Assembly (NCBI GenBank): GCA_024196135.1
Contig: JAMQCK010000008.1
Coordinates: forward strand, 186,001-250,000
Origin: Pleurotus ostreatus/Saccharomyces cerevisiae fusant
Taxonomy: Eukaryota; Opisthokonta
DNA: 64,000 nucleotides
Direction: 5' to 3'
Shown here in pieces: positions 1-64,000 of this stretch. The position numbers and the translations under genes were made by a program. Under the pieces are notes generated by a model that saw only the letters and a program-made list of their open reading frames with translations, did no database searches and was not told where the DNA came from. Position 1 is the first letter of the stretch, and every line of letters starts with the position of its first letter.

Positions 1-2829
1 GCGGCGCGCATGCTCTCCATGTCGTGCATCATGAGGAGGAAGATGACCTGGCCGGACGAGAGGGAGCGGATCTCGTGCGCGCGGAGGCCGATGTAGTGCG
101 TGAGGAGGTTGCGGTGGAGGTTGATGACCGTATGCGCGTACTCTTGGCGAATGACCGAGTTATACTCGACATCGCTCGCGACCGAGTCGTGCGACTCCTC
201 GATGACAAGGGCAGGCGTCTTCGCTGCAATACGCGCAAGCGCGGGCCTCAGCCATTGCATCGCAGTGTTGTCATCGCCCTCCAACTTCGTGAACTGGAAG
301 AGGATGCAAAGGAACCACATATGCCGGAAGAGGGATAACACGCTAGGCGTCGTGTTCTTTTCCGGGTGAAAGTCCTCATGCGACATCACGGCCTCAATCG
401 GCAGGAGGAGCGATGCCAGTTGCTCGATCATGTCGTCGATCTGTATGGCGGGTCAGCCCAACTGGCGCAACACTCGCTGAATCAATGTCAGCACCTTGAC
501 ATGCCGATTAGATATCTGCGCGTTCTGTATGGCGACACCCTTGTCGGAGAACAATGTCAGAAGCTCAATGAGATACGTCTCGTAGAGCTCGGGCCTATGA
601 TGCAGCTCCTGCGCGAGACGCGTCTGAGCAGCCAAGACCTATAGTTCCTGTGAGCTCTTTGTTTCTAACGTAAACCCAGTTGAACGCACCATATTATTCG
701 AGAATCTCGGATCGTCCGGATTTGCCGCACTATTGATGACCGAAAACGCCCGTATAATATCCACAAACGAGCTCTGCGGCGCCGCCAGCGCCAAATCCAC
801 CAAATTATACGCAATCGCCGCCTCCACCGTCGGCTCCGCCGACCGCAACCTCTGCAACAGCATCGATATCGTCAGCTTCGTCACCTCCTCCATCTTGAAC
901 TCCAGCGCAAGCCGCGTGACGACGGATATGGTGCTGATGCCGACGAGACGCTTTTCCTCGTCGGTGAGGCCGCGCAGGCCGGTCTCGACGGACTTGATGG
1001 TGGCCTCGCCTTGAGGTTGATAGAGCGGGTTGTCGAGCATTTGGGAGTTGTTGGCAGAACCGTAGATTTCTTTGCTGGTGGCGGCGATGTAATTGAGTAG
1101 GGAGTACATGCTCGACATGATGAGGTCGTCGCCCGGAGCGAGCTTGATGCAAAGCGCTAGACACTTCGCGGCAGCGGAGAGCGGGAGCGACGCGTGGGTA
1201 TCCGACATGAACTCCAGCTCGAAGATGGGCAGAGGCGAGGTGACGAAGCGACGCAAATGCGGCACCATATTGCCAGCGATCTCGGGGAAGCTAGAAAGGG
1301 TTAGATAACGGGCCAGTGCAAGGTAGTGCGAGCGTACCTCTGCACAAGCACTGTAGTCGCTTTCAGGGCAGCCTCCTGGACCAGGTGGTCCGAGATAGGC
1401 GACTCGTCGCTAAGCAGTAAGAGCAGACGGGCGTAGAGCTTGTCGTCCAAATCCTTCAGAGCGACTGAACAGACCGACGCGAGTTTCTGCACGGCAATCA
1501 GTTTGAGAGGTATACCCAAACAATACCCCGCCTACCAAACTCTCCGACATCGTCTCCCAAGCATACGTATCAATCGATGGCTCCGACTCCATCTCTTCAA
1601 TCTGCACAAGCAGCCCCGTAAAGCACTTCATCGCATACTTGATCGTCTTCTTCATAAACGCCCGGATCTCCTCGTCCTCCACCTCCACGTCCGCCGGCGC
1701 CTGCCGCATAAGCGCCAGCCACGCCCTATTAGCAGCAGCGGCCTCGTGCGGGGGGCCCGGCGACGGGCTCTGCGGCGCGAGCACCTGCGCCAGGACGGTC
1801 CACTCGATCTCGAGGACGCAGCAGACGACGAAGTAGCCGCTTAGGGGGCGCCCGCGCGAGAGGTAGCGCGCGAGGAATGTGTGGAGGAAGCGGAGAATGT
1901 GCTCGTCAGGGCCGTCCTTCTGCATGATGTCGGCAAGGAGGTTGTTGAGGCGGTCGACGACGGATGGGGCGCAGATGGTGGCGAATTGGGCGGAGAGGGC
2001 GTGCCAGTGCTTGTAGGTCCATGGGAAGGATGTGGTGGTGATAGCGCGGTAGAAGCCGTGCAGTGCGGGGATGATCTGGGTGAGGATGTCGAGGGCTGGC
2101 AAGGAGATCAGTCTCAAGTAGCTCGGAAGAGTGAGCAAGTAAACGCACAGCTCTCGCGGTCTATCCTCGAGCGCAGGTCAGTTACCAAAGAAACGATCGC
2201 ATGCGTAGCAGGATTGACTGCCTCTGAGTGCGCGGCGGCAACACGAAGCAACGCAGACACCGTTGAGTAAGTGAGCTGGTCCGGAAGAGACCATTCTGCA
2301 TACTGCGTCAGAAGCTATACACAAACTTACAGCCTTGCACGTCCACGCACCCTGCCAGTACAGAGACTTGTCAAAGTCAACGCGGGGTATATCCTTCGCG
2401 ATTCCGATTAGGGTAGGAAGTATAGTATCAATCGAGGAGGTAATCCTGCCGTCGGGGAAGTTGATAACGAGCTCTCCAAAGCCAATGTTGCAGTGAACGC
2501 GGGTAGCCGGCTACATGAGACGCGGTCAGACGGTGGGCTATACTTCCCCCGAACCAGCAACGCACCATAAACACCCGCTCCTGCTGAGCTACTTCTGAGC
2601 CATTGAGATCTCCGTTCGCCTTGGCTTCACCATCTGCATCGGCATTCTCGACCTCGGCTTCCTGTAGCTTGGTGGATATCGTGTCCTGCGCGTAGTCGCA
2701 TTCCTCCTCTCCTTCGTCCGCCGCGAGTGCAGCAATCTCAGACAAGATCTTCTGGTGTATGTTGAGCTCCAAGCTGTCTTTATGTTCAGGTAATGCCCTT
2801 CATTCAGTTCATCATACGTACCAATCCAT
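1..2829 (-). CDS. STT4: Phosphatidylinositol 4-kinase alpha, STT4-like (N-terminal part; gene continues beyond left edge)
   Basis: STT4/PI4K-alpha makes phosphatidylinositol 4-phosphate at the plasma membrane. Only the N-terminal helical-repeat region is in the window; the catalytic domain lies beyond base 1. The first exon is tiny (start codon at 2827-2829, reading M-D-C) and an intron joins it to an exon reading LELNIHQKILSEIAALAADE. Further exons give stretches such as HGFYRAITTTSFPWT, KCLALCIKLAPGDD, MYSLLNYIAATSKEI and EIRSLSSGQVIFLLMM, which I recognise from fungal STT4 N-termini. At least seven short introns are visible. The gene is head to head with the coiled-coil gene at 2975, with 145 bp between start codons. 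Without the kinase domain the family call rests on N-terminal similarity; EFR3, another plasma-membrane repeat protein of the same complex, was considered and fits less well. Confidence 0.72.
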
Positions 2830-2974
2830 GTTGAAGCTCAGCGGACGAAAGCAAGGTACGAAGTGATCATGACCGCATCGGCATGATGGCGGCGCCGCGA
2901 AAGGGCAAGCGCGAGCAAATAACGCGCCTCTTGTTCTCTCCCCTCATCCCATTAGGGCTCACACGCAGTTCGAT

Positions 2975-4001
2975 ATGGCCAAGACGCCCTGTAAGTCGGT
3001 ATATATGCGCATATACGCACCACGCTGACTAGGAGAGCGTATCCAAGCTAAGTCCAGCCTCCGCGCCTCGTCTCGCCCGCCTTCCAGGAAGTCGGCACCC
3101 GTGCACTTCGCCAAGGACAGCGACGACGACATGAATGCCGATAGCGACATTGAGCAGAGTGAAGACGAGGACAACGATGATGCGTAAGTGCGCATACAAT
3201 ATAGCGCTTGTTCTGTCAAAATCCAATTCGCCAGAGACGACCTGCGCAATATCTTCGAGGCTCTTCAAAGTGGGTATCATGGAAGAGAGCGCCCACTGCA
3301 TCAGGCTGACGAGTGCTCAGAGCGTCAGCAGAAGAAAGCATCTGCGCGAACCGCTGCATTCCAGAGCCAGAAGAAAGCACTATACAATAACGGCCGCAAG
3401 AAAGTGCAGGACCTCGTTCGTGACGGGATAGAGCTTGCGTACGCACCACCATTAATTTTAACCCAACACATCAACCGACGTCTCCTCACAGAAACAATAT
3501 GCGCGCTCGAATAGCCGAGCTCGAAGCGCAAGAAGTATCCTACGAGCAGCAGAAAGAACAGTTCGCCTCGCTGCTGAAGGCGATGGATGTACGCGTGTTC
3601 CTCTATTGTTCTTATGTGCCATCATGTAACCACCCATGCAGCAAGAGACAAACACCCTCCTCGGTGCTGCCAGGGTTATCGAAGACCTCAACGCACGCCG
3701 CGTCACCATCATCGACGCCTGCAGCAATCACGGTGAGTACCATCACTCCCCCTGTAGACTGCCTCACATATAAATGCCTGTCCAGTCGAGGATCGCCCCG
3801 CGCAGCGCGAGAGGGCTTTACAGAGCTTCCTCGTCAAGGCGCGCGACCAGGTCGAAAGGAGCCGCGCCGAGCAGAAGGTCGGTGCTATTTTGTGGCGTAG
3901 CTTGGGTTGCCGTCTCATACTGCCCTCCACAGAGCGCGACGGACGCGAAAGCGCTTATCAAGCAATACAAGAACATCCTTCGCGCGGCGGGCAACGAATG
4001 A
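2975..4001 (+). CDS. Small coiled-coil protein of unknown function
   Basis: I do not recognise this gene with certainty. The spliced product of roughly 230 residues starts MAKTPCKSRIQAKSS, has a basic Ser/Pro-rich N-terminus, a short acidic stretch (DSDIEQSEDEDNDDA) and then a long charged helical region rich in Q, K, E and A (for example RARIAELEAQEVSYEQQKE) that should form a coiled coil to near the C-terminus (YKNILRAAGNE). Seven exons fit: donors near 2999, 3185, 3271, 3470, 3588, 3731 and 3878 each have CT(A/G)AC-like branch sites and AG acceptors, and the frames join without stops. An alternative first donor (gtaagt at 2990) was dropped because every acceptor creates a stop. The layout (basic/acidic head followed by coiled coil) resembles chromatin or synaptonemal Cor1-type proteins, but this is a guess. 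Confidence 0.6.
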
Positions 4002-4170
4002 AAGGCCCTTTGTCTATACTTGCCCTCATGCGCTGTCGAACCGCTATGCTTGCTCTGCCATTGTCCGCTGTCGCCCATTGTCGTACCTTGCCATCTCGCT
4101 ATCTCGCTCTGCTCTACGTCCTTGCTCTGTGATGCTTATCTCTGCACTCGTCGTCTCTGCTGTATTCGTA

Positions 4171-5112
4171 TCAACCGCTACTTGTCTCTCCCTTGGCGCC
4201 AGCATCCGGACCCTCGCTCTTTGGCGCTACTGCTTTCGCCTCATTCTTCGAATCCCTTGGCGTAGCTGTGCCCTTTACCTTCGGTGTGTTCGCACCCTTG
4301 CTCTTCCCTTTCGGCGTCGACGTCCCGCTCGCTGGCTGGTCTACGTACTCAAATTTGCGCGAGTCGATAGTGAATGTAACCGGTCCCTAGGAGTCGTCGA
4401 CTTTAGCTAGCTATCCGATGCTTGATAACACGTCTCGTGTCGTACCTCGTTGCACAAGCTCACGCTCATCATGGCGCCGAATTTGCCGTCTTTGATCTTC
4501 TCCGGCTTGTATGCCTTGCCCAGGCTCTCGAGGAAGGAGCCGTAGAATATGCGGCTGGCTTCGGACGGCTGTTCAAAGTAGGGTCAACATTGTCGTAGGC
4601 TAAGGCTAAGGCTTCCCAGCTCGACCAAGTCAAGCACTGGACCTCACCATCGCCTTATGGAAGTCTGGCTTGTTCCCCTTCGTCGTGTTACCCAGAAGCG
4701 TGAACTGGGAGACGCAGAGGATGTCGCCGTCAATGTCTTTCACGCTCGATTTCCACATCTTGCTATCATCTGCAGGGTCGTTGAAGACGCGGAGGTTGAG
4801 GCTGAATCATTGGTGAGGACGAGAATAAATGGAAGGGGACTCTTGTACTCGTAAAAATTACATTTTGTTGATGATGGTGGCAGCATCCGCCGAGCTATCG
4901 TCTGTGCGCGTGTGAGGTTCTCTAGCATACAAAACTTGCAGCTGATTTACCTGTACCGATGCCGACCAGGACCATCAAACCTTTGGAGATTTTCGAGACG
5001 ACTTCGTTGTCCACTGACTTCACAATCAGACCGATTTAGACAGTGGTCACTCTACCAATAGTATCATACCTGTTACCGAGGCAGAGGACACCCGCTGAAT
5101 GATTGCACGCAT
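4171..5112 (-). CDS. DTD1: D-aminoacyl-tRNA deacylase (D-Tyr-tRNA deacylase), DTD1
   Basis: DTD hydrolyses D-amino acids from mischarged tRNAs in the cytosol, protecting translation. The start at 5110-5112 opens MRAIIQRVSSASV, the classic DTD N-terminus, followed over an intron by SVDNEVVSKISKGLMVLVGIGT, then WKSSVKDIDGDILCVSQFTL and NTTKGNKPDFHKAM. The SQFTL and the NKPDFH segments are the conserved active-site motifs of the family. The fold closes with ASRIFYGSFLESLGKAY and GAMMSVSLCNEGPVTFTIDS. After the usual family end (FEYVDQ) there is an unusual tail of about 55 residues rich in Lys, Ser, Thr and Pro (GTSTPKGKSKGANTPK...), predicted disordered, ending at the TGA at 4171-4173. At least five short introns. 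It is head to head with the RAP1-like gene, 159 bp apart. Confidence 0.9.
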
Positions 5113-5271
5113 CTCTGCAGTGAACGCGTGAGTCAAGCTCTCCACCGTGCGAAAAGTTGAAGTTGATCCCGCACGTGACGTAATCCCACGACGCGTCGTC
5201 CAAATATAGCAACGCGTCTCCTTCACATCAACGACGACAAGCGCTTACGATTCGCGTACTCCCCAAGCGCG
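5113..5271. promoter_or_regulatory. Bidirectional DTD1/RAP1 promoter with three ACGCGT boxes
   Basis: The 159-bp spacer between the two start codons holds ACGCGT at 5124-5129, 5191-5196 and 5212-5217. ACGCGT is the MCB element bound by the MBF (Mbp1-Swi6) G1/S regulator in ascomycetes. A CACGTG E-box (5173-5178) overlapping TGACGTAA (5176-5183), a CRE/ATF-like site, is also present. The sites are seen directly; their use is inference. Confidence 0.5.
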
Positions 5272-7909
5272 ATGTCCGGGCGGGGCATCTTTACTAAGGA
5301 CGACGGACGACCTGTCGTATTCTTCTTGCACAAGACCATCAAGGGGGACAAGCGGATCCTCCTGAGAGAGGAGATTCAGGTGCGTCTGCCGCATCGTTGA
5401 CGCGGAAAGCGGGCTCACCTCCCTTCTCTCACCCTCACAGAAACACGGCGGCCAAGTCACAGACGATGATGACGAAGCAGAAACGGTGCTCATTGACGAC
5501 TACGCTTTGAAGCCTGCCGTTCTGCAACTGCGCTACGCTATGCGCCCCATCAACCCGCGCGTGCACGACTTCTGGGTCGAGCCACTCACGTTCGTGCGCA
5601 AGTGCATAAACTGGGGCGTCTACAGCCACGAGGCGCGCAAGGTGGGCATGCCGGGAAGGGCGGGGACTGAGGAGGGGCTGTTGTGAGTTGTACTGTTTGA
5701 AGTGGATGAAGCGCGCCTAATCCTTACGATCAGCCGCGTGGAGTTCACTGCCGACGACGATGAGCACCTCGTGCAGTTTCTTGCCACCCATTTGCCCGAG
5801 AAGTCGGCAGGTGGGCGGACGGGGATAGAGCCATACAGGCGCCTAGTCGCCCTAGTGCGTAGCCATCTTCCTCTTGTCTTCCTCACGCTTACCGTGATTG
5901 TAGTACGACGCAAGCGACCCCGACACCTGGGGGCTCAAATGGGTCAGACGGCATACGGAACAGTCATGGCATGAGCGCTACCGGAAGAACCAAGCGCGAC
6001 TAGACCCCCTCATCGATGCTATTGCGCGGCGCGAGGACCCGCCAGACGCCGTCACATACGAGCGGGATCGAAGGTACAAGCAGGGCAATCCAGTACATAT
6101 CCACGTGCAGGAAGGAGAAGAGGAGGATGAGGAAGGCGAAGTGGAGGTGGAAGAAGATCAGCCCCAGCAAGAGCAAGATTATGAAGAGGAAGACGAAATC
6201 AGGGAATTTAGTCCGACGCAGGTCGAATACCAAACCGCGCCAGACAAGACGCTGGACAACGCAGACGAGGAGGATCAGCTGGAAGAAGATCAATACGCAT
6301 ACGAGCAGCCTGTGTCGCAAGTGGCAGGGCAGAAGCGGCGCCACTCGGATGGTGACGCTCTGCTCGCGCAGCGCCAAAGGTGGGATAAGCGACCTCGCCT
6401 CACGGGCTCGCAACTCAAGGGTAAACAACGAGCTGTTGAGCCCGTGGATGATGTATACGAGGAGGAACCTCGGTGAGTCGATGCGTATGCTTTGCGAAAA
6501 TGTCAACTAACTCTAGGCAGACCACCCAGCCCGACTCTGGTCGACCGACGTCAGTCGCAGATATACCCACCTCTTCCTGAGGATACACCGCAGCCCTCAC
6601 CTCGCGAATCTGCCTCACCTGCTCACATACCCGGCCGCTACACTCCATCTCCATCTACTCAACCGCTGCCTTCACTAGACAGTCGACTCGCCGCCTCTCG
6701 CCTGGAACAATCGCCTGTGCGGAACCTGGCTGCTGCCAGACCATCGCGACCTCTAGTCCCTGTGTCCACTGCTTCTCAAAGCCAGCCGGCCGCTTCGCAA
6801 AGTCAGTCCGTCGCTCGCCAAACCCGGACTGCTGCTTCTCGGAATCAGTCCCCTGCCCGCACACGCATTAAGCCCCGTCGCGCTCCCGTCATTCCTGCTG
6901 TCGCCGAAGACGCCCCCGCGCGCAACACCCGTGCGCGTTCGCGAGGGCTTTCCACCGAGCCCTCGCCGCCACCGACCCAGAAATCGCCTCAACCGAATCG
7001 GAAGCAGCGAGAGCGGCGTCACGTCCCTGGCTCGTCTCAATCTGAGGACGAGGACCATATGCCAACTGTGCGCGAGGAGGTGCTGGAGAATCCGTTTGCT
7101 CAAGATGCTGGTGACGATGACGAGCAGCCACCGGTGGAGGTAGAAGAAGATGACAGTAGGGAAGACGCCGAGTTTGTTTGGGACGAAGACGAGCAGCCAC
7201 CGGCGGAGACGCTGGAAGACGAGGACGCGGTCGTGCATCAGCTCATGGATAACAGTGCTTTGTCGGCGGGTGGGGTCGACGCGGACACGTACGACGAGGA
7301 TGCGGAGAATAGGGACCCGCGCTTGGAGCATGAGGGGCGAGACGAAGAGAGTGAGGAGGATGTAGACGAGGATGAGGATGACAGGGAGCGACACAGCGAC
7401 GGCTCAGAGGAGCTCAGCTCCGACGACGCGCAGACCCGAGAGCACATCTCCTTCCAGGCTCCTGCGTCTCCTGTCTCTGCTCCTCCTTCCAGATCTACCA
7501 ACGTTTTCTTGCCCAAGGTGCCCCCGCAAGTGCGCCGCCTGGCCCGCGGCACGCAACGTAAGCACCATCCTTTACCATGGCCCTCCCGATACTTACTGAC
7601 TCAAGCCATCTAGCCGCCTCACAAAGCCTTCCACTACCACAAACTCCGGCGCCAGGCAACACCTCTCGCTCATTGCGAACCTCCCTCGCCGCCGACTTGC
7701 TTTCCCTATCCATGCAGCGCTCACCACCTCGGCACCGTGGGCTATCCAGCGAATCCAGCGTCGAGAGCTATCCGTTGCCAAATACGCGCGCGAGTACGGA
7801 GAAGCAGAGGTTGACGCAGGAGCAGATGCAGAGTCCGTATGTGCCCGCGCAGGGCACTAGGGCCGCGCGGCTTTTGCGCTCGCGACTCAGGGCGCAGGAG
7901 GCGGCGTGA
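5272..7909 (+). CDS. RAP1: RAP1-like telomere protein (BRCT + Myb + long acidic disordered region)
   Basis: The protein begins MSGRGIFTKDDGRPVVFFLH and continues into a BRCT-like module (REEIQKHGGQVTDDDDEAETVLIDD), then a Rap1-type Myb/homeodomain: VEFTADDDEHLVQFLATHL ... YRRLVALYDASDPDTWGLKW and the closing helix EQSWHERYRKNQARLD. This BRCT-then-Myb order is that of Rap1/TERF2IP, which caps telomeres through shelterin. The rest (about 550 residues) is low complexity: very acidic blocks, Ser/Pro-rich stretches and a basic KRRHSDGDALL segment. I see no clear C-terminal RCT domain. Introns near 5381, 5676, 5850, 6471 and 7559 join in frame. The last exon ends LRSRLRAQEAA with TGA at 7907-7909. 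Shared promoter with DTD1. Confidence 0.75.
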
Positions 7910-8092
7910 GGGAGCAGAGGGACGTTCGTTTGCTCGTGTAACATATCTGTACGATACATGCTTCAGGATGTGGCATACCTAGTGCTTTGCAGGATGGGAT
8001 TATCAATGCTTCTTTCGTGGCACATGAGCATTATCATCCATTACAATAAGCAAGTGAGGTGTGATCAGTAGTGTAGTCTAGCGGGATTTGCA

Positions 8093-9457
8093 TCATACTT
8101 TTGTCTCCGACTCCTTCGTCTCCTCCGGGTCGACGTAGACGCTCAGCAAGCCCCGCAACCGCTCGTCGAAGAACACCTTCTGCGCGGGCTTGATGATCTC
8201 CCATCCGTCCACCCTATTCCGCCACACCTTCTCCTTGTTCATTCGCTCCTGCCGCAACTCGACCTCCGTCGGGGGCGGGTGCGCCGCCTCCTCCTTCGTC
8301 GGCTCCCTTACTCCTCTCGCGAGCTCGCGCGCCACCTGCAGCCGCGCTGGCAGCTCCGCGTAGTACTTCTCGCGCGACTTGGCCGTCTCCGCGGGAATCT
8401 CCGCGCTCGAGCTCTTGAAGAACGCCTCCTTGTCCTTGTCAAAGGCAAGGTCGCTCGGCGAGGTCGGGGTGGCGACCTCGCGGAAGGGCCGCGTCTGGCG
8501 CATGACGAGGCGGTAGGCAGCCTCCGCGCCCGCGCGCACGCGCTCGCGCTGGTTGAACCAGTCCCAGAGCATGTAGGGGATCTGGGAGAAGCCGATGTAG
8601 TCGACGAAGGAGACGAGGAGGAGTGGGGGGATGGGAGGGATGGTGGCGGGTGGGGCGACGTCCGTGCCGGGGGTGGGGGTGATTGGTGGGGGCGTGTATT
8701 GGGTGACGGGCTTGGGGGTGTGGGCTACGCCCTCCTCGGGCTCGTCGAAGTGGCCGTCGTCCGCGAGAGCGTTGGCGAGGGCCTCGTCGCGGTCGACGGG
8801 TTGCAAGCCCTCCGTCCAGCCACGCGCGAGACCGAGCATGAACTCCTTGAAGGCAGGACGACCAATGATGACAGCACCGTCTTCGACCGCGCGCTTCTCC
8901 AGGACCTCTGGGGGAACATATGTCGGGGTCGCCAGCAGGTGGATGGGTGGGCTGTCAAGGCCTGCTTCCACCCTTCTCCGAGCGCGAATCTCGTCCGCGA
9001 TCTTCTGCGCAAGCTCTCCACTCTTGTTACCGTTCACAATGTCATAGTCGATGCCTGCAGCGACAAGAATGGGCTGCAAGGTGTCAGTACACGCGCAGCA
9101 ATCAGAAAACCCGCCACGCACCTTGATATACCGTCGGAAGTACTTGATGCTTGCGTTGTAGTCCTCGTCGCCCGGCCACTTGCACCCATACACCCGCACC
9201 TTCCGTGGCGGCTCCAAGATACCTAGCGGACGCTCCGCAAGGTGACTGACCCGGTCCACATACGCCTGCCGTATGCGCTTGCACTCGCGGCGATCGTACA
9301 CATAGTAGCCGGTCACCGTGCTCGTCACCGTCCAGAAGATGAGCCAGTTCCGCGAGGGGAGCTTGGGGCGGTAGTCAAGCCATGAGGGGGGGATGCCCGT
9401 GTACTGGAGCACGGCCTTCACTCCCGAGGGCGCCTTCGACTTGTTCTCGCCGCCCAT
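8093..9457 (-). CDS. TIM54: Mitochondrial import inner membrane translocase subunit TIM54
   Basis: TIM54 is a subunit of the TIM22 complex, which inserts carrier proteins into the mitochondrial inner membrane. The start at 9455-9457 gives MGGENKSKAPSGVKAVLQYTGIP followed by PPSWLDYRPKLPSRNW, a single membrane segment (LIFWTVTSTVTGYYVY) and PPRKVRVYGCKWPGDEDY, all typical of TIM54. The long soluble part has GIDYDIVNGNKSGELAQKIAD and ends SVYVDPEETKESETKV. An intron of 48 nt (near 9075-9122, donor gtgcgt, acceptor ttgcag) has no stop and is a multiple of three; removing it gives a protein of about 438 residues with K-PILVAAG across the junction. An upstream in-frame extension to 9607 exists but its start is not needed and looks unlike a leader. 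Confidence 0.88.
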   Translation of the reverse strand: MGGENKSKAPSGVKAVLQYTGIPPSWLDYRPKLPSRNWLIFWTVTSTVTGYYVYDRRECKRIRQAYVDRVSHLAERPLGILEPPRKVRVYGCKWPGDEDYNASIKYFRRYIKVRGGFSDCCACTDTLQPILVAAGIDYDIVNGNKSGELAQKIADEIRARRRVEAGLDSPPIHLLATPTYVPPEVLEKRAVEDGAVIIGRPAFKEFMLGLARGWTEGLQPVDRDEALANALADDGHFDEPEEGVAHTPKPVTQYTPPPITPTPGTDVAPPATIPPIPPLLLVSFVDYIGFSQIPYMLWDWFNQRERVRAGAEAAYRLVMRQTRPFREVATPTSPSDLAFDKDKEAFFKSSSAEIPAETAKSREKYYAELPARLQVARELARGVREPTKEEAAHPPPTEVELRQERMNKEKVWRNRVDGWEIIKPAQKVFFDERLRGLLSVYVDPEETKESETKV

Positions 9458-9823
9458 GCGCGCAGAGACTGAGTGCCGCGCCGCGCGAACCGGTGCGAAA
9501 ACTGCCGCCCGTGCACGTGATGCGCGCCTACAGCCGCATGTCCGGCACAAGTTCAACTTTACCGACTCAAGAGCGTGTCCGTGGCCAAACGTGAAGTAGC
9601 ATTGCAAGAGCGTAATGTCCGTGAGAGATACATGTATGGTACATTGTCTTTATGTGTTATGTGCACTATGGTCCGTATGTAGGGTACTAAATGTCACAAG
9701 AGCGAGTGAACAGCCGGAGACGGGGTCGAGAGTAATAGTGTCTGCGAGCGAGACGAATAGTGATATAGTCCAAGAGTTTTGAGAGTCCGTAGGGCGGAGG
9801 GATAACATGGCGCCGCGTCAGAA
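9458..9823. other. Intergenic: TIM54 upstream region and 3' flank of the secreted-protein gene
   Basis: About 366 bp with no gene I can support. The right part (from about 9700) is the 3' flank of the minus-strand gene ending at 9824. The left part carries the TIM54 promoter; an A/T-rich run (catgtatggtacattgtct) lies near 9630. No repeat is visible. Confidence 0.5.
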
Positions 9824-10566
9824 TTAGCACCAATCGCACTTCGTCCAGAGATCAAAGTTTTGGTGGTCGATCCCGGCGCAGGGTGCGAGGAAGTTGGGGT
9901 CCTTCGCATCCTTTGCGATCTCGACACACTGCCCGTTCGTTACAGACGTGATGTTGCAGCCGTATGAGAACTGGCCCTGCATGGAGGAGTCGGCGTTGCA
10001 ATAGTCGCACTGCACTGACCAGTGCTGCGACCTGATAACGTATGTCAGTCACCGGCAACGACGGGATCGGAGTGACCACATACTCATCGTTGTCGGATGC
10101 ATCGGCCAGCGTTAGGTTTCCGCTCTCAGTGAGGGCGACAGCGAGGTGCTTCTTGTCGGCCGGGCTGTGCGATGGCAGGTTCGTCAGTACGCCACATACA
10201 TTCCGAAAGCACTGGAACGCACCTGATGGTGAACAGCGAATCGTCGTGCCCTTCGATCGGGTGGAAGAAGAAGTCCACCTTAGCGAGCATACTGGCCGTG
10301 TTTGGATTGGAAGACTCGCTGGTGACGGACGCGTTGGCCGCAGGCGGCTGCTTCACACCCCACTCTCGCGCCGAGTTGGTCACGGAGACGCCAACGCCGT
10401 TGAAGGGAGGAACGCATGGCCCATCGGACTCTGCTCGCCGCGAATGGAACATGGCCGGGGGTGCAGCGAAGGAGGGAGCCGCTGCCGCGAAGGGGACCGC
10501 GGCAGAAAGGAGGAGCGCGACGAGCATCGGGGACGCGATGAACAGAGCGAAGATCGTGAAGAACAT
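9824..10566 (-). CDS. Small secreted protein, Cys-containing, possibly beta-trefoil-like
   Basis: The start at 10564-10566 gives MFFTIFALFIASPMLVALLL followed by small residues (AAAAPSFAAPP), a convincing signal peptide. The mature part contains CVPPFNGVGVSVTNSAREW, HPIEGHDDSLFTI, then after an intron PADKKHLAVALTESGNLTLA and after a second intron SQHWSVQCDYCNADSS and FSYGCNITSVTNGQCVEIA, ending HQNFDLWTKCDWC. Two introns (near 10170-10224 and 10031-10083) join in frame with gtgcgt/gtatgt donors. The QHW and FDLW elements recall ricin-B-like QxW repeats, but I cannot confirm a fold. About eight cysteines suggest disulfides. A TATA-like element lies about 117 bp upstream. Function unknown. Confidence 0.6.
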
Positions 10567-11310
10567 TGTGGTTGTCGTTTGGATCTGGCTCGGACGCGTA
10601 CTTGTCTTCGTGGTCGTCGTTCGAGAGGGCGGACGTGTGGTCGCGGTGGTCGTCGCCTTCAAGAGCCGGTCGCCTTCTCGGCCTTATATGTAAAGTCAAC
10701 CAACCTTTCAACTCGGTGATTGACGTAATTCCCGCGCCGCTACCTCAGGGTCACCGGTTCGTTGTTCTCTCGCTTCTGGGCGTGAAGGCAACACCGCCCT
10801 CGGCTTCCAGCCCTGTTTGCGCTGGGTGAGTTCTTCCGAGGAATCCATTCTGAGTCCTGCTACGTGGGCGAGGGGCATTCATCGCCTGCAACAGGGTGCG
10901 AGGACGAAGACGAGCAGGTTGAGGTTAGTGCGAGGATGCCGGGGTCGAGGCGGGGGCAAAGAACGCCAAGCCTGATCCGCCGGTGGAGCGGATCAGCGGC
11001 GCGTGGCCATAATTACTGCTTTTGGACGTTCCCACGCTCTTGTCTTCCTAACTTGCCTTTTACGACCGTCATGTTGCCCGCCCTTTCGTGTCCAAATGCA
11101 GTAATTTCTCAAGTATACAAAGGCTGAAACGAGTGAAAGGTGACGGGACTAATGCTGCACTCCATAACAGTCCCTCGTAGGGCTAAAGCATTGACGGACT
11201 ACAGGCGTGCATGCAGTGTTACTCAGCGAGGTGAGCGGCCAAATCCAGTTCAAACGAAAGCGCATGCAGCGTGTAATCCAAAAGACGCCTACGATAATGA
11301 AGGTGGCATA
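10567..11310. other. Intergenic: promoter region of the secreted-protein gene
   Basis: A 744-bp stretch with no supportable gene. It separates the end of the dioxygenase gene (11311) from the start of the secreted-protein gene (10566), both on the minus strand, so it mainly serves as the latter's promoter. The + strand ORF at 11207-11518 overlaps the dioxygenase antisense and has no recognisable content. Confidence 0.5.
10683..10689 (-). promoter_or_regulatory. TATA-like element upstream of the secreted-protein gene
   Basis: The minus strand reads CATATAAGG here, about 117 bp upstream of the start codon at 10566. The position fits a TATA box with a 5' leader of 80-90 nt. Confidence 0.4.
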
Positions 11311-12771
11311 CTACAAGTTGTCCTTTTGCATCGCCCTCCTTGTCGCATCCCTACCGGCCTTCAGCAATGCGGACACTTCGCTCCCACCAGTGCCCTTCGA
11401 CCGACCCCCATCCGGTCCCTTCCTCTCCATCAACTGGGCCATGGTAGACAGTGGGCAGCCAGGCGGTAATGACCTGCCGGCCGAAACGACATACAGCACT
11501 GCTATGCGCATATGGTAGTCGCGCAGGCGCTTTAACGCCGCCACCGCTTCGTCATACGCATCCCTCGAAGCTGGCGTCGCTTCAGCGAGGTCGCGCACAC
11601 GGACAGGCGCCTGCTCGAGGTGCTGCAGGAAGTCTCGGTGCGACCCGGGCATGTAGCGCCACATGCGCCGCATGAAGTCCGTGTCCGCTTTACGGTTTTC
11701 GGCGGTGGGGGCGGGTTTGCGCGTGAGGCGTAGCTCGTGGTCAATGCCGAGGAAGACATCGATGGCGTGCATAAGCGAGCTCTGCCCACCCGACGGGCCG
11801 AGCAGATCATCGCCGGCGTCCGCACCCTCGAAGACCCATGGGTGGTCCTCGCTGCTACCGACGAACCACGGCCGAATCTGCCAGTAGAATACGTGCGGGT
11901 CGCACGTTGGGCGAATGCCCTTCATGATCTCGGAGAGCTCGTCGATATCTCCCGTCACTCGCCGCAGCGTGCTTTCCATCTCCGCCACCATCGCCGCGTC
12001 CCTCGCGAGCGCAGGCGGCAGGTTCGCGATATTGACCATGAGACCCAGCAGCTCGGCGCCACGCAGCTCGCAGCGGACCTGGGACATGTAGAACGCGGAC
12101 TCGTCCTCGGTGCCAGAGAACAGCGTCTCGGTGCGCAGGTTGTCCATTGTGAGCGGCCCATCGTCGTTGATCTTCTCCACGTTCCAGAGTATGGTGTCGG
12201 CGTAGGTGAGGACCGGCGCCATCTCCAGGTGCCGCGCCACGGCCGTCATCGGAGCGGCGAGTGGCCGAGGGATAGTAATGGGCTCGCCAGGCTCAAGCTC
12301 GCCGTCCGGGATGGAGTGCACGTAGAAGTGGATGAGGTAGGCCAGCACGTAGTGCGCGCGCTGCAGGTGACGGAGGTCGCGTGTGAGCTCGCCCACGTCG
12401 AGCACGGGTAGCTGAAAAAATGTGAATAATTGCATATGCCTTCGCCGCACCAACGCCAAGCTCACCTGCTCGATAGCCTTCCTCCAGGCGATTCCCGACG
12501 CGCGCTTCTGTGCAGCTTCTTCACTTTCATCCGAGCCGAGGACGAGCGTCTCCGCTGCTCTGCGGAGCGCGGCCTCCCACAGCTCGAATTCCCCCCGCAA
12601 TCTTGGGAGCGGTCGTCGAGGCATGAAGCCAGAATCCGCGTCGACATCAAAGTCCGAGAGCGGTCGTGGTACTCGCGCTCGTCGACGACAGCTGAGGAGC
12701 CACCCCGATGCCTGCAGCAACATTGAGAAGAGGCGCGCAAGCAAAGAGCAGAGTCTTTGAATAAAGCCCAT
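11311..12771 (-). CDS. Indoleamine 2,3-dioxygenase family protein
   Basis: IDO is a heme enzyme that opens the indole ring of tryptophan, the first step of the kynurenine route to NAD. Visible family marks are PMTAVARHLEMAPVLTYAD, the substrate-region PSGGQSSLMHAIDVFLGI, and MWRYMPGSHRDFLQHLE, in which the His (about residue 360 after splicing) matches the proximal heme ligand. The end LKRLRDYHMRIAVLYVV is also typical. A 54-nt intron (about 12415-12468, donor gtgagc, acceptor ttttcag) has no stop and is a multiple of three; splicing gives EQ-LPVLDVGEL and about 468 residues. Odd: residues 1-33 form a hydrophobic then Arg-rich extension (SLLARLFSMLLQASGWLL, CRRRAR) not usual for IDO, suggesting membrane or organelle attachment. 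TATA box about 90 bp upstream. Confidence 0.9.
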   Translation of the reverse strand: MGFIQRLCSLLARLFSMLLQASGWLLSCRRRARVPRPLSDFDVDADSGFMPRRPLPRLRGEFELWEAALRRAAETLVLGSDESEEAAQKRASGIAWRKAIEQVSLALVRRRHMQLFTFFQLPVLDVGELTRDLRHLQRAHYVLAYLIHFYVHSIPDGELEPGEPITIPRPLAAPMTAVARHLEMAPVLTYADTILWNVEKINDDGPLTMDNLRTETLFSGTEDESAFYMSQVRCELRGAELLGLMVNIANLPPALARDAAMVAEMESTLRRVTGDIDELSEIMKGIRPTCDPHVFYWQIRPWFVGSSEDHPWVFEGADAGDDLLGPSGGQSSLMHAIDVFLGIDHELRLTRKPAPTAENRKADTDFMRRMWRYMPGSHRDFLQHLEQAPVRVRDLAEATPASRDAYDEAVAALKRLRDYHMRIAVLYVVSAGRSLPPGCPLSTMAQLMERKGPDGGRSKGTGGSEVSALLKAGRDATRRAMQKDNL

Positions 12772-13981
12772 GATGAAGATAAGTTTGAAGGGGATGGATG
12801 ACCACTCTGGAGTGAGGTAGGTATGTGGATTTAATTTTCATTGAGTTCACCAAGCCCTCCTTATATACCCTGCAGCCCCTCCGACAACGATGCACCTATT
12901 CGCATTCTATAGAACCGAGACTGCACTCGAATTGACGTCTTCGTCAACGCCCCGAAAGGCGAGATTTACACGGAGCCCAGCGAACCACGAACCCGGAATG
13001 GCAATACACATCGCATCGCTCTGAACCTTCCCCCGCGTGTTGGCTACAGGCACCCCCGCGCACGACTTCTTTTTTCTCCCCCGTCCGCTGGATTTTCCCT
13101 TGGGCCACGCAGGCAGCGCGTGACGGCAAGCTGGAAGCGGGTAGAACTTGGTGGCGCGCGCTGAGAAGGTCAGTCTGCAGATTCTGGCTGACCGTCGACC
13201 AGCAGAGTGACGCTGTAGATTTTCCCTGATAAGAGAGCTTTGACAGAGGGGCGATGAGCAACTTACCGCGGTCTGCGTGCGGCAGCCCAACACAACCCCC
13301 GATCCCTGCACAGCTGCCCTGCATTCCCTTTCTCGGGCGGGCGGAGATGAAAAATTGGCAAGCGTCGATCTCTGCAAGTGCCTCTGCTTACACCTAAAGA
13401 AAAGTATGGGTGGCTTGATCATCGTTCAATGCTAGTTTGCAGTCAGCACTAGTGCCCCTCGAATCTGATTGACTGCAAAGGGTCATTGTAGACGCGAAAC
13501 TGACTCGCAATTGCCTGCGTCTCGGAGACACAGCTGAAAGACGAGAATACCCGTCTCCAAATTCAACTGTCCCGAGATGCCCGCTTCAAGGTGAATAGCG
13601 CACCCCGCGAAGTTCAACATGTTTAGCTTCCGCCCTTCCACGTGAGCTTTATCCCCGCAGGGCAGGCATTGTCGAATACACGTGTCCACACGGACCTTGC
13701 GAAGAACTCAGCTGTGAGCGCCGTAGCGACGAGATGAGATCCTGCAGAAGCCAAGGAATATTCCAAGTGAGCCCCAAAGACGTCGGTGGCTGAGGAAAAT
13801 GCTTTTCTATCGCCCTCGTCCGCAAACTCTGTCATTTATGGCCGCACAGGGCACCGCCTACTCGCCTAGACGCTTATGATCAGACTATGAGTCCGCTTCG
13901 TTCGCAGGAAGCAATCAGATCGAGTGGAGATTATACCGATACAACAGCTGCTGCAGGCGTCCTACTACCTCATCCGCCGCC
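12772..13981. other. Intergenic region with unassigned minus-strand ORFs
   Basis: About 1.2 kb between the dioxygenase start and the 3' end of the HIBCH gene. The left 100 bp hold the dioxygenase promoter. Minus-strand ORFs at 13623-13835 (starts MTEFADEGDRKAF) and 13483-13689 (ends RDAGNCESVSRLQ) lie in neighbouring frames and look weakly protein-like, but no intron joins them cleanly. A further ORF at 12907-13422 has no recognisable content. I cannot support a gene here; a decayed gene is possible. Confidence 0.4.
12861..12868 (-). promoter_or_regulatory. TATA box of the indoleamine dioxygenase gene
   Basis: The minus strand reads GTATATAAGG, about 90 bp upstream of the start codon at 12771. 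It is a good consensus TATA box at a normal distance. Confidence 0.5.
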
Positions 13982-15820
13982 TCAATTCCACACGAGGAAC
14001 CCGTCCTTGTCCTCCGTGCACCGCCGCGACAGGACCTCCTCCACCTTCTCCTTCACGCCCATCTTGTGCTCCCGCAGGCGATCGAAGTTCGCGATGACCT
14101 CCTTCCGCTTGAGCGCATTGCCGCCGCTCTCCTTGTGCGAACCCTTGACCATCGCCGCGATCTCGTCCTCGACGGGGAGCGCGTATAGGTAGGGGAAGGG
14201 GAGCGGCTTCTTCGCGAGGTCTGCGGGGATGTCGAAAGACTGGCCCTTGGTGTCGACGAAGGGGGACTTCTTGTCGACGAAGCGGGCGATGATGTCGTTG
14301 GTGACGCCCTGGAGGTTGTCCGGCTGCCATTTTGTGGGCTCCTTTGACTTCGTGATGAGCACGTTGGTGATACCGGCGACGAAATCAGGCGAGGCTTGGT
14401 TCTAAGGTGGAGGGTAAGCGCGACGTCAAGGCAAGTTAGGTCACTGTCTATACTTACGCAGAACGCGGTCGCCAGTTGGTGCTCCATCCGTAGAGCGTCG
14501 ATCAGATTCAAGTTTTTACCCTGGCGTATGGCGTAGAGTGCCAACTTCAAGCTTGTCGGGCTCCGGACCTTCAAGGTGGACAGCGTCTGAGACGCCCATT
14601 GCCTGACGGCCTCGCTGCTGTCCTTCTCTGCCATGACCTCGAGCTCCTCGACAATCTGCTCAACGGTATCATGCCTGAAGGCAGTGTCGAGCGCGACGCG
14701 AACTTCCCCAGTCAAGTGGAAGAGGCCCTCCTCCGGCTGCCGCTCGCAAGACAGCTCCTCGATTGTGCGGTCAACGAGGGCCAAATCAGACTCCTCGACG
14801 CTAGCGAGGCGCTCGAGGAGGGATGGTACTCTCCGAGACGGGATGTAGTGTGTTGCGAAGCCTGCCTCGCTAAGCACACCTGAAATTAGCGGGGTGGGAG
14901 CACGGGATAGATTCTGTGCTCACAAGACGTCGCGTCCTCGCAAGGTTGTGCCCGTGAGACAGAGATAAGTGCCGAGCTGGCCGTCCAGCCTGGACATGTA
15001 GTAGCTGGCGCCGACGTCTGGCACATAGCCGATGTTGGTCTCCGGCATGGCGAACACCGTATTCTCAGTCGCCACCCTGAATGGCGCAGGTGCGGAAAGG
15101 CCGACGCCTCCTCCCACTGTGCGAACGACATAAGCAAGCGTGTGATGAGGGGTTATGAATACGCACTCGTGATGCCATCCATAACTACGACGTAGGGCTT
15201 GTTGAGGGAGGCAAGGATGTAGTCGAGCTCGAATCTGAGTATGGCTTAGCGACATGTCAGGCAGCGAGAGGTCTACATACTCGCGCTTGAAGAAGCGGAT
15301 AGCTGTGGGACGCTTGCTCTCATCTTGAGAATCCAGCGCAATTTCTGAGGGAAGTGAGTGATGATCGAGCCGGTCTCATGACGGGACGTACGTGCAACGT
15401 CTCCCCCCGCGCAGAACGCACGACCAGTGCCAGTCCCCACAATTGTCGAGGCAATATCCGATCGGTTCCACTCCTGCGCAACAGTGAGAATTCCCTCCCC
15501 TGACGTATGAGAGACGTCCAACCTCGATCTTCGGTCGCAGCTGCTCAAGCATCTCAGTGTTCAACGAGTTCAGCTTCCCTGGCCGATTCAGCACATAGTT
15601 GCGCATGGAGAGCACAGACTCCAGCTTGACCAGCGGCTGAAGACATATGAGAACTTGGGAGGGTATGTTCCGCATATGTTCGCACCTCTGCTGCCGATGC
15701 GGCGGATGCGTCTGTGGACATTCTGGAAAGGTGCTGAGCGATGGCGGCAGTCCTCCTGCTTGCGTTGCTGCTGCGGGTCATAGCCCGAAGAAAGAAGGGG
15801 GCGGCGGTGGAGCGCTGCAT
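13982..15820 (-). CDS. HIBCH: 3-hydroxyisobutyryl-CoA hydrolase, mitochondrial
   Basis: HIBCH (yeast EHD3) hydrolyses 3-hydroxyisobutyryl-CoA in valine breakdown and belongs to the enoyl-CoA hydratase/isomerase fold. Exons read [30 protein letters not shown] (oxyanion-hole region), [33 protein letters not shown] (with the Glu and Asp typical of the hydrolase subgroup), [20 protein letters not shown] and a long C-terminal half ending [12 protein letters not shown]. That half (ARFVDKKSP ..., RREHKM-type end) is specific to HIBCH rather than hydratases. The start chosen at 15818-15820 ([19 protein letters not shown]) gives an Arg/Ser/Ala-rich mitochondrial presequence; in-frame Met at 15781 is an alternative. 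Five or more short introns. Head to head with tubulin cofactor E, 159 bp apart. Confidence 0.9.
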
Positions 15821-15979
15821 TTGCGCTTTAAGGTGCACGGGGACGAAGGCAAGCGCTAACACGCTAATTCGCGACGCGCCACGGCTTTTTCCGGCCCGGT
15901 GTGACGCTCGACGCGGTCACACTCTCACGGACGCAAGTTCAACGCGTTCATTCATCAGCGTCGTTATTCTGAGTCTGAC

Positions 15980-17989
15980 ATGGATCTTCCAGCCGTTGGG
16001 ACCAGAATATCGCACTCTGGACACATTGGAACCGTCCGTTTCGTAGGACCTGTGGATGGTACACAAGGCACATGGATCGGCGTTGAGTGGGATGATCCCT
16101 CGCGAGGTAAACACAGCGGAACGAAGGATGGAGTATCCTACTTTACGTGCAGGTCGGTGAAATTCATAACGTTGACCTGCTGATCCTTACAGTCACCCAG
16201 CGTCCCGAACTCTGGATCCTTCATTCGACCTTCGAATAAGATATCTTATGGCACTTCTTTCCTCGACGCGCTCAAGTCCAAATACATCGAAGCCTACCAC
16301 GGAAAGCAAGAGACCATAATACTTGGCTCTTCCAATGGCGCCATCGAAGTCGAGGCAGTCAACCTTGACAAGATTCGTGGCAAGTTCGCAGATCTCACCC
16401 GCCTCCGGGAGGTAAGCCTCGACAATGAGCTTGTCGCCACCTGCGACTCTCCCCCGGGTACGATCCGCCAAGCATGCCCCAGTATGTAGCTTTCCTCAAC
16501 CCGTATACCCCATCCCCAACGCCCTCACCCTCGCAGATATACGCGGACTCGACCTGTCCAAATGCCTCATCCCCTCGTGGGACGTGGTGGCGGACATCGC
16601 AGCCGAATTGCCCAACCTGCAGCGCCTGGCGCTTAAGTAAGTTCGCCGCTGACCCTCCTTCTGCGCCACTAACCGTGGCGATTGTCATGTCCTCGTGTCC
16701 AGTTACACTCGCCTGCAGATGCCCCGGGACCCCGCGCGGCTGGCCGCTGCCTTCCCCCGCCTGACGGAGCTGCTCCTCAATGCCACGCTCACTCCGTGGG
16801 CGCACATGCAGGAGATCACCGCGCCTATGCCGCGCCTCGAGGCCATCGAGATGGGATACAATCACCTCACTGACCTTACGCCTTCGGCGGAGTGCACAGC
16901 GCACCCTGGGATCCGCGCAATCAACCTGGAAGGCAATGAGTGCGCCGACTGGGCGGCGGTGTGTGGGCGGTTGCAAGAATACCAATCGCAAGTCGGGCTC
17001 CTCTGCTTGCTTAAACAGTTATGTGACCATAATTTGCAGACTGCAACGCCTGACGCTTGCGGGGAATGGAATTCAGAGCATACCGCCATGCCGGGATCCA
17101 TCGCGCGCGCTGAAGAGCATGCAACACCTGTCGTTGGCCACAAATGAGATTAACTCATGGTCGGACATCGATGCGCTACATGGCTGGTGTCCGGCGCTAG
17201 AAAGCCTGTCACTTGCAGACAATCCAATTATCGCTGGTCAGCCCATCGCCAAGGCTGTCCACTTTCCGCTCATCCTTCTTCAGACGCAAAACAAGCCCTA
17301 CACGCCCGCTCATTCGTCATTGCCAGAATACCAACGCTGAATCAATTAGATGGCTCCGGTGTAAGGACTTCGATCATTTTTTTGCACCTACCATGCTCAC
17401 CATCTATGCAGATCTCTCCCAAACAACGAACAGACAGCGAGCTCTTCTACATATCTCACATCTCCTCCCAAACCTATCCCTCCGCTGCCGTCCGAGATTT
17501 AGAGCACCCTCAGTATGGCAGATTATGTGAGAGTATGTTCTTTATCCTCGCCGTCTTTTCTCTCTGCTTTATCTTGTTCAGAATACGGCACTGCCCCCGA
17601 CGTCGCAGATCGTCCAGTAGCGAAGGACCACCAAACTCTGCGCGACCGTCTAATAGGTACGGCCGTGCACCCAGCTTTCACTACCTTCCATCAACTCACC
17701 CCGTCCCTCAGAACTTAAACTCTACCCCCTTGACTCGCCCCCGACCGCCACCGCCCCCATCGACGCCGCGCGCATACAATCCATCCACGAACCCCTACCC
17801 CTCCGAGTCCTGCCCACCTTGCCTCTGAAAGCACTCAAGCAGCGCATCGCGAAAGCGGTGAAGCGGCGTGCACCTGTTCGGGTATGGCTGCTGATGCACG
17901 ATGGCGCAGCGGAGCTGACGGACGAGAAGGAGGACCTGGCGTGGTTGGGGTTGGAGGACAATTCTGTTGTATTCTTCTGCTGTACGTAG
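15980..17989 (+). CDS. TBCE: Tubulin-folding cofactor E (CAP-Gly + leucine-rich repeats + ubiquitin-like)
   Basis: Cofactor E (yeast PAC2, fission yeast alp21) captures alpha-tubulin and helps assemble the alpha/beta dimer. Domain order is clear: an N-terminal CAP-Gly module (GTRISHSGHIGTVRFVGPV, GTWIGVEWDDPSRGKHSGT), several leucine-rich repeats (LDLSKCLIPSWDVVADIA, LPNLQRLAL, FPRLTELLLNATL, LQRLTLAGNGIQSIP, MQHLSLATNEINSWSDI, LESLSLADNPI), an LRR cap (IARIPTLNQLDGS followed by KQRTDSELFYISH), and a C-terminal ubiquitin-like end (RVWLLMHDGAAELTDEKEDL, NSVVFFCCT). About nine exons with small introns. The stop is at 17987-17989. The gene converges on the SR-protein gene downstream. Confidence 0.9.
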
Positions 17990-18642
17990 ATACAGGAAGA
18001 GACTACAGACTACACCGCGAAGAGGAGATGCTCTCATGATGAACTTCGTCCAACAAAGGGAATACCCATCCCCAATCTGTCCCCGTCGTCCGTTTATGTC
18101 CGTGCCTGCGACGTGAACTGGCCACGAACAACCTATACCTTGCGTGTTGTTCGAGTGCACCGTGAGCTTGCAATGCTTGCTGCCGACCTCAGGTAACCCG
18201 ACGTTCCCAGGGATAGGTGCGGCATGAGCCGCACAACCGCCGCGCGTGCGAACCACCGTCCTCGAGGTCGATGAACCCGTTACCGTTATCGTCCGAACCT
18301 TCGAAGCGCCTCCTCGAGGAATTGCCCGGTCCACTGAGTATGAGGCCTTTCCCGTTCCACTGAAGTAAGGCCTTGCCCGTCGCGCAATTATATAGGGGAT
18401 CCGATTTCAGGGCCACGCGTATCGACCAAGGAAGGAGTACAAGGCAGGGCGGAATACACCATTGAGCGGGATACACCATCCGCTCCATACGAACAAGCAT
18501 TTTGGCGAGCACATAAACGACCATCTTTTGAAGGCGCGCGAGAAAGAGAAAAAACCTGGAATCCACGGGGACCTGATCTTCGTCGTCCGTCCATTCGTCT
18601 CGTCCCAGGGCACCTCGCGCCTATTCCCGAACCTGGTCCAAA
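17990..18642. other. Intergenic between two convergent genes
   Basis: About 650 bp of 3' flank shared by the tubulin cofactor E and SR-protein genes. A minus-strand ORF at 18189-18566 includes DDNGNGFIDLED, which looks like an EF-hand loop, but the surrounding sequence shows no partner hand or sensible start. I support no gene here. Confidence 0.45.
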
Positions 18643-20010
18643 TCACCAGCGGCTACTTTCGCGGTCCCTGTCGCCCCCGCTGCTCCTGCTCGGCCGGTCC
18701 TCCACTTTGTCGTCACGCCGGCGATCGCGATCGTCGGGTCTACGACGTTCATATGGATAATCATAATCATAGCGAGAATAACCGTCGTACCCTGAGGGTT
18801 TCCGGTCGTCGAGGTCTCGCCGGGGCGGGGGAGAGCGCGCACGGCGGTCGTCGTAGCGGTCGCGCCGGGGCGACCTGGACCTACCACCACGGTAGCCGCG
18901 GTCATCGCGACGATCATAATCACGACGGTCATAGTCGCGGCGATCGTCACGGTCGTAGCGGCTGTCCCGACGATAGTTGTCGGCGCCGCCACGCTGATAT
19001 TTTGTAAGCAGGTTATTGGCCCATGGAATCCCGAGCACGTACAGAATCGTCAAGAGTCACGTTAACCGGGTGCCCACGAAGGTCACGGCGGTCGAGGTAG
19101 CGGACAGCATGGTCCGCATCGTCGCGCGACATGTACTCGAGGACACTGTAGAAGGCCTTAGACACGCAGTCCTTTTGGCAACAAAAATCACTGACCCTTG
19201 TCCGGGAACATCCCGGTCGATGTCGGCAAAGGTTACGCTGCCGGCCTCACGTCCAAAGTCCTTAAGGTCCTACGTGGAGAGAAAGACAGGCATTAGGGTC
19301 CAGGGCTCCATCGTCATCGCAGGGAAGGCCACAGCCGGGAGGGATATGATCGGCGCCATGGGTTAAATTGCTCGTGCGAGGCCAGGATGGGTTTTGGGAT
19401 TGCAGCCGCGCATGCTCCAGGGGGGTCCATAACCGGGGGAAAACCGTACCTGCCAGCTAGTGTCGCGGGAGACGCCCGTGACGAGAACACGGAAACCACC
19501 GGGGCGGCGGCGGGGAGCACTGGAAAAGGTCAGCGGCGTGCCCGGGGCACTGTCAGTTTCTTTGTTCCCATACCCGTATTCTCGGTCACGCTCGTACGGC
19601 TCGCGACGCGGGCGGTTCTCGCGCGCGAATTCGACAGCGATGCTGGGGAGGGGAGAACAGTGAGTGCGAAGACGCGACACGAGGCGAGGGGACGCGTACC
19701 TGTTGCCATTGAAGGTCTTGCCGTTCATCTCGTTGACCGCGTCCTCGGCGTCCTTGCTAGACTCGTACTCGATGAAGCCGAATCCTACGATAATCAGTGT
19801 CTGTTCGGAAGGGGAACACGCTCGCGCGTACCAGTCATGACCCTGCAGTCGACGACCGTGCCATAAGCACCGAACGTCTTCTTGACATCCTCCGGGGCGG
19901 TGTCGGGGGGAAGCTCTGCAACTTCATCAGCACCCTGGATACCCTCAAAGACGCCATTCCCGCTCACTTCCAAGGTAAAGACGGCGACCCATGGGAGCAG
20001 AGGAAGACAT
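18643..20010 (-). CDS. SR-type splicing factor with two RRMs and an RS/RD-rich tail (Srp2/SRSF-like)
   Basis: The start at 20008-20010 gives MSSSAPMGRRLYLGKLPPDT after a short first intron, i.e. RNP2 of RRM1; RNP1 follows as GFGFIEYES, with AVEFARENRPRRE closing the domain. A Gly/Arg/Ser linker leads to a second RRM (FRVLVTGVSRDTSWQDLKDF, GSVTFADIDRD, VLEYMSRDDADHAVRYLD), where SWQDLKDF is the pseudo-RRM helix typical of SRSF1-like proteins. The tail is packed with RD, RS and YDRRD units (RSRSPRRDRYDDRRARSPP) and ends DRDRESSRW. About seven exons; the intron between SWQ and DLKDF is longer than usual here (about 180 nt). Likely role: nuclear pre-mRNA splicing and export factor like fission yeast Srp2. 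Confidence 0.85.
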
Positions 20011-20286
20011 TGAACACGAGGAAGACGCGCGGAGTTCAAACGACATCAGCAATTTGCCCAAGCTTGCCCGCCTCAGGAGGAAATTCGCACGGTGGTCCGT
20101 GCGCTCATTGAGTGTCCTTGCTCCCTTTTCGGGACGCAAAGTCAGTCAGCTTGGACTTGCACCTCGAAACTTTACATTGAACATAGTAGCAGGGAGCGCG
20201 TCCGGCCAGAAGTCCTGATACCAACTACTACGAATAGAATACTAGATAGGGGAATACAGTACATGTACGTTGAAGGAGAACCCGGC

Positions 20287-22160
20287 CTAATGCTGAGACT
20301 GCGACCAGTCGATGGTGTTGATGTCGATACCCTCCTGCACCATTTCCCACAACGGGCTCATCTCGCGGAGCCTGTTGACGGTACCGACGATGTGCTTGAC
20401 GACGAAGTCGACCTCGGCCTCGGTGGTGAAGCGGCCGAGACCGAAGCGAAGGGAAGAATGTGCCATGTCCTCGGCGGCACCGAGCGCGCGCAAGACGTAT
20501 GAGGGCTCCAGGGACGCCGATGTGCAGGCGCTGCCGGACGACAAAGCGATGTCCTAATGGGAGTCAGCCAACATTCATTTCTGAAGGTCGCGGAACATAC
20601 CTTGAGCGCCATGAGCAGGGACTCGCCCTCAACATACGCGAAACTCAAGTTCACGCAGCCGGGGTAGCCGTTGGGGTCACCATTCCGGATGACATGCTCG
20701 ACTTGCGAGGTTATGCCATTGATGAGGCGGTTCGCGAGCTCTGTGACGCGGGCGTGATCCCTCTGAGAAGAGAAGTCAGCATGCAAGTCGTATTTACGCA
20801 ATTGACGTGGGCAGCCTCAGTACCCCTGCACAAAGCTCACAGAGGAGCTGGTCTGCTCATTGCTGAGCCTGACCACTCCTCTCCAGAGCAAACGTCGTTC
20901 GCAAGTGCAGATTTTCATCACGGGCCACCCAAAACGCAGACTCACCTTCATCTCCATCCTCGCAATCCTCGCCGCCTCGCCCATCCCCACAATCAGTGGC
21001 GTCGGCAGCGTTCCACTCCTCAGACCGCGCTCCTGCCCACCACCGCTGATGATCGGCTCCAGCCGCACCCTCGGGCGCCGCCGCACATACGCCACACCGA
21101 CACCCTTCGGCCCATAGATCTTGTGCCCGCTCATACTGAGCAGGTCGATGTTCATCTCGTTCACGTCGATCGGGATCTTCCCCGCCGCCTGCGCGGCGTC
21201 GGTGTGGAAGTACACGCCGCGATGCTTGCGCACGAGCGCGCCTATCTCGCGGATGGGCTGGATCACGCCCGTCTCGTTGTTGACCGTCATGATGGAGACG
21301 AGCGCGGTGTCGGGGCGGATGGCGGCCTCGAGGACGTCGAGGTCGACAATGCCGTCTTTGCGGACGGGGAGGTAGGTGATCTCGAAGCCCTCCTCCGAGA
21401 GCTTGCGGCAGGAGTCGAGGACGCACTTGTGCTCCTAGAGGGGGGGTCAATAGGTAGCATATATGAGAAGGAATGATACGGACAGTCTGAGTGGTGATTA
21501 TGTGCCTCTTCTTCTCCTTGTGGAAGCGTGCGACACCCTTGATAGCCATATTGTTCGTCTCAGTGGCTCCAGAGGTAAAGATGATGTCCTTTGGATCAGC
21601 GCCAATGAGGTCCGCAATGTTCTATGCCATTCATCAGCGACTGTTAGATAATCAACTCGAGCTTTGCGCACCTTCCGTGATTCCTCAACCGCCTTCTCCG
21701 CCTCCCAGCCGTATGCATGAGTGCGGCTATGGGGATTACCATACTGGTCCGTCATATACGGCAGCATCGCATCCAGGACACGCGGGTCCACAGGTGTCGT
21801 AGCCTAAGTCACCTGTCAGTCATCCCGTGCATCTCCCCATCCTGCTTGCAAAGCATACCTGCATATCGAGGTAAATGGGCCTCGTTTTTTCCTTCAGCGA
21901 TCCCTCCCGCTTGGGGACCTCCAAGTTGAAGCCCAGCATATCTAACACTCATCAGTTTCCCTTCTTCACCACCCCCTTCCCTCCTACTCACCACTCTGCG
22001 GCGTAAAGTGCGTCTCGTCTTTGTACGTCGCGGGGAGGTCGACGACGCTCGCGCGCTCCGCGCCCGAGGGCTGAACGATGCCGCGGCGGGCACCCTGCGC
22101 GCAGACGCAGCGCGCGACGGACGGGGCGCGGGCAGCGTGCTTGGATAATCTGGCCAACAT
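20287..22160 (-). CDS. NFS1: Cysteine desulfurase, mitochondrial (NFS1)
   Basis: NFS1 removes sulfur from cysteine to supply iron-sulfur cluster assembly and tRNA thiolation. The start at 22158-22160 ([19 protein letters not shown]) opens a mitochondrial presequence. The class-V aminotransferase core follows: [62 protein letters not shown] and [16 protein letters not shown] with the PLP-binding Lys in the SGHK motif. RRRPR, a nuclear-localisation element described in yeast Nfs1, is present just after. The catalytic Cys lies in [15 protein letters not shown] on the mobile loop, and the end is [20 protein letters not shown]. Seven or so exons. It is tail to head with the SR-protein gene (276 bp upstream spacing). 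Confidence 0.96.
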
Positions 22161-23482
22161 GACGGGGAGAGACAAGGAGGTGCTGGGCGGAGGCGGGGGT
22201 GCGACCGACGTCAACCGGGCGATTATGAAAACATGAGATAAGATTAGTGATGCCGCGTGATCCGGCGTGCCGGCTGCCGAGCGCGTCACGTTCTTCAATC
22301 CGACTTGGCCGACGCGGTCATCTGCGCTTCTGGTGCTCTCTGGGGACGACATTAGGGCTGCCCTACTGGGTCTCTCTGGCGCTCTCTGCGTTCAAGAAAT
22401 GTCCTCAAGACCTGGGACTGACCAGCTTCAAAGCCACCCCCATCAGCGGCCGATTATCTGATAGCTCGCTGCGCCTCAATCTCCCCTTGGCCGGCGACAC
22501 ACGTACCTCTCGCGGCTCAAATCCGATTGGGCATCCACCTCGTCCGCGTTTCCTCCTTGCCTCATCCATCCTTCGAAGCGCCGCACTTCTGCACTACTGT
22601 ATCGACTTCATACAGTGGCCGGCGCTGACGCGGACGCTCAGCTGGGCGACAGTCATCTTGATCACGTCGATAGACTACGAGCTGACCCAATTTTGCCGAC
22701 TGGAACCGGCTCGCTTGTTCAGACCAGTGGCAGAAATTAGACTAAGCTCTCCGCGAAAGGTCGTAGGCGGTCCTGTACGCAGCTGCGGGATGGCCAAGGC
22801 AGCAATCATCATCGAAGCGGTGATTCTCGATTATCTCGGGGGCCCATATGCCAGATCGAAGCACAAAAGGCTCTCCTTGTCGATCGTATCTCAGGCGCAC
22901 TCCGTTCATTGGCTTCGATGTGCCTCTCATCTTGGCTTGCCACATAACGAATTACAGCACGCTTAGGCAGAGCGAGCGCCCGTCCTTCCACAACATCGCG
23001 GGCAATAGAAGCAGATATTACAGCTTCCCATGAGGTAGTTTCCGCGCATCGTGCTTGCCTATGACGAAACACAGCGTGTCTACTGACCATACTGCACAAG
23101 CTGCGCTCTGTTCTCATTGACTTCATCTCACTGCTCCATATCATGACTGTACTGTGGCGTAGAAGAGGAAACACATCCCCGCCTCGTGTAACATATGTAC
23201 AATTTACTACAGAGGCTGAGGGACCTCAGAATGCAAGAAAGAGGAGTTCTGCATCGACGGAAGATCTGCAGAAGGCGCTAAGCGACATATTAGAACAATA
23301 GCCAGCCCAAAAGCGGTACGAAGATCACTCGGACGGCACGGTCCGCGACGGAATGACAATCACGTCGAAAAGTGTGCAACTTGGCATCCCCCATCTCATG
23401 GAGCGTTGGTCTCCTCAGTTCCCCTCTTTCTTCCTGCCTTGACCTTCGAACTTCACTTTCCTGTCTATACATCTTCACCAAC
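22161..23482. other. Intergenic region between the divergent NFS1 and proline-rich genes
   Basis: About 1.3 kb. The left edge is the NFS1 promoter; the right 80 bp, with C/T-rich tracts (tttcctgtctatacatcttcacc), are the leader of the gene at 23483. A + strand ORF of 239 codons at 22247-22966 fills half of the gap but shows no domain, low-complexity bias or intron structure that I can recognise. No repeat is seen. Confidence 0.45.
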
Positions 23483-26400
23483 ATGGCTGGCTTCCTTCGC
23501 AAAAAGTCCAAGCCAGAGCAGGTCAAGCCCTCGCCTGCTTCCGCCAACAATGGCGCCTCCGCGACTTCTGGCTCCTCTGCGCCTCTCTTCGCTCGTTTCG
23601 CATCAAACCAGGCGCAGCCCCCAGCACCCGCACCGAAGATCGTGTCCGGCCCCATGCTTCTGCAAAGTAATAGCCGACGCGACCCCACGCCGAGGTCAGC
23701 GCCGCGCCCACACGAGGCCGACGCCTACCCGACCCGCAGAGCACCATACGCGGAGCCCCAGCCCAAGCAGACGACCGTGGAACGTCCAACGGACCCAGAT
23801 GCGCGCGGGACGCGTCAGGCAGGACGGATGCCGTCGGACCCTTCTGCGCGGGAAATGCCCCCGCAGAGTAATGGGCGAGGGCCCGCGTCCCAGGCGCGCC
23901 GCACATCGCACTACGAGGTCGACAAGCCGCTCCCCCCTCCCGCGCCCGAGATGCCCTCCCCACCGCCCGTCAGTCGTCAAGCATCGGCGCCACAGCACCC
24001 GACGTCAGATCCCGCACGACGGAGACAGATGAACGGACATGGATCGGCGCCCCCCTCAGCCCGCCCGCAGCGATCAGACGGCAGCGACGCGCCCAAGCGT
24101 GAGATGAATAACGGCAACGGTCGCGCGCCAGAACCCGTCGTCCGCCGTGCGAGCCGGCAGCTCCCTTCCCCTCCCACACAGCAATCCCCGACATCGTCCA
24201 GGCAGCAACATGCCCCCGTCGCACCCTCCGCATACTACCAGTCGCGTGCCCCACAGCAGCGTACACCCTCCACGTCTTCGTCTGGTCACGGTGTGTACGG
24301 GTCGCGTAATGCGAACGGTTCGCGCGATTCCTTCATGTCGCAAGGCTTCTATGGAGGTGACGAGTCGGCTAATTCTCCTTACATGCTCGGTAGTCGGGAT
24401 CCTGGCAGGGTAAGTCCGCCATCTGTCTACCTACGCTGCGTCTACCAGACACCGGGTTTAACGCGTAATGACGCGGTCACGCGCTGTCATGGTCTCCGTG
24501 CGCATAATAAGACGCTAACACACTCGCCAGCATCCGTCCTTGAGTTCCCAATCCCTTGTCTCGCAAGAAGAAGCGCGCCGGCAGGCAGCTGAACCGCCTG
24601 CGAACATGGTGCCTTTTACGTCGACACCGTATTGTCGCCTACTGACATTACATGTAGATTGCTCCGCCCATGCCGCAGAGCAACGTCCCTCGCATATTCC
24701 AAACGACTGGCATGAACGGCCCGCCTGCACTCGCCCCAGTACAACGAGGGAAACCTCGGATCTTTGCTGCCACCGAGGAGCAAAAACCTACACCGCCCGT
24801 TGACATGGCAGCCAAATCCTACCCCTCCCCTCCCGCCGAGTATTCACCTCCACCGCCCAAGCGCATGTCGGTGCACTTGCCGCCTCCGCCTACGAATATT
24901 CCCGCCAGTAACGGCCTTCCGAGGAGTCAAAGTCCCACCAAATCTATTGCAGCTAGCATCAAGGACCATCAGGATCCGCGCGTAATTTCCGGAAGGGAAG
25001 GATCTGGCGCCGACGCCCCATCTACCCGGCGCGCTCCCTCAGACGCGGCTCGCACAAGCCCCGAGACGCCCCACAAGCTCAAGCATAAACCCAAGAGGCC
25101 TCCGACCGTGGCCGCTGCGCCCGCCATGCCCGTCGGCGAGATACCGGACGCTGATATAGGGCTCCTGGATGACGATCCGTTCGCTCGCGTCGAGGGCGTG
25201 CAGTTCATGCGCTCGCCGTCGCGCGCGTCGAATACGAGCAAGGTGCCCGGGATGCAGGATATGGATGCGATCCCGTCACTGCCGCCGTCGAGGGATGGGC
25301 CACCGCCTGCGGGGCCGATGCTGAGGCCGAAGAAGTCGAAGGAGAGCTTTAGGAAGCCGAGGTCGCGGGAAGGGTTGTCGATGCATGAGGCAAACGGGAA
25401 ACCGTCCTCGAGGGAAGGAAAGCCGTCCTCGAGAGATGGAAAGCCGCCCTCGCGAGGGGGCTCGCGAGGGATGGTATCGCCGCCGCCGTCGAGGGAAGGA
25501 CCGCATGGGCACCGGATGTCTACGGCGGAGTCGGAGGACAACTTCGAGGATGCTATCACGTCATTCGAGCCGCCCTCGGTTGCCCCAATCGCGGAGGAGC
25601 CAACAACGCCAATGATTCCTGACGAGGAGCTGCCGCCTGTGACGCCGCCGAAACCTCGTCGGGTTCAACAGCCGCTGTCGCCCGTATCCCCTGAGGACTA
25701 CAAGACCGCACGCACTGGCAGGCGCGGGGCCGGTCTCGAGCGTCGGCCACCATCTTTCATCGGCGGTGTCGAGGTCAAGGAGACTCGCATCCCAGGGCCA
25801 TTCCCCTTACACCGCTTCCTCACCTCGGATCCCGCTCTCCTTGGCGCCTTCCTCCAATACCAAACCTTCTTCGAGTGGTGCACGCTCTCCCGCATCAGCA
25901 AGGCCACCATGTCCACCATTGCGCGCTCCCGCCCGCTTCGCGAGGAGATCCTCGAACGCTTCCTGCACACCGTCGGCTACCGGCGCTGGGCCTGGAGCGA
26001 CGCGGACCCGCTCTCGCTCTCCCTGCGCGATCTGAACGACTACATGCGCGGCGTGACGCTCCCGACGTACGAATATGCTCGGCATGCGGAGGCGTTCAAC
26101 CAACAGCTGAATGTGCCTGCGGAGCAGCGCGATCTGGTGTTAGCGGAGACGATTGCGGCGCTGAGGGCGGCGACGAGGGCGTATAATCGTGTGGTGTTGA
26201 GGCTGCGTGCGCAGGCGGAGCGCCAGGCGCGCGAGCCCCTGCCGCAGAGCCGCGCACCGTCGCCCTCTGCGATGTCCCATGGACACTCGACGATGTCGCA
26301 TGCGTCGAGTCGCGGGTCACCTGTGAGGGGATCGTCTGGGTTCCGCTCTCCGTTGTTTACGCTGCGCCGTGCGCCGCTGTTGCGAGTGTTTGTGCCGTCC

Positions 26401-27251
26401 CCTGAGGGTGACTGGCTGTCGGACGCGAGCATATTAGAATGCGAGGCGGAGTTGAGGCGTGCAGGGGCGATGCAGCACATGCGATTGGGCGATGTGGCAT
26501 GGGATATCGCGGTAGGGGACGAGGGAAATGCAGGCAGACTGATTTGGGATGGGAGTTATCTCATCGTAAGTATAAGTATCTCCGTTGCATCTCAAAGCTA
26601 ACCTTTACCCAGGACCTCGACTACACCTACTCACCCGTCGGCGACACCCCGCGGTACATTCCCTCTCTGGCCTTCCCGCCCTCCTACTTCCACCGCGTCA
26701 TCCGCACGGGCTCCTCCTCGCAAAACCCCATCGTCCGCCTCAACATCATGCCATGGGGCGAGGAGATCGCCGCGAACCTCCAGCTCCTCCAGGACCGCGC
26801 GCGCACTGAGACGCCGCAGGGCTCCTACCACAACGTCGTGCGCTGGGTGCACCGATCCTCCTTCATCTTGCGGCCACGTCGGAGCGCGGGGGGCAGCAGC
26901 GTCGGGCATGGGTCGAGCAGTTCGCGTCCGCCGACCTCAAGGATCCCGATTTATGGGCATGAGGGACTGTTTGTGGATCCGGCTTGGTATGGGACGATTG
27001 TCGTGGAGACGGAGGGGACGAATGAGGCGCTGGCGGACTTGCAGGAGCGGTGTGGTCCGGGAGCTTTCCCTCCTAGGGCCGGCCCACCCGTCAAGCGTGA
27101 GGTGGACAATCGAGAGGTCTTCAGAATTATGCGAGAGCGCAGGTGTGTTGACTCTTGTTTCCATGCGCGTGTATGAGGATGCTGACAACCTCGCAGCCGC
27201 CCCGGTGAGATCTGGCTACGAACCGTCAGCACGAAGGAGCGTATCATATGA
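23483..27251 (+). CDS. Large proline-rich protein with conserved C-terminal domain, function unknown
   Basis: The start MAGFLRKKSKPEQVKPSPASA is followed by about 650 residues of disordered Pro/Ser/Arg-rich sequence, including YSPPPPKRMSV, and a short tandem repeat (GKPSSRE/GKPSSRD/GKPPSRG). The C-terminal half is folded and well ordered: FPLHRFLTSDPALLGAFLQY, FFEWCTLSRISKATMSTIAR, RSPLFTLRRAPLLRVFVPSP, EGDWLSDASILECEAELRRA, DLDYTYSPVGDTPRYIPSLAF and SYHNVVRWVHRSSF. I recall such sequences as conserved in Agaricomycetes without a named domain. Introns near 24411, 24609, 26563 and 27144 join in frame, and the last exon reads SRPGEIWLRTVSTKERII with TGA at 27249-27251. PxxP-rich arms suggest SH3 or cortical partners, as inference only. 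Confidence 0.75.
25396..25458 (+). repeat. Three tandem 21-bp units within the proline-rich coding region
   Basis: Three imperfect 21-bp copies at 25396-25416, 25417-25437 and 25438-25458 encode GKPSSRE, GKPSSRD and GKPPSRG. Related SREG and SRDG units flank them. The unit length preserves the frame, so copy-number change would only alter the disordered arm. Confidence 0.8.
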
Positions 27252-27647
27252 AGTTCCCCAACGAAGGAGAAGCGACTCCCCCAATGAAGGGGCGCCGGAC
27301 TCCCGTCTGAGTTATTGCTATCGTCCCGCTTTCGCTTTCGTTCGATTGGGCACACTGAAGCATAGAACAATAAGTATTGTAACATTATTTTAGACAAGCC
27401 GGACGCTGGGTAATCGTTCCTTGGGCCTTCCTGTGTAGGGATACTTTATGTAGCAACCAATGGTATAGTTGATACCTTCTCCGTAGCGGCTGGTCCTGCC
27501 TGAGTAGACGAAAGTGGGGGTCCTTTGATCGCATACAAGGACGGCGAGAGAATTTTCAGTTGTGAGAGATCAGGCAGGTTTAGTATACAACCAGTTTAGG
27601 TACAGCGACAGACGACCAAAGCAAAGGAAGAACAATCAACGAATCCC
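27252..27647. other. Intergenic between convergent genes
   Basis: About 400 bp of 3' flank shared by the proline-rich gene and RPA1. No ORF or repeat of note. Confidence 0.5.
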
Positions 27648-29845
27648 TCAGATCTCTGCACCCCACTCTGACTGCAGCTTGTCGCGCATGTACTGCGCCT
27701 CCTTGACGAAGTCAACAGGCTCGACCTTCGTGATACCGTACCGAACGCGAGTCTCATCCTGAGAACTTGATCAGCAAAAGAAGGCGCGCGACACATTGGA
27801 AGAGACCTACATTCCATGTGTCTGCCTTTGCGCGGCAGTTGAAATTGAAGGCTTGGTAGTTCGCCTGTGCGAAGGCGCGGAGGACGCCGTCGTCATCGCC
27901 CGCCTCCTACGATGGTATTAGCACAACGATAGTGATACGGAGCTTCAGGAAAGACGCACCTTCATCTGCATGATCTCGTTCGCCGACCTATTGAAGATGA
28001 TCTGACCGGCATCGTTGAAGCCCTGGAACCATGCCTGGCCGTGCAGATCCGCGACGGCGAGCTGAAGCATGAAGCTAAGACGCATAATCAGCATCGATTG
28101 CCTTCGTATCCTCCTGCAATACTGACCGGTAGTCCGGCGACGAGTGCGACACGTTGCACTTCTCGCAGCGCCACTCCCCAGGCCCATTCTCCACAACCTT
28201 CTTATTGCAATCCGGGCTCCTGCACGCCGGATACGCAAAGTTGTTGTCCTTGATATGCATAATCGTCGCCCTCGACGAGAAGTAGTCCGGCTGGTCGCCC
28301 ATCCCCAAATTTGCATTCTTGATCTCCATCAGCGTGCGCTGGTCGTCGCGGTCGAAGCCGCGCCCGGTGCCCGGACCGCCGCCGCCGCTCGTGTGCGACG
28401 AGAACTGCAGCGTCTTGCCGTCGTCGTCGAACCAGCCGCGGAGGTGGAAGGCCTCGGTGGTATCCGGGTTGACGAACATCATGGACGACATGAGCATGGA
28501 GAGGGAGCGGCCGCCGAAGTCACCGACTTTGACGCCCTTGAAGGCGATGACGGGGTGTCCTTCCTCCTCGTACTTCTCGGCAGTGTTGCCCCAGAGGGTG
28601 ACGCGGACGGAGAAGCCGGTGTCGTCGACCAGTGTTAGCTCGCGCTTCTTCATCGTGCGGTTCGTTGTCTTGGTGGTGATCTCGGACAGCTCGCCAACCT
28701 CTTTCACGACGCCGATAACATCTGTGCAATGTCAGAAAGAGCGCAGCGAGCGAGCAAACATCATATGTACCGCAGTTGGAATCCTTGGGGACCTCTTGCA
28801 GCGCGTCAAGCTTGACAAAGTTGTACTTGATAGTCGGCACATCGGCAGCCTCCAAGCACTAGGACATTGTTTATCAGCGCATGCCAGCTCGCAACACCGT
28901 TGCACTCACAGGCTCGACCTCCGTGCTACGCTCGAGACTAAGCTCATAGTCGTTGTTGACATTGGAGAACTTCTTCTTGGCAAGGTTGACGCGCGCCTTT
29001 GATACAAAGTACACCTTTCCCTCCTCGAACTTGTCGTACAACTCGTCCACAGCCTGATTGAAGCCGGTGGCGCGGATCTCGCCCGTGTCGTCCATCAAGG
29101 TGACATTGAACAAGCGGCCCTCTCCGCGCTGGTTCGACCACCTGCGGATGTCGGACTTCTGCGTGACACGCGCCTTGATCGTCCAGTTGTTCTGGTAGGG
29201 GCTGAGACCCTCGATGGGGTAGATAGATCGGCCGTTAGGCGCCGTGTTCTTGCTGTCACGGTGAGGCTGAGCGGGCAGTTGGGGTGTGGAAGTGCGGGGG
29301 ACAGCAGATGTGCTGGGCGCCGCGGCGGGCTTCGATTGAGGGGCCGGCGATTGGCCGTTCTCTCCGTCCGGCTTGACTTTGAGATACTCGGACGGAAGGG
29401 ACCAAGGCTGCTTCTCATCGTTGGGATCCCTTCTCAGCTTCTCGTCGAAATGCTGGACGATTTCCAGGCCAAGAACAATTACAAGCCTGTAGAGCACATG
29501 AGATAGGTCACAAATCTCAGGAAGGTGAACGCACCTCCTGTTCTGCACTATATTACGCGACGCGCGTGATATACGCACGATCGAGTTCTTCTCGATCCCG
29601 ACATCGTTCAGCTGCGTGGCAAGCATGGCTTGCATAAACCATTCGCCATCCGACAAGATAATGCGGAGGCGCTCAGCCTGGCCCGGCTTTGGTGCAGGCT
29701 TTTCCCCCTGCTTGCCCTCCTTGCCCTCGTTGATGCTTTTGACCGACAGCGCCTGCAGAACGACACCGGAGTTGAAGAGGTCGTCATCGTCGTCACAAGT
29801 TGCGAGCCTCATGATAGCGCCTTTGGTGAGCATATCCACTGACAT
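27648..29845 (-). CDS. RPA1: Replication protein A large subunit (RPA1/RFA1)
   Basis: RPA1 binds single-stranded DNA in replication, repair and recombination. The start at 29843-29845 gives MSVDMLTKGAIMRLATCDDD and the N-terminal OB fold (LRIILSDGEWFMQAMLATQL, IVRISRASRNIVQNRR, LVIVLGLEIVQHF). After a Pro/Ala-rich linker come DBD-A (IEGLSPYQNNWTIKARVTQK, GRLFNVTLMDDTGEIRATGF, YELSLERSTEVEPC), DBD-B (IKYNFVKLDALQEV, RELTLVDDTGFSVRVTLWG, GRSLSMLMSSMMFVNPD) and DBD-C with its zinc ribbon (YPACRSPDCNKKV, WRCEKCN). The end reads YMRDKLQSEWGAEI with TGA at 27648-27650. All four OB folds are present at normal length. About eight introns. It is divergent from the membrane-protein gene at 30660, with a wide 814-bp spacer. 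Confidence 0.95.
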
Positions 29846-30659
29846 GATTGCGGATGTCTTCGTGTTGCAGGGACGATATGGAGGTGGGAGGCAGGCGCGA
29901 ATGGTCACAGTGTGACTGAGCGCGTCAGATGAGTGAGACGCGCACGTGCCTTGTGACTGGTCGTATCGAGATCGGAACCGAGGGTCAAGATGAGCTTGGA
30001 GCTGCAAGGGGCTTTTAAGGCCTGACCGTACACCTGGATTCATTGCCACAAATCTTGTGCCTCCGCACAGTCAGTGGCCCTGCTTCGCGAACACGCCATA
30101 AACTTTGGCAAGATGGAATAGCACGCAGATCAGGACGTCTCAAAACCCGTCATCCCCTAGTACGCCGAACATTGTTGACGAGAATCTCAATGAAGAGACG
30201 CTGCTGAGTTCCGCGGCAGCCAGCGATCTACAGCCTCGAGAGCACGCCAATGAGTAGTGTGACATCAACAATCACAGTAACGCCCGAAGCTTCCAAACGG
30301 AGATACAGCCGGTCAGTGCATGATCAACTTCGATTCTGCAACGCAAACACCGCGACGGCCGACGCATCTTTAAATACGTCCAATCTGTGTTCTCTGGCTT
30401 TGCGCCCCTTCCCCCTCCCTCTGCCACCAAGCGCCACTCCCCCTCGGCACTTCAGCGCGAACACCGCCATTTCCCCCTCCGCGACGCGTGCAGCGACGAT
30501 TAGGCAAGCTCCGAATTGAGACGACCGACGCGTCGAACGCGCGCGTTTCTGGCGACTGGCGGCATCCAGCGCGTGTCTCGTTGAAGAGGGACCCCGACAG
30601 TGCCAGCAACTGCTGAACTTGTACCACCACTCGTCCTGTAGCCTTAGCACAGAACCATC
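29846..30659. promoter_or_regulatory. Divergent RPA1 / membrane-protein promoter region
   Basis: This 814-bp spacer has no supportable gene. ACGCGT (MCB-like) boxes occur at 30484-30489 and 30528-30533, within 180 bp of the gene at 30660 and about 640-690 bp from RPA1. A CCCCTT/CCCTC-rich pyrimidine tract lies at about 30402-30430. MCB boxes are typical for replication genes in ascomycetes, but here they are closer to the other gene. Confidence 0.4.
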
Positions 30660-33600
30660 ATGTCCCGCCTGGATACACCGACCACTACGCCCTCGTGGTA
30701 CTCCAGCCTCTCGCGCACACCACGCACATCCAGCCCCTCTATATCTTACAGCAGCTATGCGCCAACATTGACGCCCGGCGGCATGCAGCTACACAAGCTG
30801 AAAGTCGCCACCAGCGTCGCGTTGGAGGGCAAAGCCAAGAAGGGTCTCGATGGCGCAAACGTGAAGATGTACCTCAAGATATCGTTTCCCCTGGAATCTG
30901 TTACCCCGGGCATGACGATACCAATTTGCCCAGGTGCGTCGACGCGTCGCGCTTCTGCGCAGTGCTTGCTTACTTACGATCGGCAGAGGAAAACCTCCGG
31001 ATTTTGAGCTCGCAAGTACATCCCCTTGACGCAGCATATGCCCCTTACAAGTTCTCCTCCGCTACGTCTCCATCGCTGCGCAAGGCTGCAAAAGCGCTCG
31101 AGCTCCCACGTCCACTGTCCTTCACCTACCAGCACGCGCACAGGCTCGAGTCCACTCATGCTTCTACTGTTGCGTCCTCCAGTCGGTCACGTATACGTGA
31201 AACGGCTAGTGATGCGCAACCTGTCGATGAACGCTACACGGGCAGCATCGTTGTCACTGCCTACCATATATCCTACGTCGTGCCGAAGAGCTTCCCCTCG
31301 CGGATTCCAGAGCTATCAGACGAGGACTCAGTCTCGCGCCGCTCCCCCGACAGCATCGGCAGGCGCGCCTCAATAGGAGAGAAAACTACCGTCAACTTTA
31401 TGGCGGCCATCGACATGTTTGTGCCATACCTTGGACGACCGCCGAGGTCTCCATACCTAGTGAGTGATTTGTTCTGATGGTCTTGCTCATGCTGACGCAC
31501 CTCAGCTCTCGATTCCCATCCCTCGCTGCCTGAGGAACGATATCAAGCTGCGAATATTCCCTCCCAACAACACCTCTTCTTCTCTCGCCTCCCTTTCCTC
31601 TAGTGACGAGGAGGGCAGTGCTTGGGACGTGAGCTCAGATCCCCCAGTCACCCCCAAACTGTCCCGTATCCCTCGCCACCGCGCATATGACGACCTTGCC
31701 GACGACGAGTCCAGCGATTCCTCCCAAGCAGGCTTCGGAGACGGTTGCGGAATTCAAGGGAGTTTCCCTAGCTCAGATAGGATCCGGGTGCGGTGGGCGA
31801 AGCCCTTTAGGATGCTCGGTCCCGATTCCGAGGCAGCAAGGCGGAAGGTTGCAGTCAAGACCGTCAAGGCGGAGATGGCCTGCGTTGTCAAGGGCAAAGT
31901 GCCTCACCCTCAGAAGCCAGACGTGGAGGGTATTGTCATGGACGTCGAATATCGTGCGACGTGCAGTGGCTTGTGGCACGCTGGGGTGGCGACTCTGCTC
32001 GGCCTAGATGTGGCGTTGTACAAAGGGTCCAATGTCGATTGGGCCCCGGGATATCCGCCGGGGTGGGAGGTGACGGGTAGTGCAGGATACGTTGGCTGCG
32101 GCGAGGACAAAGAGCAACCCAAAGGCTCTCTACAAGGCTCCACGGACGCCGTCAGCCCATCTATCCTTGTCTCGCCATCATCTCCCTCACACCTCGCCTT
32201 CCCATCGACACCCTCGAGGCAAAGTTCCACATCGTCGACGTCTTCGCTGTTAAGGCAGACGCTTCCCGCAGTTCCCAATGTCGGCGATTACTCCTTCGAG
32301 AACTCATCGCTATTGTCCTCGGAAACTTCCCTACCCCAAGGCAGCTCCGTCTCCTCCATGTCATCCCTAGCTACCACCGCCACCGGCGACTCCGACTCCG
32401 TCCGCCCACCCAACGCCACCGTCACCCTCAAGATCAACATCAACGAGTTCGTTCCGCCCTCCAAGAGGACCGACTTCACCTTCAAGATCGCTGGCACTAT
32501 TGTTGTGTACCCGCGCTCTATCAGGCGTCCCGGCCGCTCGGCTACGTCGGCGAACTCGAGCGAGGATGACAGCGATCACTCGGAAACGCGGCCGACGATG
32601 CTGCCGAGGTTCGAAGTGCATGCGGCACAGGATGAGGACGTGCATATCCTCGTGCAGCACGATGCGGAGGCCAGAGCGCAGGTGATCGTGGTCAGCCCGG
32701 GCGACGACTATGAGGATCCAGGCGCGCCGAAGAACGTGCTCAAACGGGGCGGGTCGAGTCGCTGCAAAGATGGGAGCGCGGTCGTGCTGCATTATCCGCC
32801 ACCGCTGCCGCCTCCTTCGCCTGACCCGCCGCATGCGGATGTGTCGGATACTTCTGGCGCGCTAACCCCTCCTCGCGCTCGCACGCCTGCCTCGACCGCC
32901 TCGCCTGGACCCGTCCGCAGACTGTCCGGCGGACCCCTCAGGCTGTCGCGCCTCAAACGCGACGGCAAGCTCATGATACCGCACGTCACCGTCGTGGTCA
33001 CGCCTCTAGCGTCCGCCGGCGCTGCGCTACCAGACTCGTACGCCGTGCGCGCGACGTTTCCCGTTCCTTCCGACTCTGGGAGCGACTGGGTGGAGTTCTG
33101 GTTGACGCAGCCCAACAATAGGCGATTGTTGGGGGATGGGATCGCCGAAGAGACGCTGCGTACGCCACCACGAGTCGCAGTAGTCTCGGCCAGCGTTGAC
33201 GGTGTGCCGGTGCGGTACGAGATGTATGCTGGTGCGGTGCCACAGCAAGGCGGTGATCGGGGAAGCGAGAAGGGGAAGCAGGTGGAGGACGGCCAGCTGA
33301 CGTTCATGGAGATGAGCGGGAGACAGTGGGCGAGTTGGGTCAAGGTCCACGTGGGGAATGGGGGAGGGACGGTCGTGGTGGATTATTATATGCCGCCGTC
33401 GAGGGAGGAGGGAAAGAGGAAGCAACGGACGGTGGACTCGCTCTTGCACGTGTTGATTCCGGCTTTCCAGTTGCAAGTAGGCAGGTTGGAAGTCAAGATT
33501 GACACCCTCCGAGGTACGCCTTCCAATGCAGAACGTCCTTCTCATGCTGATGTTATCGCAGATATCACCATCGCGGAGCTACACTCCAACCTCGAATTCC

Positions 33601-34268
33601 AACTGCAAACGCGCGAGGGTCCTCGGTTCCTGCATCACTGTACCGAAGACTTCTTCTACCCCCAGCTTTCCATCATCTTCATGTCGTCCAAACCTGTGGT
33701 CACCAACACGCTCATGAAGTGGACGCTGGCGGGCGTGATCTTCCTCCTGCTCATGTGCTTTGGCTTCATCTACCGCTTGTCGGGCGAGACGCAACAGCTG
33801 CAGCAATCCATACGCGGGCTATCCTTCGTCGTCGGCTCGGACTGGACGCATGCCATCGACGTCGAGCCGGTCACCGTCACAGAGACCGTCTACAACAACA
33901 AGTGGTGGTACGCGGAGACGTCAACCGAGACCTCATCGTCTGCCACTGTTGATCCTGCCGTCCCATCCGCGAGCACGTCAACGGAACCTCCAGCCTCCTC
34001 ATCGACGACGATCCTCCACCATGGCGAATCAGCCTCTCCTGAACCCTCGGCGCCTTCGCGACCGATTACGCCACCCCGCAAGCCGCCATCAAGAGCGTCC
34101 GCCCCCACTGGCACCTCTGTCGTGCCGCAACACATGTCCTTCGCAGCGCTCTTCCCTACGCTGAACTTCACCCCGCCCGAAGACACCTGGGACGCCGTCC
34201 GCAAGATCGGCGACGGCGTGTGGCAGATCATGCGTCGCATATATCACTACCCATTAGATCCTCCTTGA
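30660..34268 (+). CDS. Large conserved protein with one C-terminal membrane segment, function unknown
   Basis: The product of about 1,120 residues starts MSRLDTPTTTPSWYSSL. The N-terminal third has beta-strand-like segments (LKISFPLESVTPGMTIPICP, TGSIVVTAYHISYVVPKSF, VNFMAAIDMFVPYLG), the middle is Ser/Pro-rich and disordered, and a later block (ATVTLKININEFVPPSKRTD, FTFKIAGTIVVYPRS, MIPHVTVVVTPLASAGA, WASWVKVHVGNGGGTVVVDY) again looks beta-rich. One clear membrane helix, WTLAGVIFLLLMCFGFIYRL, comes near the end, followed by a Ser/Thr/Pro-rich tail that ends MRRIYHYPLDPP. Introns near 30937, 31459 and 33513 join in frame; the third is 48 nt, stop-free and a multiple of three. I recognise no family. 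A type-II-like or tail-near membrane protein of the secretory pathway is a reasonable guess. Confidence 0.75.
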
Positions 34269-35136
34269 TTTCTCTTGCTTGACTCTGTTTCCTTCCCTTC
34301 CCATCTCCTCTTCCCTCATGACGGTCTACATATGCTCGTATGCTATATCTACATGCCACATCGCGGATTGTTATGTATAGGTCTTGTAGTATGGATTGAT
34401 TGACGACCACTAAGTACTTATACGGTTTGTTTACGATTGTTCCAGTCACGGTCATGTCCATAGTCTACCCTCTGTGGTGTAGTAATGCATGTATGATGGT
34501 TGTTTGCTTATTATTGGTATAAACACATCTCCGAGCCTTGGTGCGACAAGGGCCATGAGCAAGAAATTCAAGATCCCGTCCTTTGGTAAGACAGCTTGAC
34601 AGCGCCCATGGGACTACTTTTCATCCCCAAGCGCTCTCTCAAGGCACTCTGCATATATGCGAAATGCATGACAGTACAGGTGTGGACAGGCAAGCAGTGA
34701 ACGTTGAACTGTGACCGAAAGCGGACGAACATCTGTCACGGCGCGCGTGGCGATGACGGGGTCAAAGTCCTTGGATTCTGTGGGGAAGAACGAAGGCGCC
34801 CACATTGCGGGGTGTGTGGCCACTCTATCGGATGCCACGCAACCACTAGTAATCGACTAGTGACTATCGACTATCCTCCGAATTGCGGCAGGGGCTTCTG
34901 TTACCTGTATCCGGGCGCGGGTCGGATTGCAAGCGATAACGTCAACGTGCCCATAAATTGCTGCCTGCATCTGCGATATATCGAGCTCCTGGTTCTGCAC
35001 CTTCCCCCACGGGCACATCGCAGCGAAACGCGCTCACCGCCAAGTTGACCAACGGCTGAGCGGGTTCTCAAAGAAGCTCGGGAATTGCCGAAAGAACAAT
35101 GACGACTGGCGAGGTGCGCTGTCTTTGCGGACTTTA
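34269..35136. other. Intergenic: 3' flank and STE23 promoter region
   Basis: About 870 bp with A/T-rich sequence at 34300-34520 (3' flank of the membrane-protein gene) and the STE23 promoter on the right. A short near-palindromic cluster (actagtaatcgactagtgac) occurs near 34851-34866. No gene is supported. Confidence 0.45.
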
Positions 35137-38100
35137 ATGTTGAACGCCAGGGCCATTGTCTCGCGTCGGCCCCTTCGGCAAGGCCCTGGTCTTCTCCGCT
35201 ATCTCTCTTCCTTCTCCCTCACATCAGCAAGACACCGACGATACTCCCAGATGACCGTCGAGCAGCCGGACTGGCGCCGTGTCGCTGCGCGCGACGGTGT
35301 ACCCGCTTACAACATGTTCACAAGGCCGATCGTGCGCTCGCAGCAGGACGACCGCGAATACCGCGTCATCAAGCTCGACAATGGTGTTGAGGCGATGCTA
35401 GTGCACGATGCGAAGGCGGACAAGGCAGCCGCAAGCTTGGATGTCGCGGTGGGCCACTTGTACGATCCCGTATGTGCTATCGACGTGCGGCCTTTGTATC
35501 CGGCTGACGAGAGTGCAGGATGATATGCCAGGTCTGGCGCACTTCTGCGAGCATCTCCTCTTCATGGTGCGTGGCTGCCCCCCCTCGCACATCTGCCTCA
35601 CTGACCGCACGCGACAGGGTACCGAGACGTACCCCAAGGAAAACGAGTACTCCGAGGTGCGTGTCAATCAGTGCACATGCCCCCGTCCCTCCTAACTTCC
35701 TCCCCCAGTACTTGGCTAAAAACAACGGTCACTCCAATGCGTATACGTCCACGGCAAACACGAACTACTACTTCAACGTCGGCACTCACGCACTCCCCGG
35801 TGCCCTCGCTCGTTTCTCCGCCTTCTTCCACTGCCCCCTCTTTGCTCCGTCCTGTACTACTCGCGAACTGAACGCGGTCGACTCCGAGCACAAGAAGAAC
35901 CACCAGGCGGACCTCTGGCGCATCTTCCAGCTTAACAAGCACCTGACAAAGCCTGGTCACCCGTGGAAGAAGTTCGGAAGCGGCAACAAGGACAGCTTAT
36001 CTCGCGCGGCAAAAGAACTCAAGGCTCAAGGCAAACTTGCGGAGACGACCCCGTCTCCCTCAGTGAATGGCTCGCTTGCACCCACCCCAGCTTCATCCAG
36101 GCTCGGATCGCCCACTCCGTCTTCGACTAGCGAAGTCGAAGCCGATGGTGGCGCTGTCGGTCGCGAAACTAGGCGTAGGGTAGTTGAATGGTGGCAGAAG
36201 GAGTACTGCGCTAGCCGCATGCGTGTCTGCGTCCTTGGCAAGGGTACGTATGCCGATCGTCCTGCGCCGCCTTGGACTAATAAAACTCGTTCAGAATCTC
36301 TGGATGAGCTCTCCGACCTGGTATCTACAAACTTCTCTCCCATTCCCAACAGGGGACGCGACCCTCTGCCTACTATACCCGACCATCCATTTGGGTCAGA
36401 TGAGAAAGGCGTACGTCCAGTGAACATCTCTCGTATTTGCCGATGGTTGACCCCCCTCTGTAGACCCTGGTATCGGTCAAGACAATCATGTCCTTCCACG
36501 CACTGGAGATCTCCTTCCCTCTGGAAGATCAGGCCGACCTGTGGAGGTACAAGCCCGCCAACTTCCTGTCGCACTTCCTCGGTCACGAAGGTCCTGGATC
36601 CCTGTACTCCTACTTGAAGAACAAGGGTTGGGCGACGTCCCTCGGCAGCGGTCCGCAGAACCTTGCGCGCGGCTTCGCGATGTTCAAGGTCACAGTTTAC
36701 TTGACCTCGGAGGGTTTCCGTGCGTACAAGCTCAACGTGACGCTAACTCTCAATAACATTTTCCACAGTGAACTATCAGGAAGTCATCTCGTCGACATTC
36801 AAGTACATCTCGCTCCTTCGGTCATCGACGTTCGAACCCTACCATCAAGAGGAGCAGTCTCAGATGTCCGAGATCCGCTTCCGCTTCGCCGAGAAGAGAC
36901 AGCCCGACTCCTACGCTACTTGGATCGCCGAAACCATGGCGCGCCCTCTGCCTCGCGACCAGCTCCTCTCTGCGCCTAGCCTCGTGCAGCCGTGGCAAGG
37001 CGACGAGCCTGGAACCGAGAAGACAATCCGAAAGTACCTCGACTCGTTCACGATGGACAACTGCCGCGTAGTGCTTATGGCCCAAGGCGAAGAGCACGCG
37101 AAGTTGGTACCAGAAGCGACGTGGGAGAAGGAGCCGTGGTATGGGACGGAGTACAGGGTTGAGCGCTTCAAAGAGGGGCAGTTGAAGGAGGCGACGGCGG
37201 CGAATGACATCAAGGACTTGTTCTTGCCTGGTCGTAACGAGTTCATTCCGACGAATTTGGACGTACAGAAGAAGGATGTAGCCGAGGTTCGTGCTGTTGT
37301 TGTTGTGCGTGCTTTTGGAAGTAGTGCTGATCCCTCGGCAGCCCGCAAAGCGGCCGTTCCTCATCAGGCAAAGCAAGTTGTCAGAGCTTTGGCACAAGAA
37401 GGACGACCAGTTTTGGGTGCCGAAGGCACAGGTCATCATCGATATCCGCAGCCCTGCCAGTAACGCCTCGCCTGCTACTGCCGTCGCCACTCGGTACGCC
37501 TTTCAAGACCATCCTTCAGGGTGTCATTCTGACCCTTTGCAGTCTGTTCGCCGACCTCGTCAACGACAGCTTGTCCGAGTTCTCATACGACGCCGACCTC
37601 GCTGGCCTCTCGTACAACCTCACGTCCTACACGACTGGTCTGTACGTCCTGGTCAGCGGGTACAACGACAAGGTCGCCATCTTGCTCGAGCATATCATGG
37701 ACAGGATCAAGAACCTCGAGGTCAAGGCCGATCGTCTGGCTATCATGAAGGAGCAGGCCAAACGCGACTGGGAGAACACCCTGCTTGGGCAGTCCTACAG
37801 CCTTTCGGACTACTTCGGTCGCTACGCGCTGACGGAGAAGCTGTGGACGTTCCAGGAGAAGCTTGCTGTGGTTCCTTGTGAGTGACAGTGTTCGCAGTTG
37901 TTGCTATGTGTGCTTACAGACGTCCAGCAATCACGGTCGAGGACATCCAAAAGCAGGCGCAGGATATCCTCGGCTCGGTCTACATGCGCATGCTCGTGGC
38001 TGGCAATGTTTACAAGGACGAAGCCATTCGTATGGCCGAGATTGCGGAGGAGGGCCTTGGCGCGACCGAGCTGAAGTCGACGGAGCTGGATGACCAGGCA

Positions 38101-39165
38101 TTGGCTTTGCCCGAGAGTGAGTTTTGCTGTACTCCTGGATTGACACCCATCTCTGACTACCTTATCTAGACTGCAACTACGGCTGGTTTATGGACGTGCC
38201 CAACCCGAACCAGGCCAACTCCGCCTTGACCTACTACGTCCAGTTCGGTCCCATCACCGACGAGTCCCTTCGCGTCACCTCCTCCCTCCTCGTGCAGATC
38301 ATGCGCGAGCCCTCCTTCAACGTTCTCCGCACGCAAGAGCAGCTCGGCTACATCGTGCACTGTTCCGCGTGGCTCCTGCCCGGCGGCACGCTCAAGGGCG
38401 TGCGCATCGTCGTGCAGAGCGAGAAGCCGCCGAGCTACCTCGAGGAGCGCGTCGAGGCGTTCCTGGTGGGGATGCAGAAGACGATCGAGGAGATGACGCC
38501 GGAGGTGTTCGAGGAGCAGAAGGACGGGCTGAAGAGGAAATGGCTGGAGGCCGACAAGAACCTCGCGGAGGAGACTGCGAGGTACAACACGCACATCACG
38601 ACGGGGCAGTATGACTTCTTAAGGTGTAAGTGGCGATTGTGGTCTTGTGGGTTGTCGATTTGCTGACGGGTCCGTAGATGAACGGAACGCTGAGCTGTTG
38701 GACAACGTTACAAAGGACCAGGTGATGTCGCTCTTCATGAAGCGCGTCCATCCTTCGTCGACGACCAGGAGCAAGCTATCCGTGCACGCGCGCTCGAAGA
38801 AGCCAAAGCCCCAGCCCATCAGCCTGGCAGCAGCCGAGGCTTTCGAAAACGTCGTTCGTGGCGCGGACCTCGGCGTGGATGCTTCGGCATGGAGGGACGC
38901 TGTCGGTGGGGAGGATACCATCTCGCTCCATGACTTCGGCAAGCACTGGGTGGGTGTCCTCGGCCAAAAGGATGGCGGCAAGGCCCTGTTGGCGAAGATC
39001 CCCGAGTTAATGAAGGCCCATCCCGCGGAGGTCCCCAGCGAAGAGAGGAAACTAGACCAAGTCAAGTTCATCGACGACCTCAAGGCGTTCAAGAGCACCT
39101 TGCAGGTCGCGCCCAACCCAGGACCCATGGTCCAGTGGGGCGACTTACCTACCGCTAACTTATGA
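35137..39165 (+). CDS. STE23: Insulinase-type M16 metalloprotease (STE23/IDE)
   Basis: STE23/IDE is a zinc protease of the inverzincin family that degrades short peptides and, in yeast, helps process a-factor. The zinc site is HFCEH (DDMPGLAHFCEHLLFMGT), with YLAKNNGHSNAYTSTANTNYYF following, and the third ligand Glu lies in TTRELNAVDSEH. Later marks are LGHEGPGSLYSYLKNKGWA and the C-terminal half with FNVLRTQEQLGYIVHC. The first ATG (35137) gives an Arg/Ser-rich presequence (LNARAIVSRRPLRQGPGLLR), while a second in-frame ATG at 35251 (MTVEQPDWRRV) would start a cytosolic form, as in human IDE. The protein ends TANL, a possible variant peroxisomal PTS1. About a dozen short introns. It converges on CKS1. 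Confidence 0.93.
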
Positions 39166-39495
39166 TGTTCTTGTTTTGAAGCAAAATTGTAGTGTACATC
39201 TAGATAGCATAGTGACGATCTATATTGGCGAGCTAATAACATCAATACGGCGGTGAGATAGACACAGAGTGCATGCATGTCTGGAGGTAGACATGCGTGC
39301 GGGGAGTCGGATTGCAGTACAACATCGTGACATTTGCAGGGGAAAGCGGCGGTCGGTATGTTTACATTTGGCTAACCCAAAGAACCGATAAGTAAGGAGT
39401 CCGGGGGACGGACGTACAATAAGTACGTCGAGGGAGACGTCTCGTGAGTGGCGAAAAGCGCCGCAGATGGTGACGGCGGGGCGGACACCCATCGA
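39166..39495. other. Intergenic between the convergent STE23 and CKS1 genes
   Basis: About 330 bp of shared 3' flank. A/T-rich sequence suitable for polyadenylation follows STE23 (39165-39250). No gene seen. Confidence 0.5.
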
Positions 39496-39956
39496 TCACT
39501 TCCTCGACGCCTTCGCTTGGGTGTACTTGCCCACTGCGGGCGCGGGGGGATGAGAGGGGGCCACATAATCCTTTCGCCGGCGGAAGAGAAGCACGTGCGG
39601 CTCAGGTGCTTGAAAGAAGGTGGTTAAGCATTTGACTAGGAAGCCTCGTGTGCGCACTCACCATGCACTTCGTAGTGCTCCCAACCGAGACTCTGCGTGA
39701 TGCCAATCCCTCGCCACTCCTGCTCGCTGAGAAGGCGCAAGACGCCACTGTCGTCAGGACTGAAGAAGGACTTGGGTATCATCTTGAGGAGCTGCTTGGG
39801 GAGAATGACATGGCGGTACTCATAGACGTCGTCCGAGTATCGATCGGAGTAGTGAATTCTGGTGCATTTTCAGCGGTGTCCGGGGACGTTGTATGTGTGC
39901 CCGCACCTATCAATGTACTCCTCGAGCCGGCTACGCTCTTCGCTCTTCTGCGCCAT
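39496..39956 (-). CDS. CKS1: Cyclin-dependent kinase regulatory subunit CKS1 (Suc1)
   Basis: CKS proteins dock on cyclin-dependent kinases and bind phosphothreonine on substrates. The start at 39954-39956 reads [17 protein letters not shown]; a 48-nt intron then gives [38 protein letters not shown] and [20 protein letters not shown], the diagnostic CKS sequence. After a second intron [15 protein letters not shown] closes the core, and a short Pro/Lys tail ([18 protein letters not shown]) is added. The HxPEPH strand-exchange hinge region is present as HAPEPH. The gene is short, complete, and head to head with the meiotic helicase gene, 166 bp apart. Confidence 0.96.
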
Positions 39957-40122
39957 GGACGCCACTCGGTATGTTGCACGAAAGCTTGAGGGCAAGGTCT
40001 GCACGCTGATCCGGAACGCGTGCCGTCACACAACAGTCAGATCACGGGATGGTGACGGTGACGTATGATCTGGCTCCGCGGCCATTGTTCTCGACCGCCA
40101 TTGTTCTTCTTGGGCGCCCATC
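39957..40122. promoter_or_regulatory. Bidirectional CKS1/HFM1 promoter with an ACGCGT box
   Basis: The 166-bp spacer has ACGCGT at 40016-40021 and a TGACGTA motif near 40049. An MBF-type box would fit both a cell-cycle gene and a meiotic helicase. One hexamer is not significant by itself in GC-rich DNA. Confidence 0.4.
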
Positions 40123-43100
40123 ATGCGTCGCTTCTTTGAGCCGCGGCAGCAGCAGCAATATGCACCGGCTCAGCTTCAGCAACAGAATCTTGGCAACTAT
40201 GACTGCGATGAGTATAGCGATAGCGCTGGCTACTACGACATGAACTATGCAGACTGCCTGGATTCGATGGATGAAGATATGGGTGCATATATGCGCTGTA
40301 TATGCGCCCTTGTACCTCTGACAAGCCTTCAGTGAACACGTCGCCATGCCCCCCTCAACGTACTGCACCGCACAGGCCTCAGTATCGGCAGCCGCAGCAG
40401 CCAATGTATCACGAAGATATCGCTGAATTCCCAGAAGAACCCCTCGAAGAAGAGTACATTGAATATTATCCGTCGCAACAAGACGGATACGAAGCATACG
40501 AATCTGATCCTCAATACGGTAGGTGCATGTGCCTCTCAGCTGGGGATTCCCTGACCCTCTTGCATAGCTCTGTCCCATGACGGTCGGGTGCCATACGACG
40601 ATTACGAGGATCCCACAAGAATGCACCCGCGGAAACAGAGGCCTGCTCGTACGCAGGGCTACTCGTACCACCCCGACGACGAGCGTGCAGCTCCGTCCCA
40701 ACACGATCGCGACGTCCCCGATCGAATTAGACTTAGACCAGTGTCCGAACTGCGTGCGTCTCCCTACTTACGTCCTCCCTGGATGTTTCCTTATGGCGTT
40801 ACTTCCAGCCGATGTCTACCGAACGATGTTCAAGTTTGGGGTCTTCAACGCCGTCCAGTCTACTTGCATCGACCCAGTATGTGCAGTCTATGCTGCCCAT
40901 TCCAGGAGCTGAATACATCCTCAGATTATGACTACCGACGAGAACATGGTCATCAGCGGTCTGTTACGAACGTCGCGCCCTCAGTTTCTGTCTGAACGCT
41001 GTCCTTTTAGCTCCGACCGGAAGCGGGAAGACCGTGTTGTTCGAGCTGGCTATCATCAAGATGCTCAACGACATGCGGAGCAATGGCAGCAGCCTCAAGT
41101 GCGTCTACATGGCGCCGACCAAGGTAACACTCTCGCCAGTCTTGTCTCTGCCTGCGTCTGAACGGTTTGCACAGGCCCTGTGCTCTGAGCGTCAACGAGA
41201 CTGGTCGGCGAAGTTCGACCCTCTGGGAATTAAGTGTACGCTGCTCTACGTCGTCGTCAATTTGTCCGCTCACGCTCCTGCTCTCAGGTTGCGAGTTGAC
41301 CGGGGACACTGTTTTGTTCGGCAAGGGTGCATGGGGCGATGCTAAGCATGCGACCATCATGTACGTAGCCTCCGTCCAATGCGCTATGTTCATCTGCTCA
41401 TGATCGACGCAGTATTACAACGGTGCGAGGCGCATCTGGGTTCAGACGTCCGAGATCTGTCTAATCACCGTACAGGGAGAGAAATGGGATAGCCTGACTC
41501 GCAACTGGTTCGTCTATCTTCGTCATTAATTTCCCGCAATTGACCAATCAATCCGCAGGAGCGAACACGGCCAAGTCCTCTCTCAAATCCAGCTCTTCTT
41601 AGTCGACGAGGTCCACATCCTTAACGAATCGCGCGGCAGCACGCTCGAGGTTGTCATCTCGCGCATGAAGACGCGCGGGACGTCCGTGCGGTTCGTGATG
41701 GTGTCCGCGACGGTGCCGAATATTCAGGACATTGCGAATTGGGTAGGGAGTGCGAGGAATAGGGAGAAGCCGGCGAAGGTGTATGAGGTGCGACGATGTT
41801 TGCAGTGGAAAGTTGACATGAGACTGACATGCTGCGACAGTTTGGCGAGGAGTATCGTCCCTGCAAGCTGACTCGCCACGTCGTGAGCGTGCCGCGGCAG
41901 AAGAATAGTAACGACTTTCAGTTCGCGAAGATCTTGGATTACAAGCTATTCGAGACGCTGCAATTGTACTCGTCGGGTGAGTATATGCGCTCTTTCTGTA
42001 CGACGGCATGCTCATCCTCGACAGGGAAGCCAATTCTTGTATTTGTGGCGACGAGAAAGGGTGTGTGCGGCGTGTTAACGCTACCGCATTTTCTAACCAG
42101 AGTATCAGGCGTCTTCGGTACTGCGGAACAGCTGAAGAAGGATTACGACGAAGCGATGAAGAAGAAGCAGACTCTGCCGTGGTCCAAGCCTCCGAGATCG
42201 AACTATGCGTTCAACGACAAGCGTCTGGAAGGTATGACCATCTTATGCGCTAGTACCTATGGTCCTCATATGCCTCTAGAACTGGCTCTATACGGCATTG
42301 GCGTGCATCATGCTGGTCTGGGCATGGACGACCGGCGCGCTACGGAGGAGCTGTATCTAAACAGAAAGTTGCGGATAGTGATTGCGACGTCGGTGAGTGT
42401 GGTGTTACGCGGACTGATGGGCCACTTATTGACGTTTTCGCAAGACACTCGCGGTAGGAGTAAATTTGCGTATGTTAAAGCCGATGAAGGCTGAAACTGG
42501 AGCTGACGAAAAATGGCAGCCGCTCACACGGTGGTCATCAAGGGCGTGCATATGTTCCAAAACAACATGTCGATGGAGTATAGCGATCTGGATATCGTGC
42601 AAATGTTAGGTAGAGCGGGTCGCCCTCAGTTCGGTGAGAAATGACGCCTGGGCCACTCCGAACAAGCACACTCATCTGCCCTCAGACAAAGAAGGCGTCG
42701 CTATCATCCTATGCGAAGACCAACTTGAGGCAAAGTACCGCGCCCTCGTTCAAGGCCGCACCATCCTCGAGAGCTCCCTTCACCTCAACCTGTCCGAGCA
42801 CCTCAACTCCGAAATCGGCCTCGGCACGATCACCAACCTCGACTCCGCGAAGGGCTGGCTACGCAACTCCTTCCTCTTCCAGCGCATCCAACGCAATCCG
42901 AACCACTACGCGCTGGGGAAGAGCGAGGAGCAGACCTGGGAGGAGCGGATGGATGATCTGGTGATTCAGAGTATCGTGAAGCTGAAGGAGTCGGAGCTGG
43001 TGAGCTATGAGGGGGAGGCGCCGGCCATTGGGCGGTTACAGTCGACGGAGTATGGGGATATAATGAGCAAGGTGGGCTCGGTCGCGAGAGTGATCCCCGA

Positions 43101-46100
43101 TAGCTGATGAGTTGCAGTTCTACATTCGTCAGACGACAGTTAGTTTCTATAAATGCGTGCTCGTGCCCCTTCTCACTTCCTTTCGTAGATGTGCTTGATT
43201 CTAGCAATGCCCGAGAAGCCAACGTTGCGTGAAGTGGTTAGTCATTCTCGTCATTCCTTCTTTCCCCCTCTCGCTAATGTCCTACCAGCTAGAGACCATT
43301 TCGCAGGCGGACGAGCAAGTGACACCATACAGCAGTGCAGATTTCACGCTAAGATAATATCTTTGCTCAGGTGCGGGGATAGCAAGATGCGAACGTCCGA
43401 GAAGACGGTGTGTTCATACATCCGCTGGCTTGTCTCCTTTGCTCATTGTCGTTCAGCTTTTAGGCAAGATCAACCGCCACAATGACCTACGCTTCACCAT
43501 CAAGAAAGTGGAGAAGACTGCTGACAAGGCTTTCCTTCTGATCCAGGTGCGCATACTCGCTCGTTCCTTCACTACAAGTACTGATCTGTAGTACTTGACA
43601 GGCTATACTCGGCGGGTTACCGTTGAATAGCCCAGAGTTCAAGAGCGCGGATAGCCAGCCTCAGCTGGAGGCGTTTGGCATTTTCAAGCACATAGGCAGG
43701 ATCGCGAAAGCCGTTGTCGAGGTTGCTATCGCAAGGCAACGTGGCGCTCAGCTGAAGTATGGGTTGGAGTTGTGAGTCATCGAGGTCGTCGTCGTCGTCG
43801 TGGAGCTTTGTTCACAATCTCGCAGGAGTCGGTGCTTCAACGCCAAGGCGTGGGAAGATCGTCCCATTGTTCTCCGCCAGATCGCCAAGATCGGCGAGAA
43901 GTCGTACGTGCCATACTCAGACTTCCAAAACGTCACTGATTCTGTTCCAGGATCAGCGTATGGTCGCCTTCGCTGCCCAGCCCAAGTGTTGTTTACCAAA
44001 ATCCGTCAGGTTCTCGCTGAGCACGGCGTAACGACTGTGCCTAAGCTTCGCATGCAGAACCCCATTCGCATTGAAGCGGTTGGTATCATGTTTCTGGCAT
44101 GTGGATGTCGCTAATATTCTCGATCAGCTGCTCAACCGGCGTCCGCCGTTCGGCCACGAAGTGCTCGCCTTCGTCCACGAAATGCCTCAGTACAGTCTCA
44201 ACATCAAGGAACTTCAGGTGCATCCTGGAGGAGGCGACAGAGCAGCGGCGGTGGAGGTACTCGTCGAATGCGGCGTCATCGAGCCTCCGCAATCTGGCAG
44301 CAGCAACAAGAAAACGAAGCTGAAGGGCGGCACGTTCACTTCGGTTCTGACTATGACCTCGGACGACGACTTCGTTGACTTCCGCCGGATTCCGTACGTC
44401 CCTTCGTTCCTTGTCGCCGCACACGCTTGATGATGTTCACGTGCAGAACGAAGTCGATCGGCTGCTGCAAGTCGTTCGAGGTCACGGCGGAGCTGACGAA
44501 GCCTAGTCAGAGTGTCGTTGTTTACATCAGTTCGGTACGTACCGAGACTGACGTGTATTCTTTCCGAAGTCATATCTTTGCAGGAAACTTATGCTGGTAT
44601 CACGGTGACCCAATCGTACAAGCCTCGTTTGCCACCGACGGCATTCCCCACCCTAGTGACCCGGCCGGGGACAGAGATCGTACGTCATTTTCTTGGACGC
44701 TATGCCTTCCCATTGACCTTCGGGCTAGGACCAGATGGTAGAGGACCTGGAAGCTAACCCGGACTTCTGGGACATGATGGACGACGAAGCACCCACAAGC
44801 GACGAAAAGCCGATCCCTGAAAGCGTTCCCACCAAACAGTACTATGGCAAGACAAACGAGAATAAGCCGCCTCCCGCTCCAAAGGCAGCGAAAGCTCGCC
44901 CTCGAGTGCCCGCCCCTCCGGCAGACTCTGCGTTCGAGGAAAGGGTCAGAAGACGTCCGGATGGCAAATACGAGTACGGCCTTTGCTGTGAACCCTGACG
45001 AGGACTGACGATGGCCTAGCTGCAACCATAACTGCAAGGACAAGACGAAGTGCCGTCATCTCTGGTATGTGTTCTCGTCGATACAACGTCGGCCGGGTTC
45101 GCTACAATGTCTTAGCTGCCGCGATGGGCTTCCCGCTCCGCCCCTCGGACTGAGAAAGAAACCGTCAACCGGCAACGCTGATCCCAAGTCGCCGGCTCCA
45201 ACTCAAGCGAAGGTGTACAAGAAGAAGACGCCGGTCAAGAAGAGCCCCGCGAAGCCAAGAGTGAAGCCTGACCGCCGCCTGCACGACCTCGACGAGCTAC
45301 ATAGAAACGCGAAGGTATCCGAAAACCTTGGCATCGGCAACGGCAAGAGGATCAAGATCGACACGACGCCTTTGAAGCTCTCCTCGCCTCAGAAGACCAA
45401 TCCCGAACACGGTGGACGATCCCCGCTACTCGAGTTCAAGGAGCTTGAAGACGATGACGACGACGATCTCCCGGACCCTCTGGATATCCTGCGAACTATG
45501 CCGTCTAAGCAGGAATCGTCGGATGACTACTCAGACTCTGAGCTCGATGCCCTCATGCTGAAGATACCCTCCGACGAGATTCCTTCCTCTAGCGCGCCGC
45601 CCGTTAGAGGCTCCTCATCTAAGAAACGATTAAGCACTCCGATTAGTCGCAACAACGTGAAGCGCGCGAAGGTAGAAGGAAGTTCCTCTTCTCCTGGTCC
45701 TCACCGCAATAAGGTGACTTCCCCACGAGCGTCCTATCCTTGAGCTGATCATGGACCAGGTCGATGTGGAGCCACTATTCCTGGACGTTCCTTCGTCTGA
45801 AGAAGACGAACCCATCATCGTTGATCCTGCTCCTGCATCCAAAAAGCGCCCTAATTGCTCGCCCACGCCATCGCCTACAGCCGATGCCCGAACCTATGCT
45901 CACACTGCTCAGGACCCTGCTGGTGCTCCTTACAACGACTCCTCTGCTACATACGAAGACGCTGTGACTTACGACGACGCTACTGCGTACGATGACTCTG
46001 GATACTTCGAATCCCTCGCTATGCCTCCTTCGCCGGTTTCGTTCTGCGACGTCGACAAGCCCATGGACGAGTCCTCGCTCACTACAGCTTCGAACGGACT

Positions 46101-46209
46101 CTCATCACCTCTGTCGTGGAAGTTGGAGAAGGAGGCTTTGGCGATGCAGGTGGACGAGATGGATGAATTCGACGCGTGGCTGAATAGCGGTGCAGTCGAG
46201 ATTGTATAG
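40123..46209 (+). CDS. HFM1: Meiotic ATP-dependent DNA helicase HFM1/MER3
   Basis: HFM1/MER3 is an SF2 Ski2-like helicase that stabilises recombination intermediates for interfering crossovers in meiosis. Visible motifs, in order: Q-rich N-terminus (MRRFFEPRQQQQYAPAQ); motif I APTGSGKT (near 41012); Ia YMAPTKALCSER; motif II DEVH in LFLVDEVHILNE; III VSATVPN; VHHAGLG; IATSTLAVGVNLPAHTVVIK across a mini-exon; VI QMLGRAGRPQF. A Sec63-type domain follows (ALYSLNIKELQ-like MPQYSLNIKELQVH) and then a Cys-rich CNHNCKDKTKCRHLCCRDGL zinc finger, typical of HFM1. The C-terminal tail is acidic and Ser-rich. More than 20 short introns. The final part (VDVEPLFLDVPSSEE to FDAWLNSGAVEIV) belongs to the same gene, joined by a 46-nt intron at 45714-45759. 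Shares a promoter with CKS1. Confidence 0.9.
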
Positions 46210-46457
46210 GCGCGCCTGTCACTGCTAGCTAGATACTTACTTGCTGTACTGCATTCCTTCCAGAAAATGCATCCTTGGGAGGAGTCGAGCAGTCCACTCT
46301 GGCTGGATGCATTGGTACCAGTACCAGAAGCTGACGTAGGCAATGGGCACGTGGATCTATGTTTTGAAACCAAATCCGGAAATATCTCCTTTTCAACCTC
46401 CATCATCTTACCCACCCCAAGAACCACGCTTGAGCCTCGCCCACTGCATTCGTCGAA

Positions 46458-47439
46458 ATGTGGCTTACAAGCGCGGATGCTAAGGCTGTGCAGGACGTGA
46501 AGGTGAAGAAATAAGTTCTCTGTGGACGACAACCTGAATAACAATCACGCCAAGGCATTCTTACCCGAGATTACGCTGTTGGTCGAGTTATGCACCCAAT
46601 CCCCACTCTCAATCTGGGTGACATGGGTTGGAATTCACTCCTGTCTGGATAATATTTCTGCACTACGCCTCGTATGGCGGCCCACCCGCGACACTGCCAA
46701 TAGCGTGGCCGTCTATGCGATGCATGTCTCCCAGATATTCGAAGGTCTCCGTGGCGTCGTCGATGCCATCTTCCTGGCGATATCCTCGGACCATGGCGTC
46801 GCCTGCGAATTTCAAGTCGCTGGCATTGTCGACGCTTCGTCAATCCTCCTCGCGCGCATAGACGATGGATTACACGCCTTCGATGTCGCCGACGGCAATA
46901 TATTCAAATATGTGCAGATCGTCAACAAGAAATTCTCTCCCAGCCGTCTTACCAACTTCTGCCTCCCTCTGATCGACTTGCGAACGTATCAAGATATGCG
47001 TCGCAAAGGCGCGCGACCTGGCATCATGCGCGAGCTACGCGGTCTGCACACGCACATGGTCTTTGTCTCGTCAGTGCTCGAACAGATCAGGATTTCCGTC
47101 AGCTTCATGACTGATCGCTTTTCCGGCGACAAACTCGCCAACCTACGTCAGCTCCCTGAAGGCGAACAGCGTCGCTTGTCAGAGGGAATGCGGCAGATAA
47201 CCCGCTGGCTGGCTCGCGAGGCTGACAGTTGGCGTGAGGTGGTGCAAGACATCGGATATCAGGAAGAGGGATACTGGAGAGTAGGTCCTCAACCATCCTT
47301 AGTCGCTGCCTCTGAACAAACGGCGTACAGCGTCTCCAGTCGAGAATCAGACCCGCGTCGGAGATTGAGGAAGACAGGTTGTTCTCGTAACAGGCAATGT
47401 CGGACAAGATCATCGAGCACGTGTACCAAGCATCTGTAA
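46458..47439 (+). CDS. Conserved hypothetical protein, helical
   Basis: I do not recognise a family. A plausible model starts at 46458 (MWLTSADAKAVQD), uses a 73-nt intron (46497-46569) and continues ITLLVELCTQSPLSIWVTWV, then VWRPTRDTANSVAVYAMHVS, ARIDDGLHAFDVADGNIFKY, LTNFCLPLIDLRTYQDMRRK, MRELRGLHTHMVFVSSVLEQ and GMRQITRWLAREADSWREVV, a mostly helical soluble protein. No signal peptide or membrane helix is seen. The C-terminus is uncertain: reading straight on ends at 47439, but a 50-nt intron after GYWR would give RLQSRIRPASEIEEDRLFS and end at 47390. The gene follows HFM1 in the same direction and runs toward the first RBR ligase gene, only 64 bp away. Confidence 0.5.
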
Positions 47440-47503
47440 TTGTATCGTCCCTTGCCATCCCAAGCATCCTTTCGGCATACATGCGCAGGTTCGCGATTAC
47501 CCT

Positions 47504-50500
47504 TCACATGACGGTGCAACCCCAACCGCTATTTCTTCTCTGCGCTTCCTCCCGTTGGCGTTGTTCATTCTCGAGTCTGCGAGCCTCCACCTGCCACTGT
47601 CTATTTGGATACACCTCCCTCGGATACTGCGCCGCCTCCGTCTGCTGAGCCTGTCTGTTTATCTCCTCTGTTCTCCTTCGCTGCGCCTCCCGCCTCTGCG
47701 CGATGTCCCTGAGGATACGGTGCTGCTCCATGATATCGACAGCGTCATACTCGAATTCCCGAGGACGTGGCGGCGGCGGATGCTGCGGTGGCGGTAGCCT
47801 ATGAGGCACCTGCGCTGGTGGTGCCTGCTGAGGCGCCTGCGCGGGACGCACATCTTCGTATATCCCACCGTGTGCTTGCGTCATATGATCATAGATCTCG
47901 TCGCGAGGGAACACTTGAGTGCATCTCCAGCAGAAGTGTGCACCGCAGCGACATGAGATGTGGTTGCAGCCTTCCGTCTTTTCTACGAGCACTTGGCAAG
48001 TTGGGCAACGCTTGAAGTTCTGCTCGGCGATGAGCGCATCGTTCAATCGCTCGTCGTGCTTTCGCTGGACGTCGCGCGCATTCTCCTCGCATGTCCTACC
48101 GACGTGTGCCCCTTCGTTGCAGCCCGTGCAGACGGTCGCGAAGCACGACGGACAGGACAAGAACTGCTGGTCACCGCTGGTAACATACACCTGCTCGCAC
48201 GCAGCAGTCCGGCAGTACTTCAGTTTGTCCGGGTTCCTCTCAATGTGCGCCGTGAACGCAGCGTCGAAGAGCTTCGTCACCGCATCCTCGGTGAGGAACT
48301 TGCGTATCGTCGGGATGGGAATTGGCACCGCGCAGGTCGCATCCTCCCCGATGCATAGGAGAGGGAAGGTCTTGTTCTCCGTCGCGCTCGACAGCAGATG
48401 CTTGGCGCAGGCCGTGCAGTAGATGTGGCCGCACCCTAGACGGAACGGAGCGGACGGCTCCATGTAGCAGACTGGACACGTCGCATCCACAGCCGCGGAG
48501 GGGCGATACGTCGCGGACTCCGTGATATGGCGCTCTACCGCGCGTCGCGCTGCCTCACCGCCGCGGACGACGACATTGCACCGCGCGCGGGGGCCGTCGA
48601 GCTTCGCGTTCTCCTCGCCGAGCTCCTCCTTGAGGGCGGGAATGCCCTGGCGCAGGAAGTACGCCACAACCGCTGGCTTGATTGGAATCGAAATTTCTAG
48701 CGCTGCCAGCCGGTCCTCCTCCTGCTGGATCTGCTCGCGGGCTGCAAGAATCGCAGCCGGCTCGCCAAACGCCTTGAGCGTATGCGTGCGCGCATCGCGC
48801 AGGATAAACGTCCCCGTGCGCTCCGCCACGCCATCTAGGTACCGTTCGGTGAGGCCCGCGACCCATACCGCAAGGATCGGCCCTCGCGCAAGGTCCTCTG
48901 CGCGAACCTTAAGCTGCCCCACAGCCTCCTTCTCCTTCCCCGATATCTGGATGAAGACATGGGGCCGACCGGGGTGTCGCGGGGCGTCGATCCGCAAGGA
49001 CGCGGCCGCCCCGCTGCCAGCGAGTTCGTCCCATTGGCGCTTCTGGACGTTGTATTGCCGGACCGGGATGGAGAGTTTGTACTGCACAGGCTCGTCCAGA
49101 CGGGTATACAGCGGCCAGTTGCCGTTCCAGGTGAACCTCCTCTGGCCTTCGAGGCTGACGCGTACGCGCTCTGCTACACCACCATCGTCGAAAGCCACGC
49201 GCGCCTGGATCATCTTCTCGTTGGGACGCGTGGTGTTTGTAATCTGCGCCGCCGGTGCGTACAGCCTAATGTGGTGGCCCAGCTGAACAATTGCGTCGTC
49301 GACGTTGTAGTCTTTTGCCAACTGTCTCAGTATATCGGTGGCGTCAGTGAAGCGGGAGACGTCGTCAGTCGAGACAGAGAGAGGCAGACCATCCACAATG
49401 ATCGAGGTTGAGGGCAAACCCATATTAAAAGGACCCGCATTCCGAGGCCTTCGAACGAAAACATTGACCCGCCGTCCAGATAGTATACGGCCATTCAGCT
49501 CGTGGGCCTTGGATTCAGCCAAGTCCGACGAAAGGTACGTAGCCATGTAGCTGACCGACGGCGCTCTCCACCATATGGCGAGCACGTAAGTCGAGCTCCC
49601 GGTCACGCCGCCGCCATCGACCAGGGTCGCGCTAAGGCGATTGCCATCCATCTCGGCGTCATCGATTGCCTCCACCAGACGCTCGGCCTCATCCCGCTTG
49701 ACGAGGACCTCGCCTTCGCGCTTGTATCGATTATGCGAAACGACGCGGAAGTCTCCCGCAGATACGTCCTGTCCTAGGATCAGGAGCGAGAGGGTGTCGA
49801 GCGTCGCGTTTGCCGGAAGACCGGTGATTCGGACGATAGACGTGTGGAAGCCGGTTACAAGAGAGTGGATGGTGGCACCGGCACTGAAGGTGACAATGGA
49901 GCCGCCGATTAGCCTCGTGAAGGTATGGTCGGCTTCCTCTCGAACGATGCGTGCAAGGCGGGCTTCGTTTTCTGCTTCCTTTGCTGCGGCTCGTTGCGCA
50001 CGAGCCTGTTGATTCGCTTGACCGGACGAACTAGAGGAAGCAACTGGCGGCGTAGATTCTTCAAAAATAGGAGGTACCTGAGGTGCGGGCGAGCCAGGGG
50101 GAAGCTGCGCGTACGATAGCGTAAGTCGCCAGATATACAACCGAGCATTGCGATTGCGCACCTCCGTATCATGGCTGAATCGGCAGTTATCGCCTCGATT
50201 GCACTTTCCTTTGCTGTAGTAGGAACACTTCTGCACGCCATTGCGAAGCCCTTCAGTTTCCGATCGCAAGGTTCCTAAGAACATATCAGCATATGCGGAT
50301 ATTACTACCGTGGATCACACTGACCGTTAGCGGGAGGACGTCCTCTGCCACGGCCTCGAGACGCGCCACGTCTCTGTTGCTTGTTCGACCACTGAGAGGT
50401 CGATTAACCAATGCTTATCATACGAAGTAGCTGGGACGAATAAACGTGTGCTCACCGCATCTTGTACCGTCGGCCTACCGACATTGGCATCGTGACTAAA

Positions 50501-50584
50501 CTGACAATTCTCCCGTCTGCAGTTCCCAGCTTGATAGAACCGACACGTTGGCCGACTCCTCGATTGTTGTCTGTTGACTTGCAT
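47504..50584 (-). CDS. RBR-type E3 ubiquitin ligase with CCCH fingers and C-terminal CaaX box (copy A)
   Basis: RBR ligases take ubiquitin from an E2 onto a RING2 cysteine, then to the substrate. The start at 50582-50584 (MQVNRQQSRSRPT) opens a first CCCH finger, CRFYQAGNCRRENCQFSH, then a QQRRGASRGRGRGRPPANG linker and a second finger, CSYYSKGKCNRGDNCRFSH. An RRM-like region (IVRITGLPANATLDTLSLLI) and a KH-like region (ERTGTFILRDARTHTLKAFG) precede RING1 (CPVCYMEPSAPFRLGCGH), IBR (CPSCFATVCTGCNEGAHVG) and RING2 (CPTCQVLVEKTEGCNHISC), with the likely catalytic Cys in EGCNH. The protein ends RRNSGWGCTVM: CTVM is a CaaX prenylation motif. Four exons; introns near 50457, 50322, 50162. Tandem partner of the gene at 51451. 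Confidence 0.88.
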
Positions 50585-51450
50585 CCCCTGTCGTTGTGAT
50601 GGTGGCGAGGAAGAAAAACCGTCATTCGCTATTAAGCGCCCGCCCTTCTTAAGCCCGCAGGCCAAGGCGTGGGGACCTGGCCAACATTAGCGGTACTAGG
50701 ATGACGTTTGGTCGCCGTTTCGTGCCCAGTGAGGCCGAAGGAGTCCCGGGCTTCGATGTCTCATGACACAAGAATTGAGCACTTCTGGTGCACAATAGTA
50801 CGATAACAGTATAGCTGAGGACATCAAGATGCATGAGTTCGATTGATGCGACAAACCTGATTAACGAGCTTTACCTTTACCAGCGCAATTTTGAGTGGCG
50901 CACAGGTTGCCCATCGTGACTCGATGCCCAGAATTTCTTCGTACACCTTCTTGTCGGACACAAGCGGTAATCAAAGACAATCTTGAGGAAGATAGCCATC
51001 TCCCGAAAAACCTAGTACATATTCCGATCCAGGGACAGGCCGCAGTATTCATTGGCTTCCCTCCGCCCTTGATTGAAGGGAAGGTTATGACTCTGACAAG
51101 TGATGCGCCATCAAATAAAGTGTCGTCTGGATGAAAGGATAGCGGCGAAGGAATTTCACAAACGGATGAAGACAAGGTGGGAAGTAATGACACGGCGATT
51201 GCCGAACCACCAAAGGTGCGACGCCCACAGCCCCAAATATACACAAGCAAGCTGATAGCGATCTACTTGTTCGTCAGTCTAGTTGCAAAAGCATGAAATA
51301 TTGTCAGTAACGACGCATATTCCTCCGTCGCGCTTTGACTACCCGCCTCATCAGCCAAGCTGGTTCCTAGAAATGATTACTCGGAGAATGAATGTACTAC
51401 GAATGGGCCCGAATAGTTCGGACTCGAAAGGGTACACATATACATCGATG
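50585..51450. other. Intergenic region between the two RBR ligase genes
   Basis: About 870 bp between the copies. The left part is the copy A promoter, with GTACTAGGATGACGT at 50693-50707. The right part is the 3' flank of copy B. No gene seen. Confidence 0.5.
50693..50707 (-). promoter_or_regulatory. Element shared by the two RBR promoters (copy A)
   Basis: The 15-mer GTACTAGGATGACGT (+ strand) lies about 110 bp upstream of the copy A start and recurs at 54750-54764 upstream of copy B. It includes TGACGT, a CRE/ATF half-site. Surrounding sequence is much less alike, so the 15-mer stands out. Confidence 0.5.
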
Positions 51451-54400
51451 TCACATAATATTGCACTCCAAGATATGGCGCTTTCTCCTCCAAATTCCCT
51501 TCCGCTTGCGTGTATATGGCTCCGTCGTGAAATCATACATCGCCGGTATCCGTCGCACTCGTTGCAACATTACAAGATTTGGATATGGAGCAGTGGGGGT
51601 AGGCGTGCGTCGTCTAGTATCTTCAACCTCATGAGATTCATCGGACTCGTTGAGCTCATCAGCGTCCTCAGCCTGTATCCCTCTTCGTCAAACTTCCCCA
51701 AGAATATTGTACCGCTCCAGAGCATGGACCTCGTCGTCCTGCAAGGGCTCGGCGTATGGCGTTGGCGCTCGATCGTAGTCGTCAAATTGCGGAGGAGGAA
51801 AATACGGATTGTATGCTTCAAGTCTTCGCCTCATTTCGAAGTACGCTCTTGGTCGATGGATTGGAGGTGCTACGTCCGGCCGGATATCCTCGCCTATACC
51901 GTATCCTCCGTGGGCCTCCGTCATATGCTCGTAGATCTCGTCGCGTGGGAAGACCTGAGCGCACCTCCAGCAGAAATGGACACCACAGCGACATTCGATG
52001 TGATTGCAGCCTTCGGTCTTCTCGACGATGACCTGGCAGCTCGGACAGCGCTTGTAGTTCTGCTCAGAGATGAACGCATCGTTGAGTTCGTCGTGCTTCC
52101 TCCGGATGTCCCGAGTGACCTCTTCGCATGTCCTGCCCTCATGCTGGACTTCCCCGCAACCAGTGCAGATGGCAGCGAAGCATGAGGGGCAGGTTAATAC
52201 ACGCCGTACACCACTAGTACTGTGAACCTGCCCGCACGCTGCAGTGCGACAATACTTGAGCTGGTCCGGGTGCCGTTCGACATGCGCTGCGAAGGCCGCC
52301 GCAAAGAGCTTCGCCATCGCGTCCTCGGCCAGGAATCTCCGGATCGTTGGAATGGGTACGGGAACCCCACAGGTGACATCGTCCCCTATGCAAAGGAGCG
52401 GGAAGGTCTTGTTCTCCGTCGCGCTAGAGAGCAAGTGCTTCGCGCAGGTTGTACAATAGACGTGGCCGCACCCCAGACGGAATGGCGCGCAGGCCTCCGT
52501 GTAGCAGACTGGACATATGGTATTCGCAGCCACAGGGAGGCGGTAGGTCGCAGCTTCGGTCATATGCCGCTCGACGGCGCACCGAGCGACTTCGCCGCCA
52601 CGAACGACTACGCTGCACCGCTCCCGAGGCCCAGCCAGTCTCGCATGATGCTGCCCAAGCTCCTCCTTGAGCGCCGTAATGCCTTGACGTTGGAAATACG
52701 ACACAAGCGCCGGCTCGATCGGGAACACTGTCTCCAGCCGTGCCAGACGGCTCTCCTCTCCCCTGATCTCCTCGCGCGCTCGAAGGATCGCAGCCGGTTC
52801 GCAAGACACCTTTAGCGAGCGGGTTTGCGCGTCCGGCAAGATGTACATCCCTGTGCTCTCTGCAACGGCGTCCAAGAATTGCTCGGTGAGACCCGCTGGC
52901 CATGCTCCTAGATCCACCCCTCGCGCAAGGTCCTCGGCGCGCACCTTGAGTCGGCCCACCGCCTCCTTCTCCTCACCGCGTATTCGTATGGAGATATTTC
53001 GCCGGTCTTCATGATGCCGGATTTCCATCTTCAGCGACGCCATCGCTCCGCCACTGGCGAGTTCACCCCACTGGCGCTTCTGGGCCTCGTATTGCCGGGC
53101 CGGGATGGTTAGCTTGTACTGCACGGGGGCGTCGAGGCGCGTGTGCACCCGCCATCTCCCATTCCACGGGAAGCTCCTTTGACCGTCAAGGCTGGAGCGT
53201 AGACGCCCAGCTGCTGCGCCATCGTCGATGGTAATTCGGACCATGACCATGTCTTCCTTGGATCCCGGACGCGTGACGTGTTCGATTCGCGCGCCCGGGG
53301 CGTGCTTACGGACGTGGTCTTCCAGGAAGGATATCGACTGGTCGATATCGTAGTCCCCGAACGGCTGCCTGACCACGTCGTCGGTGCCCGCGAAGCGAGA
53401 GACCTCACCGTCCGTGACGGAAACGGGAAGTCCATTCACGATGACTGCCGTCGAGGGCAGAACATCAAGGTTCGCATTTCGTACGTTCTGAACGATAGCT
53501 TGGACTCGCCTATCGCGCATGGGCCGGCCATTCAGTGCGCGGGCTCGAGATTCTGCGGAGGCGGTCGAGCGGTACGTGGCGACGTAGCTCACGGACGGCG
53601 CCCTCCACCAGATAGATAGCACGTAGCTTGGATTACAGGTCACTCCGCCTGCGTCGACCACGCTCGCGCGCAACCGACTGCCGTCCATGTCCGCGCCATT
53701 GAGCGCTGCGACCAGCTTCTTGGCGTACCTGCATTCGACGAGGACCTCGCATACGTTGTTGTAGGTGTCGTGCGAAGACACCCAGAAGCTTTCCGGAGGG
53801 ATGCCACGGCGGTCGATCAGAAGCGAGACGGACTCGGGCGTCGACCTAGTTGGAAGACCGGTAATCTTGACGGTTGAGATGTGGGATCCGGCGACAAGAT
53901 ACTGGATCGCGGCGCCAGCGCCGAAGGTGACGATACATCCACTGATCGATTTCTTGAACGTATGCGCAGCGTCGTCCTGGACGATACGTGCAAGGCGGAC
54001 CTCGCGCTCCGCGTCTCCGGCTGCACCCCGTTCTTCGTGACTGGGACGCCGCTCTGACGAGCCCGACGAGGACTCAAGAGCAGGCGCGCATGTCTGTTCG
54101 ATGATGACGGGTAATTGAGTCCGAGATGAGCTCACAGGAAGCTATACGTGGGAAGTAATGAGTTACTGCACACGATCAACAACGCGTCGACGCACCTCCG
54201 AATAGTGGTGGAAGCGGCAGTTTTCGCCTTGGATACAATTCCGTTTGCTGTGATACAGGTATACACTCGCGCCAATATTACGGTCTTCGCTACTGGAGCG
54301 GAGGTCAGCTGGTAATGGTTTAGCATCTTCGAATATGTGGCACGGGATCAAACCGACCACTATGGGGAGGGCGGCCTGCCCTTGCATTTTGAGGTATACC

Positions 54401-54619
54401 TTGTCTTCGCTGGTCGCTCAGCTTCCTGATACTCTTAAAAAGACCGTATGTAAGAAACAAAGTTTTCAAGAGGAACAGGCGTTTGCTCACCGAGCTTGAC
54501 GCCGCCCCACTGATGTTTCCAACTGAATAGAACTGGCCGCCTCCTCTTGTACTGTCCCCGACCTGAACAGAGTGTGAGAGCGGGGGTGCCCTCGATTGCT
54601 GCTGGTTGCTCTGCATCAT
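51451..54619 (-). CDS. RBR-type E3 ubiquitin ligase with degenerate CCCH region and alternative CaaX tail (copy B)
   Basis: A tandem duplicate of the preceding gene, alike from the RRM-like part onward. Start at 54617-54619 (MMQSNQQQSRAPPLSHSV). The first finger is lost (GQFYSVGNISGA where copy A has CRFYQAGNCRRE) and the second lacks its first Cys (VYLYHSKRNCIQGENCRFHH). RING1 (CPVCYTEACAPFRLGCGH), IBR (CPSCFAAICTGCGEVQHEG) and RING2 (CPSCQVIVEKTEGCNHIEC) are intact. A 57-nt intron (51673-51729, donor gtccat, branch tttgac, acceptor atacag) contains an in-frame TGA at 51688-51690. Spliced, the protein reads LQDDE-AEDADELNESDESHE, then a basic TRKRKGIWRRKRHILE and CNIM, a CaaX box, stopping at 51451. 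Retained, it ends ERYNILGEV without a lipid anchor. The N-terminal exon model (a 26-nt exon 2) is tentative. Confidence 0.82.
51673..51729 (-). promoter_or_regulatory. Frame-neutral intron carrying a stop codon, copy B
   Basis: A 57-nt intron (19 codons) whose only in-frame stop is TGA at 51688-51690. Splicing adds the basic CaaX tail; retention ends the protein early. Donor gtccat is weak, which would favour partial retention. Confidence 0.55.
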
Positions 54620-54997
54620 GGATGAGAAGAGGGGAGTGGCTGGAGGGCGCGAGCAGGAAGCAAGGTGGTCACTGGTCAGTCGGCCAATATGAAGCGCCCT
54701 CCCTCTTTAGTGCCGACAGCACGAGCTTTCAGCCAGGCAGGGCTGTGCAGTACTAGGATGACGTCTAGCCCGCGTTCTGTCCTCTGCAAGGCCAGAAAAG
54801 TCCTGGCCGTTGCATTCCCATGGCAAAAGTGATTCGATTGGATCACGGGGTATTCAAGGTGGAGGTCGCTGCAAAAGTCAAACCATGAGTCCGGGCGAAG
54901 CGGCAAGTCGGATCGATCAACTCACCCTTTCTAGGGCCGCTCGACTGCGGCAGGGAGGCAAGCAGAGCAGGAAAAAAGTCACGTACGCTTCTTTATC
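54620..54997. other. Intergenic: copy B promoter and 3' flank of tRNA-Asn
   Basis: About 380 bp. The left half carries the copy B promoter, including the shared 15-mer at 54750-54764. The right end flanks the tRNA 3' end; on the minus strand a T-rich run (GACTTTTTTCC) lies about 20 bp downstream of the tRNA and may act as Pol III terminator. Confidence 0.5.
54750..54764 (-). promoter_or_regulatory. Element shared by the two RBR promoters (copy B)
   Basis: Second occurrence of GTACTAGGATGACGT, about 130 bp upstream of the copy B start codon. It matches the copy at 50693-50707 base for base over 15 bp. Confidence 0.5.
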
Positions 54998-55090
54998 TGC
55001 CCCGGTGAGGCTCGAACTCACGATCTTGTGATTGCAGACTCGAAGCTGTAAGTAACAGTCACACGCCTTAACCAGCTGGGCCACGGGGCA
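54998..55090 (-). tRNA. tRNA-Asn (GTT) with a 20-nt intron
   Basis: The minus strand folds as a standard tRNA. The 7-bp acceptor stem is TGCCCCG with CGGGGCA. The D arm includes AGCTGGTTAAGG. The anticodon stem TGTGA/TCACA encloses a 7-base loop with GTT, the Asn anticodon, at 55054-55056. The T arm is GTGAG-TTCGAGC-CTCAC. A 20-nt intron (55033-55052 on the + strand) interrupts the loop one base 3' of the anticodon, the canonical position for eukaryotic tRNA introns. The discriminator base is G. A T run about 20 bp downstream may terminate Pol III. The sequence around the anticodon (TTAAGGCGTGTGACTGTTA) matches the Asn isoacceptor well. Confidence 0.93.
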
Positions 55091-55344
55091 CGTGCCGAAC
55101 AGCACTCTTGCGGAGGGAGCGGAGAGGTACCTACCCTCGTCACGTTCAGCCAGGGGCGGGGGGCGCTTTCATGAGGATGAATAGAATGGACGACGTTGAA
55201 GCAGTTGGTTGCAGCAATGGTGTACAATGAACATTCGACCAGGAAAGGTGATTTACGTCTCCAGCTTGCCGACGCTGTGCGCGACGAAGTGGAAGGTGTT
55301 CAAAGATGATATATCTGTTACAGGAAGTCTTAGCATTTGGTTCG

Positions 55345-56503
55345 TCAAGCGTAGATTTCGAGGTGCGTACCCGTCTTCGCGGTGGTCGCTGTAACAGCCT
55401 TTGGCTTCACGGGCTTGAAGACCTTGCTGGCCTCATCGTACGCCCATCCACGGGCTTGCGCAGCTGGTGACCCTGTCATCAAACGAGCGCATTGATGATA
55501 GAGCATAACCATACCCGGTACAATCTGCTCCGCTGGCAAGCCCAGGTACGTCTCTACCAGGCTGAGCGGAACCTCCGTGTACGCGCGCGACAGCAGTTGG
55601 AACGTTCGCTCGCGGAAGGAATCTGAGGGTAGATTGAGTACATATTTGGTCACAACCAAGCATTAACACTCACCGAGGAATTGTCTGAGCAGCGCATGAA
55701 GCACCTGGGTGATCGGCTCCTCGAAGTCGTTCGCGACGTTGACGAGTGTTTCTACCCGAGAGTACACCTGATCGTACCGCCGCTGCCAGGTAAGCGCAAC
55801 GAGGCTGTTCAGGCCCTGCACGATCGGCAGTCCGTGCAGTTGCTCGGGGAGACGCGAGAGCGCGAAGCGTGCGGGGGTCCTGTGCGCGGGTTGTTGCAAG
55901 GGAGTCGACAGGGGCGGAGGGATATTCGGAGAAGATAGAGTGGACAGGTGGGAGAGGATATTCGAAGGAAGAAGATGAACAGGGGATGAGCGCAGCAACG
56001 GGGGGATTCATGATCAGTACACGCGCCACTCGACCAAACGCGTCCTATACGCACAAGTCGTCCACGATCAGATACGCCAGGACCATCGGCGCGATAACCA
56101 GCAGACGCGCCGGCGAGTTGGAGTCACCCTGCGGAAGGCAGATGGTCAGCAAACGGTTGTCAAGTCATAGATCGCCCTCGGCGCTTACGACAAGGTCTGC
56201 GCGCTCCGCGAGCGCGACAACGTCCGCATACTGCCCCTGTGCAACGGTGGCGCTGATGCCAGCGAAAGCAGAGCGAAAGACCGTGTCGTCGGGTGCGCGT
56301 TCGGGGGCCTTAGACTTGCTCGAGGAGGAGGAAGAGGCAGAGGGGCCTGGGACAGGCGCCGGCGTGGCGGGAGGCGCAGGGTCGGTGGACATCTCGCTGC
56401 TAGCTGCTGCTGCGGCAGCGGCAGCGGCGGCCTCTGCCTTAACCTGGTCCTCAATCTCGATGGAGCTCGTGGGGGGAGGTGTGGGTGGGGCGCGAACGGA
56501 CAT
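55345..56503 (-). CDS. CSN8: COP9 signalosome subunit 8-like protein
   Basis: CSN8 belongs to the PCI family of the COP9 complex, which removes NEDD8 from cullins. The start at 56501-56503 (MSVRAPPTPPPTSSIEIEDQ) begins a disordered Ala/Ser/Pro-rich arm with a run of ten or so Ala, followed by FRSAFAGISATVAQGQYADV. Conserved exons then read RFALSRLPEQLHGLPIVQGL, ALTWQRRYDQVYSRVETLVN, and DSFRERTFQLLSRAYTEVPL, SLVETYLGLPAEQIVP, the CSN8/PSMD8/eIF3k-type PCI core. The end is AKTGTHLEIYA. Introns near 56105-56210, 55900-56055 and 55625-55675 join in frame. RPN12 and eIF3k are alternatives; the ALYSLP-like and SFRxRTF segments fit CSN8 best. The family call is good, the exact subunit moderately so. 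Confidence 0.75.
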
Positions 56504-56618
56504 GATGGTGGGAGACAAAGGGTGCTGATCACGACTTCACTTCAATGGAATAACGTTCACACCCACCGGGCCAGTAAAACAGGATTCTGTAGGGATACGC
56601 TATAGTATGCTACATTTA

Positions 56619-56882
56619 CTAGACTGACATTTCTCCTGAGCAGACATCCACTCGTAATGATGGGCCCCCCTCCTCGTCTTCCTCGGGTCCTCTCCCTTCA
56701 CCCTCACCTATCATGATACCCCTGTGCACTAAAATGGTCCATATGCGCCTCCTGAAACTTGCGTCGACCGCTCCGTAGATATACAACCCTAGCTCAGCGA
56801 AGCCTAGAGTCATCAGGGCACCCATATTGCCTGCGCTGACGATGCCGATGCGAGAGAATTGACTGCTTGTTATGGTCTTCAT
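56619..56882 (-). pseudogene. Fragment of a 6-phosphogluconate-dehydrogenase-like NAD-binding domain
   Basis: The minus-strand ORF reads MKTITSSQFSRIGIVSAGNM followed by GALMTLGFAELGLYIYGAVD. RIGIVSAGNMG with LGFAELG is the Rossmann start (glycine-rich loop) of the fungal 6PGDH/beta-hydroxyacid dehydrogenase family. After about 45 residues the match ends, and the rest (RRRIWTILVHRGIMIGEGEG) is unrelated. No room remains for the other 400 or so residues before the COP9 gene start at 56503. So this is a truncated gene, with its start 210 bp from the divergent DRN1 gene. An alternative is that a short functional protein is made, but nothing suggests it. Confidence 0.45.
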
Positions 56883-57092
56883 GATTACTTCAGCTCGGCG
56901 CGCCTTCAAGCGGCGATGGTCGTGGTAGATTGCAAGCGCAAGATAGAGCAGCAGGCATATCGAAGTGTAGGATATGTTCTCTTCTCGAGGTCACTGTTGA
57001 CATTGACGTTGGCGATTCAGGACAAGTCGCGCGCGCTGCCGAAGCGCCGGTGAGCAATATGTGGCGTCGCTGTGCTCATTGTTCTCGCCGTC

Positions 57093-59605
57093 ATGTCGGC
57101 GACTTCAGTTAAGATGTAAGCCTCTCCGCGTTCTCTGAGAGTTGAATACTCAACGATTACTTGATAGACTGACCGTTGGGTCCGCTGCGGGGTCTATACG
57201 CGACTTGTTCGCCAAAATCAAGGCCATTAACACCAAACATGGGAAATTCGATTTCGTGCTCTGCGTGGGGGACTTCTTCGGCGGGCCCAGGGCATTGACA
57301 GACGAGAGCACGAGCGAAAACGATGAAGTATCGCAACTGCTTGCGGGGGAATTGGAAGGTGCGTGTAGAATACGAAGGAGAGCGAATTTACGCTGACGAT
57401 CACTAGCCCCGCTTGAATGCTATATCATGCAGGGGGACGTACCGTTACCGGAGACAGTAGTAGCCAAGTTTGCGACTACAGGTGGAGAACTGTGCCAGAA
57501 CGTCTTCCTCCTCAGTGAGTTGTGCTCCCTCGCCCCTCACACCTACTGATACCCCATGCAGGCAAGTCCGCCGTCCTCACAACCGCTCACGGCCTCCGTC
57601 TCGCTTGCCTCGGCGGCGCATACGATCCCGCCACCTACCATACTGCTGAGACTGCCCCCGGCTTTCTCTCTCCCCTCTTCGCTGCTCAAACCGTTGACCG
57701 CCTACTTTCCAACTCCCTCGCCCAGTCCTCAACCAAGCAGGACTACCGGTCCCTTGCCGCTGTGCAGACCAACTCGACTTCGACACAACTTGTCGACATC
57801 CTCCTCACCAACTCTTGGCCAGCGGCGATCACACGACTGTCGAACGCGCCGCTCCCCAGGCCCGAATTGACGAGCATCGGCGCGCCCCCGCTGGACGAAG
57901 TGGTGAAGCATCTGAAGCCGAGGTATCACTTCGCAGCGTGCGGGGGGAGCCCGCCGGTCTTCTGGGAGCGGGAGCCGTATGCGTGGGCGGAGCCGGCGGA
58001 CCGTGTGTCGAGGTTTGTGAGCTTGGGCGCGTTCGGGGGACCACCCACAGAAGGAAAGAAGCAGAGGGTGCGTGCGCGCATGAATGCAGATATCAGGACT
58101 TGCTGACCTGGGTGTACAGTGGTTCTACGCGTTCTCCATCGCACCCTTGACACCTGCCGCCGCCGCGGCCCCAAAACCCGCGAACCTTACCAAGAATCCA
58201 TTCACTGACGCGCCATCGCTGCCGACGAAACGACCATTCGAGCCCAATGATGATAGCGGTGCAAACTACATCTGGGGCAACGTCGCTCAACCTAATAAGC
58301 GCACGCGCGTAGGTATGTATTTGAGCGCGTTCTCCGTAGGGTGTGTTTTGACATAGATCAACAGAGCCGCAGGGTGAGCCGGGAATGCCGCCGCCAGGGT
58401 ACCGGTGCCATCGCTGTGATTCCACAACGGTACGGGATCTCAACATGCTCCATTCTTCCTTCTCACTCGCATTTAGCACTTCATTCAAGACTGTCCTGAA
58501 CGTCCAATACCCAAAGAGGGCTTCATTTGCAAGCTATGCAATGAGGTACGTTCATCTGTGCATTCGCTCTCAGCTTACCATATGCCAACCCATCTTCTCC
58601 AGCCGGGTCACTTCGTACGCGATTGCCCCACCAAGCACGCAGTAGGCGACACTGGCGGTCGCAAGCCCAAGCCCGGGTACGTGTGCCGCGCTTGCGGTAG
58701 CGAAGACCACTACATCGAGGACTGTCCCTCGGGTAGGGGCGGCCCCAGACATAGCGGGGGAGGTGGTACAAGAGGAAGAGGAAGGGGTCCACCGAAGGAG
58801 ATCACGAGTAAGTGGTAGTGTCTTGGCCGAATCCAACAGAAGAAACTGATTTCATCCTTCCTCAGCCGACGAATGCTGGTTCTGCCTATCCAACCCAAAC
58901 ATCGCAAAGCACCTCATCGTCGCCATCGGCACCGAGTGCTACGTCAGCCTCCCGAAGGGTCAACTCATCCCCACCCACCCCATCGGTGACGAGCCGCGCG
59001 ACGCCCTCGTCGACGTCCCCGGCGGCGGCCACGTCCTCATCATCCCCATCACGCACTACCCGACCTTCCACACCATCCCCGCCGACCTCGCCCCCGCCAT
59101 CCTCGAGGAGACGGAGAAGTACAAGTACGCGCTGCGCTCCCTGTACGCCAAGCACGGTGCCGCAGGCGTGTTCTTCGAGGTCGCGCGCCTTGGACGGAAG
59201 GGCGGGCACGCGCACGTGCAGTGCGTGCCCGTGCCGAGGCGGTTGGGTGGGGGCGGGGTGGATACCTCACTGGAAGCCCTCTCTAAATTCGTTGAAACCG
59301 CTTTCAAGGACGAGGGCGCGCACCAGGGGCTCACCTTCGAGGAGGACGCGGACGCGGCGCTCGAGGCGTGCGCGGGCGGTGCGGGCGGGTACTTCCGCGT
59401 CGACCTGCCCGACGGGCGGAAGATGGTGTATCTCATACGGGACCACGTACCGTTCGGGGTGCAGTTTGGGAGGCAGGTTATGGCGAATTTGCTGGGGAGG
59501 CCGGAGCGGATGGAGTGGCAGGCGTGTGTGCTGTCGGATGATGAGGATACGGCGGACGCGAAGGCGTTTAGGGAGGCCTTTGCGCCGTTCAATCCGGTGT
59601 CGTAG
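57093..59605 (+). CDS. DRN1: CWF19-like protein, DRN1/Mug161 type (metallophosphoesterase-like + CCHC + CwfJ)
   Basis: DRN1/CWF19L1 works with the lariat debranching enzyme in intron turnover. The start at 57093 gives MSATSVKILTVGSAAGSIRD across a first intron, then INTKHGKFDFVLCVGDFFGG, the metallophosphoesterase-like head, LPETVVAKFATTGGEL and GLRLACLGGAYDPATYH. After a linker with PTKRPFEPNDDSG come three CCHC knuckles: CHRCDSTTHFIQDC, CKLCNEPGHFVRDC and CRACGSEDHYIEDC. The CwfJ-C1 domain then follows (ECWFCLSNPNIAKHLIVAIG, GHVLIIPITHYPTF) with its HIT-like His pair, and the CwfJ-C2 end (FFEVARLGRKGGHAHVQCVP, YFRVDLPDGRKMVYL, FGRQVMANLLG). Domain order and length are normal. About nine exons; TAG at 59603-59605. 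Confidence 0.92.
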
Positions 59606-61781
59606 ATGTGTGTCGTACGCCTCGTTGCTGTCAGGATGAAAGCTTCAGTCCACGAGCCATCCAGTCAATCTAATGCACCAAGAGCCCTAAAACAATCCAG
59701 GACAGAGTTGCGACCGCTGAGCGAATTCGCACGGATGCTCACTCCCCTCCCCATCATTTGTTCCATGCCTTGGTCTCATGGGCTCATCTGCCAAAATTAC
59801 ACAAGCGGTTACCTATGTATCACTTTTCTTGTCAGGTCAAGTGTTTGAGTTTCGCAAACACCGGGACATGCGCGGTGGACGGCAGTGGCCATGGGTGGCT
59901 ACCCTCGGGCTCAAATACAACGCCAAAATTTGGTCAATGACCTCCGCCATCCCTGACCGCCAGGTATAAGCACGAAAGCACGCTCACGTCAAGTACTGCT
60001 TGAGAGTGCGGAATGCACCCACTGGCCTTCCTCAGGCCGCCGTTATCGCTGACGGCAACATATATGTTTTGCTTCGATGTTCGATGACTCTGTTTTCCAG
60101 GCTCAATTGAAAAGAATAGCAGGGGATGTGGTACACAGTGACTTACATAAGTGGTAGGGTCTTCTTCCGCTGGCTACGCCGCCAGAATGTTGTTAGCGCG
60201 CATCGGGACTTCTCTTGCATGAGTCTCCTTGTCGATACCTTGACTCAGCATAGGACGGTGACTCCCTCGCGATTACTGCTATCCGGGAGACCTTCGAGCT
60301 TCTGCTCGCGCTCCTCCCCCTCCTCCTGGGACGAAAGAACTTCAAACTCTGCATCCAGCTCATTGCCTCTAGCGTCTGTCTTAAAAGAAAGCTCGCCACG
60401 CCATTATCCACGCCCAACGGACAGACTTCTTCGACCCCCTCGCCAGAGAGGATCTACGGGCGGACGTGGACACGCTGTTGCCATTCACAGGAGTGGGTGA
60501 CGCCGGTGGAGCAGCCGAGGTGAGTTGAAGGAGGGCGCGACGGGGCTCCCTCGTTCTCGAAGATGTAACCGGCAAGGCTAGCCCCCTTCGTCGAATTTGT
60601 ACTTCGCGCTCGAAAAGAATACCCACGACCGACGGAGGTGCTCAATTCGGCACAATGAACGCGTCCAATGGGTTTGTGGCACCCGCGAGGGGCGCCGACG
60701 GGGAATCTGAGGCGAGCCGGCTGGGGTCAGTGAGGGCGCCGGCGAGGGACGGCGACCACAAGGTAAGGGCCGTAAGAGCCGGCCTTGCCTGGTTCTTCCG
60801 TGGGCGTCTCGCGTGGAGATCGCTATACGAGGGGCACCGGAGGGAACGCGAGGGAAACTGAGGGCTATAGAGGGGCAAAGATGACCGGCAAAGAACATTC
60901 GGCGGGTCGCTGAGGGTATAATCAAGATACGCCGAAAGGCACTCGTGTAGATGTTGAGGCGGCATTTGAATGCTATGTACGAGTAATTGGTGTCTACCGA
61001 AGCGCATTTGTACAGCCGTCGACGGGCGTCGGATGGCTGCCGAGGAGACGGAGGATTGCTAAGGCTCGGAACAAGAACACATATTGAAGCATGTTGAAGC
61101 ATGTTGAAGCATGTTGAAGCATGTTGAAGCATGTTGAGCGCACACCAGATATGGTTTGCTTCCGCGTACTTGTTCCCGATTTGGGCATCCTTGTTCGCCA
61201 AGCTGTGCCTCGCGTTTCGACGGCCGTCGTCCGCTCTTTGGCTCTATTTTGCGAGCCTTCACGGGCACTCCTACCCAACTGTCACCTGTAGTAGCTCTCT
61301 GAGAAGCATATCTGCACTTGACCACGCCATAACGCGTCGAGACTTGTAGCTGGCCTTTTGTTGGATCGCCTGATTTAGAGGCAGACACCTGTCGCCTTCA
61401 TCCGTCTATATCGGATTACCCCGTCCCTACTTTGACATGGCGAGTGTGACACCTCACGGTGGATACTCACCGCAACTTGTGCACGGGCTCTCCGTCTCCA
61501 GGACACACTTGCGTGGAGACTGAGCTGACTGTAACAATAAGCTGCTGGACAATAATGTGGGAAGTTATGCAGCAGTAATGGGCAGTAGGGCTACAGAAGG
61601 GGTGGAGGGACATAAGAGTGAAACTGGCGTATGCTACAAGATGGGGACGAGTTCAAAAAAGCGAGTCTGGGGTTTGGGAAAGGCAATGAAGCGACAATTA
61701 GTGGGACGAAGTTCGAGGGCAGAGCTGTAAGAAAGGCAGTCCATGGAAAGATGAATAAGCACAAAACACTTCCACCTCCCC
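59606..61781. other. Gene-poor stretch with unassigned coding-like segment and a decamer repeat
   Basis: About 2.2 kb with no gene I can support. At about 60264-60490 on the + strand, two neighbouring frames look protein-like: AITAIRETFELLLALLPLLL, KNFKLCIQLIASSV, then in a shifted frame HAIIHAQRTDFFDPLARED. A frameshift or lost intron separates them, so a decayed gene is possible. A 10-bp tandem repeat lies at 61084-61133. The rest shows no structure. Confidence 0.4.
61084..61133 (+). repeat. Five tandem copies of TTGAAGCATG
   Basis: Five exact 10-bp units in a row, followed by a partial TTGAG. On the other strand the unit reads CATGCTTCAA. The array has no spacers and lies in non-coding DNA, so it is a minisatellite-like simple repeat. 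Confidence 0.95.
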
Positions 61782-63561
61782 TCACGCCCCATAGACCTGA
61801 TAATCATACACCACCTCTTTCCCCCAGAACCCGGGATCGCACGCCCCCACCTCAATCGCATCCGTCCCACCAAGATTGAGCGGATTCACGTCGTTCGCCC
61901 CCGCCTTCCCCCACTTCGCGTACCCGCCCGCGTTCGGCTTCCCACCCTGCATGAACGCCTTGTACCGCGCCTGCACCTCCTTCGTCAGCGCGGACTGCAC
62001 CGAGGAAGGGTTCGGCGTCGTGCCGAAGACGATGTAGATATCGTCCTCGTGGCAGACGAGGCCGCCCGAGGCGCACTGCGAGACGCCCGAGTTGCTAGGG
62101 TACGTGGCGCCGCGGGTGTAGACACCTACGTAGGCGTTCGCTCCCGCGCCGGCCCACAGCCTCGCCAGCGACCACGCAGGGCAACGCCAGATCGAGTCCG
62201 TGCCGAGCTTCTCGAGCACGGTGCGGATATCGCTGACGCCCTCGGTCGAGTAGTACGTCGAGTTCTCGAGCGTCTCCGTGCGGTCGTCGCCGTACGACGC
62301 CGCCGCGATGCTGAAGAAGTACTCCGCGCCGAGCGCGGGCATGTTGCCGTAGATGGTTGGCGCGGCCTCGTTGGCGACGGTGGTGAGGAGGATGGGCTTA
62401 GAGACAGAGGGGAAGGGCGAGGACGTGAGGTCGAGCGCAGAGGTGATGAGCGCGCCGTCGTGGACGGGGCGCATGGGGGCGAACTGGGTCGCGGAGGGGT
62501 CGAGGTTGTGCGCGTCGGAGAAGAGAGAGGCGGAGGCGTCGAGGATGGCGGAGAGGGAGAGGGCGGAGGTGCAAGAGTCGGAGCCGTCGGCGCAGTTGAT
62601 GAGGCCGTTGAAGTGGGACTGGAGGGTGGACTGGGTGCTGGGGGTGAGGAAGCCGTAGTCCTGACAACGGAAGTAAGTACGAGAACAATAACGTGGCAGT
62701 GAGTCCGAGCACTCACAATTGTGTCGCTTTGCAGGATTGCCGACGCGAACAGGCTGTCTGCAGACGGCGTGGCGAGCAGCGCGCGAATCATGTTCGCCCC
62801 ACTGCTCTGGCCGGCGAGCGTGATCTTTGAGCTGCCGCCGAAGGAGGTGACGACGCTCTGCACGAACTTCATCGCGTTCATCACGTCCTGCACAGCGAGG
62901 TTCGTGCTGCCATCAGGCGCCATAAAACCGAGGGCGCCCAGGCGGTACTGGACGACTGCGACGATGGAGCTGGTGGCGATGGCGAGCTTGGACCCGTCGA
63001 GGCCGTCGTTGCTCGCTGAGCCGACATAGAAAGATCCACCATGGACCCCGTGAGGAGTTGAGAAGAAGGACATGCAAGGGGGACAAGGGAGACATACCAC
63101 ATGAGGGTCGGTACACCGCCCCATACCGAGAGGTTTGGGGGTACGTAGAGGATCATGGAAAGACAGTCTTCAGAGTACTCGGAGTCATCCATGCCAGGCT
63201 GCGGACATGCCTTGGGCGTAGCCGTCGCATCGTCCGCGCCATTCCTGTGTCGCGTCAGCATATGTGGCGAACATGAACGATCGAACACGTACGGGAGCTC
63301 CCACTTGTCCACCACGCTCGATGTCTTCCACCTATCCGCGTTCGCGTACTTCACGGGGAAGCGATACGCCCCATCGCTCGTCACACTGCCCACAGCAGTC
63401 CCAAGCGACGTCACGATGGTCAGGGGGTCCGCGCGAGTCTGCTCGCAGCCGTACGAGAAGAACGGGATGCCGCAGAGGAATCCGGACTTGCTCGACCGCG
63501 CGACCGGCGATGCCACGACGAAGGGGGCGAGCGACGCAACCAGCAGGAGGAGGGGGAACAT
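61782..63561 (-). CDS. Secreted type-B carboxylesterase/lipase
   Basis: Type-B carboxylesterases (alpha/beta hydrolases) cleave esters outside the cell. The start at 63559-63561 gives MFPLLLLVASLAPFVVASPV, a clean signal peptide; a TATA box 40 bp upstream supports it over the ATG at 63585, which would put the start only 16 bp from the TATA. Family marks: SEDCLSMILYVPPNLSV, VHGGSFYVGSASNDGLDGS (oxyanion HGG), VVQYRLGALGFM, NLAVQDVMNAMKFVQ, and the nucleophile in ITLAGQSSGANM (GxSxG). The acid Glu lies in ILLTTVANEAAPTIY and the His in VCHEDDIYIVFGT. Loop cysteines are consistent with secretion. Introns near 63050-63101, 62663-62716 and 63245-63293 join in frame. Stop at 61782-61784, ending VVYDYQVYGA. 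Confidence 0.88.
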
Positions 63562-64000
63562 GGTTGCTGTACGAGCAGCGGGCATACGCAGGCCCGCAAT
63601 TATATACGGCGCACGGCCGGAATCAATCAAGGAACGGGATGGGCGGCGGCTGGGCCGGAAGAAGCAGAGTTCGAAGCAGGGCGATAATGAGTGAAGGGGG
63701 AAGCGGGTGTGAATCTCGGACGCCGAGTCGCATGGACACTCCGGTCAAGAGTGTCCAACACCAGGAAAATAGCGCCAAATACGGGTGCCCCATTGTTCCC
63801 CAATCGCACGCGGTGCCTCGAGGTGCCTCGTGGTGCCTCGTGGCTGGCAATCTCCGCGAGCCTGATCTGATAGCACGAGGCCCGGCGCCTCAATCCCCTT
63901 GAGCAGACGAGCAGTAGGAGGCAGGGGTGGAGGATAGTGCCAAGAACATGGCAGGAGCCTCGGAGTACTGCTGCATAACTTCCCACCTTATTGTCTTCCA
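63562..64000. other. Promoter region of the carboxylesterase gene, to the window edge
   Basis: The TATA box is at 63600-63606. Around 63813-63842 the unit GGTGCCTCG occurs three times with small spacing changes. No gene is seen to the right edge. Confidence 0.5.
63600..63606 (-). promoter_or_regulatory. TATA box of the carboxylesterase gene
   Basis: The minus strand reads CCGTATATAATTG. With transcription starting about 30 bp downstream, the first usable ATG is at 63561, which supports the start chosen for the esterase. Confidence 0.5.

Follow-up and report, generated by a model that had tools for sequence, protein, structure and literature searches.

An Agaricomycete RBR ubiquitin ligase with CCCH fingers and a conserved CaaX box, and its predicted farnesyl tether

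Copy A

The window is a stretch of 64,000 nucleotides of a Schizophyllum genome (contig JAMQCK010000008.1 of assembly GCA_024196135.1, positions 186,001 to 250,000). Two related genes, copies A and B, lie on its minus strand. The features of copy A are as follows.

47504..50284, minus strand: main open frame, 926 codons plus stop, uninterrupted, C-terminus ...SGWGCTVM
50492..50545, minus strand: first CCCH finger, CRFYQAGNCRRENCQFSH; it lies in an exon-like upstream frame (50327-50665) with putative splice sites
50171..50227, minus strand: second CCCH finger (Pfam zf-CCCH, 27.4 bits, cut-off 20.5)
49415..49867 (approximate limits), minus strand: RRM-like region, from RRM_1 matches in relatives
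48497..48997 (approximate limits), minus strand: KH-like region (KH_DEAH11_2nd, 14.5 bits, below the cut-off of 27)
47870..48478, minus strand: RING1-IBR-RING2 (Pfam, ARIH1 alignment, zinc-ligand columns)
47966..47968, minus strand: predicted catalytic cysteine of RING2, residue 773, in EGCNH (ARIH1 alignment)
47519..47869, minus strand: R/E/Q/A-rich tail, a predicted single alpha-helix, no lysine
47507..47518, minus strand: CaaX box CTVM

Copy A is an intact gene of the CCCH-RRM-KH-like-RBR type, and the predicted ubiquitin ligase ends in WGCTVM; the single open frame bears out the CTVM terminus given in the preliminary description. Both CCCH fingers are intact, one in the main frame and the other in the upstream frame joined by putative splicing, and two fingers also stand in the consensus of alignment A2. 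The IBR scores 53.7 bits (cut-off 24.3), and the region from RING1 to RING2 can be aligned with ARIH1, where Cys773 falls on GCNHMVC. This cysteine and the RBR zinc-ligand columns show no variation across the 69 rows of alignment A1, which comprises copy A and 68 relatives chosen by hand from the 120 listed, including 6 of the 28 without a box. The RBR relatives of copy A are ARIH1, ARIH2, RNF216 and CUL9. Its RBR region is 98% identical over 382 columns to protein P0001 of Schizophyllum commune, a genetically tractable laboratory fungus.

RRM_1 matches 33 of the 45 rows scanned at E<=0.1 (copy A and 44 CaaX relatives), but copy A itself has no Pfam RRM at this threshold. In P0044, P0089, P0060 and P0059 the whole-protein RRM_1 score exceeds the cut-off, but no single stretch passes. 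A profile matches the RRMs of HuR (E 5.7e-5). The KH matches are weak, with KH_DEAH11 in 14 and KH_DEAH11_2nd in 13 of the same 45 rows at E<=0.1. These domain matches are what suggests that the family may bind RNA. A DEAH helicase domain is absent from the 17 Pfam families matching the copy A main frame at E<=0.1, and Pfam finds no PARP family in copy A.

Copy B

Copy B retains the RBR but differs from copy A at both ends.

51688..54135, minus strand: main open frame, 815 codons plus TGA, ending ...NILGEV-TGA
51910..52515, minus strand: RING1-IBR-RING2, kept
51688..51690, minus strand: in-frame TGA, within a stretch aligned to copy A coding sequence
51454..51465, minus strand: CNIM box, same frame, beyond the TGA
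54205..54261, minus strand: second CCCH finger, first cysteine lost
54485..54538, minus strand: first CCCH finger, cysteines lost

The preliminary description had read CCCH, RRM-like, KH-like and RBR parts in both genes. The CCCH fingers and RBR are present in copy A and the RBR in copy B, but the copy B fingers have lost cysteines. It had also given CNIM as the terminus of a spliced copy B. The box letters are indeed in frame, starting at the 75th codon past the TGA, so that the box is reachable only via a putative splice around the TGA. The basic stretch RKRKGIWRRKRH that precedes CNIM also lies past the TGA and is atypical of the family. Neither the proposal of a tandem pair of CaaX ligases nor that of a K-Ras-like polybasic-plus-lipid signal is supported. 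Both rest on copy B, and with a net charge whose median is 0 in the measured tails, the polybasic signal is rejected for the family.

Copy B may still yield a functional protein ending in CNIM if a short intron is removed across the TGA, but this is doubtful. Past the TGA the frame runs on without a stop for 78 codons, and by our own estimate with uniform codons C-x-[I/V]-M would precede a stop by chance in about 5 of 100,000 cases. The sister copy L023 ends in CNVM, and selection on the core is purifying (NG86 omega between A and B 0.235, dS 1.23). A scan for introns of 40-140 nt with YAG acceptors finds two possible in-frame introns of 57 and 99 nt. However, their donors, GTCCAT and GTACAA, do not fit the usual consensus GTRNGT, and the putative intron aligns with copy A coding sequence. 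The 78 residues past the TGA contain 3 lysines, 2 serines and 7 threonines, unlike the family, and both CCCH fingers are broken. The CNIM probably descends from the family box; the C-terminus of paralogue C is CNVM.

A genome search with the 3' DNA of copy B matches nothing besides itself. The long end branch of copy B was considered as an argument against it and dropped. From the node shared by three copies the path lengths are 0.38 for B, 0.32 for C and 0.09 for A, whose end branch is short only because a strain orthologue sits in the tree. Copy C, with a path near that of B, keeps its box, and thus the rate does not decide on copy B. Copy B is a weaker case than copy A and would be a diverged duplicate whose anchor is either cut off by the stop or dependent on the splice.

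The CaaX box across relatives

A search keyed to the first 500 residues of copy A had found only 6 Schizophyllum proteins; relatives were collected with residues 400-826 as the query, and the best 120 of 182 matches were listed. The preliminary description had named the lack of a conserved C-terminal cysteine in related fungi as evidence that would count against it. A cysteine at position -4 is present in 92 of these 120 relatives, more than chance would give, whereas the box occurs in 1 of 120 in the sister subfamily (best 120 of 229 matches), whose proteins mostly stop 5-15 residues past RING2. The two subfamilies split at one branch with a support of 100 in two trees, and four of the five copies in this genome on copy A's side end in a box. 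In A1 the cysteine is conserved at 91% and the methionine at 93%, against a tail-column mean of 28%.

Among the 92 relatives with the box, position -1 is methionine in 91 and position -2 is isoleucine, leucine or valine in 91, while position -3 varies. Because methionine occupies X in 91 of 92, farnesylation is predicted. Most of the listed mushroom relatives keep the box, and hence these ligases probably work at membranes. The earlier proposal of a CaaX-anchored RBR ligase with RNA-binding modules thus withstands its own check on the cysteine, whereas the polybasic signal and the pair are not supported.

Of the 28 listed relatives without a box, 18 end no more than 39 residues past RING2 or earlier, and 10 have long tails. 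Eleven box-less relatives form one clade, possibly a true loss. In P0027, P0031 and P0032 a hydrophobic, tail-anchor-like C-terminal stretch replaces the box, which points to membrane attachment. The sole Auriculariales protein listed (P0008 of Exidia) groups with the Schizophyllum copies and is therefore poor evidence for a great age of the family.

The genome has matches to the prenyltransferase alpha (PF01239), beta-type (PF00432) and ICMT families, which by themselves assign neither FTase nor CaaX methylase identity; the ICMT model also matches 5 of 14 prokaryote controls. The genome search gave 0 Rce1-like matches, and introns may hide such a gene.

The tail between the RBR and the box

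The tails measured in 90 proteins are 51-297 residues long. Lysine accounts for 19 of their 10860 residues (0.17%, against 5.2% elsewhere in the proteins), and 80 of the 90 have none, although arginine makes up 18.4%. Serine and cysteine are nearly absent as well. Opposite charges occur at i+3/i+4 1251/1222 times, against 765/778 in shuffled tails, and like charges 572/394 times, against 758/755. This excess of opposite charges at both spacings is the pattern of a single alpha-helix, which is predicted for the tails. Net charge lies between -13 and 12, and in the ten positions preceding the box cysteine basic residues average 2.4 and acidic ones 1.9. Palmitoylation was considered as a second signal and rejected, as just 1 of the 92 box-bearing relatives has a cysteine within 10 residues before the box.

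Proposed mechanism

The RBR and CCCH fingers of copy A, the RRM-type matches in its relatives, the conserved box, and the composition and charge pattern of the tail are directly observed. From them we infer that copy A is quite probably a farnesylated, membrane-tethered, RNA-binding RBR ligase of an Agaricomycete family, with a tether that has few ubiquitin acceptors. Farnesylation of the C-terminal CaaX box would place the ligase at the cytosolic face of membranes, and the aromatic residue before the cysteine probably reinforces the weak hold of a single farnesyl. The N-terminal CCCH, RRM and KH-like modules would bind RNA or ribonucleoproteins. The RBR would load Cys773 with ubiquitin from an E2 and then transfer this ubiquitin to proteins on the bound ribonucleoprotein or on the membrane close by. 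The ligase may be kept at a distance from the membrane by a charged single alpha-helix some 120 residues long. Because this tether is nearly free of lysine, serine and cysteine, the ligase may spare it from self-ubiquitination.

Comparison with known systems

ARIH1 and ARIH2, RNF216 and CUL9 share with copy A a RING1-IBR-RING2 with the RING2 GCNH cysteine. The match to these Ariadne-type and other RBR ligases is confined to the RBR, and copy A adds RNA-binding-type modules and a lipid box. Plant DEAH11/DEAH12-type proteins combine a DEAH helicase with a KH-like region followed by an RBR. In copy A a putative KH-like region, below the Pfam cut-off, likewise precedes the RBR, but copy A lacks a DEAH helicase match and has N-terminal CCCH fingers, a helical tail and a CaaX box. 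Among the listed fungal relatives, two (P0053 and P0068) carry names based on DEAH12. RNF144 and RNF19 are transmembrane RBR ligases held at the membrane by transmembrane segments, whereas a lipid is predicted to do so in the copy A family; P0027, P0031 and P0032, which look tail-anchored, may be compared with them.

ZAP-L, the long form of PARP13, has CCCH fingers and a C-terminal CaaX box like copy A. One study describes it as S-farnesylated, with antiviral activity and membrane association that depend on its CaaX cysteine (PMC8568172). Unlike copy A, ZAP-L has a PARP-like domain in place of the RBR, a separate ligase, TRIM25, and the box CVIS. FBXL2, an SCF receptor, is a prenylated ubiquitin-ligase subunit (PMC7729025), but it is an F-box/LRR protein geranylgeranylated by GGTase3, without an RBR or RNA-binding modules. 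RAD23A, UBQLN1, BAG6 and San1 are given as lysine-desert proteins of the ubiquitin system in another paper (PMC10169902). The tails resemble such deserts in being long conserved stretches without lysine that retain arginine, and differ in that a charged single-helix pattern is joined to a lipid box and that serine and cysteine are low too.

Alternative explanations

The W-G-C-x-x-M end could be a conserved protein-binding or degron-like tail that is not prenylated. An aromatic residue stands one or two places before the box cysteine in 80 of the 92 relatives, a feature that CaaX boxes do not require. However, the near-fixed positions -2 and -1 beside a variable -3, and the hydrophobic segment that takes the place of the box in three relatives, make this reading improbable. 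The scarcity of lysine and serine might instead be a mere by-product of codon bias or of low-complexity R/E repeats, unconnected with ubiquitin. The tails are low in complexity and helical in pattern, and a serine-poor helix is not unusual. Compared with control windows, serine (0.31 against 1.71 per 80 residues) differs less than lysine, and threonine (1.21 against 2.09) still less. In windows with at least 50% R/E/Q/A, however, lysine per 80 residues is 0.21 in tails (468 windows, 85 proteins) and 4.96 outside them (713 windows, 83 proteins), and 60-residue windows in the 42-55% bin give 0.07 and 2.98. A lysine codon is one base away from 51 of the 117 tail codons of copy A, and the P/Q/A-rich tail of paralogue L025 is also poor in both residues (6 lysines and 4 serines in 792 residues). 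A compositional origin is thus unlikely, although a low-complexity helix may account for part of the smaller serine gap.

A fungal antiviral effector uniting the roles of ZAP-L (CCCH fingers, farnesylation) and TRIM25 (ubiquitin ligase) would accord with the combination of CCCH and CaaX common to ZAP-L and copy A, and with the clustered copies, some of them decaying, in this genome. However, copy A has no PARP-like domain, nothing in the present data ties the family to a virus, and RNP or ER quality control would account for the same anatomy, so that this role is rather improbable. It is still harder to credit a mushroom-wide, one-chain RNA sensor and ubiquitin ligase on a farnesyl tether that acts on membranes against RNA viruses or stray RNPs and covers the tasks which ZAP-L and TRIM25 share. 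Its RBR would also modify serine or threonine, and for this reason the tether would have shed lysine, serine and cysteine.

Novelty and implications

Titles and abstract openings of the literature searched, mostly outside subscription journals, describe no CaaX RBR ligase and no such fungal family. Of two papers that pair "ring-between-ring" with "CaaX", one uses a CAAX reporter and the other concerns FBXL proteins. If copy A is indeed a farnesyl-tethered RBR ligase, prenylation would become a further route by which RBR ligases are brought to membranes, and a single polypeptide would unite recognition of RNA, transfer of ubiquitin and anchoring by a lipid. The tail also lends itself naturally to testing whether ubiquitin enzymes shed acceptor residues near the active site, and the lysine-desert paper raises the question of deserts of serine or threonine (PMC10169902).

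Copy A and its domains

The window covers bases 186001-250000 of contig C1057, in a fungal genome of 40 Mb. The tandem genes are arranged as follows.

47504-50284, minus strand: main open frame of copy A, 926 codons, C-terminus SGWGCTVM
51688-54135, minus strand: open frame of copy B, with the RBR region kept and the frame closed by TGA

Copy A contains an IBR domain (53.7 bits, cut-off 24.3) and a zf-CCCH domain (27.4 bits, cut-off 20.5) in Pfam, and another intact CCCH finger is encoded in a separate frame upstream of the main one. The region from RING1 to RING2 can be aligned with ARIH1, which places Cys773 at the position of the ARIH1 GCNH cysteine, and the RBR region is 98% identical over 382 columns to Schizophyllum commune protein P0001, from which the genome is taken to belong to S. 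commune or a very close relative. Among copy A and 44 CaaX-bearing relatives, RRM_1 is found in 33 of 45 rows, zf-CCCH in 29, KH_DEAH11 in 14 and KH_DEAH11_2nd in 13 (E ≤ 0.1). A profile of the alignment of copy A with 68 relatives (69 rows) matches the RRMs of HuR (E 5.7e-5) and the CCCH fingers of TMA46 (E 1.6e-4) and tristetraprolin (E 1.7e-4). Between RING1 and IBR, copy A and the relatives P0003 and P0004 have ~19 residues (VPIPIPTIRKFL...) that are absent from the deposited models of P0001, P0002, P0005 and P0006; the gap is either an in-frame intron wrongly called or real alternative splicing.

Conservation of the CaaX box

The best 120 of 182 proteins retrieved with copy A residues 400-826 have been analysed. 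Cys is located at position -4 in 92 of these 120 relatives, of which 91 end in Met and 91 carry I, L or V at -2. By hand count, the 92 proteins span 52 named species; besides Schizophyllum, Mycena, Amanita and others, which are Agaricales, the box occurs in Auriculariales, Russulales, Atheliales, Polyporales and Boletales (one species checked each). In the 69-row alignment, a selection that takes in 6 of the 28 box-less relatives, the Cys reaches a top-residue frequency of 91% and the Met one of 93%, against a mean of 28% over the tail columns. Two or three relatives each, on contigs of equal length, are seen among the matches listed for Amanita phalloides, A. thiersii, Marasmius oreades, Desarmillaria tabescens and others, which hints at clustered duplication.

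In a control search with the box-less paralogue L026 from the same genome, only 1 of the best 120 of 229 proteins has Cys at -4 (P0183, CRAA), and this end is probably a run-on model. Control tails are mostly 5-15 residues long (tails of three excluded), and that of P0183 is 27. A single branch, with a support of 100 in each of two trees (first FastTree, 152 rows; second IQ-TREE, 62 rows), separates the two subfamilies. With the first tree, no fewer than 15 changes are needed to explain box presence, and with the second no fewer than 9; we interpret these as losses or truncated models. Among the 28 relatives without a box, 18 stop at most 39 residues past RING2 or earlier, P0010 even within the RBR, and the tails of the other 10 are at least 58 residues long. 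Eleven of the short ones form one clade, which reflects either a true loss or gene calls cut at an intron. P0008 from Exidia glandulosa, the one Auriculariales protein, clusters with the Schizophyllum copies on the second tree (support 100), well away from where its species belongs, and so the box is not shown to be as old as the Auriculariales split; this placement may result from gene transfer, ancient paralogy or a long-branch effect. Three long-tailed box-less relatives scattered across the tree, P0027, P0031 and P0032, have a hydrophobic, tail-anchor-like segment at the usual CaaX place. Over 16 residues, its mean Kyte-Doolittle values are 2.1, 2.0 and 1.8, respectively, the next-highest among the 120 being 0.94.

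The tail between RING2 and the box

The tails of the 90 CaaX relatives in which this part could be measured (10860 residues, last ten omitted) differ markedly from the remaining protein.

Residue content (%) of the tail and the remaining protein in 90 CaaX relatives
K: 0.17 vs 5.2
S: 0.30 vs 6.5
C: 0.06 vs 3.5
T: 1.5 vs 5.7
R: 18.4 vs 8.4

Lysine is absent from 80 of the 90 tails and serine from 73. When 468 tail windows from 85 proteins are compared with 713 overlapping 80-residue windows of at least 50% R/E/Q/A outside tails (83 of 240 proteins from both searches), K is 0.21 per window in the tail vs 4.96, and S 0.31 vs 1.71; 60-residue windows of 42-55% R/E/Q/A give 0.07 vs 2.98 K. Because similarly composed windows outside the tail are far richer in lysine, composition alone is insufficient to explain the lysine gap. 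The serine gap is smaller in this comparison, and that of threonine is the smallest of the three. Opposite charges at i+3 and i+4 are in excess (1251 and 1222 vs 765 and 778 in shuffled tails) and like charges are scarce (572 and 394 vs 758 and 755), other spacings being near or above shuffled values; this charge pattern is a sequence-level sign of a putative single alpha-helix.

Predicted prenylation and a possible membrane tether

A CaaX box with Met at X is a predicted target of farnesyltransferase. The genome contains matches to PF00432 and PF01239, the prenyltransferase beta and alpha subunit families, which are family-level and not farnesyltransferase-specific; PF00432 includes triterpene cyclases as well. 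ICMT is also matched, by a profile that matches 5 of 14 prokaryote controls as well, and no Rce1-like protein was detected in the genome search.

A farnesyl group and a helix of ~120 residues (calculated length ~18 nm, at 0.15 nm per residue) could tether the ligase to membranes, with the RNA-binding modules at its far end selecting the substrate. A tether poor in acceptors may shield the ligase from itself; in other lysine-desert proteins, added lysines increased the ubiquitylation of some (PMC10169902). The nearest functional parallel would be ZAP-L, whose CaaX cysteine is required for antiviral activity and contributes to its association with membranes (PMC8568172). Prenylated ligase subunits are already known, for example FBXL2 (PMC7729025). 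Neither a CaaX RBR nor the present fungal family is described in titles and abstract openings of the open-access literature among the matches listed.

Copy B as an altered duplicate

The preliminary description proposed a tandem pair of membrane-acting ligases with RNA-binding-type modules and CaaX boxes. Copy A is intact, but copy B has a TGA before its CNIM box, which starts in the same frame at the 75th codon past the stop. Splicing could remove the TGA and reach CNIM: a scan for in-frame introns of 40-140 nt with YAG acceptors yields two candidates, of 57 nt (donor GTCCAT) and 99 nt (donor GTACAA). However, the stretch to be spliced out aligns with copy A coding sequence, the 78 residues past the TGA include 3 K, 2 S and 7 T, and cysteines are lost from both CCCH fingers. 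The pair is therefore an intact gene plus an altered duplicate. Branch lengths are of no use in judging the splice, because paralogue C (L023), which keeps its box, has a path from the shared node similar to that of copy B (0.32 vs 0.38; 0.09 for copy A). Purifying selection still acts on the core of copy B (NG86 omega 0.235 vs A and 0.303 vs C, dS at least 1.0). A tRNA-Asn gene (anticodon gtt; 54997-55090, minus strand) lies immediately upstream of copy B.

Other copies in the same genome

Three further copies, all on the copy A side, have a box.

L023 (paralogue C), same contig as A and B: C-terminus DWGCNVM
L024: C-terminus GNCIVM
L025, G000:C747:24000-30000, frame 52-4539, minus strand: C-terminus GYGCMVM

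The 792-residue tail of L025 is rich in P/Q/A, with no more than 6 K and 4 S. L026 and L027, both divergent, lack a box and end directly past RING2. One CCCH-finger Cys is lost at ~1569-1625 of L023. Adjoining this paralogue, a fragment of the N-terminal half of the family (L023 5050-5508; ~277050-277508 of G000:C1057) has stops within the match and is probably a decayed family copy.
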